A DNA stretch of 64,000 nt from Lachnospiraceae bacterium (GTDB lineage: Bacteria > Bacillota > Clostridia > Lachnospirales > Lachnospiraceae). The stretch is taken from contig SVEC01000001.1 in the NCBI GenBank assembly GCA_015057555.1, positions 186,001 through 250,000 of the forward strand, read 5' to 3'. A model generated the notes under the pieces. It was given only the letters and a program-made list of their open reading frames with translations, searched no databases and was not told the origin of the DNA. The first letter of the stretch is position 1; each line of letters starts with the position of its first letter. The position numbers and the translations under genes were made by a program. Positions 1 through 64,000 of this stretch are shown piece by piece.

Positions 1-2
1 GA

Positions 3-743
3 TTAGAAGAATATAAGGATAAAATTAATATTGTACATAGTAATTATCAGGACATAGAGTCCTGTTTGGGAGAACTTTCTATCTGCGGTGTAGATGGAAT
101 AGTTCTCGACCTTGGAGTTTCTTCCTATCAGCTTGATAATGTTGATAGAGGATTTACATACAGAGAGGATACACCTCTCGATATGAGAATGGACCAAAGT
201 CAAACTAGAACAGCAAAGGATATTGTAAATGGATATTCAGAGATGGAGCTGTTTAAGGTGATTAGGGACTACGGTGAGGATGGCTTTGCAAAAAATATAG
301 CCAAGCACATTGTTAAGGCTAGAGAGGATGGTCCTATAGAGACCACAGGCCAGTTAAATGAAATTATCAAGGCAGCCATTCCTGCTAAGATGAGACAAGG
401 AACTGGACATCCTTCTAAGAAGACATTTCAGGCAATTAGAATAGAGTTGAATCAGGAGTTAGAGGTTCTTGAGAATTCTGTAGATAAGATGATAGAGCTT
501 CTTAATCCGGGAGGGAGACTTTCTATTATAACTTTCCACTCCTTAGAGGACAGAATAGTTAAGAACATATTTAGAAAAAATATGAATCCCTGTACATGTC
601 CACCAAGCTTTCCAGTTTGTACATGTGGACAGGCCCCTAAGGGAAAGATAATTACTAGAAAGCCTATTATCCCTAGTGATGAAGAGATAAATGAGAATAA
701 GAGAGCAAAAAGCTCAAAGCTAAGGGTATTTGAAAAATTTTGA
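3..743 (+). CDS. rsmH: 16S rRNA (cytosine-1402-N4)-methyltransferase RsmH, 5' end outside the window
   Basis: RsmH (MraW) uses SAM to methylate N4 of C1402 in the 16S rRNA decoding region. The reading frame is open from the window edge and already codes for RsmH sequence before the TTG at 66, so that TTG is internal and the true start lies upstream; roughly the first 60-70 residues, with the first SAM-binding motif, are missing. Visible family motifs are [11 protein letters not shown], the [16 protein letters not shown] stretch (methyl-acceptor side of the pocket) and [10 protein letters not shown] near the C-terminus. It opens the division cluster, as in most Firmicutes, and ends 28 bp before ftsL. 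Identity is clear; only the start is unknown. Confidence 0.95.
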
Positions 744-771
744 TAGATGATTTTTAAAGGAGAGATAAGTT

Positions 772-1257
772 ATGGGTGACAGACCAAGAAGAACTATGTA
801 CTATGTTGACGGTAGTACAGTCAGAAAAGTGGAGCAAGCTCCAGTAAGAAAATCAAATAATGAGGTACATAAGAAATCTTCTAATAAGAATGTACAGCAA
901 AAGAGAGTGTCAGAAAAGGCACAGAATGCGCTTGCTTTCAATAAGGGTTACACAGCCTTTGTTGTATCAGCAGTTCTTATAATGGTTTGTGCTTGTATAA
1001 TGCTACTTTATATGGAGTCAAGAATAAGTCTTCAGCAAGCGAATATTAATGACCTTGAGACACAGCTTGAGGTTATTGAGGAGGAGAATGCAGCATACAG
1101 ACTTAATCTTGAAAGCATGTACACTCTGGATGAAATCTATGACGTTGCAAAGAATGAACTTGGCATGGTTTATGCCGAGAAGGGTCAAATAGTATATTAT
1201 GAAAGTGCAGACGAGGATTACGTTAAGCAGTATCAAGATGTTCCTGAGGCGAATTAA
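772..1257 (+). CDS. ftsL: FtsL-like septum protein
   Basis: A small single-pass protein of 161 residues: a basic cytoplasmic N-terminus (about 1-58), one membrane helix (about 60-80) and an outward coiled-coil segment (about 83-115) rich in Leu and Glu. This is the layout of FtsL/DivIC proteins, which join FtsQ/DivIB and recruit the FtsW-PBP synthase to midcell. Sequence conservation in FtsL is weak, so the call rests on architecture plus position between rsmH and a class B PBP. The ATG at 772 follows an AAAGGAGA ribosome site. The basic tail of about 58 residues is longer than in E. coli FtsL. It could be called DivIC by similarity alone, but position favours FtsL. Confidence 0.85.
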   Translation: MGDRPRRTMYYVDGSTVRKVEQAPVRKSNNEVHKKSSNKNVQQKRVSEKAQNALAFNKGYTAFVVSAVLIMVCACIMLLYMESRISLQQANINDLETQLEVIEEENAAYRLNLESMYTLDEIYDVAKNELGMVYAEKGQIVYYESADEDYVKQYQDVPEAN

Positions 1258-1295
1258 GGCCTCAGGAAGTTTTGCGTTAAAAAGGTGGATATAAA

Positions 1296-3371
1296 ATGGC
1301 AGTTAAAAAGGGTAAGAATGAAAAAAAAGACAAGAAGCTTACGCCTTTGATGAAAAATAAGCTTCTTTTTGCATTTGTGGTCATTATGGCCGTATTTTTA
1401 TTTTTGGTAATTAGCTTGGTGATGATAAATATCAAGTCCGGCAAGGAATATGAGCAGGTGGTGCTTGCTCAACAGGGCTCAAACAGTTCGCCAATTCCTT
1501 ATAGAAGAGGGGATATTTTAGATTCAAATGGAACAACTCTTGCTACAACTAAAAAAATATACAATCTTATTTTAGAACCTAAGAACATATTAGAGAAGGA
1601 TGAAAATAAAGAAGCTACTGTAGCCGCCTTGAAGAAATATTTTGGATTTACTGATACTGAGATAGCTGACCTTCTTGAAAATGAAAACTCTTATTACGAG
1701 ATAGCAAAGAAAAACTTAGAGTATGACCAGGTAAAACCTTTTAAGGATTTTTTAGAAACTGAGGAAGGCTATAAGGTTACAGGTGTACTGTTCGAGGAAA
1801 AGTACGAGAGAGTATATCCTAATAACGAGCTGGCATGTCATCTTATAGGCTATACCATAGGAACCAATGATGGCCAGGGCGGAATAGAGGGTGCCTATGA
1901 TGAGTATTTAAATGGTAGCAATGGCAGGGAATATACTTACATCAATGATGATAATAGTGTGGCTAAGTCCATAGAGGCACCAACCAATGGATACAACTTA
2001 GTGACAAGTATTGATAGTAACGTACAGGCTATAGTGCAGGAAAAGGTTGAAAACTATATGGCAACAGAAGGTGCTGCAAATGTATCAGTTCTGGTTATGG
2101 ATCCTAAAACCTGTAATATATTGGCACTATATAATTCTCATGGCTACAATCCTAACGATGCCTATGATATAGATGCAGTTAGATATCAGTTTAAGACTGA
2201 TGAGGAATTTGAGGATTTCAAGGAAAATGCAACTGACGAGGAGACGGTAGACGCTCTTGCTAAGGTTTGGAGAAACTTCGTGGTAAGTGATGTTTTCGAA
2301 CCAGGTTCAACATATAAAACATTTACAATAGCTGGTGCCCTTGAGGAAGCTGTTGTAGACGAAAATTACACTCATGTATGTGATGGTGGTGAACAGGTGG
2401 ATACATATTATATCCAGTGTCATATTGCTGGTTATGGTTCGGTACATGGAGAGTTAAATCTGTCAGGTGCCTTAGAAAATTCTTGCAATGATGTGCTTAT
2501 GGATATTGCAAAAAAAGAAGGTGCAACAACCTTTGATAAATATCAAAAGCTATTTGGCTTTGGTCAGGCGACAAATGTTGATATCCCTGGAGAACCAAGC
2601 GATGCAGATTTTGAAACTGTCATATATCACGAAGATACACTTAATGTTACCGAGCTTGCAACATCTTCCTTTGGTCAGGGTGTCTGTGTGTCTATGATAC
2701 AGCTTTGCACAGCATTTTGCTCTGTAATAAATGGTGGATATTACTATGAGCCAAGTGTGGTTCAAAGAATTGAAGATGAGGATGGAAATATTATAGATAA
2801 CTTGGAAAATGTTCTTGTTAGAAGAACAGTATCAAAGGAAACCTCTGACATTATGAGACAGCAACTCTTCATGGTTGTGGAGCAGGGAACAGGTAGAAAG
2901 GCGGCAGTAGAGGGCTACACCATAGGTGGAAAGACAGGTACTGCAGAGAAACTTCCTAGAGGAAATGGTAAATATATGATTTCTTTTATTGGCTTTGCAC
3001 CTGTTGAGGATCCACAGGTAGTAATTTATGTTGTGGTTGATGAGCCAAATACACCAGATCAATCTACAAGTGCTGCTTCGTCATATTTGTTTGCAGATAT
3101 TGCTGTTGAATTATTCCCGTATATGAATATTTACAAGAGTAATGATAATTTTGAGTTAGATCCATCTGAAGCACCTGATGAGGTGGCTACACCAATATAT
3201 GATGGTGAAGTGCCAAGTAATGATGTGGCAGGAGGAGAGGAAAATCCATATGTTTCAGAATCTGAAGAAGGAACAACAGAATCTACAGAAGAAACTGAGG
3301 AGAACTACGAAGAGGAATATTACGAAGAGGAATACTACGAAGAGGAATATTACGAAGAAGATTATTATTGA
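1296..3371 (+). CDS. ftsI: Class B penicillin-binding protein (FtsI/PBP2-type septal transpeptidase)
   Basis: A D,D-transpeptidase that cross-links peptidoglycan at the septum with FtsW. The 691 residues contain a basic cytoplasmic tail, one membrane anchor (about 22-45), a dimerisation domain starting with the PYRRGDILDSNG box, and a transpeptidase domain with all three motifs: S338-T-Y-K (catalytic serine), S396-C-N, and K546-T-G-T. The C-terminus is unusual: an acidic Thr/Glu/Ser linker followed by tandem Tyr-Glu-Glu-Glu-Tyr units ending in DYY, encoded by an imperfect 15-base tandem repeat (about 3304-3366). No PASTA domain is seen. The ATG at 1296 follows AAAGGTGG. FtsI is assigned by position after ftsL; it is paralogous to the next gene. 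Confidence 0.88.
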   Translation: MAVKKGKNEKKDKKLTPLMKNKLLFAFVVIMAVFLFLVISLVMINIKSGKEYEQVVLAQQGSNSSPIPYRRGDILDSNGTTLATTKKIYNLILEPKNILEKDENKEATVAALKKYFGFTDTEIADLLENENSYYEIAKKNLEYDQVKPFKDFLETEEGYKVTGVLFEEKYERVYPNNELACHLIGYTIGTNDGQGGIEGAYDEYLNGSNGREYTYINDDNSVAKSIEAPTNGYNLVTSIDSNVQAIVQEKVENYMATEGAANVSVLVMDPKTCNILALYNSHGYNPNDAYDIDAVRYQFKTDEEFEDFKENATDEETVDALAKVWRNFVVSDVFEPGSTYKTFTIAGALEEAVVDENYTHVCDGGEQVDTYYIQCHIAGYGSVHGELNLSGALENSCNDVLMDIAKKEGATTFDKYQKLFGFGQATNVDIPGEPSDADFETVIYHEDTLNVTELATSSFGQGVCVSMIQLCTAFCSVINGGYYYEPSVVQRIEDEDGNIIDNLENVLVRRTVSKETSDIMRQQLFMVVEQGTGRKAAVEGYTIGGKTGTAEKLPRGNGKYMISFIGFAPVEDPQVVIYVVVDEPNTPDQSTSAASSYLFADIAVELFPYMNIYKSNDNFELDPSEAPDEVATPIYDGEVPSNDVAGGEENPYVSESEEGTTESTEETEENYEEEYYEEEYYEEEYYEEDYY
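3304..3366 (+). repeat. 15-bp coding tandem repeat at the 3' end of the PBP gene
   Basis: About four imperfect copies of TAC GAA GAG GAA TAT, differing mainly at synonymous positions, encode the Tyr/Glu tail of the penicillin-binding protein. Because the unit is a multiple of three, gain or loss of copies would change tail length without breaking the frame. Confidence 0.85.
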
Positions 3372-3471
3372 TAATCTGTTGATATAATAGATTGCACTAT
3401 AACAAAACAAGTTGGCATACTGTGAATTATTTCGAATAAGTATTAATAAGGAAAAATGGGGATAATTCATA

Positions 3472-5256
3472 ATGGACTTTAAGGAATTGTTTGAACTAAG
3501 ATCCGTAAGAAAGCTTGGACTTGTAATATGGTGCATTGTTATAGCAGCTATGCTTTTAACAGCTCGTTTAGTATACATTATGATATTTGAAGGTGAATAT
3601 TATAATGAGAAAGCTACAAATATTCAGGAACGAGAAAGAAGCATAAAGGCTCAAAGAGGAATTATCTATGACAGAAACGGTGTGATATTAGCTGGTAATA
3701 GGGCTGTTTGCAGCGTTTCGGTAATTCATAATCAGATTACTGACGAGGAACAGGTTATAGCTAATTTGACCAAGCTCCTTGACATAGATGAGGTAACAGT
3801 AAGAAAAAAAGTAGAGAAGGTTTCTTCCAGAGAGAGTATAAAAACTAACGTAGACAAGGAAATTGCAGACCAAATTCGAAGCCTTGATATGGATGGAGTA
3901 ATGGTAGATGAGGATTATAAAAGATATTATCCATATGATGATTTAGCATCTAAGGTAATTGGTTTTACTGGAGCGGATAATCAAGGGATTGTAGGCTTAG
4001 AAGTGTATTATGATGAGATTCTGCAAGGTACATCTGGAAGTATAAAAACTCTAACCACATCTAGAGGTATAGAGATTCCGGATAAAGCAGAGACTAGAGA
4101 AGAACCTGTACCTGGAAAAAATCTCATAACCTCCATAGATGTTAATATTCAGCAATATGCTGAGCAATTAGCCATTCAAACCATGGAACTAAGAAAGGCA
4201 AATCGAGTTTGCATAATAGTTATGAATCCTAAAAACGGAGAAATATATGCCTTAGCTGATGTTCCGGAATATGATTTAAATAATCCGTTTGAGTTAAATA
4301 TAGAGGCTACATCAACAGATGCCAGTCCAACCTCAGATCAGCTTAATAATATGTGGAGATGCTTTCCTATAAATGACACCTATGAGCCTGGCTCCACATT
4401 TAAGATAATAACTGCTACCTCCGCATTTGAAGCAGGGGTGCTTAATGTAAATGACGGCTTTAGCTGTCCGGGATATAGAATCGTTGGGGATAGAAGAATA
4501 AGGTGTCATAAGGTAGTGGGACACGGAAGTCAAACTTTCAGAGAGGGGATAATGAATTCCTGTAACCCGGTATTTATGGAAATAGGAGCAAGAGTGGGAG
4601 TAAAGGATTTTTATGAAACTATGAAGGCTTTGGGGTTGTTTGAAAAAACAGGTATAGATTTGCCTGGAGAGGCTGGCTCCATATTCCATAAGATAGAGAA
4701 TGTAAAGGAGGTTGAACTTGCAACCATGTCCTTTGGACAGTCCTTCCAGATAACGCCATTTCAGCTTATGAGAGCTGCTTCGGCAGTGGTGAATGGTGGA
4801 ACCTTAGTTACTCCTCATTTTGGAGTGTATGTTACTGATAGTAACAATAATATAGTCGATAAGATATCCTATAATACAAGGGACGGAGTGGTTTCTGAGG
4901 AAACCTCAGAAACCATGAAGGACCTACTTCACGATGTTGTTGCCCTTGGAACAGGTAAGAATGCTTATGTAGAGGGATATGACATAGGTGGAAAAACAGC
5001 CACCAGTGAAAAGCTACCTAGAAGTAGTAATAAGTACATTTCCTCCTTTTTGGGGTTTGCGCCTACTGAAAATCCAGAGGTGATGGCATTAGTCTTAATA
5101 GACGAGCCGGAGGGAACTTATTATGGCGGAACCATAGCAGCCCCTGTAATCGGAGATTTATATGAGAATATTTTGCCTTATATAGGCTTAGATAAAAAGA
5201 TATCGACAGACACTGATGCAGTAGAAACTGTGCTTATAGAGGATACAGTGTTTTAG
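3472..5256 (+). CDS. spoVD: SpoVD/FtsI-family class B penicillin-binding protein with KTA third motif
   Basis: Second class B PBP in tandem, 594 residues, with one N-terminal membrane helix (about 14-39), a dimerisation domain with the AQRGIIYDRNG box, and a transpeptidase domain. The catalytic S308-T-F-K311 and S363-C-N are intact, but the usual Lys-Thr-Gly is K508-T-A-T (AAA ACA GCC ACC at 4993-5004). The neighbouring PBP has normal KTGT in an otherwise similar local context. No PASTA repeat. In sporulating relatives this position is held by SpoVD, which acts in cortex synthesis with SpoVE; whether this organism sporulates cannot be told here. About 100 bp separate it from the previous gene, so it may have its own promoter. 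Its ribosome site is weak. Confidence 0.85.
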   Translation: MDFKELFELRSVRKLGLVIWCIVIAAMLLTARLVYIMIFEGEYYNEKATNIQERERSIKAQRGIIYDRNGVILAGNRAVCSVSVIHNQITDEEQVIANLTKLLDIDEVTVRKKVEKVSSRESIKTNVDKEIADQIRSLDMDGVMVDEDYKRYYPYDDLASKVIGFTGADNQGIVGLEVYYDEILQGTSGSIKTLTTSRGIEIPDKAETREEPVPGKNLITSIDVNIQQYAEQLAIQTMELRKANRVCIIVMNPKNGEIYALADVPEYDLNNPFELNIEATSTDASPTSDQLNNMWRCFPINDTYEPGSTFKIITATSAFEAGVLNVNDGFSCPGYRIVGDRRIRCHKVVGHGSQTFREGIMNSCNPVFMEIGARVGVKDFYETMKALGLFEKTGIDLPGEAGSIFHKIENVKEVELATMSFGQSFQITPFQLMRAASAVVNGGTLVTPHFGVYVTDSNNNIVDKISYNTRDGVVSEETSETMKDLLHDVVALGTGKNAYVEGYDIGGKTATSEKLPRSSNKYISSFLGFAPTENPEVMALVLIDEPEGTYYGGTIAAPVIGDLYENILPYIGLDKKISTDTDAVETVLIEDTVF

Positions 5257-5286
5257 ATAAACTAATGAGCAAAAAGGAGTAATAAT

Positions 5287-6240
5287 ATGATTTTACATGA
5301 TATGGTTTGGTCAGTTTTAATAGCTTTTGGAATAAGTGTGATATTGAGTCCTATTATAATACCATTTCTAAAAAAACTAAAATTTGGACAGTTTGTAAGA
5401 GATGATGGACCTGAATCACATCTTAAAAAGTCAGGAACACCTACTATGGGTGGATTAATTATATTGGTTAGTATAATTGTCACATCCTTGTTCTATATCA
5501 AAGATTATCCAGAGATAGTACCAGTACTTTTTGCTACTCTTGGATTCGGTTTAGTGGGATTTTTAGATGATTACATTAAGGTTGTTATGAAACGCTCCAT
5601 GGGACTTAGAGCATGGCAGAAGATGCTTGGTCAGTTGGTTGTAACAGGTATATTTGCTTATTACATGTACGCACATACAGAACTTGGTACTGAAATGATA
5701 GTTCCATTTGTAGATGCAAAGATAGATATAGGACCTATATATTATGCATTTATGTTTGTTGTAATACTTGGAACAGTAAATGGAGCTAATTTTACTGACG
5801 GATTAGATGGTCTCGCATCATCAGTAACAGTATTGATAGCTACATTCTTTGCAGTAGCTGCTATTGGTCTTGCATCAGGGGTTGCACCTATTACCTGTGC
5901 TACTGTAGGAAGCTTGTTGGGATTTTTAGTATACAATGTATATCCTGCAAGAGTATTTATGGGTGATACAGGTTCACTTGCCTTAGGAGGCTTTGTTGCA
6001 TCTACAGCTTATGTGTTACAGATGCCATTATTTATACTAATCATTGCATTTATATATTTTGCAGAGGTATTATCAGTTATTATTCAGGTAACAAGCTTTA
6101 AGCTTACAGGGAAAAGAGTATTTAAGATGGCTCCAATTCATCATCATTTTGAATTGTGTGGATGGCCAGAGACAAAGGTTGTATCTATATTCGCTATAGT
6201 AACTGCAATACTTTGTTTTATAGCAATTTTAGCTATATAA
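5287..6240 (+). CDS. mraY: Phospho-N-acetylmuramoyl-pentapeptide transferase MraY
   Basis: Transfers phospho-MurNAc-pentapeptide from UDP to undecaprenyl phosphate, making lipid I at the inner face of the membrane. The 317-residue protein is polytopic (about ten helices). Family signatures visible are PTMGGL near residue 56, the LDDYIK aspartates, NFTDGLDGLAS (catalytic aspartate loop) and the APIHHHFE motif near the C-terminus. Length is close to the usual 320-360. The ATG at 5287 is preceded by AAAAGGAG. It lies between the second PBP and murD; murF, which often precedes mraY, is absent. Confidence 0.97.
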   Translation: MILHDMVWSVLIAFGISVILSPIIIPFLKKLKFGQFVRDDGPESHLKKSGTPTMGGLIILVSIIVTSLFYIKDYPEIVPVLFATLGFGLVGFLDDYIKVVMKRSMGLRAWQKMLGQLVVTGIFAYYMYAHTELGTEMIVPFVDAKIDIGPIYYAFMFVVILGTVNGANFTDGLDGLASSVTVLIATFFAVAAIGLASGVAPITCATVGSLLGFLVYNVYPARVFMGDTGSLALGGFVASTAYVLQMPLFILIIAFIYFAEVLSVIIQVTSFKLTGKRVFKMAPIHHHFELCGWPETKVVSIFAIVTAILCFIAILAI

Positions 6241-6258
6241 ATCCAGGAGGAGCATATT

Positions 6259-7623
6259 ATGTTAGATAAAAAAGTTTTAGTGGCCGGATGCGGAAAAAGC
6301 GGAATATGTGCCACAGAATTATTGATAAATAAAGGTCAAGAGGTAATCCTCTTTGATGAGAATAAGAAAAATAATTTAACAGAGGCCAAGGTTAGAGAAA
6401 ATCTTAAAGCTGTAGGAAAAAGTGATAAGCTTAAGATTATATTAGGTCAACTAACTGAGGATATTTTAGAACAGATATCTGTTATGGTTATTAGCCCGGG
6501 TATTCCAACTGATTTGCCGTTTGTAATGTCAGTTAGGGAGAAGCATATTCCTGTATGGAGCGAGATTGAACTTGCCTACTACTATGAGAAGGGTACAGTT
6601 GTTGCCATTACAGGAACTAATGGAAAGACTACAACGACCTCATTAGTAGGAGAAATAATGAAGGCTCATAATCCTAAGAGCTTTGTAGTAGGAAATATAG
6701 GAATTCCTTATACTCAGCAGGTGGTTAAAACTGATGAGGATTCAGTTACCGTAGCAGAGGTTAGCAGCTTTCAGCTAGAAACCATAATTGATTTTAAGCC
6801 ACATGTATCAGCTATATTAAATATTACACCAGATCATCTGGATAGACATTATACCTTTGAAAATTACGCCACTTGTAAGGCAGATGTATCAAAAAATCAG
6901 AATAATGAGGATTATGTGGTAGTTAATTATGATGATCCTGAAACAATGAAGCTTGTTGATAAGCTTCCAGGAAATGTAGTTTACTTCAGTAGATTACAGG
7001 AACTAGACAAAGGCGTATTCGTAAAGGATGGAGCCATTGTAATATTTGATGGAAATTTTGAAATTAAGGTTCTCGATTTGTCAGATATAAAGATATTGGG
7101 TAACCATAATGTAGAAAATGTTTTGGCAGCAGTAGCAGTTACCTACTACATGGGAGTACCTGTGGAAACTATAGAGGCGGTAAGTACTAGCTTTATGGGT
7201 GTGCCTCATAGAATAGAGTATGTGAAAACTGTAAATGGTGTTGAATACTATAACGATTCTAAGGGTACAAATCCGGATGCAGCCATAAAGGGTATTCAAG
7301 CTATGAAGTCTGCAACCTATCTTATCGGAGGAGGGTATGATAAGAAATCCTCCTATATTGAATGGATAGATAGCTTTGAGGGCAAAGTAAAAAAATTAGT
7401 GCTTTTAGGTGAAACGGCTAAGGATATTAACGATGCAGCTAAGTCTAGAGGTTTTGTAGATACTGTGTTTGTTGAAAGTCTAGAGGAAGCAGTTAAATAT
7501 TGTCATCAACACGCAGAGGATGGGGAATGTGTTCTTCTTTCACCAGCTTGTGCCAGCTGGGGAATGTTCGATAATTACGAGCAAAGAGGAGATATGTTCA
7601 AGGAGTATGTTAACAAATTATAG
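6259..7623 (+). CDS. murD: UDP-N-acetylmuramoyl-L-alanine--D-glutamate ligase MurD
   Basis: ATP-dependent cytoplasmic ligase that adds D-glutamate to UDP-MurNAc-L-Ala. The 454 residues show the three Mur-ligase domains: an N-terminal Rossmann-type UDP-binding domain (AGCGKSG), the central ATPase with ITGTNGKTTTTS from about residue 116, NITPDHLDRH, and a C-terminal domain with NDSKGTNPDA and LLSPACASWGMFDNYEQRG. These are MurD hallmarks. A strong AGGAGG ribosome site precedes the ATG. It ends three bases before the minimal ftsW frame and is tightly coupled to it. Confidence 0.97.
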   Translation: MLDKKVLVAGCGKSGICATELLINKGQEVILFDENKKNNLTEAKVRENLKAVGKSDKLKIILGQLTEDILEQISVMVISPGIPTDLPFVMSVREKHIPVWSEIELAYYYEKGTVVAITGTNGKTTTTSLVGEIMKAHNPKSFVVGNIGIPYTQQVVKTDEDSVTVAEVSSFQLETIIDFKPHVSAILNITPDHLDRHYTFENYATCKADVSKNQNNEDYVVVNYDDPETMKLVDKLPGNVVYFSRLQELDKGVFVKDGAIVIFDGNFEIKVLDLSDIKILGNHNVENVLAAVAVTYYMGVPVETIEAVSTSFMGVPHRIEYVKTVNGVEYYNDSKGTNPDAAIKGIQAMKSATYLIGGGYDKKSSYIEWIDSFEGKVKKLVLLGETAKDINDAAKSRGFVDTVFVESLEEAVKYCHQHAEDGECVLLSPACASWGMFDNYEQRGDMFKEYVNKL

Positions 7624-7634
7624 GAGTGAAATTT

Positions 7635-8768
7635 GTGAGTAGTAATACTGATACAAATAAAAAACAAAAAGCATCATTTTTTCATTTTGATGAGGGATTT
7701 TTTGATTATCAAACCTTGTTTATATCAGTTGTTTTAGTTCTGTTTGGAATAATGATGATATATAGTGCCAGCTCATATAGAGCTGTTATGGAAGGAAATC
7801 CTGATTATTTCTATGCAAAAAAGCAGGCACTTATTGCTGCAGGTAGCATTCTTGCAATGTTTTTGGTTTCAGGAGTAAACTACAAAAAATATTATTATTT
7901 TGCAGTATACATAATAGGTATAGCTATAATCTTATGTGGCTGTGTATTTGTACTTGGTATTGCAAGCCACGGTGCGGTTAGATGGATTAATTTGGGCTTT
8001 GTAAAACTACAGCCATCGGAGCTCTTAAAGCCTGCTATTGCGGTATATATTGCAAAGGTATGTAGTAGTCATGCAAAATGGTTGAATGACTTTAAGAGTC
8101 TATCTAAGCTTATGATTCTTCCTCTCATAGGAATTGGCATAGTGGCAACAGAAAATTTAAGTACAGCTATTGTATGTTTTATGATTATTGTAGTAGTTGT
8201 GTTTGTTGCTGCAGATAATGTCAGACCAATTATTTTGTGGTTTTTATTGGCAGTAGTGGCAGGAATAGTTCTTATCTCAGCAGAGGGCTATAGAGGTGGA
8301 AGAATTGATGCTTGGCTTAATCCGGAGACCAGTGATAATGGTTATCAAACAATGCAGTCCCTGTATGCAATTGGTTCAGGTGGCTTATTTGGAAAGGGCC
8401 TGGGAAATAGTATTCAGAAGACAGGATTTCTTCCAGAGTCACATAATGATATGATTTTCTCTATTATTTGTGAGGAATTAGGTCTATTTGGTGGACTTGG
8501 TATAATTGCACTCTTTGTTATGCTTTTGTTTAGAATAAAGTATGTTGCCACCAATTCACCGAATAAATTTGCCAGCTACATGGTAATCGGTGTGATGGCT
8601 CAGATTGCAGTTCAGTTAATAATAAATGTAGGCGTTGTAACAAATACATTACCTCCTACTGGAGTAACGCTTCCGTTCATAAGCTACGGTGGTTCCTCCA
8701 TATTAGCGATGATGATAGAAATAGGTTTGGTTTTGTCGGTTTCTAGACAGCTTGAGCCTTATGAATAA
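7635..8768 (+). CDS. ftsW: SEDS-family lipid II polymerase FtsW (or SpoVE)
   Basis: Membrane glycan polymerase of the SEDS family that works with a class B PBP at the septum. About ten hydrophobic helices are visible, with the signatures GAVRWINLG, KLQPSELLKPA and, near the end, LPPTGVTLPFISYGGSS. The frame is open from a GTG at 7626, but AGGAG at 7622-7626 overlaps that codon; the GTG at 7635 is eight bases after the site and is the better start, giving 377 residues. In B. subtilis the equivalent gene in this cluster is spoVE. With two PBPs upstream and one SEDS gene here, the pairing is uncertain. Confidence 0.9.
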   Translation: MSSNTDTNKKQKASFFHFDEGFFDYQTLFISVVLVLFGIMMIYSASSYRAVMEGNPDYFYAKKQALIAAGSILAMFLVSGVNYKKYYYFAVYIIGIAIILCGCVFVLGIASHGAVRWINLGFVKLQPSELLKPAIAVYIAKVCSSHAKWLNDFKSLSKLMILPLIGIGIVATENLSTAIVCFMIIVVVVFVAADNVRPIILWFLLAVVAGIVLISAEGYRGGRIDAWLNPETSDNGYQTMQSLYAIGSGGLFGKGLGNSIQKTGFLPESHNDMIFSIICEELGLFGGLGIIALFVMLLFRIKYVATNSPNKFASYMVIGVMAQIAVQLIINVGVVTNTLPPTGVTLPFISYGGSSILAMMIEIGLVLSVSRQLEPYE

Positions 8769-8801
8769 AGATACATATTATGAAAGCGATGTGAAAGCAT
8801 A

Positions 8802-9500
8802 TTGAAAAAGGGATATAAGATTGTCATAGCTTTGTCTGTGGTGATTGTCGGCGTATTAGCCTTTCTTAACTCATATAAATTGCAGGAGGTTAAGGTAAGT
8901 GAATGTGAATATGCTGACGAGGATTTGATAGTTGCTATAGTTAAGGACGAAGCCTTTGCAGATAATACATTGGCTCTTATTCTTGGATATAAACTGAAGC
9001 CCATAGAGGGCATACAGTTTGTGGACAAGATGGAGATAGATTTCTTGTCAAAAAATACAGTTTCAGTAACTGTTTATGAAAAGGCTCTGGCAGGTTGCGT
9101 AGAGTACATGAATAGCTACATATATTTTGACAAGGATGGAATTGTCCTAGAATCCTCTTCAGAGATGGTTGCCGGAGTGCCTTTTATAAAGGGTCTGGAA
9201 TTTGACAGCTGGGAGGTAGGAAAGAAGCTTCCTATTCAGGACGAGAGAAAGTTTAAGGCAATACTTAATGTAACCCAGCTTATAGAAAAATATCAGCTGG
9301 ACATAGATGGTATTAAGTTTACAGCCTCGAACGAATTAGTACTAACACATGATAAAATTACCATTGAACTAGGAGAGGGGGAATACCTTGAGGTACAGAT
9401 GATGAATCTTGGAAGCATACTCAAAGGCTTAGAAGGCAAGGAAGGTACGCTTAATATGAAGGATTTTGATTCTGAGAATGCCACAGCAAGCTTTAAATAA
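8802..9500 (+). CDS. ftsQ: FtsQ/DivIB cell-division protein
   Basis: A 232-residue bitopic protein: short basic N-terminus, one membrane helix (about 6-22), then an extracellular region fitting a POTRA domain (starting at KLQEVKVSECEYADED) and a beta domain. DivIB/FtsQ bridges FtsL/DivIC to the septal synthase. Only a TTG at 8802 is available as start in this frame, because an in-frame stop sits at 8781 with no ATG or GTG between; the ribosome site is weak, suggesting low translation. Its place between ftsW and ftsZ matches the family. murG, often found here, is missing. Confidence 0.82.
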   Translation: MKKGYKIVIALSVVIVGVLAFLNSYKLQEVKVSECEYADEDLIVAIVKDEAFADNTLALILGYKLKPIEGIQFVDKMEIDFLSKNTVSVTVYEKALAGCVEYMNSYIYFDKDGIVLESSSEMVAGVPFIKGLEFDSWEVGKKLPIQDERKFKAILNVTQLIEKYQLDIDGIKFTASNELVLTHDKITIELGEGEYLEVQMMNLGSILKGLEGKEGTLNMKDFDSENATASFK

Positions 9501-9540
9501 AAAAAATTATGAAAATAAAAGGCATTTTAGCAAAAAACAG

Positions 9541-9569
9541 TTGATATTTTAAGAAAATGATTATATTAT
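9541..9569 (+). promoter_or_regulatory. Sigma-A type promoter for ftsZ
   Basis: TTGATA (9541-9546), a 17-base spacer and TATTAT (9564-9569) lie in the 150-bp gap before ftsZ, about 100 bases upstream of its start. The gap suggests ftsZ is transcribed separately from, or in addition to, the upstream division cluster. Confidence 0.6.
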
Positions 9570-9668
9570 TAAGGTAATAATGTTCAGTGTGGGATTTTAT
9601 GCATTGAAATAGGTATTATGATGAAAAGTTAGACATTTAATTAAATTACAATGAAGGAGGAAAAAACC

Positions 9669-10901
9669 TTGCTTGAAATAAAATCAAACGATGAAAAAAC
9701 CCCTGCAAGAATCCTTGTCATAGGTGTAGGTGGAGCAGGTAACAACGCAGTTAACAGAATGATTGATGAGAATGTGGAGGGTGTAGAGCTTATAGCCATT
9801 AACACAGACAAGCAGATCTTATCACAGAGTAGAGCTACTACTAAGATTCAGATTGGTGAAAAACTGACAAAGGGACTTGGTGCAGGTGCAAAGCCTGAGA
9901 TCGGTGCTAGTGCAGTTGAAGAGAATAGAGAAGAGATTACAGATATCATGAAGGATGCCAATATGGTATTCGTTACATGTGGTATGGGTGGTGGAACTGG
10001 TACAGGTGCTGCTCCTGTAGTTGCTGAAATTGCTAGAAATCTTGGCATTCTTACAGTTGGTGTAGTAACTAAGCCTTTCTCATTCGAGGGTAAGCCTCGT
10101 ATGAACAACGCCATCAATGGTATTGCTAAGCTTAGAGAAAATGTGGATACATTAATAGTAATTCCTAACGATAAGCTTTTACAGATTTGTGATAAGAGAA
10201 CTACAATTCCTGAGGCGCTTAAGAAGGCGGACGAGGTTCTTCAGCAGGGTGTACAGGGTGTAACTGACCTTATCAATAAGCCAGGTCTTATCAACCTTGA
10301 CTTTGCGGATATCCAGACAGTTATGAGGGACAAGGGTGTTGCTCATATTGGTATCGGTACTGCAAGTGGTGATAACAAGGCTGTTGACGCGATTAAGTCA
10401 GCTATGGATAGTCCATTACTTGAAACTACAGTAACAGGCGCTACAGATATTATCGTTAATTTCTCAGGTAATATTGGTATTGTTGAGGCATACGATGCTA
10501 TTACATACCTTACAGAGGTTGCAGGAGATAACGCGAATATTATTTTTGGTACAGTTGATAATGATAATATGGGCGAAGATGTATGTATTACTATCATTGC
10601 TACTGGAATTGAGGCTAACGCTGCAAATGCAGCTACAGTAACAGTTCCACATACTGCTAAGCCACAGGCTAAGCCAAGTGTAACTCCTATCGGTGGAGCT
10701 ACACCAACATACTCAGGACAGCCTATCACAACAGGAACACCAAGTACTGTTAAGCCATCATTCTTAAATACACCAGTGAAGCCAATTAATCAGGGTGTTG
10801 ATATGACAGCTACAAAGGCTACTCCAGTTAGACCACAGCCAGCAGCTGGCGCTAGTAATCCAAACGGTATTAAGATTCCAGACTTCCTTAAGAGAGGTTA
10901 A
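9669..10901 (+). CDS. ftsZ: Cell division GTPase FtsZ
   Basis: Tubulin-like GTPase that polymerises into the Z ring. The GTPase core has [13 protein letters not shown], the tubulin signature GGGTGTGA, and N-K-P-G/D residues in the T7 region ([11 protein letters not shown]). A flexible Pro/Thr linker of about 80 residues leads to the conserved C-terminal peptide IPDFLKRG, which binds partner proteins. An ATG at 9651 is in frame, but the perfect AAGGAGG at 9654-9660 lies downstream of it; the TTG at 9669, eight bases after that site, is the probable start (410 residues, beginning MLEIKSN). The TTG may limit expression. No ftsA is next to it. Confidence 0.97.
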
Positions 10902-10915
10902 TTATTAGATTATAT

Positions 10916-10945
10916 AAGGTCTGTCGTATTCCGGCAGACCTTTAC
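10916..10945 (+). terminator. Hairpin after ftsZ, probable terminator
   Basis: An 11-bp stem (AAGGTCTGTCG with CGGCAGACCTT, one G-U pair) and a TATTC loop lie just after the ftsZ stop. The following T run is short (TTTACT), so termination may be partial and allow read-through into the FHA transporter. Confidence 0.6.
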
Positions 10946-10971
10946 TGCATTATAGAGAAAGGTAAGAAAAC

Positions 10972-13584
10972 ATGGATATGAACAATATGGGTGGGGGACA
11001 AACCACATTTTTCGATGAGAATATGCTTGCTGGGTTTCAGGCACAGAACCAAGCAAATAATCAGCAAAAGAAAAATACACTTGTCATAGTTGATAAAAAT
11101 GGTATCAATGAGCTAGATTTAAGTAGTCATACTGATGCTGTTTATTCTTTTGGTCGTAAAAGTGATAATAGTATAGTGATTAATTCTGAGATTGTATCCG
11201 GTCATCATGGAGAGATTTGTATATCAAATGGAGTGTTCTACATTAAGGATAACAACAGCTCAAATGGTACATATATCGCCTACGGTCCACAGTTCTATAA
11301 GGCTGAACCTGGTCAATACTATGGTGGCGACAACAAGGATATGATTATTAGACTTGGTACCAACAAGTCTGTGGGAGAAATAGAAGCGGTTCTTATGCTC
11401 TATGACAATGATGCTGCAAGTGGAACCTGGAGAACCTACAATCTTCACGATGGAGACAACAGCATTGGTCGTGCTGAGGACTGTGACATTAAGATACGAA
11501 ACGTAGCAGTTTCCCGTTATCACGCTGGTGTTAGACATATGAACGGAGAGTTCTATGTATTTGATAATAAGTCAACTAATGGTGTGTTTGTAAATGGTAT
11601 AAAGATAGATAAGCCTGTAAGACTTACAGATAAGGACATCTTCACCATATTAAATACAACCTTTATATTCAGTGCTGGTAAGTTATTTTACAGAGTAAAT
11701 CCGGAAGGTATTGCTCTTAACCTTAAGAATCTTAATAAGGATGTTCCGGCAAAGGGTGGAAAGAAGACTATCCTTGATAAGGTTAGCTTAAGCATAGGAG
11801 CCAATGAATTTGTAGCTATTATAGGTGGTTCCGGTGCAGGAAAAACCACACTTATGACAGCTATGAGTGGTTTTGATACTCAGATTACAGGTGATGTTTT
11901 CTGTAACGGTATTAATCTTAGAGAAAATTTCCAGACCTTGAAAAATGTTATAGGTTTTGTTCCTCAGCAGGATATTATTTACGAGAATATCACTCTTAAG
12001 AAGATGCTTTATTATACAGCAAAGCTTAAGATGCCTGAAGATACAACAAAGGATGAAATTTTCAAGCGAATTCATGATGTCTTAGAAATGGTAGAGCTTT
12101 TAGAACATCAGGATACATATATTAGAAGACTATCAGGTGGTCAGAAGAAGAGAGCAAGTATAGCTGTAGAGCTTCTTGCCAACCCAGGACTTTTCTTCTT
12201 AGATGAGCCAACCTCAGGTCTTGACCCGGGAACAGAACAGCATCTTATGCACACTCTTAGTAGACTTTCTAAGGAGCAGGAAAAAACCATTATAATGGTT
12301 ACTCATACTACCAATAATATTCACCTTTGTGATAAGGTTATAATTATGGGCTACGGTGGAAGACTTTGCTATTGTGGAGCCCCATCTGGTATTAAAGAGT
12401 TCTTTGCTACTGATGATATAGTTGAGGTTTATGATAAGATAACATCCGATACCAAGGGCTGGGAGACAAGATTTAAGCAGTCGGGTATTAATAAATTGGA
12501 TGAGGGATTAGGAACTAATTCCGGGAAGGAGATTAAGCCTAAGAAGGCTAGCAGTCTTAATCAGCTTTCAGTACTTATAAGAAGATACGTAACTCTTATA
12601 AAAAATGATATAGGAAGACTTATGATGATCTTCCTTCAACCAATACTTATAGGTATGCTTATGGCTCTGGTTGCAGAGAAGGGTATCTATGAGAAGATGT
12701 TTGAGACTAGATCTATACTCTTTGCACTTATGAGTGCAGGTATTTGGATGGGACTATTCAATACCATACAAGAGATTTACAAAGAACGAGTTATTCTGAA
12801 ACGAGAATATATGGCCAACCTGAAGCTGCCGATTTATATGCTTTCTAAGTATATAGTTCAAGCTGTTATAGCTATGATTCAGGCAGTTATCCTTGTGGCG
12901 GTATTTGTGCTTATTAAAGGAAAGCCACAGTGTGGTGGCGTTGTGATGGGTAGCGCAGTTTTTGAGATGATGATAACCATCTTCGTTACTGTATATGCTG
13001 CAGCCGCCTTTGGTCTTCTTATATCAGCCATCTCTAAAAATGGAGATAGAGCTATGACTATTGCACCATTTGTGCTTATTATACAGCTGTTGTTCTCAGG
13101 TATTTTATTCTCGCTTGATGGTGTTACAGAGAAGATTTCATATGTAACCTTTAGTCGCTGGTCTATGGAGGCGCTTGGTAGTACAAATGATCTTAATTCC
13201 CTAGAGCCAGTAGGTGAGGAGGAAGCAAGAAAAGCAGAGGAAGAGGCTAAGGAGAAGCAGGATGAGCTTATTGCTAGCTGTAACGATGCCATAGCATCTA
13301 TGCAGGATGCTTATGATGAGACCATCAATGAGCTTCAGGATACTATAGAGTACTACTCGGTTTACGCAAATGACCCACAGACATTCGAGGAATATGAGTC
13401 AGAACCAATGACAGTAGAGGCTCCTGAGGATGATGAGGAAGAAGAGGAAGAGGAAGTAGATGAAATGTTCGTAAGAACTAAGTCCCATATGGGTAAATGC
13501 TGGGGCTTCCTGTTCGTGGTAACCTTCTTGTTTGCAGGAGTAAGTATTGCGGTGCTTACAAAATTAAAGGATGAGCAGAGATAA
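10972..13584 (+). CDS. Double-FHA-domain ABC transporter, ABCG-like half transporter
   Basis: A fusion of phosphothreonine-sensing and transport modules, 870 residues. Two forkhead-associated domains come first (about 35-125 with FGRKSDN and SSNGTYI; about 155-235 with IGRAEDCDI and STNGVFVNG). An ABC ATPase follows with Walker A GGSGAGKTT near 284, signature LSGGQKKRAS near 387 and Walker B FLDEPTSGLD near 407. An ABC2-type membrane domain starts near 535. Before the last helix (about 843-865) there is a long charged segment with a predicted coiled coil and a run of Asp/Glu. Domain order resembles eukaryotic ABCG proteins. Substrate and direction are unknown. FHA domains bind phosphothreonine, so PrkC (40.5 kb) is a possible upstream kinase; that is inference. 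Confidence 0.85.
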   Translation: MDMNNMGGGQTTFFDENMLAGFQAQNQANNQQKKNTLVIVDKNGINELDLSSHTDAVYSFGRKSDNSIVINSEIVSGHHGEICISNGVFYIKDNNSSNGTYIAYGPQFYKAEPGQYYGGDNKDMIIRLGTNKSVGEIEAVLMLYDNDAASGTWRTYNLHDGDNSIGRAEDCDIKIRNVAVSRYHAGVRHMNGEFYVFDNKSTNGVFVNGIKIDKPVRLTDKDIFTILNTTFIFSAGKLFYRVNPEGIALNLKNLNKDVPAKGGKKTILDKVSLSIGANEFVAIIGGSGAGKTTLMTAMSGFDTQITGDVFCNGINLRENFQTLKNVIGFVPQQDIIYENITLKKMLYYTAKLKMPEDTTKDEIFKRIHDVLEMVELLEHQDTYIRRLSGGQKKRASIAVELLANPGLFFLDEPTSGLDPGTEQHLMHTLSRLSKEQEKTIIMVTHTTNNIHLCDKVIIMGYGGRLCYCGAPSGIKEFFATDDIVEVYDKITSDTKGWETRFKQSGINKLDEGLGTNSGKEIKPKKASSLNQLSVLIRRYVTLIKNDIGRLMMIFLQPILIGMLMALVAEKGIYEKMFETRSILFALMSAGIWMGLFNTIQEIYKERVILKREYMANLKLPIYMLSKYIVQAVIAMIQAVILVAVFVLIKGKPQCGGVVMGSAVFEMMITIFVTVYAAAAFGLLISAISKNGDRAMTIAPFVLIIQLLFSGILFSLDGVTEKISYVTFSRWSMEALGSTNDLNSLEPVGEEEARKAEEEAKEKQDELIASCNDAIASMQDAYDETINELQDTIEYYSVYANDPQTFEEYESEPMTVEAPEDDEEEEEEEVDEMFVRTKSHMGKCWGFLFVVTFLFAGVSIAVLTKLKDEQR

Positions 13585-13587
13585 TAC

Positions 13588-13620
13588 AAAAATAGACTGG
13601 CAATTGCCAGTCTATTTTTT
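13588..13620. terminator. Bidirectional terminator between two convergent genes
   Basis: A perfect 32-base palindrome centred at 13603/13604, with stem GACTGGCAA/TTGCCAGTC flanked by A-run and T-run, serves as an intrinsic terminator on both strands. The stop codon of the minus-strand transglycosylase falls inside it. Confidence 0.92.
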
Positions 13621-14452
13621 ATATTAAGTCGATATTGCGCTTGTTATACTGTATGCTTCCCAATCTAAATAAATCCGCTAATGAATCATTCTCATCGCTA
13701 CCTGATGAGCTGTCATCTGTATCGCCTATGCTAGCAATAATATCTAGCATAGTGTTGAAGTAAGTCATAAGCATTTGGTATTCCGAGTAAGAAAAATATT
13801 CATCTAGCTTGTCTTGTAAATCTGCAAGTTGCTGGTCGGTTACTGTTTGGTCATATCCAATCTGAGTAGTGTCTCCATTTACAGTAACAGTTTTGCCGTT
13901 AGTATCAACGCCTTGTTCTAGGTATCTCATAACAGTTACAACGTAGTTTTGGGTTTCTTCAAATGGTGGCACACCACCATATTTTTCTACATTTCCAGGC
14001 CCTGCATTATATCCTGCAAGCATAAGCTTAACATTTCCATCATATAATTTATCTAGCTGGCTTAATAGCTTGGCTCCACCCATAATGTTTTGGTATGGGT
14101 CGTAAGCATCAGTTACGCCTAAGGACTCAGCTGTGGCTGGCATAAGCTGCATGATTCCCATAGCTCCACAGTGGGAGGTTGCCTCAGGGTTAAAGTTAGA
14201 CTCTGCCTTAGCTACTGCCTTAAGCAAATCTACAGATACACCATATTTTTTAGATGCCTCTGCAAATATACTGTCTAAGTCCATAGTTTTCTCGGCAGGA
14301 GCTTTATTAGCTTTTTCCTGCTCCAATAATTGGTCAAAGACGCTTTGTCCTATATTTTTTGTAGTAGCATTATTAGAAGCCTTGGTGGCATTTGCTACTG
14401 CATAAGCATTATATACATTTTCATCTACATATCCTAATCCATCTATGTACAT
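13619..14452 (-). CDS. Leaderless lytic transglycosylase (SLT domain)
   Basis: A family-1 lytic transglycosylase domain cleaves the MurNAc-GlcNAc bond with formation of 1,6-anhydro ends. The core at about residues 65-175 has the catalytic Glu84 in AKAESNF, then GAMGIMQLMPATAE and AGYNAGPGNV. The C-terminal hundred residues are acidic and not recognised. No signal peptide or membrane helix is present; the N-terminus is polar (MYIDGLGYVDEN). Export by a non-Sec route, such as the flagellar system, is a possibility. An upstream GTG at 14461 is in frame, but AGGAAG sits one base before it, so the ATG at 14452 is preferred (277 residues). Confidence 0.85.
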   Translation of the reverse strand: MYIDGLGYVDENVYNAYAVANATKASNNATTKNIGQSVFDQLLEQEKANKAPAEKTMDLDSIFAEASKKYGVSVDLLKAVAKAESNFNPEATSHCGAMGIMQLMPATAESLGVTDAYDPYQNIMGGAKLLSQLDKLYDGNVKLMLAGYNAGPGNVEKYGGVPPFEETQNYVVTVMRYLEQGVDTNGKTVTVNGDTTQIGYDQTVTDQQLADLQDKLDEYFSYSEYQMLMTYFNTMLDIIASIGDTDDSSSGSDENDSLADLFRLGSIQYNKRNIDLI

Positions 14453-14590
14453 AAATATCACTTCCTATTTGTAAAAATAATGGAGCATTATATTCCATTT
14501 GTTCATAGAGGTAGTGTAGCTTATTTTTTGCGTTATGACAAGTACATATTCCATTTTTTAAAATGCTTATAAAATACTGCAGTGCTTTAC

Positions 14591-14619
14591 TTGATAAAGC
14601 CTTGAAAATATAATATAAT
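14591..14619 (+). promoter_or_regulatory. Sigma-A promoter for the nnr-alr-mazF group
   Basis: TTGATA (14591-14596), a 17-base spacer and a consensus TATAAT (14614-14619) end 33 bases before the ATG of the NAD(P)HX repair gene. This lies in the 200-bp divergent gap with the transglycosylase. A TATAAT is also present on the minus strand (14487-14492) but without a convincing -35. Confidence 0.75.
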
Positions 14620-14652
14620 ATGCTGTTGTAATGATAATCGGAGGATAGGATT

Positions 14653-16164
14653 ATGAATTATATTGCCAGTGGCGATGAAATGAGTCGCATAGATAATTAT
14701 GCTATAAATGTTATTGGTATACCACAGATGGTACTGATGGAGAGAGCTGCTCTTTCTGTATATAGCTACATTGAAAGCAAGTTCGATAAGGACTCAAAGG
14801 TTCTTGTTGTTGTAGAAGGCGGAAATAACGGCGGAGATGGACTTGCATTGGCTAGAATTCTTCATGGGAATGGCTATGATGTGGAGATTTACTGGGGTGA
14901 AATTCTTGGTAAAACCAGTGACGCCTTTAAGACCCAGCTTGAGATAGTTAAGAAGCTTAATGTTAAATTTGCTGATGATATAGTAGATTGTGGATATGAT
15001 GTGGTGGTGGACGCTGTATTTGGTGCAGGTCTTAACCGAGCTATAACTGGAAAGCTTGCAGATATTATAAATGCCATGAATGATGTGGATGCTTTTAAGC
15101 TGGCAGTGGATATTCCTTCAGGTATAGATGCCACAAATGGTTATGTCTTAGGCACTGCCTTTAGAGCAGATGCAACAGTGACCTTTGCAATTATGAAGAT
15201 GGGGCTTCTCACAGGTATGGGTTATGAATATAGTGGTCAGGTTACAGTGGCTGACATTGGAATCCCTAAGAAAGCTATTGATTACATAGAACCGGATCTT
15301 TACACCTACGATGGTAATGATGTGGACAGACTTCTTCCTTACAGAAAGTTTGATTCTCATAAGGGTAGCTATGGTAAGATAGGAGTTATAGGTGGAAGTA
15401 AAAATATGGCTGGAGCAGCTATGTTTTCAGCAGAAGCAGCCTATAGAATGGGTTGTGGTTTGGTTAGAATCTGCACTGTTGAGGAGAATAGAGAGATTAT
15501 GCAGAGTAAGCTTCCCGAGGCTATGCTTACAACCTTTGACCCAAAGGATAAGAACAGTGTTAGAGAAGCTACAAAGTCTATGCTTAGCTGGTCTGATGTT
15601 ATAATTTTAGGGCCTGGACTTAGTACTAAAGAATATGCAACCTATATAGTTGAGAAGGTGCTTAGAGATTATAAGGGAACCATAGTCCTTGATGCGGATG
15701 GGTTAAATATTGTTGCTCAAAATAAACAGTGGCTTACCGATACCCAGGCAAGAGTAATTATTACTCCACATCTGGCAGAGATGTCAAGACTAACAGAGGT
15801 TAAGACTGGTGAGATAAAGAGTAACAAATATGAGGTTGCTAAAAACTTTGCAAAAGATAATGATATCGTGGTAGTGTTAAAGGACGCAAGAACTGTAGTA
15901 TCAGAAGGTGGAGTTCAGGCATATATTAATACTACAGGTAATAATGGAATGGCTACAGGAGGTTCTGGTGATGTGTTGGCAGGCATAATCGGTGGACTTT
16001 GTGGTCAGAATATGGACGAATTTGAGGCGGCTAAGCTAGGTGTATGCTTACATGGCTTGGCAGGCCAGGAGGCTGCTATAAGCAGAGGAAGATACAGTAT
16101 GATAGCCAGTGATATTGTTAAAGGTATTACAGCGGTACTTAAAGGAGATTATTATGTCGGTTAA
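14653..16164 (+). CDS. nnr: Bifunctional NAD(P)H-hydrate epimerase / ADP-dependent dehydratase
   Basis: Repairs hydrated NADH and NADPH: the N-terminal YjeF_N domain (about 1-210) epimerises R-NAD(P)HX, with GGNNGGDGLALAR as signature, and the C-terminal ribokinase-like domain (about 220-500) dehydrates S-NAD(P)HX using ADP, with GSKNMAGAA, GPGLSTKE, DADGLN and TGGSGDVLAG. Total length of 503 residues matches the fused family. The ATG at 14653 follows GGAGGATA. The gene overlaps the start of alr by 11 bases, so the two are translationally coupled. Confidence 0.95.
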   Translation: MNYIASGDEMSRIDNYAINVIGIPQMVLMERAALSVYSYIESKFDKDSKVLVVVEGGNNGGDGLALARILHGNGYDVEIYWGEILGKTSDAFKTQLEIVKKLNVKFADDIVDCGYDVVVDAVFGAGLNRAITGKLADIINAMNDVDAFKLAVDIPSGIDATNGYVLGTAFRADATVTFAIMKMGLLTGMGYEYSGQVTVADIGIPKKAIDYIEPDLYTYDGNDVDRLLPYRKFDSHKGSYGKIGVIGGSKNMAGAAMFSAEAAYRMGCGLVRICTVEENREIMQSKLPEAMLTTFDPKDKNSVREATKSMLSWSDVIILGPGLSTKEYATYIVEKVLRDYKGTIVLDADGLNIVAQNKQWLTDTQARVIITPHLAEMSRLTEVKTGEIKSNKYEVAKNFAKDNDIVVVLKDARTVVSEGGVQAYINTTGNNGMATGGSGDVLAGIIGGLCGQNMDEFEAAKLGVCLHGLAGQEAAISRGRYSMIASDIVKGITAVLKGDYYVG

Positions 16165-17323
16165 TAAACCAGGATATAATAGAATATATGCTAGGATTAA
16201 TATGGATAATCTAAGGGAAAATATCCTTAAGATGAAGTCTATGACAAAGCCGGATATTAAGGTGCTTGCAGTAGTGAAGGCAGATGCCTATGGTCACGGC
16301 GCAGTGGGAGTATCCCAGAGAATTAGAGATTTGGCAGATTACTTTGGTGTTGCAACCATAGATGAGGCTGTGGAACTAAGATTAGCAGGAATCACCGAAC
16401 CTATTATGATAATTGGGTATACAGATTCGGAGGATTTTCCAAAGCTTATAAAGTACAATATAACTCAGGCAGTGTATGATGTAGCTGAATGTGAGAAGCT
16501 ATCTCGAGTTGCATTAGATTCAAAAACCAAGGTTAAGGTTCATATAAAAATTGATACCGGTATGGGAAGAATAGGCTTTTCTGCAGATGAAGCAGGTGTA
16601 AATGAAGCCTTAAGGCTAAAGGATATGCCGGGACTTGACATAGAGGGAATATTTACTCATTATGCAAAGGCTGATGAGTATGACAAGACGTATTCTATCA
16701 AGCAAAAGGAAAGCTTTTTGTGGTTTATTCAGCGTATGGAAGCTGCAGGTGTTACATTTGCACTTAAGCATATAGATAACAGTGCAGGAACAATGGAAAT
16801 GGATGACCAGGAGTTTGATATGGTTAGACTTGGTATAGTAACCTATGGTTTATATCCATCTGATGAGGTGGATAAGTCTGTGGAGATAAAGCCGGTTATG
16901 TCTCTTATTTCTCATGTTTCTCATGTAAAAACAGTGGAGCCAGGAAAGGCTATAAGCTATGGAGGAACTTATGTGACTGAGGATGTAAGAAAAATAGCCA
17001 CTGTTACTGTGGGCTATGCTGATGGATATCCTAGAGCTCAGTCAAATCTTGGAAGAGTCATTGTTAGAGGAGAATATGCGCCTATAATTGGTCGAGTTTG
17101 TATGGATCAGATGATGATAGATGTTACAGATATACCAGGCGTATCAGTTAAAGATGAGGTAATATTGATTGGTGGCACCAATGATAAATATATTTCTGTA
17201 GAGGAGGTTGTAAGACATGCCAACAGCTTTAATTATGAGTTGGTGTGTCATATAGGAAGACGAGTTCCTCACGTATACCATGAGGATGGAACAGACACAG
17301 TTTGTGTAAATTATCTGGTGTAA
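16154..17323 (+). CDS. alr: Alanine racemase
   Basis: PLP enzyme that makes D-alanine for peptidoglycan. Lys42 in VVKADAYGHG carries PLP; the second-face catalytic tyrosine is in the SYGGTYV segment near residue 270; VGYADGYPR and GRVCMDQMMIDV are further hallmarks. The start is the ATG at 16154, seven bases after AGGAG (16143-16147), inside the end of the preceding gene; a longer in-frame extension to 16109 has no ribosome site. The protein is 389 residues, normal for the family. The alr-mazF neighbourhood is common in Firmicutes. Confidence 0.96.
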   Translation: MSVNKPGYNRIYARINMDNLRENILKMKSMTKPDIKVLAVVKADAYGHGAVGVSQRIRDLADYFGVATIDEAVELRLAGITEPIMIIGYTDSEDFPKLIKYNITQAVYDVAECEKLSRVALDSKTKVKVHIKIDTGMGRIGFSADEAGVNEALRLKDMPGLDIEGIFTHYAKADEYDKTYSIKQKESFLWFIQRMEAAGVTFALKHIDNSAGTMEMDDQEFDMVRLGIVTYGLYPSDEVDKSVEIKPVMSLISHVSHVKTVEPGKAISYGGTYVTEDVRKIATVTVGYADGYPRAQSNLGRVIVRGEYAPIIGRVCMDQMMIDVTDIPGVSVKDEVILIGGTNDKYISVEEVVRHANSFNYELVCHIGRRVPHVYHEDGTDTVCVNYLV

Positions 17324-17398
17324 AAGAAAGATATGTATATACCTATTGATTATTGGAAATACTTTCATTAGTTAAATAACAATAGGAGTGTGAAACCA

Positions 17399-17740
17399 GT
17401 GATAATCAGACGTGGAGATATATATTATGCTGACTTAAGACCAGTGATTGGATCTGAGCAGGGCGGAGTAAGACCAGTACTTATTATACAAAACGAAACA
17501 GGTAATAAACATAGTTCCACAGTAATCATTGCAGCTATAACATCTCAATTACACAAGGCTAAGCTACCTACCCACGTGGAGCTTGATGCAAGGTATTGCG
17601 ATATAGCTAAGGATTCTGTTATACTATTAGAACAATTAAGAACTATTGATAAGCAAAGGCTTAAGGAAAAGGTGTGCCATCTGGATGATAATATTATAGT
17701 TAGGGTCAATGAAGCACTTAAGATAAGCCTTGAATTATAA
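17399..17740 (+). CDS. mazF: MazF/NdoA-family endoribonuclease toxin, no antitoxin gene adjacent
   Basis: A small SH3-like sequence-specific RNase of 113 residues. Visible signatures are [25 protein letters not shown] (catalytic Arg region), VIIAAITS and [17 protein letters not shown] at 17390 is in frame, but AGGAG (17384-17388) is one base from it; the GTG at 17399, ten bases downstream of the site, gives the standard family N-terminus. In Bacillus an antitoxin gene sits between alr and ndoA; here only 75 bases separate alr from this start, with no room for one. The 20-bp gap to the next gene suggests cotranscription with the CBS protein. Confidence 0.92.
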
Positions 17741-17760
17741 ATTATAAAGGAGAAATAGAA

Positions 17761-18606
17761 ATGTCCCAAAGCGGTCCCAGTAGTTTAAAAAAATTATTTG
17801 GAAAAAGGATTAACGAGGAAAAAGTGGAGGAAGAAATTCTTTCTATGGTTGAGGAAGGTCATGAACAGGGGCTCATAGAGGAATCTGAAGCAGAGATGAT
17901 TTCAAATATTATGGAATTTTCTGACAAGGATGCCAGAGATATAATGACCAATCGTCAAAAGATTTTAGCTATGGAAGATACACTAAATGTGGAGGAAGCC
18001 ATACGATTTGTTATAGAAAATAATTATTCCAGATACCCTGTATACCATGAGGATATGGACAATATACTTGGTGTTGTACATCTAAAGGATTTGGTAGAGG
18101 TATATATGAAGAATCCAGAGGCAAGTATAACAGAGGTTATGGAAGAGCCAATATTTATTCATCCAACATTTAATATCAATAAGCTTTTGCAGAAGATGCA
18201 AAGTGAAAAGATACATATGTCTGTGGTGGTGGATGAATACGGACAGACAGATGGTATAGTCTGTATGGAGGATATTATTGAGGAGATAGTAGGAAATATA
18301 TTTGACGAGCATGATGTGGTGGAGGAAGAAAGCATCAAGGAAATATCTGAGGATGCCTATATGATGGCAGGAGACGCTTCCTTGCTAGATGTGTCAGATG
18401 AGTTAGAAATAGAATTTCCGGATGAGGATTTCGAAACCCTAAACGGCTTTATGCTTTACAAGCTGGGAAGACTTCCTGAGGAGAATGAAACTACAGAGAT
18501 TATTTATCAGGGCTACAAATTTGTCCCTGTTGAAATATGTGACAAGATGATAACTCTTGTCAGAGTTGAAAAAATCGAAGAAGAAATTAATGAGGATAAG
18601 GAGTAA
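17761..18606 (+). CDS. CorC/HlyC-type CBS-domain protein
   Basis: A soluble 281-residue protein with a CBS pair (about 58-180; DIMTNRQKI, NNYSRYPVYHEDMDNILGVV, MSVVVDEYGQTDGIVCMEDIIEEIVG) and a C-terminal CorC_HlyC domain (about 195-270; DFETLNGFMLYKLGRLP). Family members bind adenine nucleotides and are linked to magnesium or cobalt transport and resistance; many carry an N-terminal DUF21 membrane domain, which this one lacks. Older annotations call such proteins haemolysins without direct evidence. Clear ribosome site AAAGGAG before the ATG. Confidence 0.88.
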   Translation: MSQSGPSSLKKLFGKRINEEKVEEEILSMVEEGHEQGLIEESEAEMISNIMEFSDKDARDIMTNRQKILAMEDTLNVEEAIRFVIENNYSRYPVYHEDMDNILGVVHLKDLVEVYMKNPEASITEVMEEPIFIHPTFNINKLLQKMQSEKIHMSVVVDEYGQTDGIVCMEDIIEEIVGNIFDEHDVVEEESIKEISEDAYMMAGDASLLDVSDELEIEFPDEDFETLNGFMLYKLGRLPEENETTEIIYQGYKFVPVEICDKMITLVRVEKIEEEINEDKE

Positions 18607-18612
18607 CTTAAG

Positions 18613-19341
18613 ATGTCAGGACATTCAAAATTTGCAAACATTAAGCACAAGAAGGAAAAGAATGATGCAGCAAAGGGTAAGATTTTTACTATTATCGGTA
18701 GAGAAATTGCCGTAGCTGTTAAGGAGGGTGGCTCAGACCCTGCAAACAATAGCAAGCTTCGTGACGTTATCGCAAAGGCTAAGGCTAACAATATGCCTAA
18801 CGATACTATCGAGAGAGGTATCAAGAAGGCAGCAGGAGATCTGGGTTCAGTTAACTACGTAGGAATTACATATGAGGGATATGGTCCTAACGGAACAGCC
18901 ATCATCGTAAACGCTCTTACAGATAACAAGAATAGAACAGCTTCAAATGTACGTAACGCTTTCACTAAGGGCGGTGGAAATGTAGGTACTACAGGCTGTG
19001 TATCATATATGTTTGACGAGAAGGGGCAGATTATTATAGATAAGGAAGAATGCACTATGGAAGCAGACGACCTTATGATGATTGCCCTTGACGCCGGAGC
19101 GGATGACTTTGTAGAGGAGGAAGACAGCTTCGAAATCCTTACTGCTCCAGAAGATTTTTCAGCAGTAAGAGAAGCTCTCGAAGCAGAAAACATCCCTATG
19201 GCATCAGCAGAGGTAACTATGGTTCCTCAGAACTACGTAGAGTTAACTAACGAGGATGATATCAAGAAGATGAACAAGATACTTGACTTGCTCGATGAGG
19301 ATGACGACGTGCAAAGCGTGTACCACAACTGGGACGAGTAA
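18613..19341 (+). CDS. yebC: YebC/TACO1-family translation regulator
   Basis: 242-residue protein with the family N-terminus [22 protein letters not shown] cut here after [16 protein letters not shown], followed by [13 protein letters not shown] and a C-terminal VPQNYVEL block. YebC was long described as a transcriptional regulator; YebC/TACO1 proteins are now associated with relief of ribosome stalling at difficult proline motifs. Which role applies here cannot be decided from sequence. It follows the CBS protein by six bases and ends inside a long inverted repeat. Codon choice is richer in C-ending codons than in its neighbours, which fits high expression. Confidence 0.95.
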
Positions 19342-19409
19342 GATTCACTCAAGCAAAAAGGCGTGCATTAGTGCACGCTCTTTTTATTTGAGTGAATCTT
19401 ACTCGTCCC
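19331..19409 (+). terminator. Nested inverted repeat after yebC; terminator in its centre
   Basis: The inner hairpin GCGTGCA-TTAG-TGCACGC with an A-run and T-run is an intrinsic terminator. Around it lies a perfect 22-bp outer inverted repeat: 19331-19352 is the reverse complement of 19388-19409. The left arm includes the last three yebC codons and the stop, so a reversed copy of the gene end lies downstream. The outer arms add far more pairing than termination requires. Confidence 0.9.
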
Positions 19410-19492
19410 TTCGCTAAATTTTAATCCAACTTTAATCTTTCGTTAACCAAATCATCCTAACAAGTTTCCTCAAATTTAATAAAATACAAAAT

Positions 19493-19517
19493 ATAGATGA
19501 ATTTTGATTTCATCTAT
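19493..19517. promoter_or_regulatory. 9-bp inverted repeat upstream of the unknown membrane protein
   Basis: ATAGATGAA (19493-19501) and TTCATCTAT (19509-19517) flank a seven-base spacer, 60 bases before the gene start and next to AT-rich sequence that could be a -10 region (GATATATT). Possible operator or mRNA hairpin; no known regulator recognised. Confidence 0.35.
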
Positions 19518-19576
19518 GATATATTAATAACTGCGAATGTTTTATGCGTAAACATTTTTACAAGGGGGACTTAATT

Positions 19577-20470
19577 ATGATGCCGATTTTGGTGTTTTTC
19601 TTAATATGGTACGCAGCCTTTGGGCGTAATAATCCTAGAATATATAACAAGCTGGATGGTAAGATAGGAACTATAGTTTTTTGGCTTGTTGCATTAACTG
19701 TATTACCATCATTTATTCCTGGAGTACTAGGGGCTATGTTTGGTCTTACTGTTGCAGCCTTAGCTATACTTGCTGCATTTAGTCCTATTATTATACCGGC
19801 AGTGATTGTTGGTAGAATGTTGGGATTTGGAAAGAAAAAGAAGGGTAGGAAAATTACATATGCTCCAGAGGAACGCAATATGTCCACAGGGCTGACGAAA
19901 TCGGTGCCTAAAAGAAGAAAGATAGTTAAAAGATTCAATAAGATATATGGTCTTAATCTTACTGATGATGAGATAAATAAGATAGTAGATGCCTCATATA
20001 TGTCATTTGCCTGGGAGAAGGAGATTAAGGATATGGATGGGGATTATGACAATGTATACGAGTGGTATAATAGTATGACTAACTGGCTTAGAGCGTATCT
20101 TAAAGCCTTTCCGGTACATACAGTGTCCTCTGATTTTGCAAGACAGAAGGAAATTGTTGTTGAAACCTTTGATCAGCTTCTTAAAGAAGTTAATCCTTCC
20201 TCGTATACATCTTTAGAGGAATGTATCTATGATATCAACAATAAGTATTACTGTGTATTAGATGAGACAACCTTTATGATGATATATAGATTGCTTCAAG
20301 CATCTGGTAAATATCACAAGCTGCCTACTTCTAATCTTATACGACATGAGTCGGATATTGATAAGCTTAAGAAGAAATATGATGATACTGTGGACGCAGA
20401 TGTATATTCTAAGGTGACTGCCAGTGAGAATGCAGCCAACGATTTGATTAGAATGAGAAGAATGCAGTAA
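19577..20470 (+). CDS. Membrane protein of unknown function
   Basis: I do not recognise this family. The protein (297 residues) has two to three hydrophobic segments within the first 80 residues, including a long Ala/Ile/Pro-rich one (about 48-80), then a basic stop-transfer (KKKKGRK) and about 200 mostly alpha-helical, charged cytosolic residues, with aromatic-rich stretches such as EWYNSMTNWLRAYLKAF. No catalytic motif is visible. The start at 19577 is set by AAGGGGG eight bases upstream; an ATG at 19544 lacks a site. It appears monocistronic, bounded by terminators on both sides and convergent with the clostripain-family gene. Confidence 0.7.
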   Translation: MMPILVFFLIWYAAFGRNNPRIYNKLDGKIGTIVFWLVALTVLPSFIPGVLGAMFGLTVAALAILAAFSPIIIPAVIVGRMLGFGKKKKGRKITYAPEERNMSTGLTKSVPKRRKIVKRFNKIYGLNLTDDEINKIVDASYMSFAWEKEIKDMDGDYDNVYEWYNSMTNWLRAYLKAFPVHTVSSDFARQKEIVVETFDQLLKEVNPSSYTSLEECIYDINNKYYCVLDETTFMMIYRLLQASGKYHKLPTSNLIRHESDIDKLKKKYDDTVDADVYSKVTASENAANDLIRMRRMQ

Positions 20471-20510
20471 TAAAAATAGGACGCGGATTATTATCCGCGT
20501 CCTGTTTTTA
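20471..20510. terminator. Bidirectional terminator
   Basis: Stem GGACGCGGAT / ATCCGCGTCC with a TATT loop, flanked by an A-run on the left and a T-run on the right, serves both the plus-strand membrane protein and the minus-strand protease, whose stop codon begins immediately after it. Confidence 0.93.
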
Positions 20511-22964
20511 TTATTGCAATGGAACTAAATTAGAACAATGTCTCTCGCCATGAGTATCTTCGAATATGAACATACCATAGTAATCAAGTCCGGGTTGCAT
20601 TTTTCCTTGAACAGATGAGAAACCGTCCGATACTGGCATATAGTTATAGTAAAGTCCTAGATCCTGCCAATCAGCTTCGTTAAAGTTTGTCAAATCCTCT
20701 GTTCCGGTAAATTCATGTGTGAAGCATCCAAATGCTACATTTTTATAGTCATTAACATTAATTTCGTATCTCTCTGGGAAGATTTCGTTAGCGTCTCCTG
20801 TTACTAGGTTAGCTATAGGGTAGGCACCCAGAATTTCACCCTGAGGATTTGAATCAGAGGTCTCAAGTACAAAGTAGGTGTACATAGCATCCTCTGCGTA
20901 CATATCATCCTGATAAAGAATACTTGATATGAGATATCTAGTGTAATCCTCAGTTTTTTCCTGTTCTGTGTACATCATTTCGGTAAGCTGACCTGTAGCT
21001 TCATTTTTGATATAAATAATATCTCCTGTGAACTGAGCTGTAATCTTTGTTGTATCATCAAAAGTAACCTGATTACTCATCATAACAAACATTTGGTTAC
21101 TAGGTGTATTAACATCCTCGTGTGAGATTGCAAAGTAAACATTTTGAATCTCGGCAGCCTGCTCTGGAGTAAGCTCTAAGCTAAATGTCAAATCTCCATT
21201 GTAGGTAGGATTCATAGTGGATGGATCCCATGATGCTGAGGTTACCTGAGTATTTGTCAGATAACCTCTAAAGGTTTCAATGTATGATGCATAATTTGGA
21301 GCAAAGTCAAAGGTCTTAAACATTGGTACGTAGTACTGTGAGTACTCTCTAGCGTTGTAAGGATGGTAGATGGATACTCCGTATTCCCTCTTAACATTTG
21401 CATCCTGATATACAACCATATTTGTAACCGCTGTTTTTAAAGTGTTTGCCTCGTTAGGATATATTCTGCTCATACCATCAGCCATATCAAACAAATCGAT
21501 AAAGTCATATGAGTATTCTCCTGAATACTGAGGAGCAATCTCCTTGGTGTTAGAACGAAGCTTTGCGTATTGGTGATAGGTGTCCTCTGTTAGGTCGTCC
21601 TTAACAACGGCGTACATATCATTAAGGGCGGTCTCAACCTCATCAGCCTTGCTCAAATCAAGAACAGATAGTGTAATATCTGAATATGAAAATGGAGAGC
21701 TGAGGAAATTATTAGAGGTAGTCTCTATAAAGTTATCAACAATATATGTCCCTATCTCAACACCTGTATCTTCTGGCTTTATCTCTGATAGAAATTTATA
21801 ATCCCAACCCCAGCCTGGTTCTGGCTCCTGTGATGCAATCATATAATTTGCGTATGGAGATAGGGCATCAGCAACCTCTATGGTTGCCATAAGACAGGCA
21901 TCAAAACCGATAAATTCAAGCTTATTATCCCCATTGAATGGTGTGTCTGAAAGGGCATTATCTATCTCCATAAGTGAGAGACAATCGTTGGTAAGCTCAT
22001 CGAAGCCGTAACCGTTAAATGAGCCACCACCGTGATTCCAACAGATAAGACCGTACATATCAGCTGGATAGTTCTCGTAACAGTAATTAATGAAATTACT
22101 TAGGGTATCAGCCTCGCCCATATTTTTCTTGTTCTCATGCTCTAATAGGACTAACTCTCCGTCTTCTACCTTTAAAATACTGTTATGATCATCAGAAATA
22201 TCTGGGTTTTCCCAATCCTTTGTTCCACCACAGTAAATTATGTAATTAATATTTTCGTCATCGAAATCTGCTGCAAGCACCTCTGACATATCTGAGGTAG
22301 CGCAGTCATGCTCGCTTTCAAGGTCTGAACCAACTACATACATCATAATTGTTTTTGTACCATCCCCAGTAGCTACTACTGGAGCTTCTGTAGTTGTAGC
22401 GGTTGTCTCAGTGGTTGGCTCCTCTGTGGTGTCTATAGCCATTTCGGTGGTGTCACCGCCTGTATAGTCCTTTATATCATCTTTAGAGAGTGCAACAGCA
22501 ACTACAACCCCGACTATTACTAGTACTGAGCTGATAGCTGCAATGATTGGCCATTTTTTCTTCTTGGTAACAGGCTGTGTTGTAGCAATCTTATAAGGTG
22601 ACTGTCCATATATATCTAGCTGTTGGTTAGCCATACCATAGCTTGGCTGAACCTGGTTGTAGCCTGCTTGTCCGTAGCCTTGCTGAGATTGATTATATCC
22701 AGCTTGGTTATAACCTTGACCAAGCTGATTATAGCTAGATTGCTGGTTATATCCCTGATTATAATAATTTTGATTTTGGCCGTAGCTTTGTTGGCCGTAT
22801 GAATATTGCTGTGGTTGTCCGCCGTAGTTTATAGGCTGGGAACCATTATTATATGTCATATTGTTTTGGTACCCTTGGTTAGGAGTGTTTTGTACCTTGT
22901 ACCATCCACATATTGTACATACCCCATTCTCCCCAAGAGGACCACCGCACTGTCCACAATACAT
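20511..22964 (-). CDS. Membrane-anchored clostripain-family (C11) cysteine protease with zinc ribbon and Q/N/G/Y-rich region
   Basis: 817 residues. Domains in order: a cytoplasmic zinc ribbon (C3, C6, C16, C19), a low-complexity segment rich in Gln, Asn, Gly and Tyr with QGYNQ-like units (about 27-115), a basic stretch and one membrane helix (about 138-160), a Thr/Glu linker (about 170-200), then a peptidase C11 domain from KTIMMYVVGSDLE. The catalytic dyad is visible as His311 in WNHGGG and Cys357 in FDACLMA. Clostripain-type enzymes cut after basic residues and often self-process. About 350 C-terminal residues are probably beta-rich and not assigned. Topology predicts the protease outside the cell and the ribbon inside. 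AAGGAGG precedes the ATG. Target unknown. Confidence 0.85.
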   Translation of the reverse strand: MYCGQCGGPLGENGVCTICGWYKVQNTPNQGYQNNMTYNNGSQPINYGGQPQQYSYGQQSYGQNQNYYNQGYNQQSSYNQLGQGYNQAGYNQSQQGYGQAGYNQVQPSYGMANQQLDIYGQSPYKIATTQPVTKKKKWPIIAAISSVLVIVGVVVAVALSKDDIKDYTGGDTTEMAIDTTEEPTTETTATTTEAPVVATGDGTKTIMMYVVGSDLESEHDCATSDMSEVLAADFDDENINYIIYCGGTKDWENPDISDDHNSILKVEDGELVLLEHENKKNMGEADTLSNFINYCYENYPADMYGLICWNHGGGSFNGYGFDELTNDCLSLMEIDNALSDTPFNGDNKLEFIGFDACLMATIEVADALSPYANYMIASQEPEPGWGWDYKFLSEIKPEDTGVEIGTYIVDNFIETTSNNFLSSPFSYSDITLSVLDLSKADEVETALNDMYAVVKDDLTEDTYHQYAKLRSNTKEIAPQYSGEYSYDFIDLFDMADGMSRIYPNEANTLKTAVTNMVVYQDANVKREYGVSIYHPYNAREYSQYYVPMFKTFDFAPNYASYIETFRGYLTNTQVTSASWDPSTMNPTYNGDLTFSLELTPEQAAEIQNVYFAISHEDVNTPSNQMFVMMSNQVTFDDTTKITAQFTGDIIYIKNEATGQLTEMMYTEQEKTEDYTRYLISSILYQDDMYAEDAMYTYFVLETSDSNPQGEILGAYPIANLVTGDANEIFPERYEINVNDYKNVAFGCFTHEFTGTEDLTNFNEADWQDLGLYYNYMPVSDGFSSVQGKMQPGLDYYGMFIFEDTHGERHCSNLVPLQ

Positions 22965-23139
22965 ATCAAATCCTCCTTATTCACATATATTCTACATTCT
23001 ATCATAAAACACCATAATATGACATAGTAAATGTAAAAATTAATATAAAATAAATTCTAGTTATGATACAATTTAGATACATTTTGGTGCTATAGTGGTA
23101 TCATGTGGAAAAAATGTAGAAAATTGTTAGGAGAATAAT

Positions 23140-23586
23140 ATGAAGATAATTATTCAGAGAGTAAAAGAAGCAAGTGTGGTAGTGGAAGGAAGAACTACTG
23201 GAAGTATAAATCAGGGACTTTTGGTGTTGCTTGGAGTTGGTAATGAGGATACCAAGGAAATGGTAGACAAGTACGTGGACAAATTGGTTAAGCTTAGAAT
23301 ATTTGCAGACTCAGAAGGAAAGACCAATCTTAGTGTTCAGGATGTTCAGGGAGAGATTTTAGTAGTATCACAATTCACATTATACGCTGACTGCAAGAAG
23401 GGTAATCGCCCAAGCTTTATTGGAGCAGGCTCACCACAACTTGGCAATGAGATTTATGAGTATTTTTGCCAAAAGGTTAAGGAGAAGATGGGAACTGTTC
23501 AGGTAGGAGAATTTGGTGCAGATATGAAAGTAAGTCTTATAAATGATGGTCCATTTACCATAGTGTGGGATAGTAGAGATTGGTAA
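23140..23586 (+). CDS. dtd: D-aminoacyl-tRNA deacylase
   Basis: Hydrolyses D-amino acids, and glycine mischarged on tRNA-Ala, from tRNA. The 148-residue protein has the two family signatures SQFTLYAD and [12 protein letters not shown]; full length. In Bacillus dtd follows relA, but here it stands alone after a 175-bp divergent gap with the protease gene. An extended -10 (TGATACAAT, 23064-23072) is the best promoter candidate in that gap but has no clear -35. Ribosome site TAGGAG. The next gene starts 24 bases later and may be cotranscribed. Confidence 0.96.
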
Positions 23587-23610
23587 ATTTAAAGTAGGAG
23601 GAAGAGTTGT

Positions 23611-24573
23611 ATGAACAACAATATCAAAGAATTAGCAGACAAGATAAGAGAAAATGTGTCTAAAGTAATAGTGGGAAGAGACGAGGTTATCAATCTTATG
23701 TTAACCTCTATACTTGCTGGTGGACATATTTTATTGGAGGACAATCCTGGAACTGGAAAAACGATGCTGGCTAAGTCGATTGCCAAAAGCATAGAGGGTG
23801 ATTTTAAGAGAGTCCAGTTTACACCTGACCTTATGCCTTCGGATGTTACAGGATTAAATGTTTATAGCCAAAAGACCGGAGAATTCTCTTTGGTAAAAGG
23901 GCCGGTATTTACAAATATTCTTTTGGCAGACGAGATTAATAGAGGAACACCTAGAACCCAGAGTAGCTTACTTGAGGCTATGGAGGAAAGACAGGTGACT
24001 ATTGATGGTGAGACATATATGCTTCATAAGCCGTTTATGGTTATTGCAACTCAAAATCCTATAGAGACCACAGGTACATATCCACTTCCTGAGGCACAAC
24101 TTGATAGATTTACGATGAAGCTTTCTATGGGTCAGTCGGGGAAGAATGAGGAGCTTGATATTATAGGCAGATTTATCGATGCAAATCCTATTGAGAATAT
24201 TAAACCGGTATGTAAGACAGAGGATATAGTGGAGGCAAGTAAGTCAGCTAAGTCTATTTTTGTTCACGATTGTATCAGAGAGTATATAGTTAACATAATT
24301 TTAGAAACTAGAACTGCAAATAATACACCAAATGGCTACGGTACAGGAGTTAGTACCAGAGGAACTCTAAGCCTTGTAAGATGTGCTCAAAGCTATGCAG
24401 CTATTATGGGCTCTGATTATGTGGAGCCAGACCATGTTAAGGCTGTTGCACCTTGGGTGTTAGGTCATAGAATACCTACCTTTGGAGGTGGAAGGCATCT
24501 GAAAAAGGGTAAGGAACTTATCCAGGAAATATTAGATAGTGTGGAAGTACCTGTAGAAAATTGGGAGAGATAA
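23611..24573 (+). CDS. MoxR-family AAA+ ATPase
   Basis: AAA+ chaperone-like ATPase of 320 residues. Walker A is DNPGTGKTMLAKS near residue 46, Walker B LLADEINRGTPRTQSSLLEAMEE near 108-130 (key residues Asp-Glu and Asn), sensor 1 ATQNPIE, arginine finger region LDRFTMK. MoxR proteins act in assembly or activation of partner complexes, typically with DUF58 and VWA-type proteins encoded next door. The stop is directly followed by the DUF58 gene with no gap. GGAGGAAGAG ribosome site. Confidence 0.93.
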   Translation: MNNNIKELADKIRENVSKVIVGRDEVINLMLTSILAGGHILLEDNPGTGKTMLAKSIAKSIEGDFKRVQFTPDLMPSDVTGLNVYSQKTGEFSLVKGPVFTNILLADEINRGTPRTQSSLLEAMEERQVTIDGETYMLHKPFMVIATQNPIETTGTYPLPEAQLDRFTMKLSMGQSGKNEELDIIGRFIDANPIENIKPVCKTEDIVEASKSAKSIFVHDCIREYIVNIILETRTANNTPNGYGTGVSTRGTLSLVRCAQSYAAIMGSDYVEPDHVKAVAPWVLGHRIPTFGGGRHLKKGKELIQEILDSVEVPVENWER

Positions 24574-25695
24574 ATGCAGTTAATAATTGCTATTGTTATT
24601 GCCATATTTATATTTGTGTGGCAACAAAAATTGTATAATAGGATGTGGGATGAAAGGCTTAAAATAGATATAAGCTTTAAAGATTCCTACGTTAATGTAG
24701 GAGATAATTCTTCTCTTATTGAGGTTATCAATAATGATAAGTATCTTCCCCTGCCTGTTTTGCATGTAAAATTTTCTACAGCTAAAAGCTTTGAATTTGA
24801 TAATAAGGATAATGCTACTGTAACTGATTGTTACCATAGAAATGATGCATTTTCGGTAATGGGTAATCAGAAATTAACTAGAAAATTAACCTTCAAGGCA
24901 ACAAAGAGAGGAACATTTTTTATTCAGGGGGCAACTATAACAGCTAAGGATTTCTTTATGACAAAAACCTTTGCAAAGGCCATGGAATTTAACAATGTAC
25001 TTTATGTATTTCCTAGAAAGATAGATACACCTGAGTTTGATGCTTACTTTAATACGGTTATGGGTGAGATAGAGGCGAAAAAAGGCTTGCTTGAGGACCC
25101 ATATACCTTTAGAGGAATTAGAGAGTATGATGTTAGGGATAATATGAGTAAGATTAACTGGAAGGCCTCTGCTAGGAGTGGAGAGCTAATGGTTAATCAG
25201 TATGGTTATTCCTGGGAGCCTAAGATAAAGATAGTTCTTAATTTGGATACAAATATGATGGTTAGATCCGAGTATATTACAGAGCTTAGTATTGAGTTGG
25301 CAAGCTCTATAGCTGCTGAATTCTTAGATAATGGAATCTCTGTTGGTCTTGCGTCAAATGGACTTGATATGAATAAACAGCCACTGGGTGAGCTGAGTGC
25401 AGGAACAACTATGGAGCATATGGTTACCATCGACAAGTATCTGGCTGCTATTGGTGGCAATACTGAATTAGATGGATTTATGGAGCTTATAGATAAATTG
25501 GTTGCCTCCTATGATAGGGAAAGCACATACATAATTATTTCCGCATATCACAGGGAAGATTTGTTGATTAAGCTAGATTATTTAAAGGGAAGTGGAATGG
25601 ATTTCCATATGGTAGTTCCATATCTAGATTTCCAGGGAATAGATAATCCTAGAGAGTATATGTATCAGTGGGAGGTGGAACATAATGAAATCTAA
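24574..25695 (+). CDS. DUF58-domain protein
   Basis: Membrane-associated partner of MoxR, 373 residues: an N-terminal hydrophobic helix (about 2-16), a beta-rich middle and a DUF58/VWA-like C-terminal half with the diagnostic block FRGIREYDVRDNMSKINWKA cut here to the first 20 residues. The segment around KIVLNLDTNMM resembles the metal-site region of VWA folds. Function is unknown; the trio is found widely, often with a transglutaminase. It overlaps the next gene by 11 bases. Confidence 0.9.
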   Translation: MQLIIAIVIAIFIFVWQQKLYNRMWDERLKIDISFKDSYVNVGDNSSLIEVINNDKYLPLPVLHVKFSTAKSFEFDNKDNATVTDCYHRNDAFSVMGNQKLTRKLTFKATKRGTFFIQGATITAKDFFMTKTFAKAMEFNNVLYVFPRKIDTPEFDAYFNTVMGEIEAKKGLLEDPYTFRGIREYDVRDNMSKINWKASARSGELMVNQYGYSWEPKIKIVLNLDTNMMVRSEYITELSIELASSIAAEFLDNGISVGLASNGLDMNKQPLGELSAGTTMEHMVTIDKYLAAIGGNTELDGFMELIDKLVASYDRESTYIIISAYHREDLLIKLDYLKGSGMDFHMVVPYLDFQGIDNPREYMYQWEVEHNEI

Positions 25696-26911
25696 GATAG
25701 AAATACTTAGAAAATTGGCTAGAATATTATTTGAGATGCTCTTTGTTATGTGCATAAGCATCTTCTTTGAACTATTCTTTTTCACCCAGGAACCAGCACT
25801 GATTAATAGAATTATACTTGTGGGATTATATGCGATATCCTTTTTGGTAAGAGAGAAAGCTAGAGTGCCAGTATATGCCATTGTATTTCATGGACTTATG
25901 GGTTTGGCGTTGCTTATAATACCTATAGATTTGGCAGGTAAGGTAATAAATATTGTGATTGCTTATTACCTTTGTATGACATCCATAACATATATTAGAT
26001 TAGGCAATAAGCCAAAGCCCCTTGATGACGCACCATGGCCTACCTTTTCTGTAATTTTGTTAATGTATTTCCTAGCAATTTATAAGAAATGCTATTCCTT
26101 TATGAATTATACCTATGTTTTTGTTTTCTTGATGCTTGTAATTTATTACTTTATAAATTATTTGGAGGGCTTAGTAAAATACATTGATTCTAGCAGTGAT
26201 GTGGAGGAAAAGCATCTTAAAAGGGTAATATCTAGGAATAATAAAATAGTATTTTTGGTTGTAATATTATTAGTTGTTTCTATGCTTATAGGATGTGCAT
26301 TAGATTATCACAAGCTGGAAGCTGCTGTTATGGGAGTGCTTAAGGGCGTATTAAAGCTGGTGGTTTCTCTTTGTGTACTTTTTGGTTTGTTTTTCGAAAA
26401 TGTCATGAGGGAAACCAGCAATTCTGCAAATGCATTCGATGCTGAAGCTATGGGACAAATGAAATATTATGCCAAGGAGGCTGGAAGCTCCTTTGAGATA
26501 ATCTTGTATGCGGTTCTTGCAGCTATTTGTCTTATCATACTTGTGAAGTTTACTAAGTTTGCTGTGAAGCTTTTGCTATCTAAAAATATACATCATGATG
26601 ATGTGGTGGAAAAAGCAGAAAAGATAGTCGAATATAATGCTGAAAATAAGAAAAAGACAATATTTAAAAGATTATCAGATGAAGATAAGCTTAGAAAGAA
26701 GTATAAAGAATATATTGAACAATTTAAGCATGATATAAGATTAACCAATACTAGAACTAGTAGAGATATAGCTGATGAGATAAATTGCTGTGAACTGGGA
26801 GAGGTTACAGAAATCACGGAAATTTATTCTCAGGTTCGATATGGAAATATGGAAGCTGACAGGAAGCTTCTTAAGAAAGTTAGTAGCCTTTGTAAAAGCA
26901 AATATCATTGA
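25685..26911 (+). CDS. Multi-pass membrane protein with DUF4129-like C-terminus
   Basis: 408 residues with about seven hydrophobic helices (about 15-250 plus one near 275-300) and a cytosolic C-terminal domain of about 100 residues, whose pattern (TRTSRDIADEIN, then EITEIYSQVRYG) resembles DUF4129, the usual third partner of MoxR and DUF58. Unlike many homologues it has no transglutaminase core: no Cys-His-Asp block is visible. GGGAGGTGG inside the end of the preceding gene is its ribosome site. Assignment to DUF4129 is by pattern and context. Confidence 0.75.
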   Translation: MKSKIEILRKLARILFEMLFVMCISIFFELFFFTQEPALINRIILVGLYAISFLVREKARVPVYAIVFHGLMGLALLIIPIDLAGKVINIVIAYYLCMTSITYIRLGNKPKPLDDAPWPTFSVILLMYFLAIYKKCYSFMNYTYVFVFLMLVIYYFINYLEGLVKYIDSSSDVEEKHLKRVISRNNKIVFLVVILLVVSMLIGCALDYHKLEAAVMGVLKGVLKLVVSLCVLFGLFFENVMRETSNSANAFDAEAMGQMKYYAKEAGSSFEIILYAVLAAICLIILVKFTKFAVKLLLSKNIHHDDVVEKAEKIVEYNAENKKKTIFKRLSDEDKLRKKYKEYIEQFKHDIRLTNTRTSRDIADEINCCELGEVTEITEIYSQVRYGNMEADRKLLKKVSSLCKSKYH

Positions 26912-26936
26912 ATAATTCCGTCCGTTGTGATAAAAT
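26908..26936 (+). promoter_or_regulatory. Likely promoter for glgA
   Basis: TTGAAT (26908-26913), 17-base spacer, TAAAAT (26931-26936), 33 bases before the glgA start; the -35 overlaps the end of the upstream gene. Confidence 0.5.
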
Positions 26937-26968
26937 ATATATAATTATCTGGTCAGGAGGATAAATGT

Positions 26969-28405
26969 ATGAAGAAGGTCGCTTATATTGCATCAGAGTG
27001 TGTGCCATTTATTAAGACAGGCGGTTTGGCAGACGTTGTAGGAACATTGCCAAGAATATTTGATAAGAAGGAATATGACGTTAGAGTTATAATCCCTAAT
27101 TATATGTGTTTGCCGGCTAAGTTTAAGGAGAAGATGAGATATATAACTCATTTTCATATGGACATAGGCTGGAAGCAGCAGTATGTAGGTGTTATGTACC
27201 TCGAGTATGAAGGTGTGCCTGTGTACTTTATCGATAACGAGTATTATTTTAATGGGTTTAATATATACGGAGATGTTAAGTGGGACATAGAGAAGTTCTG
27301 TTACTTTAGTAAGGCGGCTCTTGCAATCCTTCCAAGCATTGGATTCCAGCCAGATATAGTTCACTGTCATGATTGGCAGGCAGGACTTGTGCCTGTATAT
27401 CTTAAGACCTTATTTGCAGGTAATCCATTCTATAGCGGAATGAAGTCTATTATGACTATTCATAATCTTCAGTTCCAGGGTAGATGGGATATTAAGACTA
27501 TTCAGGAGTATTCAGGACTTCCGGATTATCTCTTTACACCGGATAAGTTGGAAATGCATAAGGATGCGGCAATGCTTAAGGGTGGACTTGTATATGCGGA
27601 TAAGATTACCACAGTATCTAACACTTATGCTTGGGAGATTCAAACTCCACAGTATGGCGAGGGCTTAGATGGACTTCTTAGTGCTAGAAATCAGAGCTTA
27701 TGGGGCATTGTAAATGGTATTGATTACAACGATTACAATGCTGCAACTGATAAGAAGATATATAAGAACTACACTATTAAGAACTTCCGTAAGAATAAGG
27801 TTATGAACAAGACTGCACTTCAGAGACAGCTTGGTCTTCCTGAAGATCCCAATGCATACATGATTGGTATTATATCAAGACTTACTGACCAGAAGGGTCT
27901 TGATTTAGTTGATAGAATTATGAATAACATCTGTACAGACGGTACACAGTTTGTAGTACTTGGTACAGGCGATAGAAGATACGAGGATATGTTTAAGTAT
28001 TATCAGGGAATACATCCGGCTAAGGTATCTGCTAATATTTACTATTCGGATGATTTATCTCATAAGATGTATGCAGCCTGTGATGCTATGCTTGTTCCTT
28101 CACGCTTTGAGCCATGTGGACTTACACAGCTTATGGCACTTCGCTACGGAACACTTCCTATCGTTAGAGAGACAGGTGGACTTAAGGATACTGTTCAGCC
28201 ATATAATGAGTTTGAGGGCACAGGAACTGGCTTCTCATTCGCTAACTACAGTGCTCAGGAGCTTCTGGATACTATTAATTATTCTAAAAAGGTATTCTTT
28301 GACTATAAGGAAAACTGGGAGAGTATGCAGGAGAGAGCTATGCAGCAGAACTATAGCTGGGTTGCTTCAGCAGAAATTTATCAGAGATTATACGAGCAGG
28401 TGTAA
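26969..28405 (+). CDS. glgA: Glycogen synthase (ADP-glucose, GT5)
   Basis: Extends alpha-1,4-glucan chains from ADP-glucose. The 478-residue GT-B enzyme has the N-terminal substrate loop KTGGLADVVG (residues about 17-26), HCHDWQAGLVPVYL, the TIHNLQFQG block, the nucleotide-binding ISRLTDQKGLDL and the C-terminal PSRFEPCGLTQL with the conserved glutamate. Length and motifs are standard. AGGAGG precedes the ATG at 26969. No glgB, glgC, glgD or glgP is in the window, so it is detached from a glycogen operon. Confidence 0.96.
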   Translation: MKKVAYIASECVPFIKTGGLADVVGTLPRIFDKKEYDVRVIIPNYMCLPAKFKEKMRYITHFHMDIGWKQQYVGVMYLEYEGVPVYFIDNEYYFNGFNIYGDVKWDIEKFCYFSKAALAILPSIGFQPDIVHCHDWQAGLVPVYLKTLFAGNPFYSGMKSIMTIHNLQFQGRWDIKTIQEYSGLPDYLFTPDKLEMHKDAAMLKGGLVYADKITTVSNTYAWEIQTPQYGEGLDGLLSARNQSLWGIVNGIDYNDYNAATDKKIYKNYTIKNFRKNKVMNKTALQRQLGLPEDPNAYMIGIISRLTDQKGLDLVDRIMNNICTDGTQFVVLGTGDRRYEDMFKYYQGIHPAKVSANIYYSDDLSHKMYAACDAMLVPSRFEPCGLTQLMALRYGTLPIVRETGGLKDTVQPYNEFEGTGTGFSFANYSAQELLDTINYSKKVFFDYKENWESMQERAMQQNYSWVASAEIYQRLYEQV

Positions 28406-28460
28406 GGCATACCTGTTTCATATAGCATATCCCGAAGGGGTTATGAAGAAAACTATAGAG

Positions 28461-28494
28461 AAGGTGGTATGTTTTATACATACCATCTTTCTTT
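28461..28494 (+). terminator. Terminator after glgA
   Basis: Stem AAGGTGGTATG / CATACCATCTT (one G-U pair), loop TTTTATA, followed by TCTTT. It lies 55 bases after the glgA stop. Confidence 0.8.
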
Positions 28495-28498
28495 ATGC

Positions 28499-28527
28499 TT
28501 GAGAGATATTGTGAATTGATGTATATT
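28499..28527 (+). promoter_or_regulatory. Likely promoter for rqcH
   Basis: TTGAGA (28499-28504), 17 bases, TATATT (28522-28527), directly after the glgA terminator. It would leave a leader of about 115 bases before the rqcH start. Confidence 0.5.
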
Positions 28528-28574
28528 ATATATATTCAGGAAATGATATACAGATGCGTGCCATAACATATATT

Positions 28575-28601
28575 CCGGCCTTATCCCTAGGGGCAGGTCG
28601 G
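28575..28601 (+). promoter_or_regulatory. GC-richer hairpin in the rqcH leader
   Basis: CCGGCCT (28575-28581) pairs with AGGTCGG (28595-28601), with an inner CCC/GGG helix between. It stands out in otherwise AT-rich leader DNA between the promoter and the ATG. It matches no riboswitch I know and has no T-run, so it is not a terminator. Confidence 0.35.
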
Positions 28602-28651
28602 CTTGTAAAGTAAATTCGCACATCTGTTGAGCGAAAAATGGAGAAAAGATA

Positions 28652-30442
28652 ATGGCATTTGATGGAATATTCGTATCTGCATTAGTTGCAGAGCTTTCGG
28701 ATAAGTTAATAGGTGGAAGGATATATAAGATATACCAGCCAGAAGTGGATGAGATATGCCTTGTGGTCAAGAATAGAACTGAGGAGGGGAACATCACTCA
28801 TCGTTTGGTTATATCAGCAGATGCGGGGATACCTCTTATATATCTTACGGATAAAGTTAAGGAGAACCCTATGGTTGCCCCTAATTTTTGTATGCTCTTA
28901 AGAAAGCATATTGGTAATGGAAGAATTACAGATATATGCCAGCATGGCTTTGATAGAATAGTTGAGATTAGCCTAGAGCATTTAGATGATATGGGTGATT
29001 TGTGTACCAAGAAGCTTATAGTGGAGATAATGGGCAAGCATAGTAACATCATATTCATTGATTCTGATGGAATTATTGTAGATAGTATCAAGCACATTTC
29101 TCATATGGTTAGCTCTGTTAGAGAGGTGCTTCCAGGTAGGGGGTATGTGTACCCTGTAAATGGAGACAAGGTAAATCCTCTTGATGTGGATATAAACTAT
29201 TTTATGAATCACATGATGGTTAAGCCTGAAGCAGTGGCAAAGGTGCTTTTTACATCTATGGAGGGTATTTCCCCTGTAGCTGCAAATGAGATTTGTTATA
29301 GGGCAGGCGTGGATGGCTCTTCAAGCACAACTAGTGTTCATTTGGCAAAAAAGGAAGAGTTATTTAGAGAATTCGAGAGAGTAAGACTTGATATCGAGGA
29401 TAAGGTATACACAAACTGTATAGCATATAATGGCTATGAGCCAAAAGAGTTTGGTTCTATAGCACTTACATCCTATGGTAACATCCAGGAAGATGTGCCT
29501 AAATTAGGTGCGTCGGGACTCAAGAAATTGGCTAGTCCATCTGAAGTTATAGAAGAATATTATAGCAAGAAAACCGTAGTAAATAGAATCAAACAGCGTT
29601 CCATAGACCTAAGAAAGATTGTGGCAAATGCTATAGACAGAACTGCAAAGAAGTATGACCTACAGCTACGTCAGCTTAAGGATACTGAAAAGAGGGAAAA
29701 ATATAAGGTGTACGGAGAACTTCTTATGACCTATGGCTACAGTGCAAAGCCGGGGGATAAGGAGCTAAAATGCGAGAATTATTATACTAATGAGGAGATA
29801 ACCATACCATTAGACCCGGATATATCTCCTTTGGATAACAGCAAAAAGTATTTCGCAAAATATAACAAATTAAAGAGAACCTATGAGGCCTTGTCTAGTC
29901 TTACTGTGGAATCAAAATTAGAGCTAGACTATCTTATGTCAGTACAAAATTCACTGGAAATAGCGGATTCACTAGATGACTTGACCCAGATAAAGGCAGA
30001 ACTTATAGAAAGTGGATATATTCGAGGTAAAAGAGATAATGGTAAGAGCAAGAAACAGGAGAAGTCTAAGCCACTTCATTACATTTCTTCTGATGGTTAT
30101 CATATGTATGTGGGTAAGAATAATTTTCAAAATGAGGAACTTACCTTTAAGGTGGCAGCAGGAGATGATATGTGGTTTCATGCCAAGAATATGCCAGGCT
30201 CCCATGTTATAGTAAAGACTGAAGGAGAGTTAGAGCTTCCGGATAGAACTTATGAGGAGGCTGCTAGATTGGCCGCATATTATAGTGCAGGAAAAGGCAG
30301 TCCTAAGGTGGAGATAGATTATACCTTAAGAAGGAATCTTAAGAAGCCACCTAAGGCAAACCCGGGCTTTGTAATATATCATACAAATTATTCTATGAAT
30401 ATTGAACCGGATATTCATGGAATTAAAGAATTTAATCAGTAA
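28652..30442 (+). CDS. rqcH: Ribosome quality control factor RqcH (NFACT/FbpA family)
   Basis: Binds stalled 50S subunits carrying peptidyl-tRNA and directs C-terminal alanine tailing. 596 residues: NFACT-N (starts MAFDGIFVSALVAEL, with RIYKIYQPE), a central helical coiled-coil arm (about 300-450, charged), and the NFACT-R domain (GDDMWFHAKNMPGSHVIV). Earlier annotations call it a fibronectin-binding protein. Length is close to the usual 550-600. Transcribed alone after the glgA terminator; the following 100-bp gap carries a new promoter. Confidence 0.93.
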   Translation: MAFDGIFVSALVAELSDKLIGGRIYKIYQPEVDEICLVVKNRTEEGNITHRLVISADAGIPLIYLTDKVKENPMVAPNFCMLLRKHIGNGRITDICQHGFDRIVEISLEHLDDMGDLCTKKLIVEIMGKHSNIIFIDSDGIIVDSIKHISHMVSSVREVLPGRGYVYPVNGDKVNPLDVDINYFMNHMMVKPEAVAKVLFTSMEGISPVAANEICYRAGVDGSSSTTSVHLAKKEELFREFERVRLDIEDKVYTNCIAYNGYEPKEFGSIALTSYGNIQEDVPKLGASGLKKLASPSEVIEEYYSKKTVVNRIKQRSIDLRKIVANAIDRTAKKYDLQLRQLKDTEKREKYKVYGELLMTYGYSAKPGDKELKCENYYTNEEITIPLDPDISPLDNSKKYFAKYNKLKRTYEALSSLTVESKLELDYLMSVQNSLEIADSLDDLTQIKAELIESGYIRGKRDNGKSKKQEKSKPLHYISSDGYHMYVGKNNFQNEELTFKVAAGDDMWFHAKNMPGSHVIVKTEGELELPDRTYEEAARLAAYYSAGKGSPKVEIDYTLRRNLKKPPKANPGFVIYHTNYSMNIEPDIHGIKEFNQ

Positions 30443-30448
30443 ATATAT

Positions 30449-30477
30449 TTGCAATTTTTTTGTAGTTATAATATAAT
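30449..30477 (+). promoter_or_regulatory. Promoter of the yicC-gmk-rpoZ operon
   Basis: TTGCAA (30449-30454), 17-base spacer rich in T, consensus TATAAT (30472-30477); 76 bases before the probable yicC start. Confidence 0.7.
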
Positions 30478-30553
30478 ATACTATGCTGTTTTACTATGCC
30501 TAGTGGGCTTTGAAACCAATTAACTGATATAAATTATACTTAGGGTGATTGAA

Positions 30554-31435
30554 TTGATTAAGAGTATGACAGGCTTCGGAAGAAGCGAGATGGCAAATGA
30601 AGAACGCAAGATAGTAGTAGAGATTAAAGCGGTTAATCACAGGTACTGTGATATGAATGTTAAGCTTCCAAAGAAGTTTAATTATTTTGAAACCAGCATT
30701 AGAACCTTCCTAAAGGATTATATTCAAAGAGGTAAGGTTGATGTGTTTATAACCTACGAGGATTATACAGAAGGAAGAGTATCCCTTAAGTATAATAGAG
30801 AGCTTGCAGCAGAATATATTAAGAATTTAAATACTATGGCTGAGGAGTTTTCGCTTCCAACCACAGATATAACACCAACTATTGTAGGACGTTTCCCAGA
30901 TGTATTTTCATTAGAGGAGCAAAGCGTTGATCAGGATGAGATATGGGAGCACTTGAAGGGTGTTATAGCAGAGGCAGCAACAAAGTTTGTGGAATCACGA
31001 ATTGTAGAGGGAGAGAATCTTAAGACAGATCTTATATCAAAGTTAGATGAGATGCTTAAGATTGTAGCCTTTATAGAGGAGAAGTCTCCAGAGATAATAA
31101 CTGATTATAAGGCTAGACTTATGGAGAGGGTTAATGAACTTGCTGCAAACGCACAGATTGATGAGCAAAGAATTGCCACAGAGGTTACACTTTTTGCCGA
31201 TAAGGTTTGTGTAGATGAGGAGATAGTAAGACTTAAGAGCCATATAGAAGGAACAAAGGCTATTCTTTTAGAGGGTGGCTCTGTAGGTCGTAAGCTAGAT
31301 TTTATAGCTCAGGAGATGAATAGAGAGGCCAATACTATTTTAAGTAAGGCTAATTCACTTATAGTAGCTGATATGGGTATTAATCTTAAGACTGAAATTG
31401 AAAAGGTTAGAGAGCAGATTCAGAATATCGAGTAA
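30554..31435 (+). CDS. yicC: YicC-family endoribonuclease
   Basis: YicC/YloC proteins are endoribonucleases implicated in RNA turnover. The 293-residue protein shows the family start MIKSMTGFGRSE, the EIKAVNHRYCD block, and the C-terminal GRKLDFIAQEMNREANTI signature. Starts in frame are GTG 30545, TTG 30554 and ATG 30566; TTG 30554 gives the usual N-terminus and lies five to six bases after AGGGTGA. It heads the operon. In Bacillus remA lies between this gene and gmk; here gmk follows after 36 bases and remA is absent. Confidence 0.92.
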   Translation: MIKSMTGFGRSEMANEERKIVVEIKAVNHRYCDMNVKLPKKFNYFETSIRTFLKDYIQRGKVDVFITYEDYTEGRVSLKYNRELAAEYIKNLNTMAEEFSLPTTDITPTIVGRFPDVFSLEEQSVDQDEIWEHLKGVIAEAATKFVESRIVEGENLKTDLISKLDEMLKIVAFIEEKSPEIITDYKARLMERVNELAANAQIDEQRIATEVTLFADKVCVDEEIVRLKSHIEGTKAILLEGGSVGRKLDFIAQEMNREANTILSKANSLIVADMGINLKTEIEKVREQIQNIE

Positions 31436-31471
31436 ATAAGATTTTATATTATATTCAAAGAAGGTGACTGT

Positions 31472-32089
31472 ATGGAGAAAAAAGGTAATTTGATTGTTAT
31501 ATCAGGCTTCTCAGGAGTAGGTAAGGGAACAGTTGTTAAGAAGCTTGTCGAAAAGTACGGCTACAGCTTGTCTGTATCAGCAACTACAAGAGCTCCACGT
31601 GAGGGAGAGGTTGATGGTAGAGAATACTACTTTAAGTCTGTGGCAGATTTCCAGAATTTAATAGACTATAACGGATTTATAGAGTGGGCTATGTATGTTG
31701 AGAATTATTATGGTACCCCACGTAAATTTGTAGAGGATGAAATGGCTAAAGGTAATGACGTAATCCTTGAGATTGAAGTTCAGGGAGCAATGAACATTAA
31801 GAGTCAGTATCCAGAGGCTATTCTAATATTTATTGCAGCTCCAGATATAGCTACGCTTAAGGAGCGACTTACTGGAAGAGGTACAGAGAGTGAAGAGGTT
31901 ATAATGAAGAGACTCAAACGTGCCAAGGAAGAGTCTGAGGATATTGGCGAATACGAGTACGTGGTAGTTAATGATGACCTTGACACCTGCGTTGACAGCG
32001 TTAATTCTATAATCGTTCGCAAGAAATGCTTACGTGAGAATAATATAGAGCTTATAGAAGAGCTACAGAAAGAATTAAGTGGGTATTAA
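31472..32089 (+). CDS. gmk: Guanylate kinase
   Basis: Phosphorylates GMP to GDP with ATP. The 205-residue enzyme has the P-loop SGFSGVGKGTVV, the GMP-binding SATTRAPREGEVDGREYYF segment cut here to its first residues SATTRAPREGE, EWAMYVENYYGTP, and the lid RLTGRGTESEE. Standard length. Start ATG at 31472 after AAGAAGGTGA. It sits between yicC and rpoZ as in Bacillus; RqcH and RpoZ nearby reflect synteny rather than function. Confidence 0.97.
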   Translation: MEKKGNLIVISGFSGVGKGTVVKKLVEKYGYSLSVSATTRAPREGEVDGREYYFKSVADFQNLIDYNGFIEWAMYVENYYGTPRKFVEDEMAKGNDVILEIEVQGAMNIKSQYPEAILIFIAAPDIATLKERLTGRGTESEEVIMKRLKRAKEESEDIGEYEYVVVNDDLDTCVDSVNSIIVRKKCLRENNIELIEELQKELSGY

Positions 32090-32106
32090 AGAAGGGAGAT
32101 AAATAT

Positions 32107-32400
32107 ATGTTACATCCATCATATTCAGATTTAATGGCAGTTGTTAATAGTGAGGTTGAGCCGGGTGAGCAACCAGTTGTACAGAGTAGATATTCTATAG
32201 TTATGGCTACATCTAAGAGAGCTAGACAGATTATCGGCAATATGTCAGCTATTAATGCTAAGAGCAAGAAGGATCCTAAGAATTCTTTGACTGAGAAGGA
32301 GGAAGCTTTTGAGAAGTACTGTGAGAAGAGAAAGCCTCTTTCAATTGCAGTAGAAGAGCTTTACCAGGGAAAGGTAAAAATCGTAGGCGACGAGGAGTAA
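32107..32400 (+). CDS. rpoZ: RNA polymerase omega subunit
   Basis: Small subunit (97 residues) that helps fold and assemble the beta-prime subunit. The conserved block SRYSIVMATSKRARQII and the C-terminal KPLSIAVEELYQGKVKI are diagnostic. The N-terminus HPSYSDLMAVVNSEVEPGEQ and the Lys-rich insertion between the two blocks are typical of clostridial omega. A terminator follows at once, closing the yicC-gmk-rpoZ unit. Confidence 0.95.
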   Translation: MLHPSYSDLMAVVNSEVEPGEQPVVQSRYSIVMATSKRARQIIGNMSAINAKSKKDPKNSLTEKEEAFEKYCEKRKPLSIAVEELYQGKVKIVGDEE

Positions 32401-32405
32401 TACAT

Positions 32406-32432
32406 AAGGGACTGTGATACAGTCCCTTTGTT
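32406..32432 (+). terminator. Terminator after rpoZ
   Basis: Nine-bp stem AAGGGACTG / CAGTCCCTT, loop TGATA, then TTGTTTG. The T run is interrupted, so some read-through into murE is likely; no convincing promoter is seen in the 24 bases before murE. Confidence 0.75.
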
Positions 32433-32455
32433 TGTATTCATCAAGGAGGCGTATT

Positions 32456-33955
32456 ATGAAATTAGAACAGTTGGTTGCAGGACTTGAATATCAAGTTTTA
32501 CAAGGAAATATAGATATAGAGGTTAACAATATTCAAAACGACTCTAGAAATGTTGGTCAGGGAGATATATTTTTCTGTATCGTTGGAGCTGTGTCTGATG
32601 GACATAGCTATGCAGATGATGTAGCTAATAAGGGAGCAAGTGTGCTCATAGTTGAAAAAGAAGTTCAGGTAAATTCGGAGATAACAGTTATTAAGGTACC
32701 TAGCACAAGATATGCCATGGGTATCATAAGCTCTAGATACTATGGGGAACCATCCACTAAGCTTACGGTTATAGGAATAACCGGAACTAAGGGTAAGACC
32801 ACCACCACCTATATGATTAGGGAGATGCTTGTGGCAGCGGGAATAGATACAGGACTTATTGGTACCATTGAGATAATGGATGGAAGAAATGTTATACCAG
32901 CTAAAAATACAACTCCGGAGTCTATAATTCTTCATAAACACCTTAAGGATATGGTGGATAATGGGCTTAAGGCTGTAGTTATGGAGGTTTCATCTCAAGG
33001 ACTTATGCTAGATAGAGTGGCCGGAGTAGAATTTGATTATGGTATATTTACTAACCTGTCAAAGGATCATATAGGTTCTAATGAGCATTCGAGCTTTGAG
33101 GAATATATGATGTGGAAGGCTAAATTATTTAGCCTTTGTAAAGTGGGTATATTTAATGTAGATGATGCATTTTCTGCAAATATGATGAAGGATTCCACCT
33201 GTGAGATAGTTACCTATGGTATAAAGGGACAGGGAGATTATCAAGCATCACAGCTTAAGCTATATGACAGACAGGGTGTATTAGGCATAGAGTATAAGCT
33301 TACAGGAAAGCTTCAGGGAGATATGGTCGTTGATATGCCGGGAGAGTTTACAGCTCACAATTCCTTGGCAGCCATAGCAGTTGCAGACCTGATGCAGGTT
33401 TCTGAAAATGATATAAAGACAATATTAGAAACAATTAAGGTTAGAGGACGTGTGGAGCTTATTCCCATATCGGATAGCTTTACAATTCTTATAGATTATG
33501 CACACAATGCTATGTCTTTAGAGAGTCTTCTAGGGGCTTTGAAAGATTACAAGCCTAAAAGATTAGTAACTCTATTCGGCTGTGGTGGAAATCGTTCAAA
33601 GGATAGAAGATATGAGATGGGTGAGGTATCTGGAAATATGTCTGACCTTACCATAATAACCAGTGATAATCCTAGAAATGAAGAGCCTTTAGATATAATT
33701 GAGGATATAAAAATAGGTATTAATAAAACTAAGGGTGAATATGTTTCAATTCCTGTTCGTAAAGAAGCGATTCGCTATGCTATTATGAATGCTCGGGAGG
33801 GAGATGTAATAGTATTAGCTGGAAAGGGACATGAGGATTATCAGGAGATACGTGGCGTAAAGTATCATATGGATGAGAGAGATTTGATTAAAGAAGTGTT
33901 GGAGGAAGAGGATGTCACAAAAATATGCGGATATAATAATAGATATTTCGCATGA
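32456..33955 (+). CDS. murE: UDP-MurNAc-tripeptide synthetase MurE
   Basis: Adds the third amino acid to UDP-MurNAc-L-Ala-D-Glu. 499 residues with ATP-binding GITGTKGKTTTTYM, VMEVSSQGL, the FGCGGNRSKDRR block and DNPRNEEP. The DNPR form of the last motif is the one linked with meso-diaminopimelate rather than lysine, so a DAP-type wall is inferred. The ATG at 32456 follows AAGGAGG (32443-32449); an in-frame extension to 32414 runs through the terminator and is rejected. It overlaps priA by 44 bases. Its place here, rather than in the division cluster, is unusual. Confidence 0.95.
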   Translation: MKLEQLVAGLEYQVLQGNIDIEVNNIQNDSRNVGQGDIFFCIVGAVSDGHSYADDVANKGASVLIVEKEVQVNSEITVIKVPSTRYAMGIISSRYYGEPSTKLTVIGITGTKGKTTTTYMIREMLVAAGIDTGLIGTIEIMDGRNVIPAKNTTPESIILHKHLKDMVDNGLKAVVMEVSSQGLMLDRVAGVEFDYGIFTNLSKDHIGSNEHSSFEEYMMWKAKLFSLCKVGIFNVDDAFSANMMKDSTCEIVTYGIKGQGDYQASQLKLYDRQGVLGIEYKLTGKLQGDMVVDMPGEFTAHNSLAAIAVADLMQVSENDIKTILETIKVRGRVELIPISDSFTILIDYAHNAMSLESLLGALKDYKPKRLVTLFGCGGNRSKDRRYEMGEVSGNMSDLTIITSDNPRNEEPLDIIEDIKIGINKTKGEYVSIPVRKEAIRYAIMNAREGDVIVLAGKGHEDYQEIRGVKYHMDERDLIKEVLEEEDVTKICGYNNRYFA

Positions 33956-35921
33956 GGCGGTAGATAGAACCTTTCAGTATATTATACCTGAGGAGCTTCA
34001 GGATAGTGTAGAGATAGGAATGCAGGTATTGGTTCCCTTTGGTAATAGCAAGAAGGGAAGGAAGGGTTATGTAATAAATGTTACAGATAAGCCTTCCTAT
34101 GACATTGATAAGCTTAAAGCAATATTAGAAATTCCTGATAAGAGTCTTGCTCTAGAGGGAAAACTTATTAAGCTTGCTGCATGGATGAAGGAAAAATATG
34201 GCTCTACCATGATAAATGCTCTTAAAACAGTTATGCCTGTAAAGGAAAAGGTTAGACAGGTTGCTTCAAGGTCAGTAGATAAGGAATATGAATTGGAAAA
34301 AGGACCTGTCGAAAGACTTAATCAGGAGCAACAAGTATTGGTAGAGGAATTTAAGGGAGACTATCTGTCAGGTAATCTAAAGACCTATCTTTTGCACGGT
34401 ATTACAGGAAGTGGTAAAACAGAGGTTTATATAGAGTGTATTAAGACCGTTATCAAGGGAGGTAAGCAGGCCATAGTGCTGGTTCCTGAAATTGCCCTCA
34501 CCTATCAAAATGTGGCAAGGTTTAAGCAGCATTTTGGAGACCGAGTTGCCATTATCAATTCAAAGCAGAGCAAAGGTGAGAAGTATAGAGAATTTATGAG
34601 AGCAAATAGTCAAGAGGTAGATGTTGTTATTGGGCCAAGATCAGCCCTGTTTGCTCCTTGTAAGAATCTAGGACTTATTATTATTGACGAGGAACATGAT
34701 AATGCGTATAAGAGTGAGCAATCTCCTAGTTATCATGCCAGGGAAACTGCCATAGAAAGGGCTAGATTAGAAAATGCCAGTGTAATACTTGGCTCAGCCA
34801 CCCCAACCATAGAAAGCTATTTTATGGCCAAGATGGGAAGATATACTCTGTGGGAATTAAAGAATCGTCCTGATGGAGCAGAGCTTTCTAATGTGTCAGT
34901 GGTTGATATGCGTGATGAGCTAAGAATGGGTAACCGAACTATAATTAGCAATAAGCTATATGAGCTTATACAGGCTAGATTAGCAAAGAAGGAACAGATT
35001 ATGCTCTTCCTAAATAGAAGAGGATATAACACCTGCGTCCTTTGCAGAGAGTGTGGAGAGGTTGTAAAATGTCCAAAGTGTGATGTATCATTAGCTCTTC
35101 ATAACAATGGTTTTATGATGTGTCATTATTGTGGGCATATTGAAAGGCAGGCAAAGGAATGTCCTAGCTGTAAATCAAAATTAATAGGTGGCTTTGGTAC
35201 AGGAACAGAAAAGTTAGAAGCGGAAATCAATAGAATGTTCCCTCAGGCTAAGACATTGAGGATGGATAAGGACACTACCACTAAGAAGGGTGCCTACAGT
35301 AAGATTCTTACAGATTTCCTAAATCACAAGGCAGATATACTAGTGGGAACTCAGATGATTGTTAAAGGGCATGATTTTTCTAACGTTACTTTAGTGGGGG
35401 TTATACTGGCGGATATGTCACTATTTGCAAATGATTATCGTTCCGGAGAGGTAACCTTTGACCTTATTACTCAGGCTGCTGGTAGAGCAGGAAGAAGTGA
35501 TAGGGAGGGAGAAGTTTTAATTCAAACCTATCAGCCAGAGCATTATGCCATAAAGTCAGCTTCAAAACAAAACTATGAAGAGTTTTATAATATGGAGATG
35601 GATTATAGAAGATTACTTAAATATCCTCCAGTTTATAATATGATGGTAGTGCTTATGGAATCTGAGAATGAAAAGAAGGTAATAGAATCATCAAAGGGAA
35701 TATTCAATGAGTTATCAGCTGTGATAAGGACTATGAGCTCCACTAAGATTATAGGACCAAGTGATGCAACAATTTCTAAAATTAACAATATTTACAGACG
35801 ATTAATATATATTAAGTCTAATGATGAGGAAGAATTAAAACAGCTTATGGATAAGCTTGAAAATTATGATATAGAGGATATAACAATTACCTTGGATGTA
35901 AATCCAGTTAAGATGTACTAA
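33912..35921 (+). CDS. priA: Primosomal helicase PriA
   Basis: 3'-5' DNA helicase that restarts collapsed replication forks and loads the replicative helicase. 669 residues: N-terminal DNA-binding domain, Walker A HGITGSGKTEVY, DEEH box (IIDEEHDNAYKSEQ), a zinc-binding insertion with paired cysteines (CRECGEVVKCPKC, then CHYCG and CPSC), and helicase motifs GTQMIVKGHDF and AAGRAGRSDREG. The start lies within murE, giving a 44-base out-of-frame overlap. In Bacillus coaBC precedes priA; it is absent here. The protein is shorter than E. coli PriA (732). Confidence 0.96.
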   Translation: MSQKYADIIIDISHEAVDRTFQYIIPEELQDSVEIGMQVLVPFGNSKKGRKGYVINVTDKPSYDIDKLKAILEIPDKSLALEGKLIKLAAWMKEKYGSTMINALKTVMPVKEKVRQVASRSVDKEYELEKGPVERLNQEQQVLVEEFKGDYLSGNLKTYLLHGITGSGKTEVYIECIKTVIKGGKQAIVLVPEIALTYQNVARFKQHFGDRVAIINSKQSKGEKYREFMRANSQEVDVVIGPRSALFAPCKNLGLIIIDEEHDNAYKSEQSPSYHARETAIERARLENASVILGSATPTIESYFMAKMGRYTLWELKNRPDGAELSNVSVVDMRDELRMGNRTIISNKLYELIQARLAKKEQIMLFLNRRGYNTCVLCRECGEVVKCPKCDVSLALHNNGFMMCHYCGHIERQAKECPSCKSKLIGGFGTGTEKLEAEINRMFPQAKTLRMDKDTTTKKGAYSKILTDFLNHKADILVGTQMIVKGHDFSNVTLVGVILADMSLFANDYRSGEVTFDLITQAAGRAGRSDREGEVLIQTYQPEHYAIKSASKQNYEEFYNMEMDYRRLLKYPPVYNMMVVLMESENEKKVIESSKGIFNELSAVIRTMSSTKIIGPSDATISKINNIYRRLIYIKSNDEEELKQLMDKLENYDIEDITITLDVNPVKMY

Positions 35922-35940
35922 GAGAAAGGTGGTAAAGACT

Positions 35941-36420
35941 ATGGCAATTAGAAATATTAGAGTTGATGGAGATGATATCTTAAGAAAGGTGTGTAAGCCT
36001 ATAACAGAGATGACTCCAAGACTTCAAACCTTAATAGAGGATATGTATGACACTATGTATGAGACAAATGGTGTTGGTCTTGCAGCTCCGCAGGTAGGTG
36101 TACTTAAGAGAGTTGTAGTCATCGATGTATGCGATGGCGAAGCATATACTCTTATTAATCCTGAAATTATTGAGGAAAGTGGTGTTCAGGAGGGAGATGA
36201 GGGCTGTCTTAGTCTTCCTGGATTGGTTGGAACAGTAGTAAGACCAAATAGAGTTGTGTGTAAAGCCTTGAATGAGGATATGGAAGAAATTACTGTGGTA
36301 GGTGAGGGACTTCTTGCTAGAGCTATCTGCCATGAGCTCGACCATTTGGATGGTATATTATATAAGGACAAGGTGCTTGATGGACTTTATGCGGTAGATG
36401 CGCCTGCTGATGATAAGTAA
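35941..36420 (+). CDS. def: Peptide deformylase
   Basis: Iron-dependent enzyme removing the formyl group from new proteins. All three motifs are seen: GVGLAAPQVG, EGCLSLPG (metal cysteine) and HELDHLDG (metal histidines and catalytic Glu). The 159-residue size fits a short type-1/clostridial form. An in-frame GTG at 35929 overlaps the AAAGGTGG ribosome site, so the ATG at 35941, eight bases downstream, is chosen. It is paired with fmt, which adds the formyl group to initiator tRNA. Confidence 0.96.
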   Translation: MAIRNIRVDGDDILRKVCKPITEMTPRLQTLIEDMYDTMYETNGVGLAAPQVGVLKRVVVIDVCDGEAYTLINPEIIEESGVQEGDEGCLSLPGLVGTVVRPNRVVCKALNEDMEEITVVGEGLLARAICHELDHLDGILYKDKVLDGLYAVDAPADDK

Positions 36421-36440
36421 ATAACATTTGAGGTGATAAG

Positions 36441-37373
36441 ATGAAGGTAGTATATATGGGAACACCGGACTTCGCGGTGTGTGCATTAGAGTCAATTATA
36501 AAAGCTGGTCATAATGTGCAGGCAGTAGTTACACAGCCTGACAAGGCAAAGGGCAGAAGCAAGGCCTTGATTCCGACACCAGTTAAAGCAAAGGCTATGG
36601 AATATAATATTCCTGTATACCAGCCAGAAAAACTTAGAGATGAGGAGAATGTCAAATTATTACAGGATATTAATCCGGACATAATTGTTGTGGCTGCCTA
36701 CGGTCAGATACTTCCGGAAAGTATATTAAATATTCCTAAGTATGGATGTATAAACATTCACGCATCATTACTTCCTAAGTACAGAGGTGCAGCTCCTATA
36801 GAGTGGTCCATCATAGATGGTGAGAATGTAACAGGTGTTACTACTATGTATATGGAAAAGGGCTTGGATACAGGAGATATGATAGAAAAAGCAGAAGTAG
36901 TCATAGAGTCGAATGACACTGGATTAAGTCTTCACGATAAGCTTAAAGTAGTGGGTGCTGAGCTTATTATTTCCACTATGGAAAAGCTTGAAAATGGAAC
37001 AGCTACAAGAACAAAGCAAAAGCATGAGGAAAGCTGCTATGCATCTATGCTTTCAAAGGATATGGGCAGTATTGACTTTACAAAGGATGCGGTAGTAATT
37101 GAAAGATTAATCAGAGGATTAAACCCTTGGCCATGCGCATATACAAAAATCGATGGTAAGGGAGTTAAGATATTTAAAGCTCAGGTATGCCCTGTTTCTG
37201 ATGGGGCAAAGCCAGGAGAGATAGTTGAGGTTACAAAGAAGACATTTACCATAGCCTGTGGCAAGGATGGTTTAATAATTAAGAATTTACAGCCAGAGGG
37301 CAAAAAGCCTATGGATACAGTATCATATCTTAATGGCAATAAAATCACTGTAGGTATGATTGCAGGAGAATAA
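36441..37373 (+). CDS. fmt: Methionyl-tRNA formyltransferase
   Basis: Transfers a formyl group from 10-formyl-THF to Met-tRNA. 310 residues; formyltransferase core with MGTPDFAV at the N-terminus, VVAAYGQILP, NIHASLLPKYRGAAPIEW (catalytic Asn-His) and D of LDTGDMI, then the C-terminal tRNA-binding domain (about 205-305). AGGTGA precedes the ATG. It is separated from rsmB by one base. Confidence 0.97.
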   Translation: MKVVYMGTPDFAVCALESIIKAGHNVQAVVTQPDKAKGRSKALIPTPVKAKAMEYNIPVYQPEKLRDEENVKLLQDINPDIIVVAAYGQILPESILNIPKYGCINIHASLLPKYRGAAPIEWSIIDGENVTGVTTMYMEKGLDTGDMIEKAEVVIESNDTGLSLHDKLKVVGAELIISTMEKLENGTATRTKQKHEESCYASMLSKDMGSIDFTKDAVVIERLIRGLNPWPCAYTKIDGKGVKIFKAQVCPVSDGAKPGEIVEVTKKTFTIACGKDGLIIKNLQPEGKKPMDTVSYLNGNKITVGMIAGE

Positions 37374-37374
37374 T

Positions 37375-38661
37375 ATGATTAACACTAGAGACATAGTATT
37401 AAATATTTTGATGGATATAGAGACTAACAAAACCTTTTCCAATCAGGCAATATCAAAAGCCTTGTCCAAGAATCAGTTTGAGGATAAGCGTGAAAGAGCA
37501 TTTATCACAAGATTGGCTGAGGGGGTTATGGAGCAGCTTATTTCCTTAGACTTTATCATTAACCAATTCTCCAAAACCAAAGTTAATAAGTGCAAGCCTA
37601 TGATAAGATGCCTACTTAGAATGGGTGCTTACCAGATACTATATATGGAGTCTGTGCCGGACAGCGCAGCATGTAATGAGTCTGTTAAGTTAGCTAAGTC
37701 TCATGGCTTTTCCAGCCTTTCGGGATTTGTAAATGGTGTGCTTAGAAATATAGCTAGAAATAAAGATAATATTGCTGAGCCATCAGGGGACAAATTATCT
37801 CCTGAATATTTATCCATAAAATATTCTATGCCAATGTGGTTATGTAAGAAGTTAAAGAAAGATTATCCTAAAGAATATACTAAAATTCTAGAGGGATGTT
37901 TTTTGGATAGACCAACCTCCATAAGAGTAAATACTACTAGAATATCAAGAGATGAGCTTAGGATTGTGCTTGAGGAAGCTGGTATTACTGTGGAGTATGG
38001 TAGTTACTCTGATAAAGCACTACTTATTAGTGATTATGACTTTATTAAGAAGGTACCAGGCTACAAAAAGGGTTATTTTACAGTTCAGGATGAAAGCTCA
38101 ATGTGTGCAATCAAGGCAGCAGGTATAGTGCCTGGAAATACAGTGATAGACGTCTGTGCTGCACCTGGAGGGAAAACCACCTGTGCTGCAGAGTACTTAA
38201 ATGGACAGGGCAAGATATATTCCATGGATATATCTGAGGATAAGTTGGAGCTTATAGAGGAAAATGTTACAAGACTTGGATTTGATAATGTGGACATAAG
38301 CTGTCATGATGCCACAGAGCTTATAGCTGATATGGAGGCAGATGTGGTGATTGCCGATGTGCCTTGCTCCGGACTCGGAATTATTGGAAGAAAAAACGAT
38401 ATAAAGTATAGACTAGAAGAAAAACAGATAGATGAGTTAATAGAATTACAACGAAGGATTTTAAGTACAGTGAAGCAGTATGTTAAGGATGAAGGAACTC
38501 TGCTTTATAGCACCTGTACTATTAATCCGGATGAAAATCATAATAATCTAGAATGGTTTTTGAAGGAAAACAAAGAATTCTATATGGTAGAGGAAAGAGG
38601 ATTTTTGCAGGGTATAGATACCTGTGATGGATTCTACTATGCAGTTCTTAAGAAGAGATAA
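37375..38661 (+). CDS. rsmB: 16S rRNA (cytosine-967-C5)-methyltransferase RsmB
   Basis: SAM-dependent methylation of C967 in 16S rRNA. 428 residues: N-terminal NusB-like RNA-binding domain (about 1-130) and C-terminal methyltransferase with DVCAAPGGKTT, ADVPCSGLGI (one catalytic cysteine) and YSTCTINPDEN (the second). AGGAG at 37364-37368 lies six bases before the ATG at 37375; the site itself falls at the end of fmt. A TTG at 37360 is in frame but overlaps the site and is rejected. Confidence 0.96.
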   Translation: MINTRDIVLNILMDIETNKTFSNQAISKALSKNQFEDKRERAFITRLAEGVMEQLISLDFIINQFSKTKVNKCKPMIRCLLRMGAYQILYMESVPDSAACNESVKLAKSHGFSSLSGFVNGVLRNIARNKDNIAEPSGDKLSPEYLSIKYSMPMWLCKKLKKDYPKEYTKILEGCFLDRPTSIRVNTTRISRDELRIVLEEAGITVEYGSYSDKALLISDYDFIKKVPGYKKGYFTVQDESSMCAIKAAGIVPGNTVIDVCAAPGGKTTCAAEYLNGQGKIYSMDISEDKLELIEENVTRLGFDNVDISCHDATELIADMEADVVIADVPCSGLGIIGRKNDIKYRLEEKQIDELIELQRRILSTVKQYVKDEGTLLYSTCTINPDENHNNLEWFLKENKEFYMVEERGFLQGIDTCDGFYYAVLKKR

Positions 38662-38671
38662 GAGGAATAAG

Positions 38672-39730
38672 ATGGATATTAGGTCAATGTATTTAACTGA
38701 ATTAGAAGAGTGGTTAAAGGAAAAGGGTTATCCGGCCTTTAGAGCCAAGCAACTTTACCAGTGGTTACATGAAAAGCATGTAGCTACCTTAGAGGAAATG
38801 ACTAATATTCCAAAGAACATAAAAGAGGATATAGATAGTATAGGTTTAGTTACAATAGAAGAGGAACTAAGACAGGAATCAGCAAAGGATGGCACCATAA
38901 AGTTTTTATACAGAATGCAGGATGGGCAAATGATAGAGACTGTATTTATGAAATATAGCTATGGAAATTCCATCTGCATATCATCTCAGGCAGGTTGTAG
39001 AATGGGATGTAAATTCTGTGCATCCACCATTGGTGGTTTAATAAGAAATCTCACTGCATCAGAGATGCTGGAACAGGTGTATATGACCATGCGTCTCACC
39101 GGTGAGAGGATATCTAATATTGTGGTTATGGGAACTGGAGAGCCTCTTGATAATTATGATAACCTTATAAGATTTATACGAATCATATCAGATGAGAAGG
39201 GTTATAACATTAGCCAGAGAAATATAACAGTATCAAGCTGTGGAATAGTTCCTAATATAAGAAGACTTGCGGATGAGGATTTGACAATTACCTTTGCTTT
39301 GTCCTTACATGGAACCACTGATGAAGAGAGAAAAGAGCTTATGCCTATAGCTCATCAGTATTCTCTTAAAGAAACCATAGATTGCTGCAAGGAGTATTTT
39401 GACAAAACGGGTAGAAGACTTACCTTTGAATACAGCTTGGTGAAGGGACAAAACGACACAGCAGATCATGCCCTACGCCTGGCAAAGCTACTTAAAGGTA
39501 TAAATTGTCATGTGAATTTGATTCCTGTTAACCCTATAAGTGAGCGTGATTTTAGGCCGGGAGATAGGGAGTCTATTGAAAAATTCAAATTAATACTTGA
39601 AAAAAATTCAATAAATGGTACTATTAGAAAGAGTGTGGGCAGTGATATAGACGCAGCCTGCGGACAGTTAAGAAGGAAACATAGGATTAACAGTCAGGAG
39701 GAAGCTGATGCAGTCGAGCGGAATAACTGA
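38672..39730 (+). CDS. rlmN: Dual-specificity 23S rRNA/tRNA methyltransferase RlmN
   Basis: Radical-SAM enzyme that makes 2-methyladenosine at 23S A2503 and tRNA A37. 352 residues. The cluster motif is CRMGCKFC; MGTGEPLDNYD and the C-terminal conserved cysteine in DIDAACGQLRRK are present. The ATG at 38672 follows AAGAGGAA; a reading frame extending back to 38624 is only overlap with rsmB. The 3' end overlaps stp by 23 bases, consistent with translational coupling. Confidence 0.96.
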   Translation: MDIRSMYLTELEEWLKEKGYPAFRAKQLYQWLHEKHVATLEEMTNIPKNIKEDIDSIGLVTIEEELRQESAKDGTIKFLYRMQDGQMIETVFMKYSYGNSICISSQAGCRMGCKFCASTIGGLIRNLTASEMLEQVYMTMRLTGERISNIVVMGTGEPLDNYDNLIRFIRIISDEKGYNISQRNITVSSCGIVPNIRRLADEDLTITFALSLHGTTDEERKELMPIAHQYSLKETIDCCKEYFDKTGRRLTFEYSLVKGQNDTADHALRLAKLLKGINCHVNLIPVNPISERDFRPGDRESIEKFKLILEKNSINGTIRKSVGSDIDAACGQLRRKHRINSQEEADAVERNN

Positions 39731-40427
39731 TACTGGTTCTAAGCGTAAGAACAACCAGGATAGTATATTTTTCAGTGATGAGCCAGTGGGTAGTCTTCCT
39801 AATTTGTATATTGTTGCAGATGGAATGGGAGGACATAGAGCAGGAGATAAGGCATCGAGAATGGCCATTGATATAACTGTGGAGTTTATTAAGAAATCAA
39901 CTATTGAGAACCCCATAGCTATACTGAAGCGTGCTATGATATATGCTAACAATGAAATATATAAATCTGCTAATAAAGATCCAGACCTAGTTGGTATGGG
40001 TACCACTATGGTGGCAGCAGTTGCTCTTGATGGAAAGCTATATGTTGCAAATGTAGGGGATAGCAGACTCTACGTGGTAGGCAATGACATTAGACAGATA
40101 ACCATGGATCATTCCCTTGTTGAGGAGATGATTCGTAGCGGTGAGCTGGAGAGAAAGAAGGGAAGAAACCATCCTGAGAAGAACATTATTACTAAGGCTA
40201 TGGGTTCAAGGGATGAAGTGATTCCAGATTTCTTCGAGATAGATATGGAGCCAGAGGATAAGTATGTGCTATGCTCAGATGGTTTATCAAATATGGTTGA
40301 AGACGATGAGATAAGAGATATTGTAATGGATTACCATGATATAAAGGATGCTGCAAAGGCATTGGTGGACAGAGCTAATTATTATGGTGGCTCTGATAAT
40401 ATATCAGTAGTAATTGTTTCTAGATAA
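39708..40427 (+). CDS. stp: PP2C-type Ser/Thr protein phosphatase
   Basis: Metal-dependent phosphatase that reverses PrkC phosphorylation. 239 residues with the PP2C motifs NQDSIFF, ADGMGGHRAGDKAS, GDSRLYVV, CSDGLSNMVEDDEI and GGSDNISVVIV, which hold the binuclear metal site aspartates. It is encoded next to the kinase, as in Bacillus prpC-prkC. Ribosome site GGAGG lies within the end of rlmN. Confidence 0.96.
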   Translation: MQSSGITDTGSKRKNNQDSIFFSDEPVGSLPNLYIVADGMGGHRAGDKASRMAIDITVEFIKKSTIENPIAILKRAMIYANNEIYKSANKDPDLVGMGTTMVAAVALDGKLYVANVGDSRLYVVGNDIRQITMDHSLVEEMIRSGELERKKGRNHPEKNIITKAMGSRDEVIPDFFEIDMEPEDKYVLCSDGLSNMVEDDEIRDIVMDYHDIKDAAKALVDRANYYGGSDNISVVIVSR

Positions 40428-40478
40428 AATACTTTCCGATAAGCTTTGTCGGTGGATATAACAGAAAGGGTTGAGGTT

Positions 40479-42782
40479 ATGTTAAAACCAGGAATGATAC
40501 TTTGTGATAGATATGAGATACTTGATGTGGTTGGCGCAGGTGGAATGTCTATAGTTTACAAGGCAAGATGTCATAGACTTAATAGAAATGTTGCAATTAA
40601 GGTACTAAAGCCAGAATTTAGTAGGGACCAAAATTTTGTTACAAAGTTTAGAGTAGAGGCTCAAGCTTCTGCAGGACTTACACATCCTAATATAGTAAAT
40701 GTATATGATGTATACGATGATGAGGGCGTATACTTTATTGTTATGGAATTGGTTGAGGGTATTACCCTTAAGGATTATATCGCTGAAAATGGACGTCTTT
40801 CTATGGATAAGGCTATAGATTTTGCTATTCAGATAGCATCTGGTCTTGAAGCAGCACATGAGAGTCATGTTATTCATAGAGATATTAAACCTCAGAATAT
40901 TATTGTATCAAAGAATGGAAACCTTAAGGTTACTGATTTTGGTATTGCTAAGGCAGCGTCATCTAATACACTTACATCAGGAGCTATGGGTTCAGTTCAT
41001 TACATTTCCCCTGAGCAGGCCCGTGGTGGATATAGTGATGAAAGAAGTGATATCTATTCACTTGGTATAACTATGTATGAGATGGTTACTGGCAGAGTTC
41101 CATTTGAGGGAGATAATAATGTATCCGTAGCACTTATGCATATTCAAAGTGATATGATTCCACCAAGACAGTACTACCCTGATATTTATTCAAGCTTCGA
41201 GAAGGTTATTCTCAAGGCTACTCAGAAGAAGCCAGAAAGAAGATACCTTACTGCAAGTGCACTTATTGCAGACTTAAAGAGAGTACAGAACAACCCTAAT
41301 ATAGATATAGTAGTTGCACCAACCTCTATTACAAACAGTCCTACTCAGGAATTTAAGAAGGAGGATATGCAGGCTATAAGAGCTGCTGGTGCTAATGGTG
41401 CTATGGGCAATCCTATGGCTGGAGCTACTTATGGTGCTATGAATTATGGTAATCCATATGCAAATGGCCAACTAGATACATTTAATGTTAATCAGCCTTT
41501 AGGCAATGAAATGGGTGAGATGAAGCCTGTAGGTGGAATTACTCCTATTACAGTAGACCAGGGTAGAATCAACAAGCTTATGAATGATACTACTATGGAA
41601 GATGAATACGAGCAGCTTACAGAGGAGGAGATGGCTCCTGTAAGACAGAGTATTAAGAAAATTCAGGACTATGAAGAAGATATTGACGAGGATGACGATG
41701 ATGACGATGAGGGTCTTCAGAAGGCAGTTATCATTGGAGGAGTTCTTGCAGCAATTCTTGTAGCCATAGTTGTTATGATATTTGTTGGTAATTTCCTTGG
41801 ATGGTTCAACTTTGGTAAAAAGGATAAAACCACAGCAGATCCTAAGGCATCTACGGAGGAAGTAGTAGAGGATATAATAATGATAGATGTTACTGGGGTT
41901 ACTCAGGAGGCAGCTATCAAGATGCTTGTCAACGAAGGCTTTGCTAAAGAAAATATCCTTATAGAGACTGTTAAGGATGATCAGGTTCAGGAGGGCTATG
42001 TTGTAGAGCAGAGCTTTAAGGAGGGAGATCCAGTCCCTTCAAATGCCAAGATTACACTTAGAGTAAGTGGAGGAGCAGAAGAGGTTCAGGTTCCTGATGT
42101 TACAGGCTATACAGATGATCAGGCTTGTACGGTATTAGTGGAAGCTGGTTTTGAGATAGCTCATGCATATGAATACAGTGAGGATGTTGAGAAGGATTAT
42201 GTAATTTCTACAACTCCTGCTGCATATGAGATGGCACCAAAGGGCTCGAAGATTGTTATAACAGTAAGTAATGGTTCAGAGAAGAAGGAAACTGCAGTTC
42301 CTAATATTTACGGACTTACAAAAGAACAGGCAATAACATCTATAGAGGCTGCTAAGCTTAAGGTAGGTAATGTCTCAGAAGAGCATCACGATACTATTCC
42401 TGAGGGTCAGGTTATAAGCCAAAGTCCGGCTGCAAATAGTACTATTGAAGAGGGACAGAGTGTTGATTTTGTAGTTAGCAAGGGACCAGAGGAAAAAGAA
42501 GTTACCTACACTGCAAATATCAGTGGAACAATTACTTGTAATGACCCTGCTTTAGATGGTACAGCTGTCACAGTACAAGTACTTCTTAATGGTACACCAG
42601 TTTATTCAGCACCTATTAATGGCTTGACAGCAGGTTCTTCATATAATGTTAGTGCTACAGTTCCGGGACTTGCGGAGTCAGGAGGAACAGCGGATTTTGA
42701 GGTTATCGACGGAAACTCAAATAACGTTACTGCTTCCTTCTCTAAGAGTGTAAATGTTACCTTTGACAAGGTTGAAGAATAA
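40479..42782 (+). CDS. prkC: PASTA-domain Ser/Thr protein kinase PrkC
   Basis: Membrane kinase sensing muropeptides or lipid II and controlling growth and wall synthesis. Cytosolic kinase domain (about 1-265: GAGGMSIVYKA, VAIKVL, HRDIKPQNI, DFGIAKA, APE-equivalent SPEQARG), a Gly/Ala/Asn/Met-rich juxtamembrane region, an acidic run just before the single membrane helix (about 415-437), then three PASTA repeats (about 465-672) and a further C-terminal domain of about 90 residues rich in beta-forming Val/Thr. The ATG at 40479 is eight bases after AAAGGG; an in-frame TTG at 40446 lacks a site. Length 767 is above the Bacillus enzyme (648). Confidence 0.94.
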   Translation: MLKPGMILCDRYEILDVVGAGGMSIVYKARCHRLNRNVAIKVLKPEFSRDQNFVTKFRVEAQASAGLTHPNIVNVYDVYDDEGVYFIVMELVEGITLKDYIAENGRLSMDKAIDFAIQIASGLEAAHESHVIHRDIKPQNIIVSKNGNLKVTDFGIAKAASSNTLTSGAMGSVHYISPEQARGGYSDERSDIYSLGITMYEMVTGRVPFEGDNNVSVALMHIQSDMIPPRQYYPDIYSSFEKVILKATQKKPERRYLTASALIADLKRVQNNPNIDIVVAPTSITNSPTQEFKKEDMQAIRAAGANGAMGNPMAGATYGAMNYGNPYANGQLDTFNVNQPLGNEMGEMKPVGGITPITVDQGRINKLMNDTTMEDEYEQLTEEEMAPVRQSIKKIQDYEEDIDEDDDDDDEGLQKAVIIGGVLAAILVAIVVMIFVGNFLGWFNFGKKDKTTADPKASTEEVVEDIIMIDVTGVTQEAAIKMLVNEGFAKENILIETVKDDQVQEGYVVEQSFKEGDPVPSNAKITLRVSGGAEEVQVPDVTGYTDDQACTVLVEAGFEIAHAYEYSEDVEKDYVISTTPAAYEMAPKGSKIVITVSNGSEKKETAVPNIYGLTKEQAITSIEAAKLKVGNVSEEHHDTIPEGQVISQSPAANSTIEEGQSVDFVVSKGPEEKEVTYTANISGTITCNDPALDGTAVTVQVLLNGTPVYSAPINGLTAGSSYNVSATVPGLAESGGTADFEVIDGNSNNVTASFSKSVNVTFDKVEE

Positions 42783-42785
42783 TCT

Positions 42786-43697
42786 ATGCAAGTTAATGTA
42801 AATGGTAAAATAATAAAAGGGGTAGGTGGATTTTATTACATCCACCTACCTGATAATAGAATATTTGAGTGTAAGGCTAAGGGAGTATTTCGTAATCAAA
42901 ACATAAAGCCCACAGTTGGTGACAATGTTTTGATGAATATAATTGATGAGCAGGCACTTACAGGTAATATAAGCGATATATTGCCTAGAGAGAATTCTCT
43001 TATTAGACCTATGGTCAGCAATGTGGACCAGGCCGTAATAATATTTGCCCTATCTGACCCGAAGCCTAATTTTAATTTATTGGACAGATTTCTCATAATG
43101 ATGGACAGACAGGATGTTAAGACTATAATATGCTTCAATAAAGCTGATTTGGTACCCTATGAGGAAGCGGATAAACTAAAGAGTATTTATGAGGCTTGTG
43201 GTTATGATGTTATCATAACCTCTACTTATTCCAGGGAGTCTTTGGACTCAAAGGAAAGTGGTGTAGAAGCATTACAGACCTTGATAAAAGGTAAAACTAC
43301 TGTTTTTGCAGGTCCATCAGGAGTGGGAAAATCCTCACTACTAAATGCTTTAAATCCAAATGCAAATGTCCAGACGGGAAGCATAAGTGAGAAGATAAAG
43401 CGTGGTAAACACACCACTAGACATTCTGAGCTTATATGGGTAGGAGAAGAAACCTACATTATGGATACACCGGGATTCTCTTCTTTGTTTGTTGATGAGA
43501 TGGAGTGTGAGGATTTAAAGGATTATTATTATGAATTTGTAAAGCATCAGGAAAGCTGTAGGTTTAATGGTTGCGTTCATATCAATGAGCCTAATTGTGG
43601 AGTGAAGAAAGCTTTAGAAGAAGGTACAATAAGTAAGCTTAGGTATGATAACTACAAACAGCTTTATGAAGAACTTAAAAACAAAAAGAAGTGGTAA
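42786..43697 (+). CDS. rsgA: Ribosome small-subunit GTPase RsgA
   Basis: Circularly permuted GTPase that matures the 30S decoding centre. 303 residues: OB fold, then G-motifs in permuted order, CFNKADLV (G4) before GPSGVGKSSLLNAL (G1), DTPGFSS (G3), and a C-terminal zinc knuckle with CRFNGCVHINEPNC. Three bases separate it from prkC. A 10-bp inverted repeat (42821-42830 with 42841-42850) falls in its early codons. Confidence 0.96.
   Translation: MQVNVNGKIIKGVGGFYYIHLPDNRIFECKAKGVFRNQNIKPTVGDNVLMNIIDEQALTGNISDILPRENSLIRPMVSNVDQAVIIFALSDPKPNFNLLDRFLIMMDRQDVKTIICFNKADLVPYEEADKLKSIYEACGYDVIITSTYSRESLDSKESGVEALQTLIKGKTTVFAGPSGVGKSSLLNALNPNANVQTGSISEKIKRGKHTTRHSELIWVGEETYIMDTPGFSSLFVDEMECEDLKDYYYEFVKHQESCRFNGCVHINEPNCGVKKALEEGTISKLRYDNYKQLYEELKNKKKW
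42821..42850 (+). repeat. 10-bp inverted repeat inside the start of rsgA
   Basis: GGTAGGTGGA and TCCACCTACC are perfect reverse complements separated by ten bases, within codons 12-22 of rsgA. The RNA could fold into a hairpin near the start. It may be a by-product of the Gly-Val-Gly-Gly and His-Leu-Pro codons. Confidence 0.5.
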
Positions 43698-43711
43698 CAA
43701 GGGAGAAAACT

Positions 43712-44368
43712 ATGGAAAAGATACTTTCACCTTCACTTTTATCAGTGGATTTTAACAATATAGAAAGAGATTCTAGAGAAATAGATGATGCAGGAGCCCA
43801 GTGGTTTCACTTGGATGTAATGGATGGTATCTTCGTGCCAAACATCTCCTTTGGACCGCCGGTTATAGAATGCATCCGAAAAATTACAGACAGATTCTTT
43901 GATGTGCACCTAATGATTGTTGAGCCTATAAGATATATTGAAGTATTTAAGGCGGTTGGTGCAGATATGATAACTGTTCACTATGAGGCCTGTGAGGATT
44001 TGATGGCAACTATAAAGGCCATTAAGGCTGCAGGGGTAAAGTGTGGAGTGTCCGTTAAGCCTGACACTGATGTAAGTGTTCTTGAGGCGTACCTTCCACA
44101 TATAGATATGGTGCTTATAATGAGCGTTGAACCAGGCTTTGGAGGACAGAAATTTATGCCTAAGGCTTTAGATAAGATTACAGCTACAAAAGCTATGGCA
44201 GACAAGCTTGGTTGTAACATAGATATAGAGGTTGATGGTGGAATAACCCTTGATAATGTAAAGTCAGTTATTGATGCAGGCGCAAATGTAATAGTTGCAG
44301 GTTCAGCTGTATTTAGGGGTGACAAGGCGGATAATGTGAAGAGATTCTTAGAGATTATGAATTCGTAA
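43712..44368 (+). CDS. rpe: Ribulose-phosphate 3-epimerase
   Basis: Interconverts ribulose-5-phosphate and xylulose-5-phosphate. TIM-barrel protein of 218 residues with SPSLLSVDF, HLDVMDG (metal ligands), VHLMI, MSVEPGFGGQKF and EVDGGI. The ATG at 43712 follows AAGGGAG; a GTG-led extension to 43691 overlaps rsgA and lacks a site. Its place between rsgA and thiN is the same as in Bacillus. Confidence 0.96.
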   Translation: MEKILSPSLLSVDFNNIERDSREIDDAGAQWFHLDVMDGIFVPNISFGPPVIECIRKITDRFFDVHLMIVEPIRYIEVFKAVGADMITVHYEACEDLMATIKAIKAAGVKCGVSVKPDTDVSVLEAYLPHIDMVLIMSVEPGFGGQKFMPKALDKITATKAMADKLGCNIDIEVDGGITLDNVKSVIDAGANVIVAGSAVFRGDKADNVKRFLEIMNS

Positions 44369-44410
44369 TTGTATCGGAGTGTAATCCTCGTACAAAATTT
44401 AGACAAAAAT

Positions 44411-45061
44411 ATGAATAATAAAAATATTGTTATAATTTCAGGTGGTGTTATCAGTGATAATCTATTGACTAATGTTTTGAACAGTGCTGGTAACTCCTAC
44501 ATTATAGGTGTTGATAAAGGGGTAGAGGTCTTAGATAGAATAGGTATTGTCCCTGATATGGTAATAGGGGATTTTGATTCGGCGGATGCTGTTCTTAAGG
44601 AACAGTACAAGGGTAATCCAAATGCTATATTCTTAAACCCCATAAAGGATGCTACAGATACCCATATGGCTGTTTTAGAAGCTATTAAGCTTGTGCCTAA
44701 AACCGTTACTATTCTAGGGGCTACCGGTGGAAGGTTAGACCATATGATGGGAAATTTTGCTCTGCTAAAGCTATGCCTTGAACAAGGGATTCAAGCTACA
44801 ATCATTGATGAGCAAAACAAGATTACAATGATAGATAAGCAGATGAGAATTAATAAGAAAGATCAGTACGGGAAGTATGTATCCTTGATACCATTTTCCG
44901 ATGAAGTAACAGGGATAACCCTGACCGGTTTTTCTTATGGACTTTCAGATGCTACTATGATAAAGGCTGATACCATAGGTATTAGCAATGAAATAAGAGA
45001 GGAGGAAGGCTTCATTTCCATAGAGACAGGATATCTTATGGTGATGGAGACCAAAGACTAA
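44411..45061 (+). CDS. thiN: Thiamine pyrophosphokinase
   Basis: Converts thiamine to thiamine diphosphate with ATP. 216 residues: GVDKGVEVLDRIGIVPDMVIGDFDS segment (seen as GVDKGVE and GDFDSAD), KDATDTHMA, and GATGGRLDHMMGN, the family signatures, then a C-terminal beta domain. The start is unsure: ATG 44411 gives the usual N-terminus but no clear ribosome site, and TTG 44369 is also in frame. The stop overlaps the start of the next gene as TAATG. Confidence 0.9.
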   Translation: MNNKNIVIISGGVISDNLLTNVLNSAGNSYIIGVDKGVEVLDRIGIVPDMVIGDFDSADAVLKEQYKGNPNAIFLNPIKDATDTHMAVLEAIKLVPKTVTILGATGGRLDHMMGNFALLKLCLEQGIQATIIDEQNKITMIDKQMRINKKDQYGKYVSLIPFSDEVTGITLTGFSYGLSDATMIKADTIGISNEIREEEGFISIETGYLMVMETKD

Positions 45062-46605
45062 TGACTAGTTGGTTATTACTTGCCCTTGTTATCTATATGG
45101 GTATTATGCTTTTTATAGGTATTACAAGTGCTAAAAAGAACAAAAATGCTACAGATTATTTCCTTGGTGGACGTAACCTTAACGGTTGGGTAGCGGCTCT
45201 TTCAGCTCAGGCCTCAGATATGAGTGGCTGGCTTCTTATGGGACTTCCAGGATGTATCTACGCATTTGGAACAAATCAGGCATGGATTGCTATCGGTCTT
45301 TTTATCGGTACAGTGCTTAACTGGATTTTTGTATCAGGAAGACTTAGAAGATACACTATTAGATCTGGTAATGCCATGACAATTCCAGAGTATCTTAGCA
45401 ACAGATTTAAGGATGAGAAGAAAATACTAATGGCTATATCAGCTGTAGTAATGGTAGTATTCTTCCTTGTTTACACAGCATCTTCATTTGCAGCAGGCGG
45501 TAAGCTTTTTGTATCAATTACAGGAATGGATTATCATGTTGCTCTTATGGTTGGTGCAGGTGTAATTCTTCTTTATACACTTTTTGGTGGCTTCCTTGCA
45601 GTGTGTGAGACAGATTTTATACAGGGATTAATGATGCTTGTTGCTATACTTGCAGTGCCAATAGTTGCAGTTGCTCTTATGGGAACTGGCAATATTGTTC
45701 CTAACCTAAGAGAAAGTGGACTTGATGTAAGTGTTAGTGAATTCCTTAATATCTTTAACGAGGGTGGAGAGCCTATTTCAGCTGTAAGTGTTCTCTCACA
45801 GTTAGCTTGGGGTCTTGGATATTGTGGTATGCCACATATACTTGTAAGATTTATGGCTATTAAGGATGAGAAGGAGCTTGGTAAGTCAAAGAAGGTTGCT
45901 ATTGTTTGGGTACTTCTTTCACTTGCGGTTGCTTGTATCATCGGCGTGGTTGGTAGAGCTTATCTCTTCCCACAGATTCTTGGAACAGAGAATGCTGAAT
46001 ATGAAAATGTATTTATAGAGATGATTAAGAAGATGTTTATGGATGATATAAGAATTCCATTTATCGGTGGCATTTTCCTCTGTGGTATTCTTGCTGCAAT
46101 TATGTCTACAGCAGATTCACAGCTTTTAGTATCATCATCATCTGTAGCTAAGGACTTATTTAACGGTGTATTCTTTAAGAAGATGGACGAGAAGAAGGTT
46201 ATGGTTATCAGTAGATTAACAGTTGTGGTAGTAGCTGTGATTGCTTTTGCTATAGCTTGGAATCCTAATTCAAGTATTATGGGTCTTGTATCAAATGCAT
46301 GGGCCGGACTTGGTGCTGCCTTCGGACCAACTATTCTTTTGTCCTTATACTGGAAGAGAATAAATCTCTACGGTGCTATGGCTGGTATGCTTAGTGGTGG
46401 ACTTACAGTAATTATTTGGGATAACATAAAGCTTATAAATATTGACGGTGTTAAGCAGACTATTGGAGCATACACAGGAATTTATTCGCTCCTTGTGGGA
46501 TTCTTTGTAAGCTTATTCTTCATCGTATTAGTAAGTTTTGTTACTCCTAAGGTAAGTGATGAGGTTATTCAGGAATTTGAGGATGTTAAGAACGGTAACA
46601 TTTAA
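45061..46605 (+). CDS. putP: Sodium/proline symporter
   Basis: Solute:sodium symporter of the PutP branch, 514 residues and about 13 membrane helices. SAQASDMSGWLLMGLPG is the family's sodium and proline-site block in helix 2, and FMAIKDEKELGKSKK and STADSQLLVSSSSVAKDLF (helix 8 sodium site) match PutP. Its first ATG overlaps the thiN stop, so it is coupled to thiN. Proline transport is by family; the coupling with a thiamine gene is noted as unusual. Codon use is richer in C-ending codons than its neighbours, suggesting higher expression. Confidence 0.88.
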   Translation: MTSWLLLALVIYMGIMLFIGITSAKKNKNATDYFLGGRNLNGWVAALSAQASDMSGWLLMGLPGCIYAFGTNQAWIAIGLFIGTVLNWIFVSGRLRRYTIRSGNAMTIPEYLSNRFKDEKKILMAISAVVMVVFFLVYTASSFAAGGKLFVSITGMDYHVALMVGAGVILLYTLFGGFLAVCETDFIQGLMMLVAILAVPIVAVALMGTGNIVPNLRESGLDVSVSEFLNIFNEGGEPISAVSVLSQLAWGLGYCGMPHILVRFMAIKDEKELGKSKKVAIVWVLLSLAVACIIGVVGRAYLFPQILGTENAEYENVFIEMIKKMFMDDIRIPFIGGIFLCGILAAIMSTADSQLLVSSSSVAKDLFNGVFFKKMDEKKVMVISRLTVVVVAVIAFAIAWNPNSSIMGLVSNAWAGLGAAFGPTILLSLYWKRINLYGAMAGMLSGGLTVIIWDNIKLINIDGVKQTIGAYTGIYSLLVGFFVSLFFIVLVSFVTPKVSDEVIQEFEDVKNGNI

Positions 46606-46606
46606 A

Positions 46607-46630
46607 AGACATAAAAAAAGACATAAAAAA
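46607..46630 (+). repeat. 12-bp tandem duplication before the putP terminator
   Basis: AGACATAAAAAA occurs twice in a row (46607-46618, 46619-46630), the second copy merging into the left arm of the terminator stem. Confidence 0.75.
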
Positions 46631-46661
46631 ACCGGTTAGTTGTAAACCGGTTTTTTTATGT
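46621..46661. terminator. Terminator after putP
   Basis: A perfect 17-bp stem (ACATAAAAAAACCGGTT with AACCGGTTTTTTTATGT) and a seven-base loop. The A-run and T-run let it work in both directions. Confidence 0.93.
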
Positions 46662-46667
46662 TATAAT
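46640..46667 (+). promoter_or_regulatory. Possible promoter for the plus-strand rlmH-like gene
   Basis: TTGTAA (46640-46645), 16 bases, TATAAT (46662-46667), overlapping the putP terminator. The leader then contains a tiny frame MKKTIL (ATG at 46683) with AGAGAGG before it. The rest of the 168-bp gap is AT-rich and shows nothing further. Confidence 0.4.
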
Positions 46668-46773
46668 TTAAAGAGAGGATTTATGAAAAAAACTATACTT
46701 TGATTATATACCCCAATTATGAACAAAGTTTAAACAAGTTTAAAAGTTTTGGTAAATTATCTTAGGAGAAATT

Positions 46774-47232
46774 ATGAATTTTGGCATTAAATTACTAGTT
46801 TTAGGGAAAATTAAAGAAGAATTCTATAGAAAAGCTTTAGAACAGTATTATGAAGCTATAAGCAAAAAACAGGATTTTCAAGTCGTTGAGCTTGCAGATG
46901 AGAGCATTCCCTCTAATCCTAGTCAGGTTGTTATTGATAGGATAAAGGCCAAGGAAGGAGATAAGCTTCTAGAATATATCAGAGGAAATGATTATGTGGT
47001 GACACTATGCATAGAAGGAAAAGTTACAGACCTGTCATCTATGAAAAAGCAGATAGATAAAGCAAGGGCGAATCAGTGTGACAATATTGTGTTCATAATT
47101 GGTGGATCTCTTGGTTTAGATAAAAGAGTTGTTGACAGAGCAAACTATAAGCTAAGCTTTTCTAATATGACATTTCCTCATCAGCTTATGAGAGTGATGC
47201 TGGCAGAACAAATACAAAAGGCGGTTGAATAA
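46774..47232 (+). CDS. rlmH: RlmH-family SPOUT methyltransferase, SAM-binding half, C-terminal tail missing
   Basis: RlmH methylates N3 of pseudouridine 1915 in 23S rRNA helix 69. This 152-residue protein aligns with RlmH from the start (LLVLGKIKEEFYRKAL) through the trefoil knot: FIIGGSLGLD (107-116, SAM loop), LSFSNMTFPHQLMR (127-140) and AEQIQKA. It then stops, where the family continues with a Tyr-Arg-Ala-Phe segment and ends in Tyr-His-Lys. About nine residues, including catalytic tail residues, are absent, and the YRA of the last helix is QKA. No frame downstream restores the tail; the stop lies in a terminator stem. AGGAG precedes the ATG. The opposite-strand neighbour has the missing tail. 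Confidence 0.9.
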   Translation: MNFGIKLLVLGKIKEEFYRKALEQYYEAISKKQDFQVVELADESIPSNPSQVVIDRIKAKEGDKLLEYIRGNDYVVTLCIEGKVTDLSSMKKQIDKARANQCDNIVFIIGGSLGLDKRVVDRANYKLSFSNMTFPHQLMRVMLAEQIQKAVE

Positions 47233-47256
47233 TTACAAAAATTCAAACCGCCTTTT
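47216..47256. terminator. Bidirectional terminator between the two RlmH-family genes
   Basis: AAAAGGCGGTT (47216-47226) pairs with AACCGCCTTTT (47246-47256); GAAT/ATTC extends the helix past a single bulged A. Stops of both convergent genes lie in or beside it, so the genes end only 22 bases apart. Confidence 0.9.
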
Positions 47257-47686
47257 ATTTGTGGTAGGTAATGTTGTTCATAATTGTGTATGCTCTATAT
47301 ATTTGTTCTGTAAGAACTACTGTAGTCAAATCAGGACTCATAGCAAAGGAGGATAAATTAAATTCGTCCACGTCCTTAGAAAAAGGGTGATTTGAAGCAT
47401 GTTTTTCGCCGTTTTCTTGCATAGATGTAATTATAAACTCTATGCAGGAAATTCCCTTTAGATTATTTGCCTGGATGATTGCTGCAAATCCTTCTGACGA
47501 TGGAGAGTTACTCCCAGGTAAAACATTATATATTTTAGAACCAGTTTTTGTATTAATCTTATCTAGCTTTTTGTAGGTTTTAATGATTACTTTGCAAAAC
47601 GGAGAGGTTCTTTTTACGTATTCATCTATGGCAAGCTGCATAGTCTTGTCTATTTTTTTTGTTTCAATATGAATTATAATTTCCAT
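47255..47686 (-). CDS. Divergent RlmH-family protein, tail-bearing half without the SAM loop
   Basis: A 143-residue protein that is clearly but distantly RlmH-like. N-terminus MEIIIHIETKKIDKTMQLAI and C-terminal half (FNLSSFAMSPD, VVLTEQIYRAYTIM, final YHK) follow the family. The family's IGGSxGL SAM loop is replaced by FIITSMQENGEKHA (84-97), with no glycine pair, and FPHQ is changed to SPDL. It should not bind SAM by itself, yet the last helix and Tyr-His-Lys tail are kept exactly where the plus-strand neighbour has lost them. An ATG at 47713 is in frame; the ATG at 47686, after AAAAGGA, matches family starts and is preferred. Confidence 0.75.
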   Translation of the reverse strand: MEIIIHIETKKIDKTMQLAIDEYVKRTSPFCKVIIKTYKKLDKINTKTGSKIYNVLPGSNSPSSEGFAAIIQANNLKGISCIEFIITSMQENGEKHASNHPFSKDVDEFNLSSFAMSPDLTTVVLTEQIYRAYTIMNNITYHK

Positions 47687-47711
47687 AACACTAAAAATCC
47701 TTTTATCGTAC

Positions 47712-47729
47712 ATTTTTTCTAGAAAAAAT
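47712..47729. promoter_or_regulatory. 18-bp perfect palindrome in the divergent gap
   Basis: ATTTTTTCTAGAAAAAAT is self-complementary over all 18 bases. It lies upstream of the minus-strand RlmH-like gene and 93 bp before the HAD gene. It could be an operator or a fortuitous A/T palindrome. Confidence 0.4.
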
Positions 47730-47821
47730 CCTTAAATAATTCTAACATATATCTTCTAAAACATCAAAAAAAATGTTATTATTAAAATGGCGGACTAAAA
47801 TATAAAATAAGAGGTTTTAAT

Positions 47822-48634
47822 ATGGCAGATAATAAGAAAATATTAGTACTTGATATAGATGGAACATTGGTTAATTCAAAGAAGGAAATTACTCCAAATA
47901 CCTTGGAGCATCTTATAAAGATTCAGGAACAAGGACACATAGTTGCTTTAGCTTCGGGAAGACCATATCCAGGAATGAAGGCATATGCTAATCAGCTCAA
48001 ACTTTCAGAGTTTGGTGGTTATGTTCTTTCCTTTAATGGTGGCAAGGTAATTAACTGTAAGACTGGGGATGTAGTGTTCAAAAAGCCGATTCCTAATTCA
48101 TACTTAAAAACTATATATGATTATGCTATAGAAAATGGTCTTGGTATGGTTACCTATAGAGGTGATGAGGTGCTTACGGGAACTGAGATAGATGAGTATA
48201 TGGAGTATGAGGCCAGACTTAATTCTATGGTAATTCATAAGGTGGATGACTTCCTTGGAGCAGTAGATTTTGATATGACAAAATGTCTACTGACAGCGGT
48301 TCCGGAGAAGGCGGAGGTTTTTGAGAAGGAGCTAGCTGAGCTTTTAGCTCCAGACCTAAATGTATTTCGTTCAGAGCCATATTTTATAGAGATTACTATA
48401 AAGGGTGTAGATAAGGCGGAGTCAGTAGACAAGCTGGTTACCTCTCTTGGTATGAAGCAGGAGGATACTATCTGCTGCGGAGATGGCTTCAATGACCTTA
48501 CCATGGTACAGTATGGTGGGATTGGTGTAGCTATGGATAATGCACAGCAAATCGTTAAAGATAATGCAGATTATATAACTGCTTCCTGTGATGAGGATGG
48601 AATAGTTCAGGTTATTAAAGAATTTATATTATAA
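47822..48634 (+). CDS. Cof-type HAD phosphatase
   Basis: HAD superfamily IIB hydrolase of 270 residues. Motif 1 LDIDGTLVNS (nucleophile and acid aspartates), motif 2 ALASGRPYPG, motif 3 Lys in KGVDKAESV, motif 4 CCGDGFNDLTMVQYGGIGVAMDNA. The C2B cap lies between about residues 85 and 190. Family members dephosphorylate sugar phosphates or flavin precursors; the substrate cannot be read off. Thirteen bases separate it from the next gene, so it may be part of a three-gene unit. Confidence 0.92.
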   Translation: MADNKKILVLDIDGTLVNSKKEITPNTLEHLIKIQEQGHIVALASGRPYPGMKAYANQLKLSEFGGYVLSFNGGKVINCKTGDVVFKKPIPNSYLKTIYDYAIENGLGMVTYRGDEVLTGTEIDEYMEYEARLNSMVIHKVDDFLGAVDFDMTKCLLTAVPEKAEVFEKELAELLAPDLNVFRSEPYFIEITIKGVDKAESVDKLVTSLGMKQEDTICCGDGFNDLTMVQYGGIGVAMDNAQQIVKDNADYITASCDEDGIVQVIKEFIL

Positions 48635-48647
48635 ATGAGGACGCAAT

Positions 48648-50954
48648 ATGAACAAGGCTGATATATTGGCAGGGTTAACAGAGAACAACCTTGATGATGA
48701 CAATAGAATAAGGCTAGAAGACATAATCGAGATTAAGGCATCAGATTTTAATCTATACAAGGAGGCTGTCTGGGGAAATATCAAAAGGACCTTCCCAGAA
48801 GGCAAGCTTATAATTCGCAAGAATTACATAACCAGAGAAGATGGTATATCTGCAGGCTCAGGATTGTTCCAGGGCTTTGAGGGAGTAGACGCTGAATCTA
48901 AGGAGGAAGTGATTGAAGCCATTAGAACAGTTATAGCTCAGTGCCAGGATGATGAGGACAATGAGATTATCGTACATAGAATGTCAGATAATCTGGTTAT
49001 GTGTGGAGTTTGCTATACCAGGGATATTTATTATGGACGTCCATACTATATGGTTGTGTATAATTACATAGAGGAGATGAGGGAGGTTAAAGGACAGCCT
49101 AAGTCTCGAACTAAATGGATAGCTAACAATGTATCTAGAGAGTTTCTTGATGATTGCTTTATGAGTCTGATTTTTGCAGCTAGAGATTTGGAGAAGGCCA
49201 TAGATATACAGGAATTCAGCATTGAGTTTGGTATAGATACGGACAATAATATAGTGGTTTATCAATTAAAGCCTATGGATAGATTGGTTGGAAGTCACAT
49301 TCTCATGACTGACAGAGAATTTGCTGATACTAAAGCCTTTGCAAAATGTAATTATCTTGATACCCATCATATTATGTCACACCATGCATATTGGAATCCA
49401 TCAAAGATGATAGGTTCAGAGCCTAGACCTCTTGATTATTCTTTGTTTAAGGGGATTCTTACTTCAGGAATATGGGGAGAGACAGTAGAACAGCTAGGAT
49501 ACCAAAATGCAGAGGGAAGTCTTATGCACAGAGTGGGCAATAAACCCTATGTTTCTATAGATTGTTTATTTAATGCTCTTATCCCAGCTGGTATGGATAG
49601 AATATTAAGAGATAAGATATTTAATTATTATGAGAAATCCTTAACTGATAATAGACGTAAACATCGTAAGGTGGATAGTGCTGTAGTGTTTGGTTCATAC
49701 AATTTTTCTACAGCTAGAAGGCTTAGAAAGTTATCTCACTATGGCTTCTCTAAAGAAGAGATAGATAGCTTTGGACAAAGCCTACTTCAGCTTACTGAAA
49801 ATATTATTAATAGCTATGAAGAACTTCATGACCAGGATATTGAGGCTCTTACAAAGCTTATGATTACCAGAAGACGAGTAAGAGAGCTTAGGCCACAGGA
49901 AGAGACTAATAGTATGAAGCTTTACAGCTATGTGTCAGAGCTTATAGAGGCAATGAGAACATATTGCTCACCTGGTTACACAAGACAGGAAAGATGCGAG
50001 TTTATTGCTAAGGGCTTCTGTAATTCATTGGTAAAGGAAAAATATCTTAACAGAGATGATATTGATGCCTTTAGAATGTCTCTTGATACGGTTTCATCCT
50101 GTTTTAAAAAGGACTTCGAGGATTATATAAGTGGTAAGCTATCCTGGGAGGAATTCGATGGAAAGTATGGACATTTACGTATTAGTATTTGTGATATAAG
50201 AGCTCATAGTTATCGAAAGCTATATAGTAATCTTGAAACTGTAAGAGATTATGAGAATTCTGGTAGCACCAGAATTTCCAAGGCATTGGATAGAGAGATT
50301 ATTGCTAAAGCTCTAGATGACTCGGAACTTAGTGTAGAACCAGATAAGCTTATTAACTTCATCAATGGAGCAAGTGAATTGGCTGATAGCTATAGATTTG
50401 AGTATGCAAAGTCTATCGGATTATTGCTTGATATAATTGCCAGATTAGGAGAGCTAATAGGTATAGATAAGGAGGATATGTCCTACCTAGAGATACAGGA
50501 TTTGGATGCATACCACAGTAGAGATTCTTATGTTATGACTATAGAGGCCAGAAGAAATATGTATCATGCCTATTCGTATTTGGTTTTACCAGATGTAATC
50601 ATCAATGTAGGTGATTTAGATGTCATAGATATTGATGAGGAAATTCCAGATTATCTCACAAATGAGTGCGTATCAGGAGAGGTGGCTTACTATGATGAGG
50701 GACATGATGTTGACGTTGCAGGCAAAATAGTTCTTTTGTCGAAGGTTACTTTGGCTTATGACTGGATTTTCACAAAGGATATAAAAGGAATTATTACCAA
50801 GAAGGATTCTAAGGATTCAAGAATCGCAAAAAGATGTAGAGAGCTTAACATTCCAGCGGCTCTTGGCTGTGGAGAAAAGCTTTTTAATGCAGTTTTGCTT
50901 ATGAAGAGTGTGGAGCTTGATTGTGGCAAGAAAATAATTCGAGAGGTTAGATAG
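48648..50954 (+). CDS. PEP-synthase-like protein with an ATP-grasp-like half and a swivel domain lacking its histidine
   Basis: 768 residues. The N-terminal part (about 50-235) matches the second half of the PEP synthase/PPDK ATP-binding domain: IIRKNYITREDGISAGSGLF, then IIVHRMSDNLVMCGVCYTRD, and EFSIEFGIDTDNNIVVYQLKP, all cut here to short pieces. The usual first 80 or so residues are missing. A long helical middle region (about 240-640) is not recognised. The C-terminus (about 640-768) looks like the phosphohistidine swivel domain, but Ser-His is S724-R725 (S-R-x-A-K-R-C-R-E-L), so phosphotransfer by the normal route is unlikely. No PEP/pyruvate TIM barrel is present. Confidence 0.7.
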   Translation: MNKADILAGLTENNLDDDNRIRLEDIIEIKASDFNLYKEAVWGNIKRTFPEGKLIIRKNYITREDGISAGSGLFQGFEGVDAESKEEVIEAIRTVIAQCQDDEDNEIIVHRMSDNLVMCGVCYTRDIYYGRPYYMVVYNYIEEMREVKGQPKSRTKWIANNVSREFLDDCFMSLIFAARDLEKAIDIQEFSIEFGIDTDNNIVVYQLKPMDRLVGSHILMTDREFADTKAFAKCNYLDTHHIMSHHAYWNPSKMIGSEPRPLDYSLFKGILTSGIWGETVEQLGYQNAEGSLMHRVGNKPYVSIDCLFNALIPAGMDRILRDKIFNYYEKSLTDNRRKHRKVDSAVVFGSYNFSTARRLRKLSHYGFSKEEIDSFGQSLLQLTENIINSYEELHDQDIEALTKLMITRRRVRELRPQEETNSMKLYSYVSELIEAMRTYCSPGYTRQERCEFIAKGFCNSLVKEKYLNRDDIDAFRMSLDTVSSCFKKDFEDYISGKLSWEEFDGKYGHLRISICDIRAHSYRKLYSNLETVRDYENSGSTRISKALDREIIAKALDDSELSVEPDKLINFINGASELADSYRFEYAKSIGLLLDIIARLGELIGIDKEDMSYLEIQDLDAYHSRDSYVMTIEARRNMYHAYSYLVLPDVIINVGDLDVIDIDEEIPDYLTNECVSGEVAYYDEGHDVDVAGKIVLLSKVTLAYDWIFTKDIKGIITKKDSKDSRIAKRCRELNIPAALGCGEKLFNAVLLMKSVELDCGKKIIREVR

Positions 50955-50964
50955 GGGGATTTAT

Positions 50965-51507
50965 ATGGGACGTAAATTATTGATAGAATTCCCTGGACGT
51001 AATTATAGCTGTGATAAGCCTTTGCTTTACTATTGTGGAAAGGTATTTGCGGATAGAGGTTATGATGTTATACAGCTAGATTATAATTACAGACTTCGCG
51101 GGGACAAAAATGATATACCTGCTCTTATAGAGGAAGCTAAGGATATAGTTTTAAAGCAGCTTGATATGGTGGACTTTTCAGTGTACGAGGATATAGTATT
51201 TGTGTCCAAAAGTATGGGCTGTGCTTTGGCAGGCTTTGTGGAGAAGAATTATATGCTTAGAGCCAGACATATCTATCTCACACCGGTGGATGCAGGGCTA
51301 AAGTATATGGAGCGTGGTAAGTGTATAGTGGTATCTGGTAAGGAGGATACTATTCTTGAGAGTAGAAAACTTAAAATATACTGTGTACAGCAGGATATTC
51401 CACTTAAGCAGTTTGAGGAGGTTGGTCACTCTCTAGAGCATCCTTCAGATATCAATAAAACCTTTGCCATTTTGATGGTTATTATAAGGCTTTATAAGGA
51501 GTTTTAG
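50965..51507 (+). CDS. Small alpha/beta hydrolase
   Basis: 180-residue protein with an alpha/beta-hydrolase core. Catalytic triad candidates are Ser83 in SKSMGCALAG, Asp128 in SGKEDTIL and His155 in VGHSLEHP, spaced as usual. No signal peptide, so cytosolic. It follows the PEP-synthase-like gene by ten bases, after TAGGGGGAT. Substrate unknown; could be a thioesterase or carboxylesterase. The HAD, PEP-like and hydrolase genes probably act in one pathway or on one compound. Confidence 0.75.
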   Translation: MGRKLLIEFPGRNYSCDKPLLYYCGKVFADRGYDVIQLDYNYRLRGDKNDIPALIEEAKDIVLKQLDMVDFSVYEDIVFVSKSMGCALAGFVEKNYMLRARHIYLTPVDAGLKYMERGKCIVVSGKEDTILESRKLKIYCVQQDIPLKQFEEVGHSLEHPSDINKTFAILMVIIRLYKEF

Positions 51508-51532
51508 CAGATTGCTCTTAGATGTAATCACA

Positions 51533-51561
51533 TTGAAATAATCTGCGTTTTGTAGTATAAT
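51533..51561 (+). promoter_or_regulatory. Promoter for bactofilin and probably the pyrH-polC operon
   Basis: TTGAAA (51533-51538), 17 bases, consensus TATAAT (51556-51561), 30 bases before the bactofilin start. A weak repeat, GCAGATT/AATCTGC, surrounds it, and no terminator separates bactofilin from pyrH. Confidence 0.72.
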
Positions 51562-51591
51562 AATTTGAATATTTGATTTAAGGAGGATAAT

Positions 51592-52788
51592 ATGGGCTTT
51601 TTTAAGGATTTCAAAAGAGATTTCGCTCAGGCGGTTAACGAGCTTATGCCTGATAAGGACGAGCTTGCAAATGAATATGATGATGAAGATATGGTCAATA
51701 CCTTTGACGATAAGGATAATATGGATATAGCACCAGAGGATATGCTGGAGGATTTAGATGACTATACAATAGATGACAGACACATTGTTGATCCAAATGC
51801 TCAGGAGAAGCTATACGAGATGGAACGTCCAGAGTCAGATTATGGTGAGGAGGAAGTGGTTAAGGAGGAAAGTGTATTTGATACAGTTCCTTCGGCAGAG
51901 ATTATTTCCGATGCTAATGATGGTGAGATGGATTCGGATTTAGGAGAGGATTTGGCTCAGGAGATGGTGTCAGATTTTATGAATCCAGAGATGCTTGAGG
52001 CTGAGACAGTTGCCATTGACTTAGTTGCTGAGAAGGCTGCTGAGGGAGATAAGATGGACCAGCTTGAGGACGAGCTAGAGAGCTTGGAAAACCTTGATGA
52101 AGAGGATATGCTTGAAAATACTGAGGATGCTTTGGCTGTAGATTATAGTCAGGTAGAGCAGACAGAATCAGTAATTAATCAGGAGTATTTGAATGTAGAT
52201 TTAAGTAAGGCAGTTGAGGCTGCTATACTTAAGAATGAGGAAGAGCAGGAGGCACCTGCATCTATTGATCAGAATTTGGAGGATGATAAGATGACTGATA
52301 ATAGTCAGCTTAAGGATAAGGAGCAGGAAATCAATAGTATCTTAACAGATGATACTACTTATATCACAAAGGGCACTACTATAAAGGGAAATATTGAAAC
52401 AGATGGTAGTGTGGATGTAATAGGAAGTGTAGAAGGTAATATTAGCTGTGGAGGGAAGCTTATAGTAGGTGGAACTATAGTTGGTAATATTACAGCAGGA
52501 GAGGTATATGCCAATGCAGCCAAGCTTGAAGGCGAGGTTATCTGTGATGGTAGCGTAAAGATTGGTGTAGGAACTGTAGTGGTTGGTAATGTAAATGCAA
52601 CCTCAGCAGTTATAGCTGGTGCGGTAAATGGAGATATAGACGTTCATGGTCCTGTTATAGTAGATTCTACAGCGGTTATTATGGGTAATATTAAGTCTCG
52701 CTCAGTTCAAATTAATAATGGCGCAGTTATAGAGGGCTTCTGTTCACAGTGCTATTCTGAAATTGATGTAAAGAGCTTTTTTGAGTAA
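51592..52788 (+). CDS. Bactofilin with long acidic N-terminal region
   Basis: 398 residues. The last 130 (about 258-390) form a bactofilin beta-helix: repeated short turns of Gly, Val and Ile such as KGNIETDGSVDVIGSVEGNI and KIGVGTVVVGNV. Bactofilins polymerise without nucleotides into scaffolds that place wall enzymes. The first 250 residues are very rich in Asp and Glu and probably disordered, far longer than the short tail of typical bactofilins; the extreme N-terminus (MGFFKDFKRDF) is amphipathic and could bind membrane. AAGGAGG precedes the ATG. It replaces rpsB-tsf, the usual genes upstream of pyrH. Confidence 0.86.
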   Translation: MGFFKDFKRDFAQAVNELMPDKDELANEYDDEDMVNTFDDKDNMDIAPEDMLEDLDDYTIDDRHIVDPNAQEKLYEMERPESDYGEEEVVKEESVFDTVPSAEIISDANDGEMDSDLGEDLAQEMVSDFMNPEMLEAETVAIDLVAEKAAEGDKMDQLEDELESLENLDEEDMLENTEDALAVDYSQVEQTESVINQEYLNVDLSKAVEAAILKNEEEQEAPASIDQNLEDDKMTDNSQLKDKEQEINSILTDDTTYITKGTTIKGNIETDGSVDVIGSVEGNISCGGKLIVGGTIVGNITAGEVYANAAKLEGEVICDGSVKIGVGTVVVGNVNATSAVIAGAVNGDIDVHGPVIVDSTAVIMGNIKSRSVQINNGAVIEGFCSQCYSEIDVKSFFE

Positions 52789-52812
52789 TAAACACTATAG
52801 GAGATTACTGAT

Positions 52813-53517
52813 ATGAATATGAATAGAATACTTTTAAAGCTAAGTGGAGAGGCACTGGCAGGAGATAAAAAGACAGGCTTTGACGAGGACACCGTAAGAG
52901 AGGTGGCTGGTCAGGTTAAGCAGATAGTGGATAAGGGAACACAGGTAAGTGTGGTAATTGGTGGCGGTAATTTCTGGAGAGGAAGAACCTCTGGAGATAT
53001 GGACAGAGTCAAGGCAGATCAGATAGGAATGCTTGCTACAGTTATGAACTGTGTGTATACGGCAGATATGTTTAGACAGGCAGGACTTAAGACCCATGTT
53101 ATGACCCCTTTTATCTGTGGCAATGTAACAGAGCTTTTCTCTAAGGATAAAGCAGTGGAATATCTCGAAAAAGGAGAGGTTGTATTTTTTGCTGGTGGAA
53201 CAGGACATCCATATTTCTCAACAGATACAGCTACAGTACTTATGGCTATAGAGGTTGAGTGTGATGTAATACTTATGGCTAAAGCCATTGATGGTGTTTA
53301 TGACAGTGATCCAAAGACCAATCCAAATGCTAAAAAGTATGACTATATGGCTATCAATGAGATCGTTGACAAAAAGCTAGGCGTTATAGACCTTGCATCA
53401 GCAGTTCTTGCTATGGAGAACAAGATGCCTATGATGCTCTTTGGATTGAATGAGGAGAATAGTATAGTTAAGACTGTGTCAGGTGATTTCACAGGAACCA
53501 CAATTACTTGTAACTAA
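52813..53517 (+). CDS. pyrH: UMP kinase
   Basis: Converts UMP to UDP; amino-acid-kinase fold, hexameric in bacteria. 234 residues with LKLSGEALAG, VIGGGNFWRG, GTGHPYFSTDTATVL and KAIDGVYDSDPKTNPNA. Length normal. The pyrH-frr pair is nearly universal. AGGAG precedes the ATG at 52813; in-frame ATG 52819 is also close to the site but less likely. Confidence 0.97.
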   Translation: MNMNRILLKLSGEALAGDKKTGFDEDTVREVAGQVKQIVDKGTQVSVVIGGGNFWRGRTSGDMDRVKADQIGMLATVMNCVYTADMFRQAGLKTHVMTPFICGNVTELFSKDKAVEYLEKGEVVFFAGGTGHPYFSTDTATVLMAIEVECDVILMAKAIDGVYDSDPKTNPNAKKYDYMAINEIVDKKLGVIDLASAVLAMENKMPMMLFGLNEENSIVKTVSGDFTGTTITCN

Positions 53518-53563
53518 TTAGTACGAATTATAAAACAATAAGACGATTTAGGAGGAAACAAAC

Positions 53564-54109
53564 ATGTTATCACAGTATGAAAGCAAAATGGAGAAGACAT
53601 TAGACAATTTAACTTCTGAGTATGCAGGAATTAGAGCTGGTAGAGCAAACCCACACATTCTTGATAAGCTTAAGGTAGATTATTATGGAGTTCCAACTCC
53701 TATTCAGCAGGCTGCAAACATTACAGTTCCAGAGGCTAGAACTCTTATGATTCAGCCATGGGAGTCAAGTCTTATTAAGGAGATTGAGAAGGCTATTATG
53801 ACCTCAGATTTAGGTGTTACTCCTAACAATGATGGAAAGTGTGTAATCCTTAATTTCCCAGAGCTTACAGAGGAAAGACGTAAGGATTTAGTTAAGGATA
53901 TTAAAAAGAAGGGTGAAGCAGCTAAGGTTGCAGTTAGAAATATCAGAAGAGATGCTAATGATGCTCTTAAGAAGATGAACAAGGCTAATGAGATTTCAGA
54001 GGATGAACTTAAGTCAAACGAGGACAAGGTTCAGAAAATGACAGATAAGTACGTAGATAAGATAGATAAGGCTATTGATGAGAAGTCAAAGGAAATCCTT
54101 ACTGTATAA
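53564..54109 (+). CDS. frr: Ribosome recycling factor
   Basis: Splits post-termination ribosomes with EF-G. 181 residues forming the three-helix bundle and small domain, with RAGRANPHILD, VPTPIQQAANI, ARTLMIQPW, PELTEERRKDL and a Lys-rich last helix. AGGAGG precedes the ATG. It follows pyrH by 46 bases and precedes uppS by 11. Confidence 0.98.
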   Translation: MLSQYESKMEKTLDNLTSEYAGIRAGRANPHILDKLKVDYYGVPTPIQQAANITVPEARTLMIQPWESSLIKEIEKAIMTSDLGVTPNNDGKCVILNFPELTEERRKDLVKDIKKKGEAAKVAVRNIRRDANDALKKMNKANEISEDELKSNEDKVQKMTDKYVDKIDKAIDEKSKEILTV

Positions 54110-54120
54110 GGAGAATTAAT

Positions 54121-54849
54121 GTGGAGAAGATAATAGATGGTGAAAAGTTAAATATTCCTGAGCACGTTGCCATAATTATGGATGGTAACGGCAGATGGGC
54201 AAAGAAGAGACTTATGCCTAGAAACTTTGGTCACAAGGCTGGAGCTAAGGTGGTTGAGCAGATTTGTGAGGATGCCCACAGCTTAGGCATAAAGTATCTT
54301 ACAGTATATGCTTTTTCCACCGAGAACTGGAAACGTTCTGTGGAGGAGGTTTCCGGCATTATGAATCTTCTTAGAAATTATTTGGTGGATAGTATAGAAA
54401 GAGCCTCCAAGAACAATATGCGGGTTAGAGTTATAGGTGATAGAACAGCTTTAGATGCAGACATTGTTGAGAAGATAGAGGAGCTTGAGGCTAAGACTTC
54501 AGGGTACGATGGACTTACCTTTACCATTGCACTTAACTATGGTGGAAGGGATGAGATAAGGAGAGGAATTAAGGCTATAGCAGCAGATGTTAAAAATGGC
54601 GTTATCTCAGAGGAAGCCATAGATGAGCAACTTATTTCTTCATATCTAGATACCGGTGCTATGCCTGATCCAGACCTTATGATAAGGACAAGTGGTGAGG
54701 TTAGACTTTCAAACTATCTCATATGGCAGCTTGCTTATGCAGAGTTTTGCTTTATGGATGTTTTATGGCCGGATTTCACCATAGAGCATTTAAAGGATGC
54801 AATTAGATATTACAATGGAAAAGAGCGACGCTTCGGTGGTGTAAAGTAG
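54121..54849 (+). CDS. uppS: Undecaprenyl diphosphate synthase
   Basis: cis-Prenyltransferase that makes the C55 carrier lipid for wall synthesis. 242 residues with MDGNGRWAKKR (catalytic Asp), AFSTENWKR, and the C-terminal RTSGEVRLSNYL (family normally has Gln where Val is). GTG start at 54121 after AAGGAG. The last codons (ERRFGGVK and stop) are duplicated in the gap before cdsA. Confidence 0.96.
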   Translation: MEKIIDGEKLNIPEHVAIIMDGNGRWAKKRLMPRNFGHKAGAKVVEQICEDAHSLGIKYLTVYAFSTENWKRSVEEVSGIMNLLRNYLVDSIERASKNNMRVRVIGDRTALDADIVEKIEELEAKTSGYDGLTFTIALNYGGRDEIRRGIKAIAADVKNGVISEEAIDEQLISSYLDTGAMPDPDLMIRTSGEVRLSNYLIWQLAYAEFCFMDVLWPDFTIEHLKDAIRYYNGKERRFGGVK

Positions 54850-54889
54850 TTGCAAATATAAAAGAAAGACGCTTCGGTGGGGTAAAGTA
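54827..54889 (+). repeat. Direct duplication of the uppS 3' end
   Basis: GACGCTTCGGTGG(T/G)GTAAAGTA occurs at 54827-54848 (uppS codons up to the stop) and 54868-54889 (noncoding gap), 41 bases apart with one mismatch. The second copy still reads Lys-Glu-Arg-Arg-Phe-Gly-Gly-Val-Lys and stop in its own frame and sits just before the cdsA ATG. Confidence 0.85.
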
Positions 54890-54890
54890 A

Positions 54891-55691
54891 ATGTTTAAGA
54901 CTAGATTATTAAGTGGAATTGTATTAGTAGTGTTAATTATAGGTGTTTTGTACATGGGAGGTTATGTAACTGCAGGTACAATGCTTCTTCTTTCTTTGGG
55001 AGGCACATTTGAACTATTAAGAATTTATAAGCTTCATAAGTCTTCTATAGGAATTTCAACATATATAACAACCATAGTGTATTATGCACTACTTATTTTT
55101 GACAAGAATGAGTTTATTATGCCACTTATAATTCTTTTTGTTCTTGTAGTTCTTGGAATTTATGTAATTACATATCCTAAATTTACAGATAAGGATGCGA
55201 TGGCAGCAGTGCTAGCATTTTTATATGTAACGGTAATGCTGTCTTATATGTATCTTATAAGAGATATGAGCCATGGGGGAGCACTTGTAGTTATGGTATT
55301 TGTGTGCTCTTGGGTTAACGATACCTGTGCCTACTGTGTAGGTGTAACTCTTGGAAAGCATAAGATGACACCAAAGCTTAGTCCTAAGAAAAGCGTTGAG
55401 GGATTAGTTGGTGGCATCGTAGGGAGTGCAGTAGTTGGAGCTCTTTATGGAATGTTCTTTAATAAGCAGGTAACAGCTATAGCAAATGCACCTATAATAT
55501 TTGCGGTTATTGGAGCGGCGGGAGCAGTGGTTGCGGTTATTGGTGATTTGGCTGCATCTGCAATCAAGAGAAATAATGAAATTAAGGACTACGGTAAGCT
55601 GATTCCTGGACATGGAGGAATAATGGATAGATTTGACAGTATTATATTTACTGCCCCTATAATCTATTATGGATTTATGTATATGATATAA
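54891..55691 (+). CDS. cdsA: Phosphatidate cytidylyltransferase
   Basis: Makes CDP-diacylglycerol, the precursor of anionic phospholipids. 266 residues, about seven to eight membrane helices, and the C-terminal signature beginning SPKKSVEGLVGG with the catalytic DLAASAIKRNNEIKDYG and PGHGGIMDRFDS. The ribosome site appears to be the GGTGGGG supplied by the duplicated uppS segment. Confidence 0.95.
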   Translation: MFKTRLLSGIVLVVLIIGVLYMGGYVTAGTMLLLSLGGTFELLRIYKLHKSSIGISTYITTIVYYALLIFDKNEFIMPLIILFVLVVLGIYVITYPKFTDKDAMAAVLAFLYVTVMLSYMYLIRDMSHGGALVVMVFVCSWVNDTCAYCVGVTLGKHKMTPKLSPKKSVEGLVGGIVGSAVVGALYGMFFNKQVTAIANAPIIFAVIGAAGAVVAVIGDLAASAIKRNNEIKDYGKLIPGHGGIMDRFDSIIFTAPIIYYGFMYMI

Positions 55692-55721
55692 TTTAAGTAT
55701 CAAAACCTTGGAGGTTAAAAG

Positions 55722-56879
55722 GTGAAAAATATTGCAATAATTGGCTCTACAGGCTCTATAGGAACACAAACCTTAGATATTGTTAGAGAAAATAAGGATT
55801 TAAAGGTTGTTGCCATATCAGCTGGCAGCAATACTGCTCTTTTAGAAAAACAGGCTAGAGAGTTTATGCCTGACATAGTAGGAATATGGGATGAGGACAA
55901 GGCTAAGCAATTACGCGTAGCCTTGTCTGATGTTAATATAAGGGTTGTATCTGGTATGGAAGGACTTATTGAGATTGCTACCTATGAAGAGTCTCAGATA
56001 TTAGTGACAGCCATTGTGGGTATGATAGGTATACGACCTACCATAGAGGCTATTAAAGCTGGCAAAGATATTGCTCTTGCAAACAAGGAGACCTTGGTTA
56101 CAGCTGGACATATTATTATGCCGTTAGCAAAGGAGATGGGAGTGAGTATACTTCCAGTGGACAGTGAGCATTCGGCTATATTTCAATGTATTCACGGTGA
56201 GACTAATATGGGCGTGAATAATAAGATAAGCAGATTATTAATTACTGCTTCTGGTGGACCATTTAGAGGTCGTAAGAGAGATGAACTTAAGGATGTAACT
56301 GTTGAGGATGCACTTAAGCATCCAAACTGGGCTATGGGAAGAAAAATAACCATAGATTCAGCGACCTTAGTTAATAAAGGACTTGAGGTTATAGAAGCTA
56401 AGTGGTTATTTGATATAGAGCCGGACAATATAGAGGTAGTGGTTCAGCCACAGAGTATAATACATTCAATGGTGGAGTTTGAGGATGGAAGTGTAAAGGC
56501 CCAGCTGGGAACTCCAGATATGAAGCTACCTATACAGTATGCACTTTATTATCCTGAGAGAAGATATCTTCCAGGAGATAGACTTGACTTTACTAAGATG
56601 AATGGAATTATCATTGACGAACCTGATTGTGAGACATTTTTTGGTCTTAACTTTGCTTATAATGCAATTAAGGCAGGTGGAAGTATGCCTACTGTATTCA
56701 ATGCTGCAAATGAAAAGGCAGTGGCCTTATTCCTAGACAAGAAGATAAAATTCTTGCAGATATATGAGATTATTGATGCCTGTATGAAGGCTCATACTAT
56801 TATTGATAATCCAAAACTTGAGGAGATTTTAAGCACAGAGCAGTGGGTATATAATTTTATTGATGAGATGGACATATAA
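55722..56879 (+). CDS. dxr: 1-deoxy-D-xylulose-5-phosphate reductoisomerase
   Basis: First committed enzyme of the MEP isoprenoid pathway, NADPH dependent. 385 residues with GSTGSIGTQTLDIV (nucleotide loop), ALANKETLV, PVDSEHSAIFQC, ITASGGPFRG, HPNWAMGRKITIDSATLVNKGLE (cut to HPNWAMGRKITIDS) and the flexible catalytic loop. GTG start after GGAGG. With ispG in the same operon it feeds the UppS step. Confidence 0.97.
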   Translation: MKNIAIIGSTGSIGTQTLDIVRENKDLKVVAISAGSNTALLEKQAREFMPDIVGIWDEDKAKQLRVALSDVNIRVVSGMEGLIEIATYEESQILVTAIVGMIGIRPTIEAIKAGKDIALANKETLVTAGHIIMPLAKEMGVSILPVDSEHSAIFQCIHGETNMGVNNKISRLLITASGGPFRGRKRDELKDVTVEDALKHPNWAMGRKITIDSATLVNKGLEVIEAKWLFDIEPDNIEVVVQPQSIIHSMVEFEDGSVKAQLGTPDMKLPIQYALYYPERRYLPGDRLDFTKMNGIIIDEPDCETFFGLNFAYNAIKAGGSMPTVFNAANEKAVALFLDKKIKFLQIYEIIDACMKAHTIIDNPKLEEILSTEQWVYNFIDEMDI

Positions 56880-56924
56880 TAGTTTATGGGAGCAACGCCC
56901 AAATAATTTAAGAGGAGAAAAAAT

Positions 56925-57989
56925 ATGAACATAATACTTATTATCTTAGTCTTTGGTATTATCGTGTTCTTTCATGAGTTTGGACATTTTATAGTGGCAA
57001 AGATAAATAAGATTACAGTGTCAGAGTTTTCCATCGGCATGGGACCTGCCATATTTACATTTGGAAAGGGTGATACAAAATATTGTTTAAGACTTCTGCC
57101 TTTAGGTGGATATTGCCTTATGTTAGGCGAGGATGAGGATAGTGATGATGAAAATGCATTTTCAAATAAGTCTGTATTTGTTAGGTTTTTAGTTATTGCT
57201 GCTGGTCCTGTGTTTAATTTTATATTAGCATTTTTGTTTTCTATAATACTAATCAATCAGTATGGCTGTGATCCGGCATATCTCTATGAGGTTGCAGAGG
57301 GTGGACCTGCCTATGAGGCAGGTATAGAGCCTGGGGACAAAATAATAGAAATTGATGGTGACAGAATTTACAATTATAGAGAACTTACTCTTTATATGGA
57401 GCTTAATGGGAAGCAAAATCCGGTTACTTTAAAGCTTGAGAAACCAAGCGGTGAGGTTTATGAGGTTACCGTTACGCCCAAATTTATGTCAGATGGAACA
57501 ACTGTAGCGTATAGAATAGGTGTAGTTGGAGGATATATAGAGTGCGAGGGAATCGGTAATAACCTTAAGTTCGCAGGCTACGAGTTAAGATATTGGGTTA
57601 AAGCTACAATTACAAGTTTAAAGATGATAGTAACCGGTGGTGTTGATAGCGAGGATGTTATGGGTCCAATAGGTGTTGGTGGAGTAATGAACGATGTCAT
57701 CGAGGAGGTTAAGGAGGAAAGTGAAACAACTGCTGAGGCAGTGAAATATATATTCCTTAACATGCTTAACTGGTGCATACTGCTTAGTGTTAATCTTGGA
57801 ATTATGAACCTGTTGCCAATACCGGCCCTTGATGGTGGTAGATTATTACTTCTTCTTATAGAGGGTGTGACTAGAAAGAAAATCCCAGCAGATAAAGAAG
57901 CAATTATTAACATAATTGGATTTGTGTTAGTGTTAATTCTTATGTTTGTGGTTCTATTTAATGACGTTAAGAACGTATTTTTCTCTTAA
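56925..57989 (+). CDS. rseP: Site-2 intramembrane metalloprotease RseP
   Basis: Cleaves anti-sigma factors or remnant signal peptides within the membrane. 354 residues: zinc site FFHEFGHF in the first helix, a PDZ domain (about 115-185, beginning near EGGPAYEAGIEPGDKI), and the second metal block PALDGGRLL in the third helix. Four membrane helices. AGAGGAG precedes the ATG. Confidence 0.95.
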   Translation: MNIILIILVFGIIVFFHEFGHFIVAKINKITVSEFSIGMGPAIFTFGKGDTKYCLRLLPLGGYCLMLGEDEDSDDENAFSNKSVFVRFLVIAAGPVFNFILAFLFSIILINQYGCDPAYLYEVAEGGPAYEAGIEPGDKIIEIDGDRIYNYRELTLYMELNGKQNPVTLKLEKPSGEVYEVTVTPKFMSDGTTVAYRIGVVGGYIECEGIGNNLKFAGYELRYWVKATITSLKMIVTGGVDSEDVMGPIGVGGVMNDVIEEVKEESETTAEAVKYIFLNMLNWCILLSVNLGIMNLLPIPALDGGRLLLLLIEGVTRKKIPADKEAIINIIGFVLVLILMFVVLFNDVKNVFFS

Positions 57990-58047
57990 CTAAATTTTTA
58001 TTTTAAACCAATGGTTGATTATTATTTGGTATGGAAGGATGTATAAT

Positions 58048-59115
58048 ATGAGTACTTTGCATAGAGATAAAACAAGGGTAATTAAGATAGGAGATGTGCT
58101 TATAGGTGGAGGAAATCCTATAGCTATTCAATCTATGACTAATACTGACACTGCGGACGTAGATGCTACAGTAGCACAGATTTTAAGACTTGAGGAGGCG
58201 GGGTGTCAGATAGTAAGAGCTACTGCAAATACTCTAGAAGCAGCAAAAGCCTTTTCTGAGATTAAAAAGCGTATACACATACCTATAGTAGCGGATATTC
58301 ATTTCGATTATAAGCTTGCTATAGCTGCTATGGATAATGGCGCTGACAAGATAAGAATCAACCCTGGTAATATTGGAGGAGAGGAGAAACTTAGAGCGGT
58401 TGTTGAGAGAGCAAAGCTTGACAATATACCTATTAGAGTTGGTGTAAATTCAGGCTCACTAGAAAAGGAAATTGTTGCAAAATATGGTGGAGTAACGGCT
58501 GAGGGAATAGTAGAAAGTGCCTTGGATAAGGTTGCTATGATTGAAAACTGTGGCTATGACAATATGGTTATAAGTATCAAATCCTCTGATGTTATGATGT
58601 GCGTTAGAGCGCATGAGATGATAGCTGATAAAACAAACTACCCTTTACATGTTGGAATTACAGAGTCGGGAACCCTGTATAGAGGAAATATTAAGTCTGC
58701 AGTTGGACTTGGTATGATATTAGGTCAGGGTATAGGTGATACCATAAGAGTATCTCTTACCAGTGACCCGGTTGATGAGATTATTTCTGCAAAGACAATA
58801 CTTAGGACCCTAGAACTTAGAAAAGATGGTATAGAGCTTGTTTCCTGTCCAACATGTGGTAGGACAAAGATAGATTTAATTGGTTTGGCGGAAGATGTGG
58901 AGAAACTAATTCAGGGCTATGACCACCTTAATATAAAGGTGGCAGTTATGGGTTGTGCTGTAAATGGTCCTGGAGAGGCCAAGGAGGCTGAACTTGGAGT
59001 GGCTGGAGGAGTTGGAGAAGGACTTCTCTTTAAGAAAGGTGAAATTATTAAAAAGCTGCCACAAGAGGAACTGCTTAATGCCCTTAAGAACGAGTTAGAT
59101 AATTGGAGGGATTAA
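58048..59115 (+). CDS. ispG: 4-hydroxy-3-methylbut-2-en-1-yl diphosphate synthase
   Basis: 4Fe-4S enzyme of the MEP pathway. 355 residues: TIM barrel (QSMTNTDTADVDATV near the start, INPGNIGG), and the cluster site SCPTCGRTKIDL and MGCAVNGPGEAKEAELG. ATG 58048 is eight bases after AAGGA; in-frame upstream starts overlap that site. Its stop is two bases before polC. Confidence 0.97.
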   Translation: MSTLHRDKTRVIKIGDVLIGGGNPIAIQSMTNTDTADVDATVAQILRLEEAGCQIVRATANTLEAAKAFSEIKKRIHIPIVADIHFDYKLAIAAMDNGADKIRINPGNIGGEEKLRAVVERAKLDNIPIRVGVNSGSLEKEIVAKYGGVTAEGIVESALDKVAMIENCGYDNMVISIKSSDVMMCVRAHEMIADKTNYPLHVGITESGTLYRGNIKSAVGLGMILGQGIGDTIRVSLTSDPVDEIISAKTILRTLELRKDGIELVSCPTCGRTKIDLIGLAEDVEKLIQGYDHLNIKVAVMGCAVNGPGEAKEAELGVAGGVGEGLLFKKGEIIKKLPQEELLNALKNELDNWRD

Positions 59116-59116
59116 C

Positions 59117-62100
59117 TTGGCGGATAAATTATTTAGAGAAGTATTCCCGGATGTTAAGCTGGGAGCCTTAGAGGATTTGGTTGGTCAGGCAGTTGTTACT
59201 GATGTTCAAATGCTTGAAACAGCCAAAACTTTAGAGGTATATGTCAAAAGTAAAAATCTTATTTCTAGAGAAGAACTTGATATGGTAGAAGGATATATAG
59301 CAAAGACTATATTTTCCGACGATGAGGTGACCTGTAAAATATTGGATACCTATGATTTGTCAAGTCAGTATAATTTAGCAACTATTACAGATATGTACAA
59401 GGACAGCTTGTTGCTTGCTGTTAAGCATACAAGCTATGTTGATTACAGAATATTAAAGCGTGGAGAATGGATTATCCGTGACGATATGCTTACATTGCTA
59501 GTGGAGGATACTGCTATAGCTAGGGAGCACACTAAGAGAATGATAAGCTTCCTGGCTGATTTGTATGACGTAAAATTCGGTATTAAGGCTAATATTGAAT
59601 TTGAATATTCGACTGATAAGAATACTCAGCATAGATTGGCCAATGAGATAAAGCTAAAGCAGGAGCTGGCAAGTATAGAGAGACGTAATGCTCTGCTTAA
59701 TGAAAAGAAAAATACCCAGGATGAAGCAGATGATGCAGCAGAAAAGAAGGATGCTTATGATGAGGTAAAGGCTGTGACTGAGGGGGATTCTAGCCCTAAG
59801 GTACCAGAAATAGATGCATCTAAGATTGAAAAAACAGATGTGAAGGAAAATAAATCTCAGGCACCTAAGCCAGAAGCTAAGCCTGTAACCCCTAAAAAAG
59901 AAGGTGGCTTCAAGGGCAAGGGTAAAATGGCCAAGTCACAGGATCCTGATGTAATATATGGTAACAATGTGGAAGGAGATATTATATCCATTAGTGATGT
60001 TACTGAGGGTGGACCAGTATGTATTAGAGGACAGATTCTGGGTATAGAAGACCGTCAGCTTAGGAATGGAAAGTTTATTATTTCTGCTACTATAACTGAT
60101 TTTACAGATACTATAGCATTTAAAATATTTGTGTCAGAGGATGACAAAGATCCATTATTAGAGGAATTAAAAAAGGGCAAATTTTACATAGTAAAGGGAG
60201 TTCCTGCCTATGATTCCTACGCACAGGAGCTTACTATATCCTTCATTTCTGGTATTAAGCCTATCAACGATTTTAGAGAAATCCGTATGGATAATGCCAT
60301 TGACAAGAGAGTGGAACTTCACCTTCACACAGTTATGAGTGAGATGGATAGTGTGGTTAATATTGACAAGGTGATTAAGCGAGCTAAAGACTGGGGCCAT
60401 AAGGCTGTAGCTATAACTGATCACGGAAATGTACAGGCCTTCCCTATAGCAAATCACTGTGTTAAACCAGATGAGGACTTTAAGATTATTTACGGAGTTG
60501 AGGGTTACTTTGTGGATGACCTTAAAGATTTGATTCAGAATGACAAAGGACAGTCTATTGAATCTGAATATGTTGTATTTGATATAGAGACTACAGGACT
60601 TAGTCCTAAGTTTAATAAGATTATTGAGATAGGTGCAGTTAGAATTAAAGAAGGTAAAATAGTAGATACCTTCTCTAAGTTTGTAAATCCAGAGGTACCT
60701 ATACCATATTCTATAACTAAGCTCACTTCTATTAATGATTCTATGGTGCTTGATTCGCCTACTATAGAGACAGTGCTACCTGAATTTTTAGAGTATGTAG
60801 GTGATGCTATATTGGTGGCACACAATGCCGGTTTCGATACAAGCTTTATTAGAGAATTTTCAAAACGATTAGGACTAGAATTTAACAGCACAGTTGTTGA
60901 TACATTAGGTTTAGCACATATTCTTGTGCCTGAGCTTGGTAAGTTCACATTAGACAGACTTTGTAAACAGTTTAATGTATCTCTTGAGAATCACCACAGA
61001 GCCTGTGATGATGCAGATGCAACAGCTCGTATATTTATAAAGATGCTTGATATGATTAGGGATAAAGGTGTAAAGACCGTCAGTGAGCTTAATGTTATGG
61101 GCTCAGAATCCCCAGAGGCTATCAAGAAGGCTAAAACCTATCATGGCATCATATTGGTTAAGAATGAGATAGGTAGGGTGAATCTATATAGACTTATATC
61201 AGAGTCACATATTAATTACTTTAACAGAAGACCTAGAATACCTAAGAGTCTTATTAATAAGTATCGCGAAGGACTTATAATTGGCTCTGCCTGTGAGGCT
61301 GGAGAACTGTATAATGCTGTGCTTTACGGTAGCGAGGATGATGAGATTACCAGACTTGCAAATTTCTATGATTATTTTGAGATTCAGCCTGTGGGCAATA
61401 ACATGTTCATGCTGGATAAGGAAAGTATTCCGGTAGAATCTGTGGAGGACATACAGAAGGTTAATCGTAAGATATATGATTTGGGCAAGCAGTTTAATAA
61501 GCCTGTAGTTGCCACCTGTGATGTGCATTTCCTAGATCCAGAGGATGAGATTTATAGAAGAATTATTATGGCTGGAAAGGGCTTTGATGATGCGGATAAT
61601 CAACCGCCTTTGTATTTTAGAACTACAGAGGAGATGCTTCAGGAGTTTGACTATCTTGGAAGCGATGAGGCTAGAGAGGTTGTTATAACAAATACCAATC
61701 TTATAGCTGATATGATTGATAAAATATCACCGGTAAGACCGGACAAGCAGCCGCCTATAATCGAGAATTCAGATGAAACCTTAACTAATATTTGCTATGA
61801 CAAGGCTCATGAGATATATGGTCCTGACCTTCCTGATATAGTTGTAAAGAGATTGGATAAGGAGCTTAACTCTATTATTTCAAATGGCTTTGCGGTTATG
61901 TACATTATCGCTCAAAAGCTTGTGTGGAGATCAAATGATGATGGATATTTGGTTGGTTCCAGAGGTTCGGTTGGATCCTCCTTCGTGGCTACTATGGCGG
62001 GAATTACAGAGGTTAATCCATTGCCTGCTCACTATATTTGTCCTAAGTGCTTCTTTACAGATTTTGATTCTGAACATGTAAAGCCATATCAGATGCAGGG

Positions 62101-63661
62101 TCAATCAGGCTGTGATATGCCAGACAGGGAATGTCCACACTGCGGACATCAGCTTATAAAGGAAGGACATGATATACCATTTGAGACCTTCCTAGGCTTT
62201 AAGGGAGACAAGGAGCCGGATATAGATCTTAACTTCTCAGGAGAATATCAGGCAAATGCTCATGCCTATACTGAAGAGCTTTTTGGCAAGGGTAAGGCAT
62301 TTAGAGCTGGTACTATAGGAACTCTTGCAGAGAAAACTGCCTATGGATACGTATACAATTATTTTAAGGATAAGGGTATGGAGGGCTCTAAACGCCGTGC
62401 AGAGATGGAGAGAATTGCTGCGGGCTGTGAGGGCGTTAAGAGAACCACAGGTCAGCATCCGGGTGGAATGATAGTGCTTCCATCTCATGAGGAAATATAT
62501 TCCTTTACACCTATCCAAAAGCCTGCAAATGATATGACTACGGACATTATCACTACTCATTTTGAGTACCATTCTATAGACCATAACCTTCTGAAGCTTG
62601 ATATACTTGGACACGACGATCCAACTATGATTAAGAGATTAGAGGATTTGACAGGAGTGGACGCAAAGACTATACCATTAGATGATAAGCAGGTTATGAG
62701 TTTGTTCCATAGCACAGAGGCCTTAGGTATAGTGCCAGAGGATATAGGTGGAACTAAGCTTGGTTCCCTTGGTGTACCTGAGTTTGGTACAGAGTTTGCT
62801 ATGCAGATGCTTATCGATGCGGACCCACAAAATTTCTCTGATTTGGTTCGTATTGCAGGTCTTTCTCATGGTACAGATGTTTGGCTTGGAAATGCCCAGA
62901 CTCTTATTCAAGAAGGAAAGTGTAAGCTGGGAACGGCTATTTGTACCAGAGATGATATTATGATTTATCTTATAAATATGGGACTTGAGTCAGGTCTGGC
63001 ATTTACTATTATGGAAAGCGTTCGTAAGGGTAAGGGCTTAAGGCCTGAGTGGGAGGAGGAGATGACCGCTCACGGGGTACCGGACTGGTACATATGGTCC
63101 TGTAAGAAGATTAAGTATATGTTCCCTAAGGCTCATGCAGCAGCCTATGTTATGATGGGATGGAGAGTGGCGTATTACAAGGTGAATTATCCACTGGCCT
63201 ATTATACAGCCTTCTTCAGTATTAGAGCTTCAGCCTTTGATTATAAGCTTATGTGTCAGGGTAAGGAGATACTTGAGGCAGAGCTGGCTGAACTTCAGAA
63301 AACACCGAAGGAGAAGATGACTGCCACTATTAAGGACACTATAAAGGATATGAAGCTGGTTCAAGAAATGTATGCAAGAGGTATAGAATTTATGCCGATA
63401 GACCTTTACAAGGCAGATGCTCATCGTTTCCAGATTATAGATGGTAAGATAATGCCAAGCTTTGCATCTATAGGAGGTATGGGCTCTAAGGCTGCAGAAA
63501 CTCTTCAGGAGGCAGCTAAACAGGGAGAGTTTATGTCCAAGGAGGACATAAGAGTTAGAGGTAAGGTATCTAAGACAATACTTGATGATATGGAGATGTT
63601 AGGCTTACTCAAGGGACTTCCAGAGACAAATCAGTACGATTTCTTTAGTTTGCTTAATTAA
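59117..63661 (+). CDS. polC: DNA polymerase III PolC (Gram-positive type)
   Basis: Main replicative polymerase with built-in proofreading. 1514 residues: N-terminal region, a charged Lys/Glu/Pro linker (about 195-280), OB fold (about 285-345), PHP domain from LHLHTVMSEMD near 400, inserted 3'-5' exonuclease with FDIETTG near 485 and HNAGFDT, zinc knuckle (CPKC near 974 and CPHCG near 1010), palm aspartates PDIDLNFSGEYQ near 1033, and finger residues KAHAAAYVMMGW. TTG start at 59117, six bases after GGAGGG. Length is slightly above B. subtilis PolC (1437). Confidence 0.97.
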   Translation: MADKLFREVFPDVKLGALEDLVGQAVVTDVQMLETAKTLEVYVKSKNLISREELDMVEGYIAKTIFSDDEVTCKILDTYDLSSQYNLATITDMYKDSLLLAVKHTSYVDYRILKRGEWIIRDDMLTLLVEDTAIAREHTKRMISFLADLYDVKFGIKANIEFEYSTDKNTQHRLANEIKLKQELASIERRNALLNEKKNTQDEADDAAEKKDAYDEVKAVTEGDSSPKVPEIDASKIEKTDVKENKSQAPKPEAKPVTPKKEGGFKGKGKMAKSQDPDVIYGNNVEGDIISISDVTEGGPVCIRGQILGIEDRQLRNGKFIISATITDFTDTIAFKIFVSEDDKDPLLEELKKGKFYIVKGVPAYDSYAQELTISFISGIKPINDFREIRMDNAIDKRVELHLHTVMSEMDSVVNIDKVIKRAKDWGHKAVAITDHGNVQAFPIANHCVKPDEDFKIIYGVEGYFVDDLKDLIQNDKGQSIESEYVVFDIETTGLSPKFNKIIEIGAVRIKEGKIVDTFSKFVNPEVPIPYSITKLTSINDSMVLDSPTIETVLPEFLEYVGDAILVAHNAGFDTSFIREFSKRLGLEFNSTVVDTLGLAHILVPELGKFTLDRLCKQFNVSLENHHRACDDADATARIFIKMLDMIRDKGVKTVSELNVMGSESPEAIKKAKTYHGIILVKNEIGRVNLYRLISESHINYFNRRPRIPKSLINKYREGLIIGSACEAGELYNAVLYGSEDDEITRLANFYDYFEIQPVGNNMFMLDKESIPVESVEDIQKVNRKIYDLGKQFNKPVVATCDVHFLDPEDEIYRRIIMAGKGFDDADNQPPLYFRTTEEMLQEFDYLGSDEAREVVITNTNLIADMIDKISPVRPDKQPPIIENSDETLTNICYDKAHEIYGPDLPDIVVKRLDKELNSIISNGFAVMYIIAQKLVWRSNDDGYLVGSRGSVGSSFVATMAGITEVNPLPAHYICPKCFFTDFDSEHVKPYQMQGQSGCDMPDRECPHCGHQLIKEGHDIPFETFLGFKGDKEPDIDLNFSGEYQANAHAYTEELFGKGKAFRAGTIGTLAEKTAYGYVYNYFKDKGMEGSKRRAEMERIAAGCEGVKRTTGQHPGGMIVLPSHEEIYSFTPIQKPANDMTTDIITTHFEYHSIDHNLLKLDILGHDDPTMIKRLEDLTGVDAKTIPLDDKQVMSLFHSTEALGIVPEDIGGTKLGSLGVPEFGTEFAMQMLIDADPQNFSDLVRIAGLSHGTDVWLGNAQTLIQEGKCKLGTAICTRDDIMIYLINMGLESGLAFTIMESVRKGKGLRPEWEEEMTAHGVPDWYIWSCKKIKYMFPKAHAAAYVMMGWRVAYYKVNYPLAYYTAFFSIRASAFDYKLMCQGKEILEAELAELQKTPKEKMTATIKDTIKDMKLVQEMYARGIEFMPIDLYKADAHRFQIIDGKIMPSFASIGGMGSKAAETLQEAAKQGEFMSKEDIRVRGKVSKTILDDMEMLGLLKGLPETNQYDFFSLLN

Positions 63662-63665
63662 AGAG

Positions 63666-63694
63666 TTGATATTTTACTTCAAATATATTAAAAT
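63666..63694 (+). promoter_or_regulatory. Promoter for ireB
   Basis: TTGATA (63666-63671), 17 bases, TAAAAT (63689-63694); 29 bases before the probable ireB ATG. Confidence 0.6.
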
Positions 63695-63723
63695 ATTCCT
63701 ATATGTTTAAAGGACGTGATGAA

Positions 63724-63981
63724 ATGACTAATCAAAATACACAGGATATAGGAATTATAAGAGAATCAACTATAGAGGTTACAGAGATATTAGCTCAGGT
63801 ATATGGAGCACTTTCTGAGAAGGGTTATAACCCAGTAAGTCAGATAGTTGGATATGTTATGAGTGGTGACCCAACCTACATCACTAGCTATAAGAATGCT
63901 AGAAGCCTTATTATGAAGGCAGAGAGAGATGAGATTATAGAGGTTCTTCTTGAAAACTATATCGAGACAAGATTAAAATAA
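63724..63981 (+). CDS. ireB: IreB-family regulatory phosphoprotein (UPF0297)
   Basis: 85-residue protein with the family pattern: polar N-terminus, then [20 protein letters not shown] and [14 protein letters not shown], and a helix with [13 protein letters not shown]. In Enterococcus IreB is a substrate of the PASTA kinase IreK (a PrkC homologue) and affects cephalosporin resistance; here prkC is 20 kb away. N-terminal Thr residues are available for phosphorylation, but the exact site is not shown by sequence. ATG 63724 follows AAAGGA; an ATG at 63703 has no site. Usually followed by ruvX (yqgF), outside the window. Confidence 0.93.
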
Positions 63982-64000
63982 TTAAAATATAATCAGAAGA

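Follow-up and report, generated by a model that had tools for sequence, protein, structure and literature searches.

The question raised by this locus is whether two neighbouring genes of the RlmH family, each lacking a different part of the enzyme, are remnants of decay or the two halves of one enzyme. The genes, here called A and B, lie in a window of 64,000 nucleotides from a Lachnospiraceae bacterium (contig SVEC01000001.1), to which all window positions refer. Gene A (46774..47232, plus strand) encodes a tail-less RlmH paralogue of 152 aa, the proposed SAM-binding subunit; gene B (47255..47713, minus strand) encodes a paralogue with a lost SAM pocket, of 152 aa as listed, the proposed catalytic-tail subunit. 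From the sequence comparisons we consider it very probable that a single RlmH, the 23S rRNA pseudouridine-1915 N3-methyltransferase, is built from A and B as its two subunits, which act as an obligate heterodimer with one active site. The split enzyme appears to be genus-wide but for seven genomes, and appears to have arisen at least once more in another genus. Its carriers appear to include gut bacteria and other anaerobes. That A and B physically dimerise, that the dimer is active and that its target is still pseudouridine 1915 is what we infer.

The mechanism proposed for the pair derives from E. coli RlmH. In the accessible part of the study of Koh et al. (PMC5430550), the SAM site belongs to one monomer and the catalytic residues to the tail of its partner; the basic contacts K11, K42 and R43 come from the SAM monomer, and R25, R26, R142 and R154 from the other. 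Mutants of E138, Y152, H153 or R154 were inactive, yet dimerised and bound SAM, and the second SAM site of the dimer was empty below 500 uM SAM. A working site of the normal homodimer takes SAM from one monomer, and the tail (Tyr152, His153, Arg154, Arg142 and Glu138) plus basic RNA contacts from the other. In the pair, A would do the SAM job only and B the tail job only. An A/B heterodimer would have a single composite site, and A/A and B/B dimers would be inactive.

The anatomy of A is seen in its reading frame, the alignment and a residue-role table described below. The protein contains FIIGGSLGL and TFPHQLMR. Its SAM-loop (bight 2) codons for GGSLG, residues 110-114, lie at 47101..47115 (plus strand) and are invariant or nearly so in 23 aligned A sequences, and the FPHQ codons, residues 134-137, including the H129 equivalent, lie at 47173..47184 (plus strand). 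Its C-terminus, EQIQKAVE, is nine residues short of a canonical RlmH end such as EQIYRSYRIINGEPYHK (locus L003). B ends in EQIYRAYTIMNNITYHK and keeps EQIYRAYTIM and the final YHK. Its EQIYR codons (residues 136-140, with the E138 and R142 equivalents) lie at 47294..47308, and the terminal Tyr-His-Lys codons (equivalents of Y152, H153 and R154), read from the translation and the residue-role table, at 47258..47266, both on the minus strand. The glycine loop has become FIITSMQENGEKHA, a degenerate bight-2 region (residues 93-106; 47396..47437, minus strand) whose length varies among B relatives, and FPHQ has become SPDL. Judged from the alignment of relatives, the true start of B is probably the Met at codon 10 (~47686), which would give 143 aa. 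The stops of A and B are separated by 22 bases (47233-47254), and a terminator-like hairpin common to both genes spans this gap and both gene ends (47216..47256, no strand assigned). It folds at about -17 kcal/mol, with z scores of -5.50 and -5.58 on the two strands, and 0/200 shuffles were as stable. The initial annotation had described the complementary anatomy of the two proteins, the 22-base spacing and the shared terminator, and every one of these features is present as described.

Both proteins are members of Pfam SPOUT_MTase (PF02590; A 135.1 bits, B 58.2 bits, cut-off 27), the same profile family as RlmH/YbeA/OrfX (COG1576; E. coli 1NS5 and 5TWJ; S. aureus 4FAK). Known RlmH is the product of one gene and forms a homodimer, whereas A and B place the two roles in two genes, each without the other's half. 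Neither protein reaches the cut-off of any NCBIfam RlmH equivalog model that it matches: the best scores are 158.1 (cut-off 172) and 119.2 (cut-off 149.7) for A, and 48.9 (cut-off 172) for B. With both halves in the window scoring this low, a genome of this kind can seem devoid of a very widely conserved rRNA methyltransferase. Taken as criteria of RlmH, the SAM bights, glycine-rich motif, T126 and H129 are found in the pair only, through A, and the series E138-R142-Y152-H153-R/K154 in the pair only, through B. No single polypeptide with both RlmH halves occurs in the draft genome or among the PF02590 matches of 59 B-bearing genomes. The residues of E. coli RlmH reported as essential in the accessible part of PMC5430550 are all carried between A and B.

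The division of residues was tabulated by aligning 56 A partners, 58 B proteins and 88 sole-gene proteins to E. coli RlmH. The loci came from 143 genomes of our own choosing; a protein counted as an A partner if its genome also had B, whatever its motifs, and proteins under 118 aa were dropped, so the B fragment of genome G397 is absent. The HMM rule behind the table filed G325 as sole-gene despite its having both halves, giving 57 pairs against the 56 tabulated, and the 88 sole-gene proteins include the two of G325, two of G144 and the A-type protein of G155. On the SAM side, G107, T126 and H129 are each present in 56/56 A and 87/88 sole-gene proteins, and in 0, 6 and 1 of the 58 B proteins, respectively; G103 and G104 are likewise in 56/56 A, with G104 in 10/58 B. 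On the tail side, each residue of the E138-R142-Y152-H153-R/K154 series is present in 57-58 of the 58 B proteins. R142 is found in 58/58 B, 10/56 A and 88/88 sole-gene proteins, Y152 in 58/58, 0/56 and 86/88, H153 in 58/58, 1/56 and 84/88, and the R154 equivalent (R/K) in 58/58 B and 1/56 A. Position 26 is Lys or Arg in 58/58 B, 21/56 A and 88/88 sole-gene proteins. No replacement tail was seen in A, whose new C-terminal ends are short and differ between species.

Three observations go against a clean split of roles: position 103 is Gly or Ala in 21/58 B proteins, E138 is kept in 50/56 A although it works with R142 of the tail, and the SAM-monomer positions 42 and 43 fail to discriminate. These two positions are basic in 20/56 and 0/56 A proteins and in 60/88 and 1/88 sole-gene proteins. 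This part of the role test says little because position 43 is basic in only that one sole-gene protein; the segment around 42 and 43 is missing from B. Three dimer-contact positions are hydrophobic in both partners (L122 in 56/56 A and 58/58 B, L125 in 56/56 and 52/58, L127 in 56/56 and 54/58), and a fourth, position 74, is hydrophobic in 56/56 A, 3/58 B and 83/88 sole-gene proteins. The pattern of retention largely fits the published two-subunit active site (PMC5430550).

A heterodimer replacing RlmH raises the question of whether a complete gene is hidden elsewhere, and this was ruled out by the genome search here and by PF02590 searches of other pair genomes. The window's assembly, a draft that is 87% complete, has only two PF02590 genes, A and B, and no other RlmH. 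No complete rlmH was found in four pair genomes that are each on one contig, G018 of the same genus and G057, G072 and G153 of other families, where there are only the two halves. Within the genus, 30 of 37 genomes have both halves, five have a single canonical gene (193-208 bits) and neither half, and two, which are 79% and 64% complete, have no PF02590 gene. Since the same pattern recurs in 30 of the 37, the two-gene pattern is not chance.

Beyond the genus, the search brought the B-bearing genomes found to at least 59; a tail-less A accompanies B in 57 of the 59 and a canonical gene was seen in none. These counts are lower bounds, the single-match genomes of the order and class samples having been partly read, and in the class sample B genes below 106 bits against the B-relative profile (A1) may be missed. 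The order sample (216 genomes) has at least 12 B carriers besides the window's own, 11 of them with a tail-less A (G039, G045 and G057 among them). The class sample (393 genomes, top matches read) has at least nine further carriers, eight with a tail-less A, the ninth being G397. Named B loci led to eight more genomes, all with a tail-less A: Youngiibacter fragilis, Anaerostipes sp. MSJ-23, Candidatus Scybalomonas and five other MAGs. There are three exceptions: G103, a 98% complete draft, has B without A; G397 has no more than a fragment of B, located where its contig stops; and G155, 92% complete, has a tail-less type A (L183 1492-1953, plus strand) and no B detected. When 35 genomes with a weak or no match were checked, 16 had a match and none had a pair; the frame is broken in G369, and part of the sequence is degenerate in G326. 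Some candidates were reassigned: G403, ranked near B in the class sample, was canonical on reading, and L049 and L096, classed as B by motif, were placed among canonical sequences in the tree. The two checks proposed at the outset, for a complete rlmH elsewhere and for co-occurrence of the two families, did not refute the pair, with these three exceptions to co-occurrence.

A few observations on gene copies and absences were made along the way. G005 has a second B gene (L056 1039-1467, plus strand) on a 4.4-kb contig, 75% identical to the window's B as against 66% for the genome's own B, possibly from a strain mixture. In the same order, G062 (L186) carries an additional copy of rlmH that is interrupted by a stop codon, and in G151 (L185/L194) rlmH is broken into pieces. 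In family f5, 15 of the 19 members listed, all at least 90% complete, are without a PF02590 match.

A rival reading is that A and B are two half-dead genes, the decaying remnants of a duplicated rlmH. It accords with the fact that each protein alone is without residues essential in E. coli RlmH, and with B being very variable outside its core. Selection was estimated by the Nei-Gojobori method for 20 pairs of close relatives, with 2 codons at the start and 12 at the end of each alignment excluded. The median dN/dS is 0.108 for A (maximum 0.191; 17/20 pairs usable) and 0.145 for B (maximum 0.278; 16/20 usable), values well below 1 that contradict pseudogene decay; the relaxed substitution that the initial annotation had named as a danger to its case is not seen in B, which is under purifying selection. 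Both frames are open in 30/30 pair genomes of the genus, the tail residues of B are conserved 58/58, and the pair is present in many families and in the four one-contig genomes. We give decay hardly any chance. The case for a heterodimer stands on the sequence anatomy, complementary residue loss, co-occurrence, the lack of a canonical RlmH, purifying selection and the Lutispora split described below, the dimer itself being predicted.

A heterodimer could also have formed and taken up a new substrate, either a tRNA or a different site in rRNA, with the RlmH function lost. The basic residues at 42/43 are mostly lost in A, the surrounding segment is missing in B, and the activity of the pair is a prediction, all of which would suit such a change. 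Of 11 pair genomes searched for a 28-base conserved segment of 23S rRNA, which we take to include helix 69, 6 have it unchanged and the other 5, the window's draft among them, gave no match. Conservation of the segment in those six genomes, given that presumed identity, speaks against a new substrate, as does the finding that 0/59 B-bearing genomes showed a canonical RlmH, which is expected if the pair replaces RlmH. We therefore think a changed substrate improbable. RluA-family pseudouridine synthases are present in 5/5 pair genomes examined, an assignment at family level that does not distinguish RluD.

The arrangement of the two genes is stable in the genus and variable outside it. Within the genus, all pair genomes but one (29 of 30) have the genes convergent on a single contig; in G030 the halves are on two contigs. 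The convergent frames overlap in 16/29. The overlap is exactly 17 bases in 10/29 (L013, L017-L020, L024, L025, L027, L029 and L031), compared with the 22-base separation in the window. Gene order around the pair is common to five named MAG contigs, L064 to L068 (L062 is from the same genome as L064), and at the canonical loci L060 (8 kb) and L061 (14 kb) no window gene except A was matched. Elsewhere the genes are in tandem in G380, where the listed frames overlap, and in tandem also in G315, G546 and G488; 4 to 46 kb apart on one strand in Anaerostipes, G452, G325 and G280; 14 kb apart on opposite strands in G045; and ~2.3 Mb apart on one contig in G057. The tail-to-tail placement to which the initial annotation pointed is characteristic of this genus and some others and does not define the system, since elsewhere the two are in tandem, kilobases apart or ~2.3 Mb apart.

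In a tree of 84 rows, a single branch (SH-aLRT 99.9) separates the 43 B rows from all the others, and the B branches are long. The A rows are scattered in free trees, and a quick tree needs 7 changes. An AU test did not reject a single A clade (p 0.651), and the constrained tree scored even better, which undoes a reading of repeated tail loss directly off the tree. Because one A clade is not rejected, the co-occurrence does not amount to many proven independent events, and the case for repeated loss rests on a comparison of Lutispora saccharofermentans (G452) with G301 and G272.

These three belong to one genus. The A of G452 shares 83.3% identity with the intact RlmH of G301 and 82.7% with that of G272, and the gene order upstream of rlmH/A is common to all three. 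In G452, the reading frame of A closes immediately ahead of the YHK codons (...NMGER). Directly behind it, after a gap of 88 bases, comes a large serine recombinase of 704 aa (PF00239 + PF07508 + PF13408; L285 14255-16369, minus strand); type I restriction-modification genes come after the recombinase, and B is 13.8 kb from A on the same strand. In G301, rlmH still encodes the tail (PYHR), a recombinase of 697 aa that is 67% identical to that of G452 lies 70 bases behind it (L293 9657-11750, plus strand), and at the place of B only the start region of B survives. In G272 the 3' end of rlmH is uninterrupted, and the contig stops 118 bases further on. Within Lutispora, B is present with the tail lost in one genome, and absent or a remnant with the tail kept in two. 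The split here appears recent, the contrast being of one genome with two and implying no direction of change. In a sample of 22 genomes of the family, 14 had a match, and G452 alone had the pair.

The Lutispora comparison also bears on whether A might work alone, as a homodimer not needing a tail, with B recruited to another job such as a ribosome-binding factor. A is somewhat better conserved than B by dN/dS, it keeps E138 in most cases (50/56), and G155 has A with no B detected. Against this, tail mutants of E. coli RlmH are inactive in the accessible part of PMC5430550, tail-less A occurs with B in 57 genomes and without B in one, B conserves the tail-giving residues, and the contrast of Lutispora with G301 ties tail loss to B. 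A role for A alone seems to us about as improbable as a change of substrate, and we return to the heterodimer of A and B.

The B genes of G452 and of G325, which is in another family, are 92% identical in DNA over 460 bases, while the A proteins are only 57% identical; hence B moved between families recently. The DNA between A and B shows no match between these two genomes. B thus moved between families at least once, and on at least one occasion tail loss struck a resident RlmH inside a genus. With B also forming a single clade in the tree, one duplication followed by subfunctionalisation in place is too simple an account. As vehicles for B, phages and plasmids were considered and set aside: 21 phage and 16 plasmid protein records were all under 60% identity (best 40.3%), the protein matches being mostly of canonical length or annotated rlmH, with one weak viral contig, and no plasmid DNA match to B was found.

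In the accessible part of PMC6222049, staphylococcal and enterococcal cassette chromosomes (SCC and ECC) insert at the rlmH 3' region via large serine recombinases. G452 and G301 have, as SCC/ECC do, a large serine recombinase immediately behind the 3' end of rlmH, an SCC/ECC-like cassette in Clostridia. Two features set G452 apart from what the available text of PMC6222049 describes: its rlmH has no tail left in cis, and 14 kb further on it has B as an additional RlmH-like gene. The A of G325 likewise ends before YHK and is followed by nearly the same 40 bases as at G452. The left junction is common to G452, G301 and G325, only the left end of the element having been located, and B is not at the very end of the Lutispora element, the G301 homology running on past it. 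Related recombinases also adjoin canonical rlmH at L041 (G042; 1464-2888, minus strand) and L126 (Bacillus kwashiorkori; 6424-8124, minus strand).

A serine-recombinase element as the general cause of the split was rejected: a scan of proteins encoded between the two genes showed none in G325, G045 or Anaerostipes; similarity searches of the loci of these genomes found no recombinase, and nothing like the Lutispora type was found among the ORFs of the window or of the genus loci searched. A cassette origin of the split is supported in one genus and is put forward as a hypothesis for the others. We tentatively suggest, as a possibility rather short of probable, that B is a mobile trans-complementing subunit: insertion of the element would cut the rlmH tail, B would restore the tail in trans, and the host would become dependent on it, the pair in the window being a domesticated relic in which only A and B are left. 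If that were true, the split enzyme would be the addiction outcome of a cassette inserting into a housekeeping gene.

There are precedents for the change in symmetry. As far as the accessible part of PMC10570016 goes, the mitochondrial SerRS of animals went from homodimer to heterodimer by loss of different parts; the resulting metazoan SerRS2-alpha/SLIMP heterodimer is an animal tRNA synthetase, whereas A/B is a SPOUT methyltransferase. The trypanosome mt-LAF5/6 (PMC12123411) is a SPOUT heterodimer on the large ribosomal subunit, like the proposed A/B; in the accessible part of that source it is there only within a mitoribosomal assembly intermediate, and a split SAM site and tail are absent from the description. 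A literature search of open-licence full texts turned up no description of RlmH as split or heterodimeric. In the accessible text of the SPOUT review PMC9508554 the word heterodimer does not occur (0 times), and in that of PMC1829167 it is used in two places.

If the heterodimer is right, nature repeats the mutational dissection of the RlmH structure paper, with the SAM role and the catalytic-tail role in separate genes, and the single-site function of a small knotted dimer becomes directly testable. The pair would then show a route from a homodimer with composite sites to an obligate heterodimer, with a recent case in Lutispora against its sister genomes and older cases that include the genus of the window.
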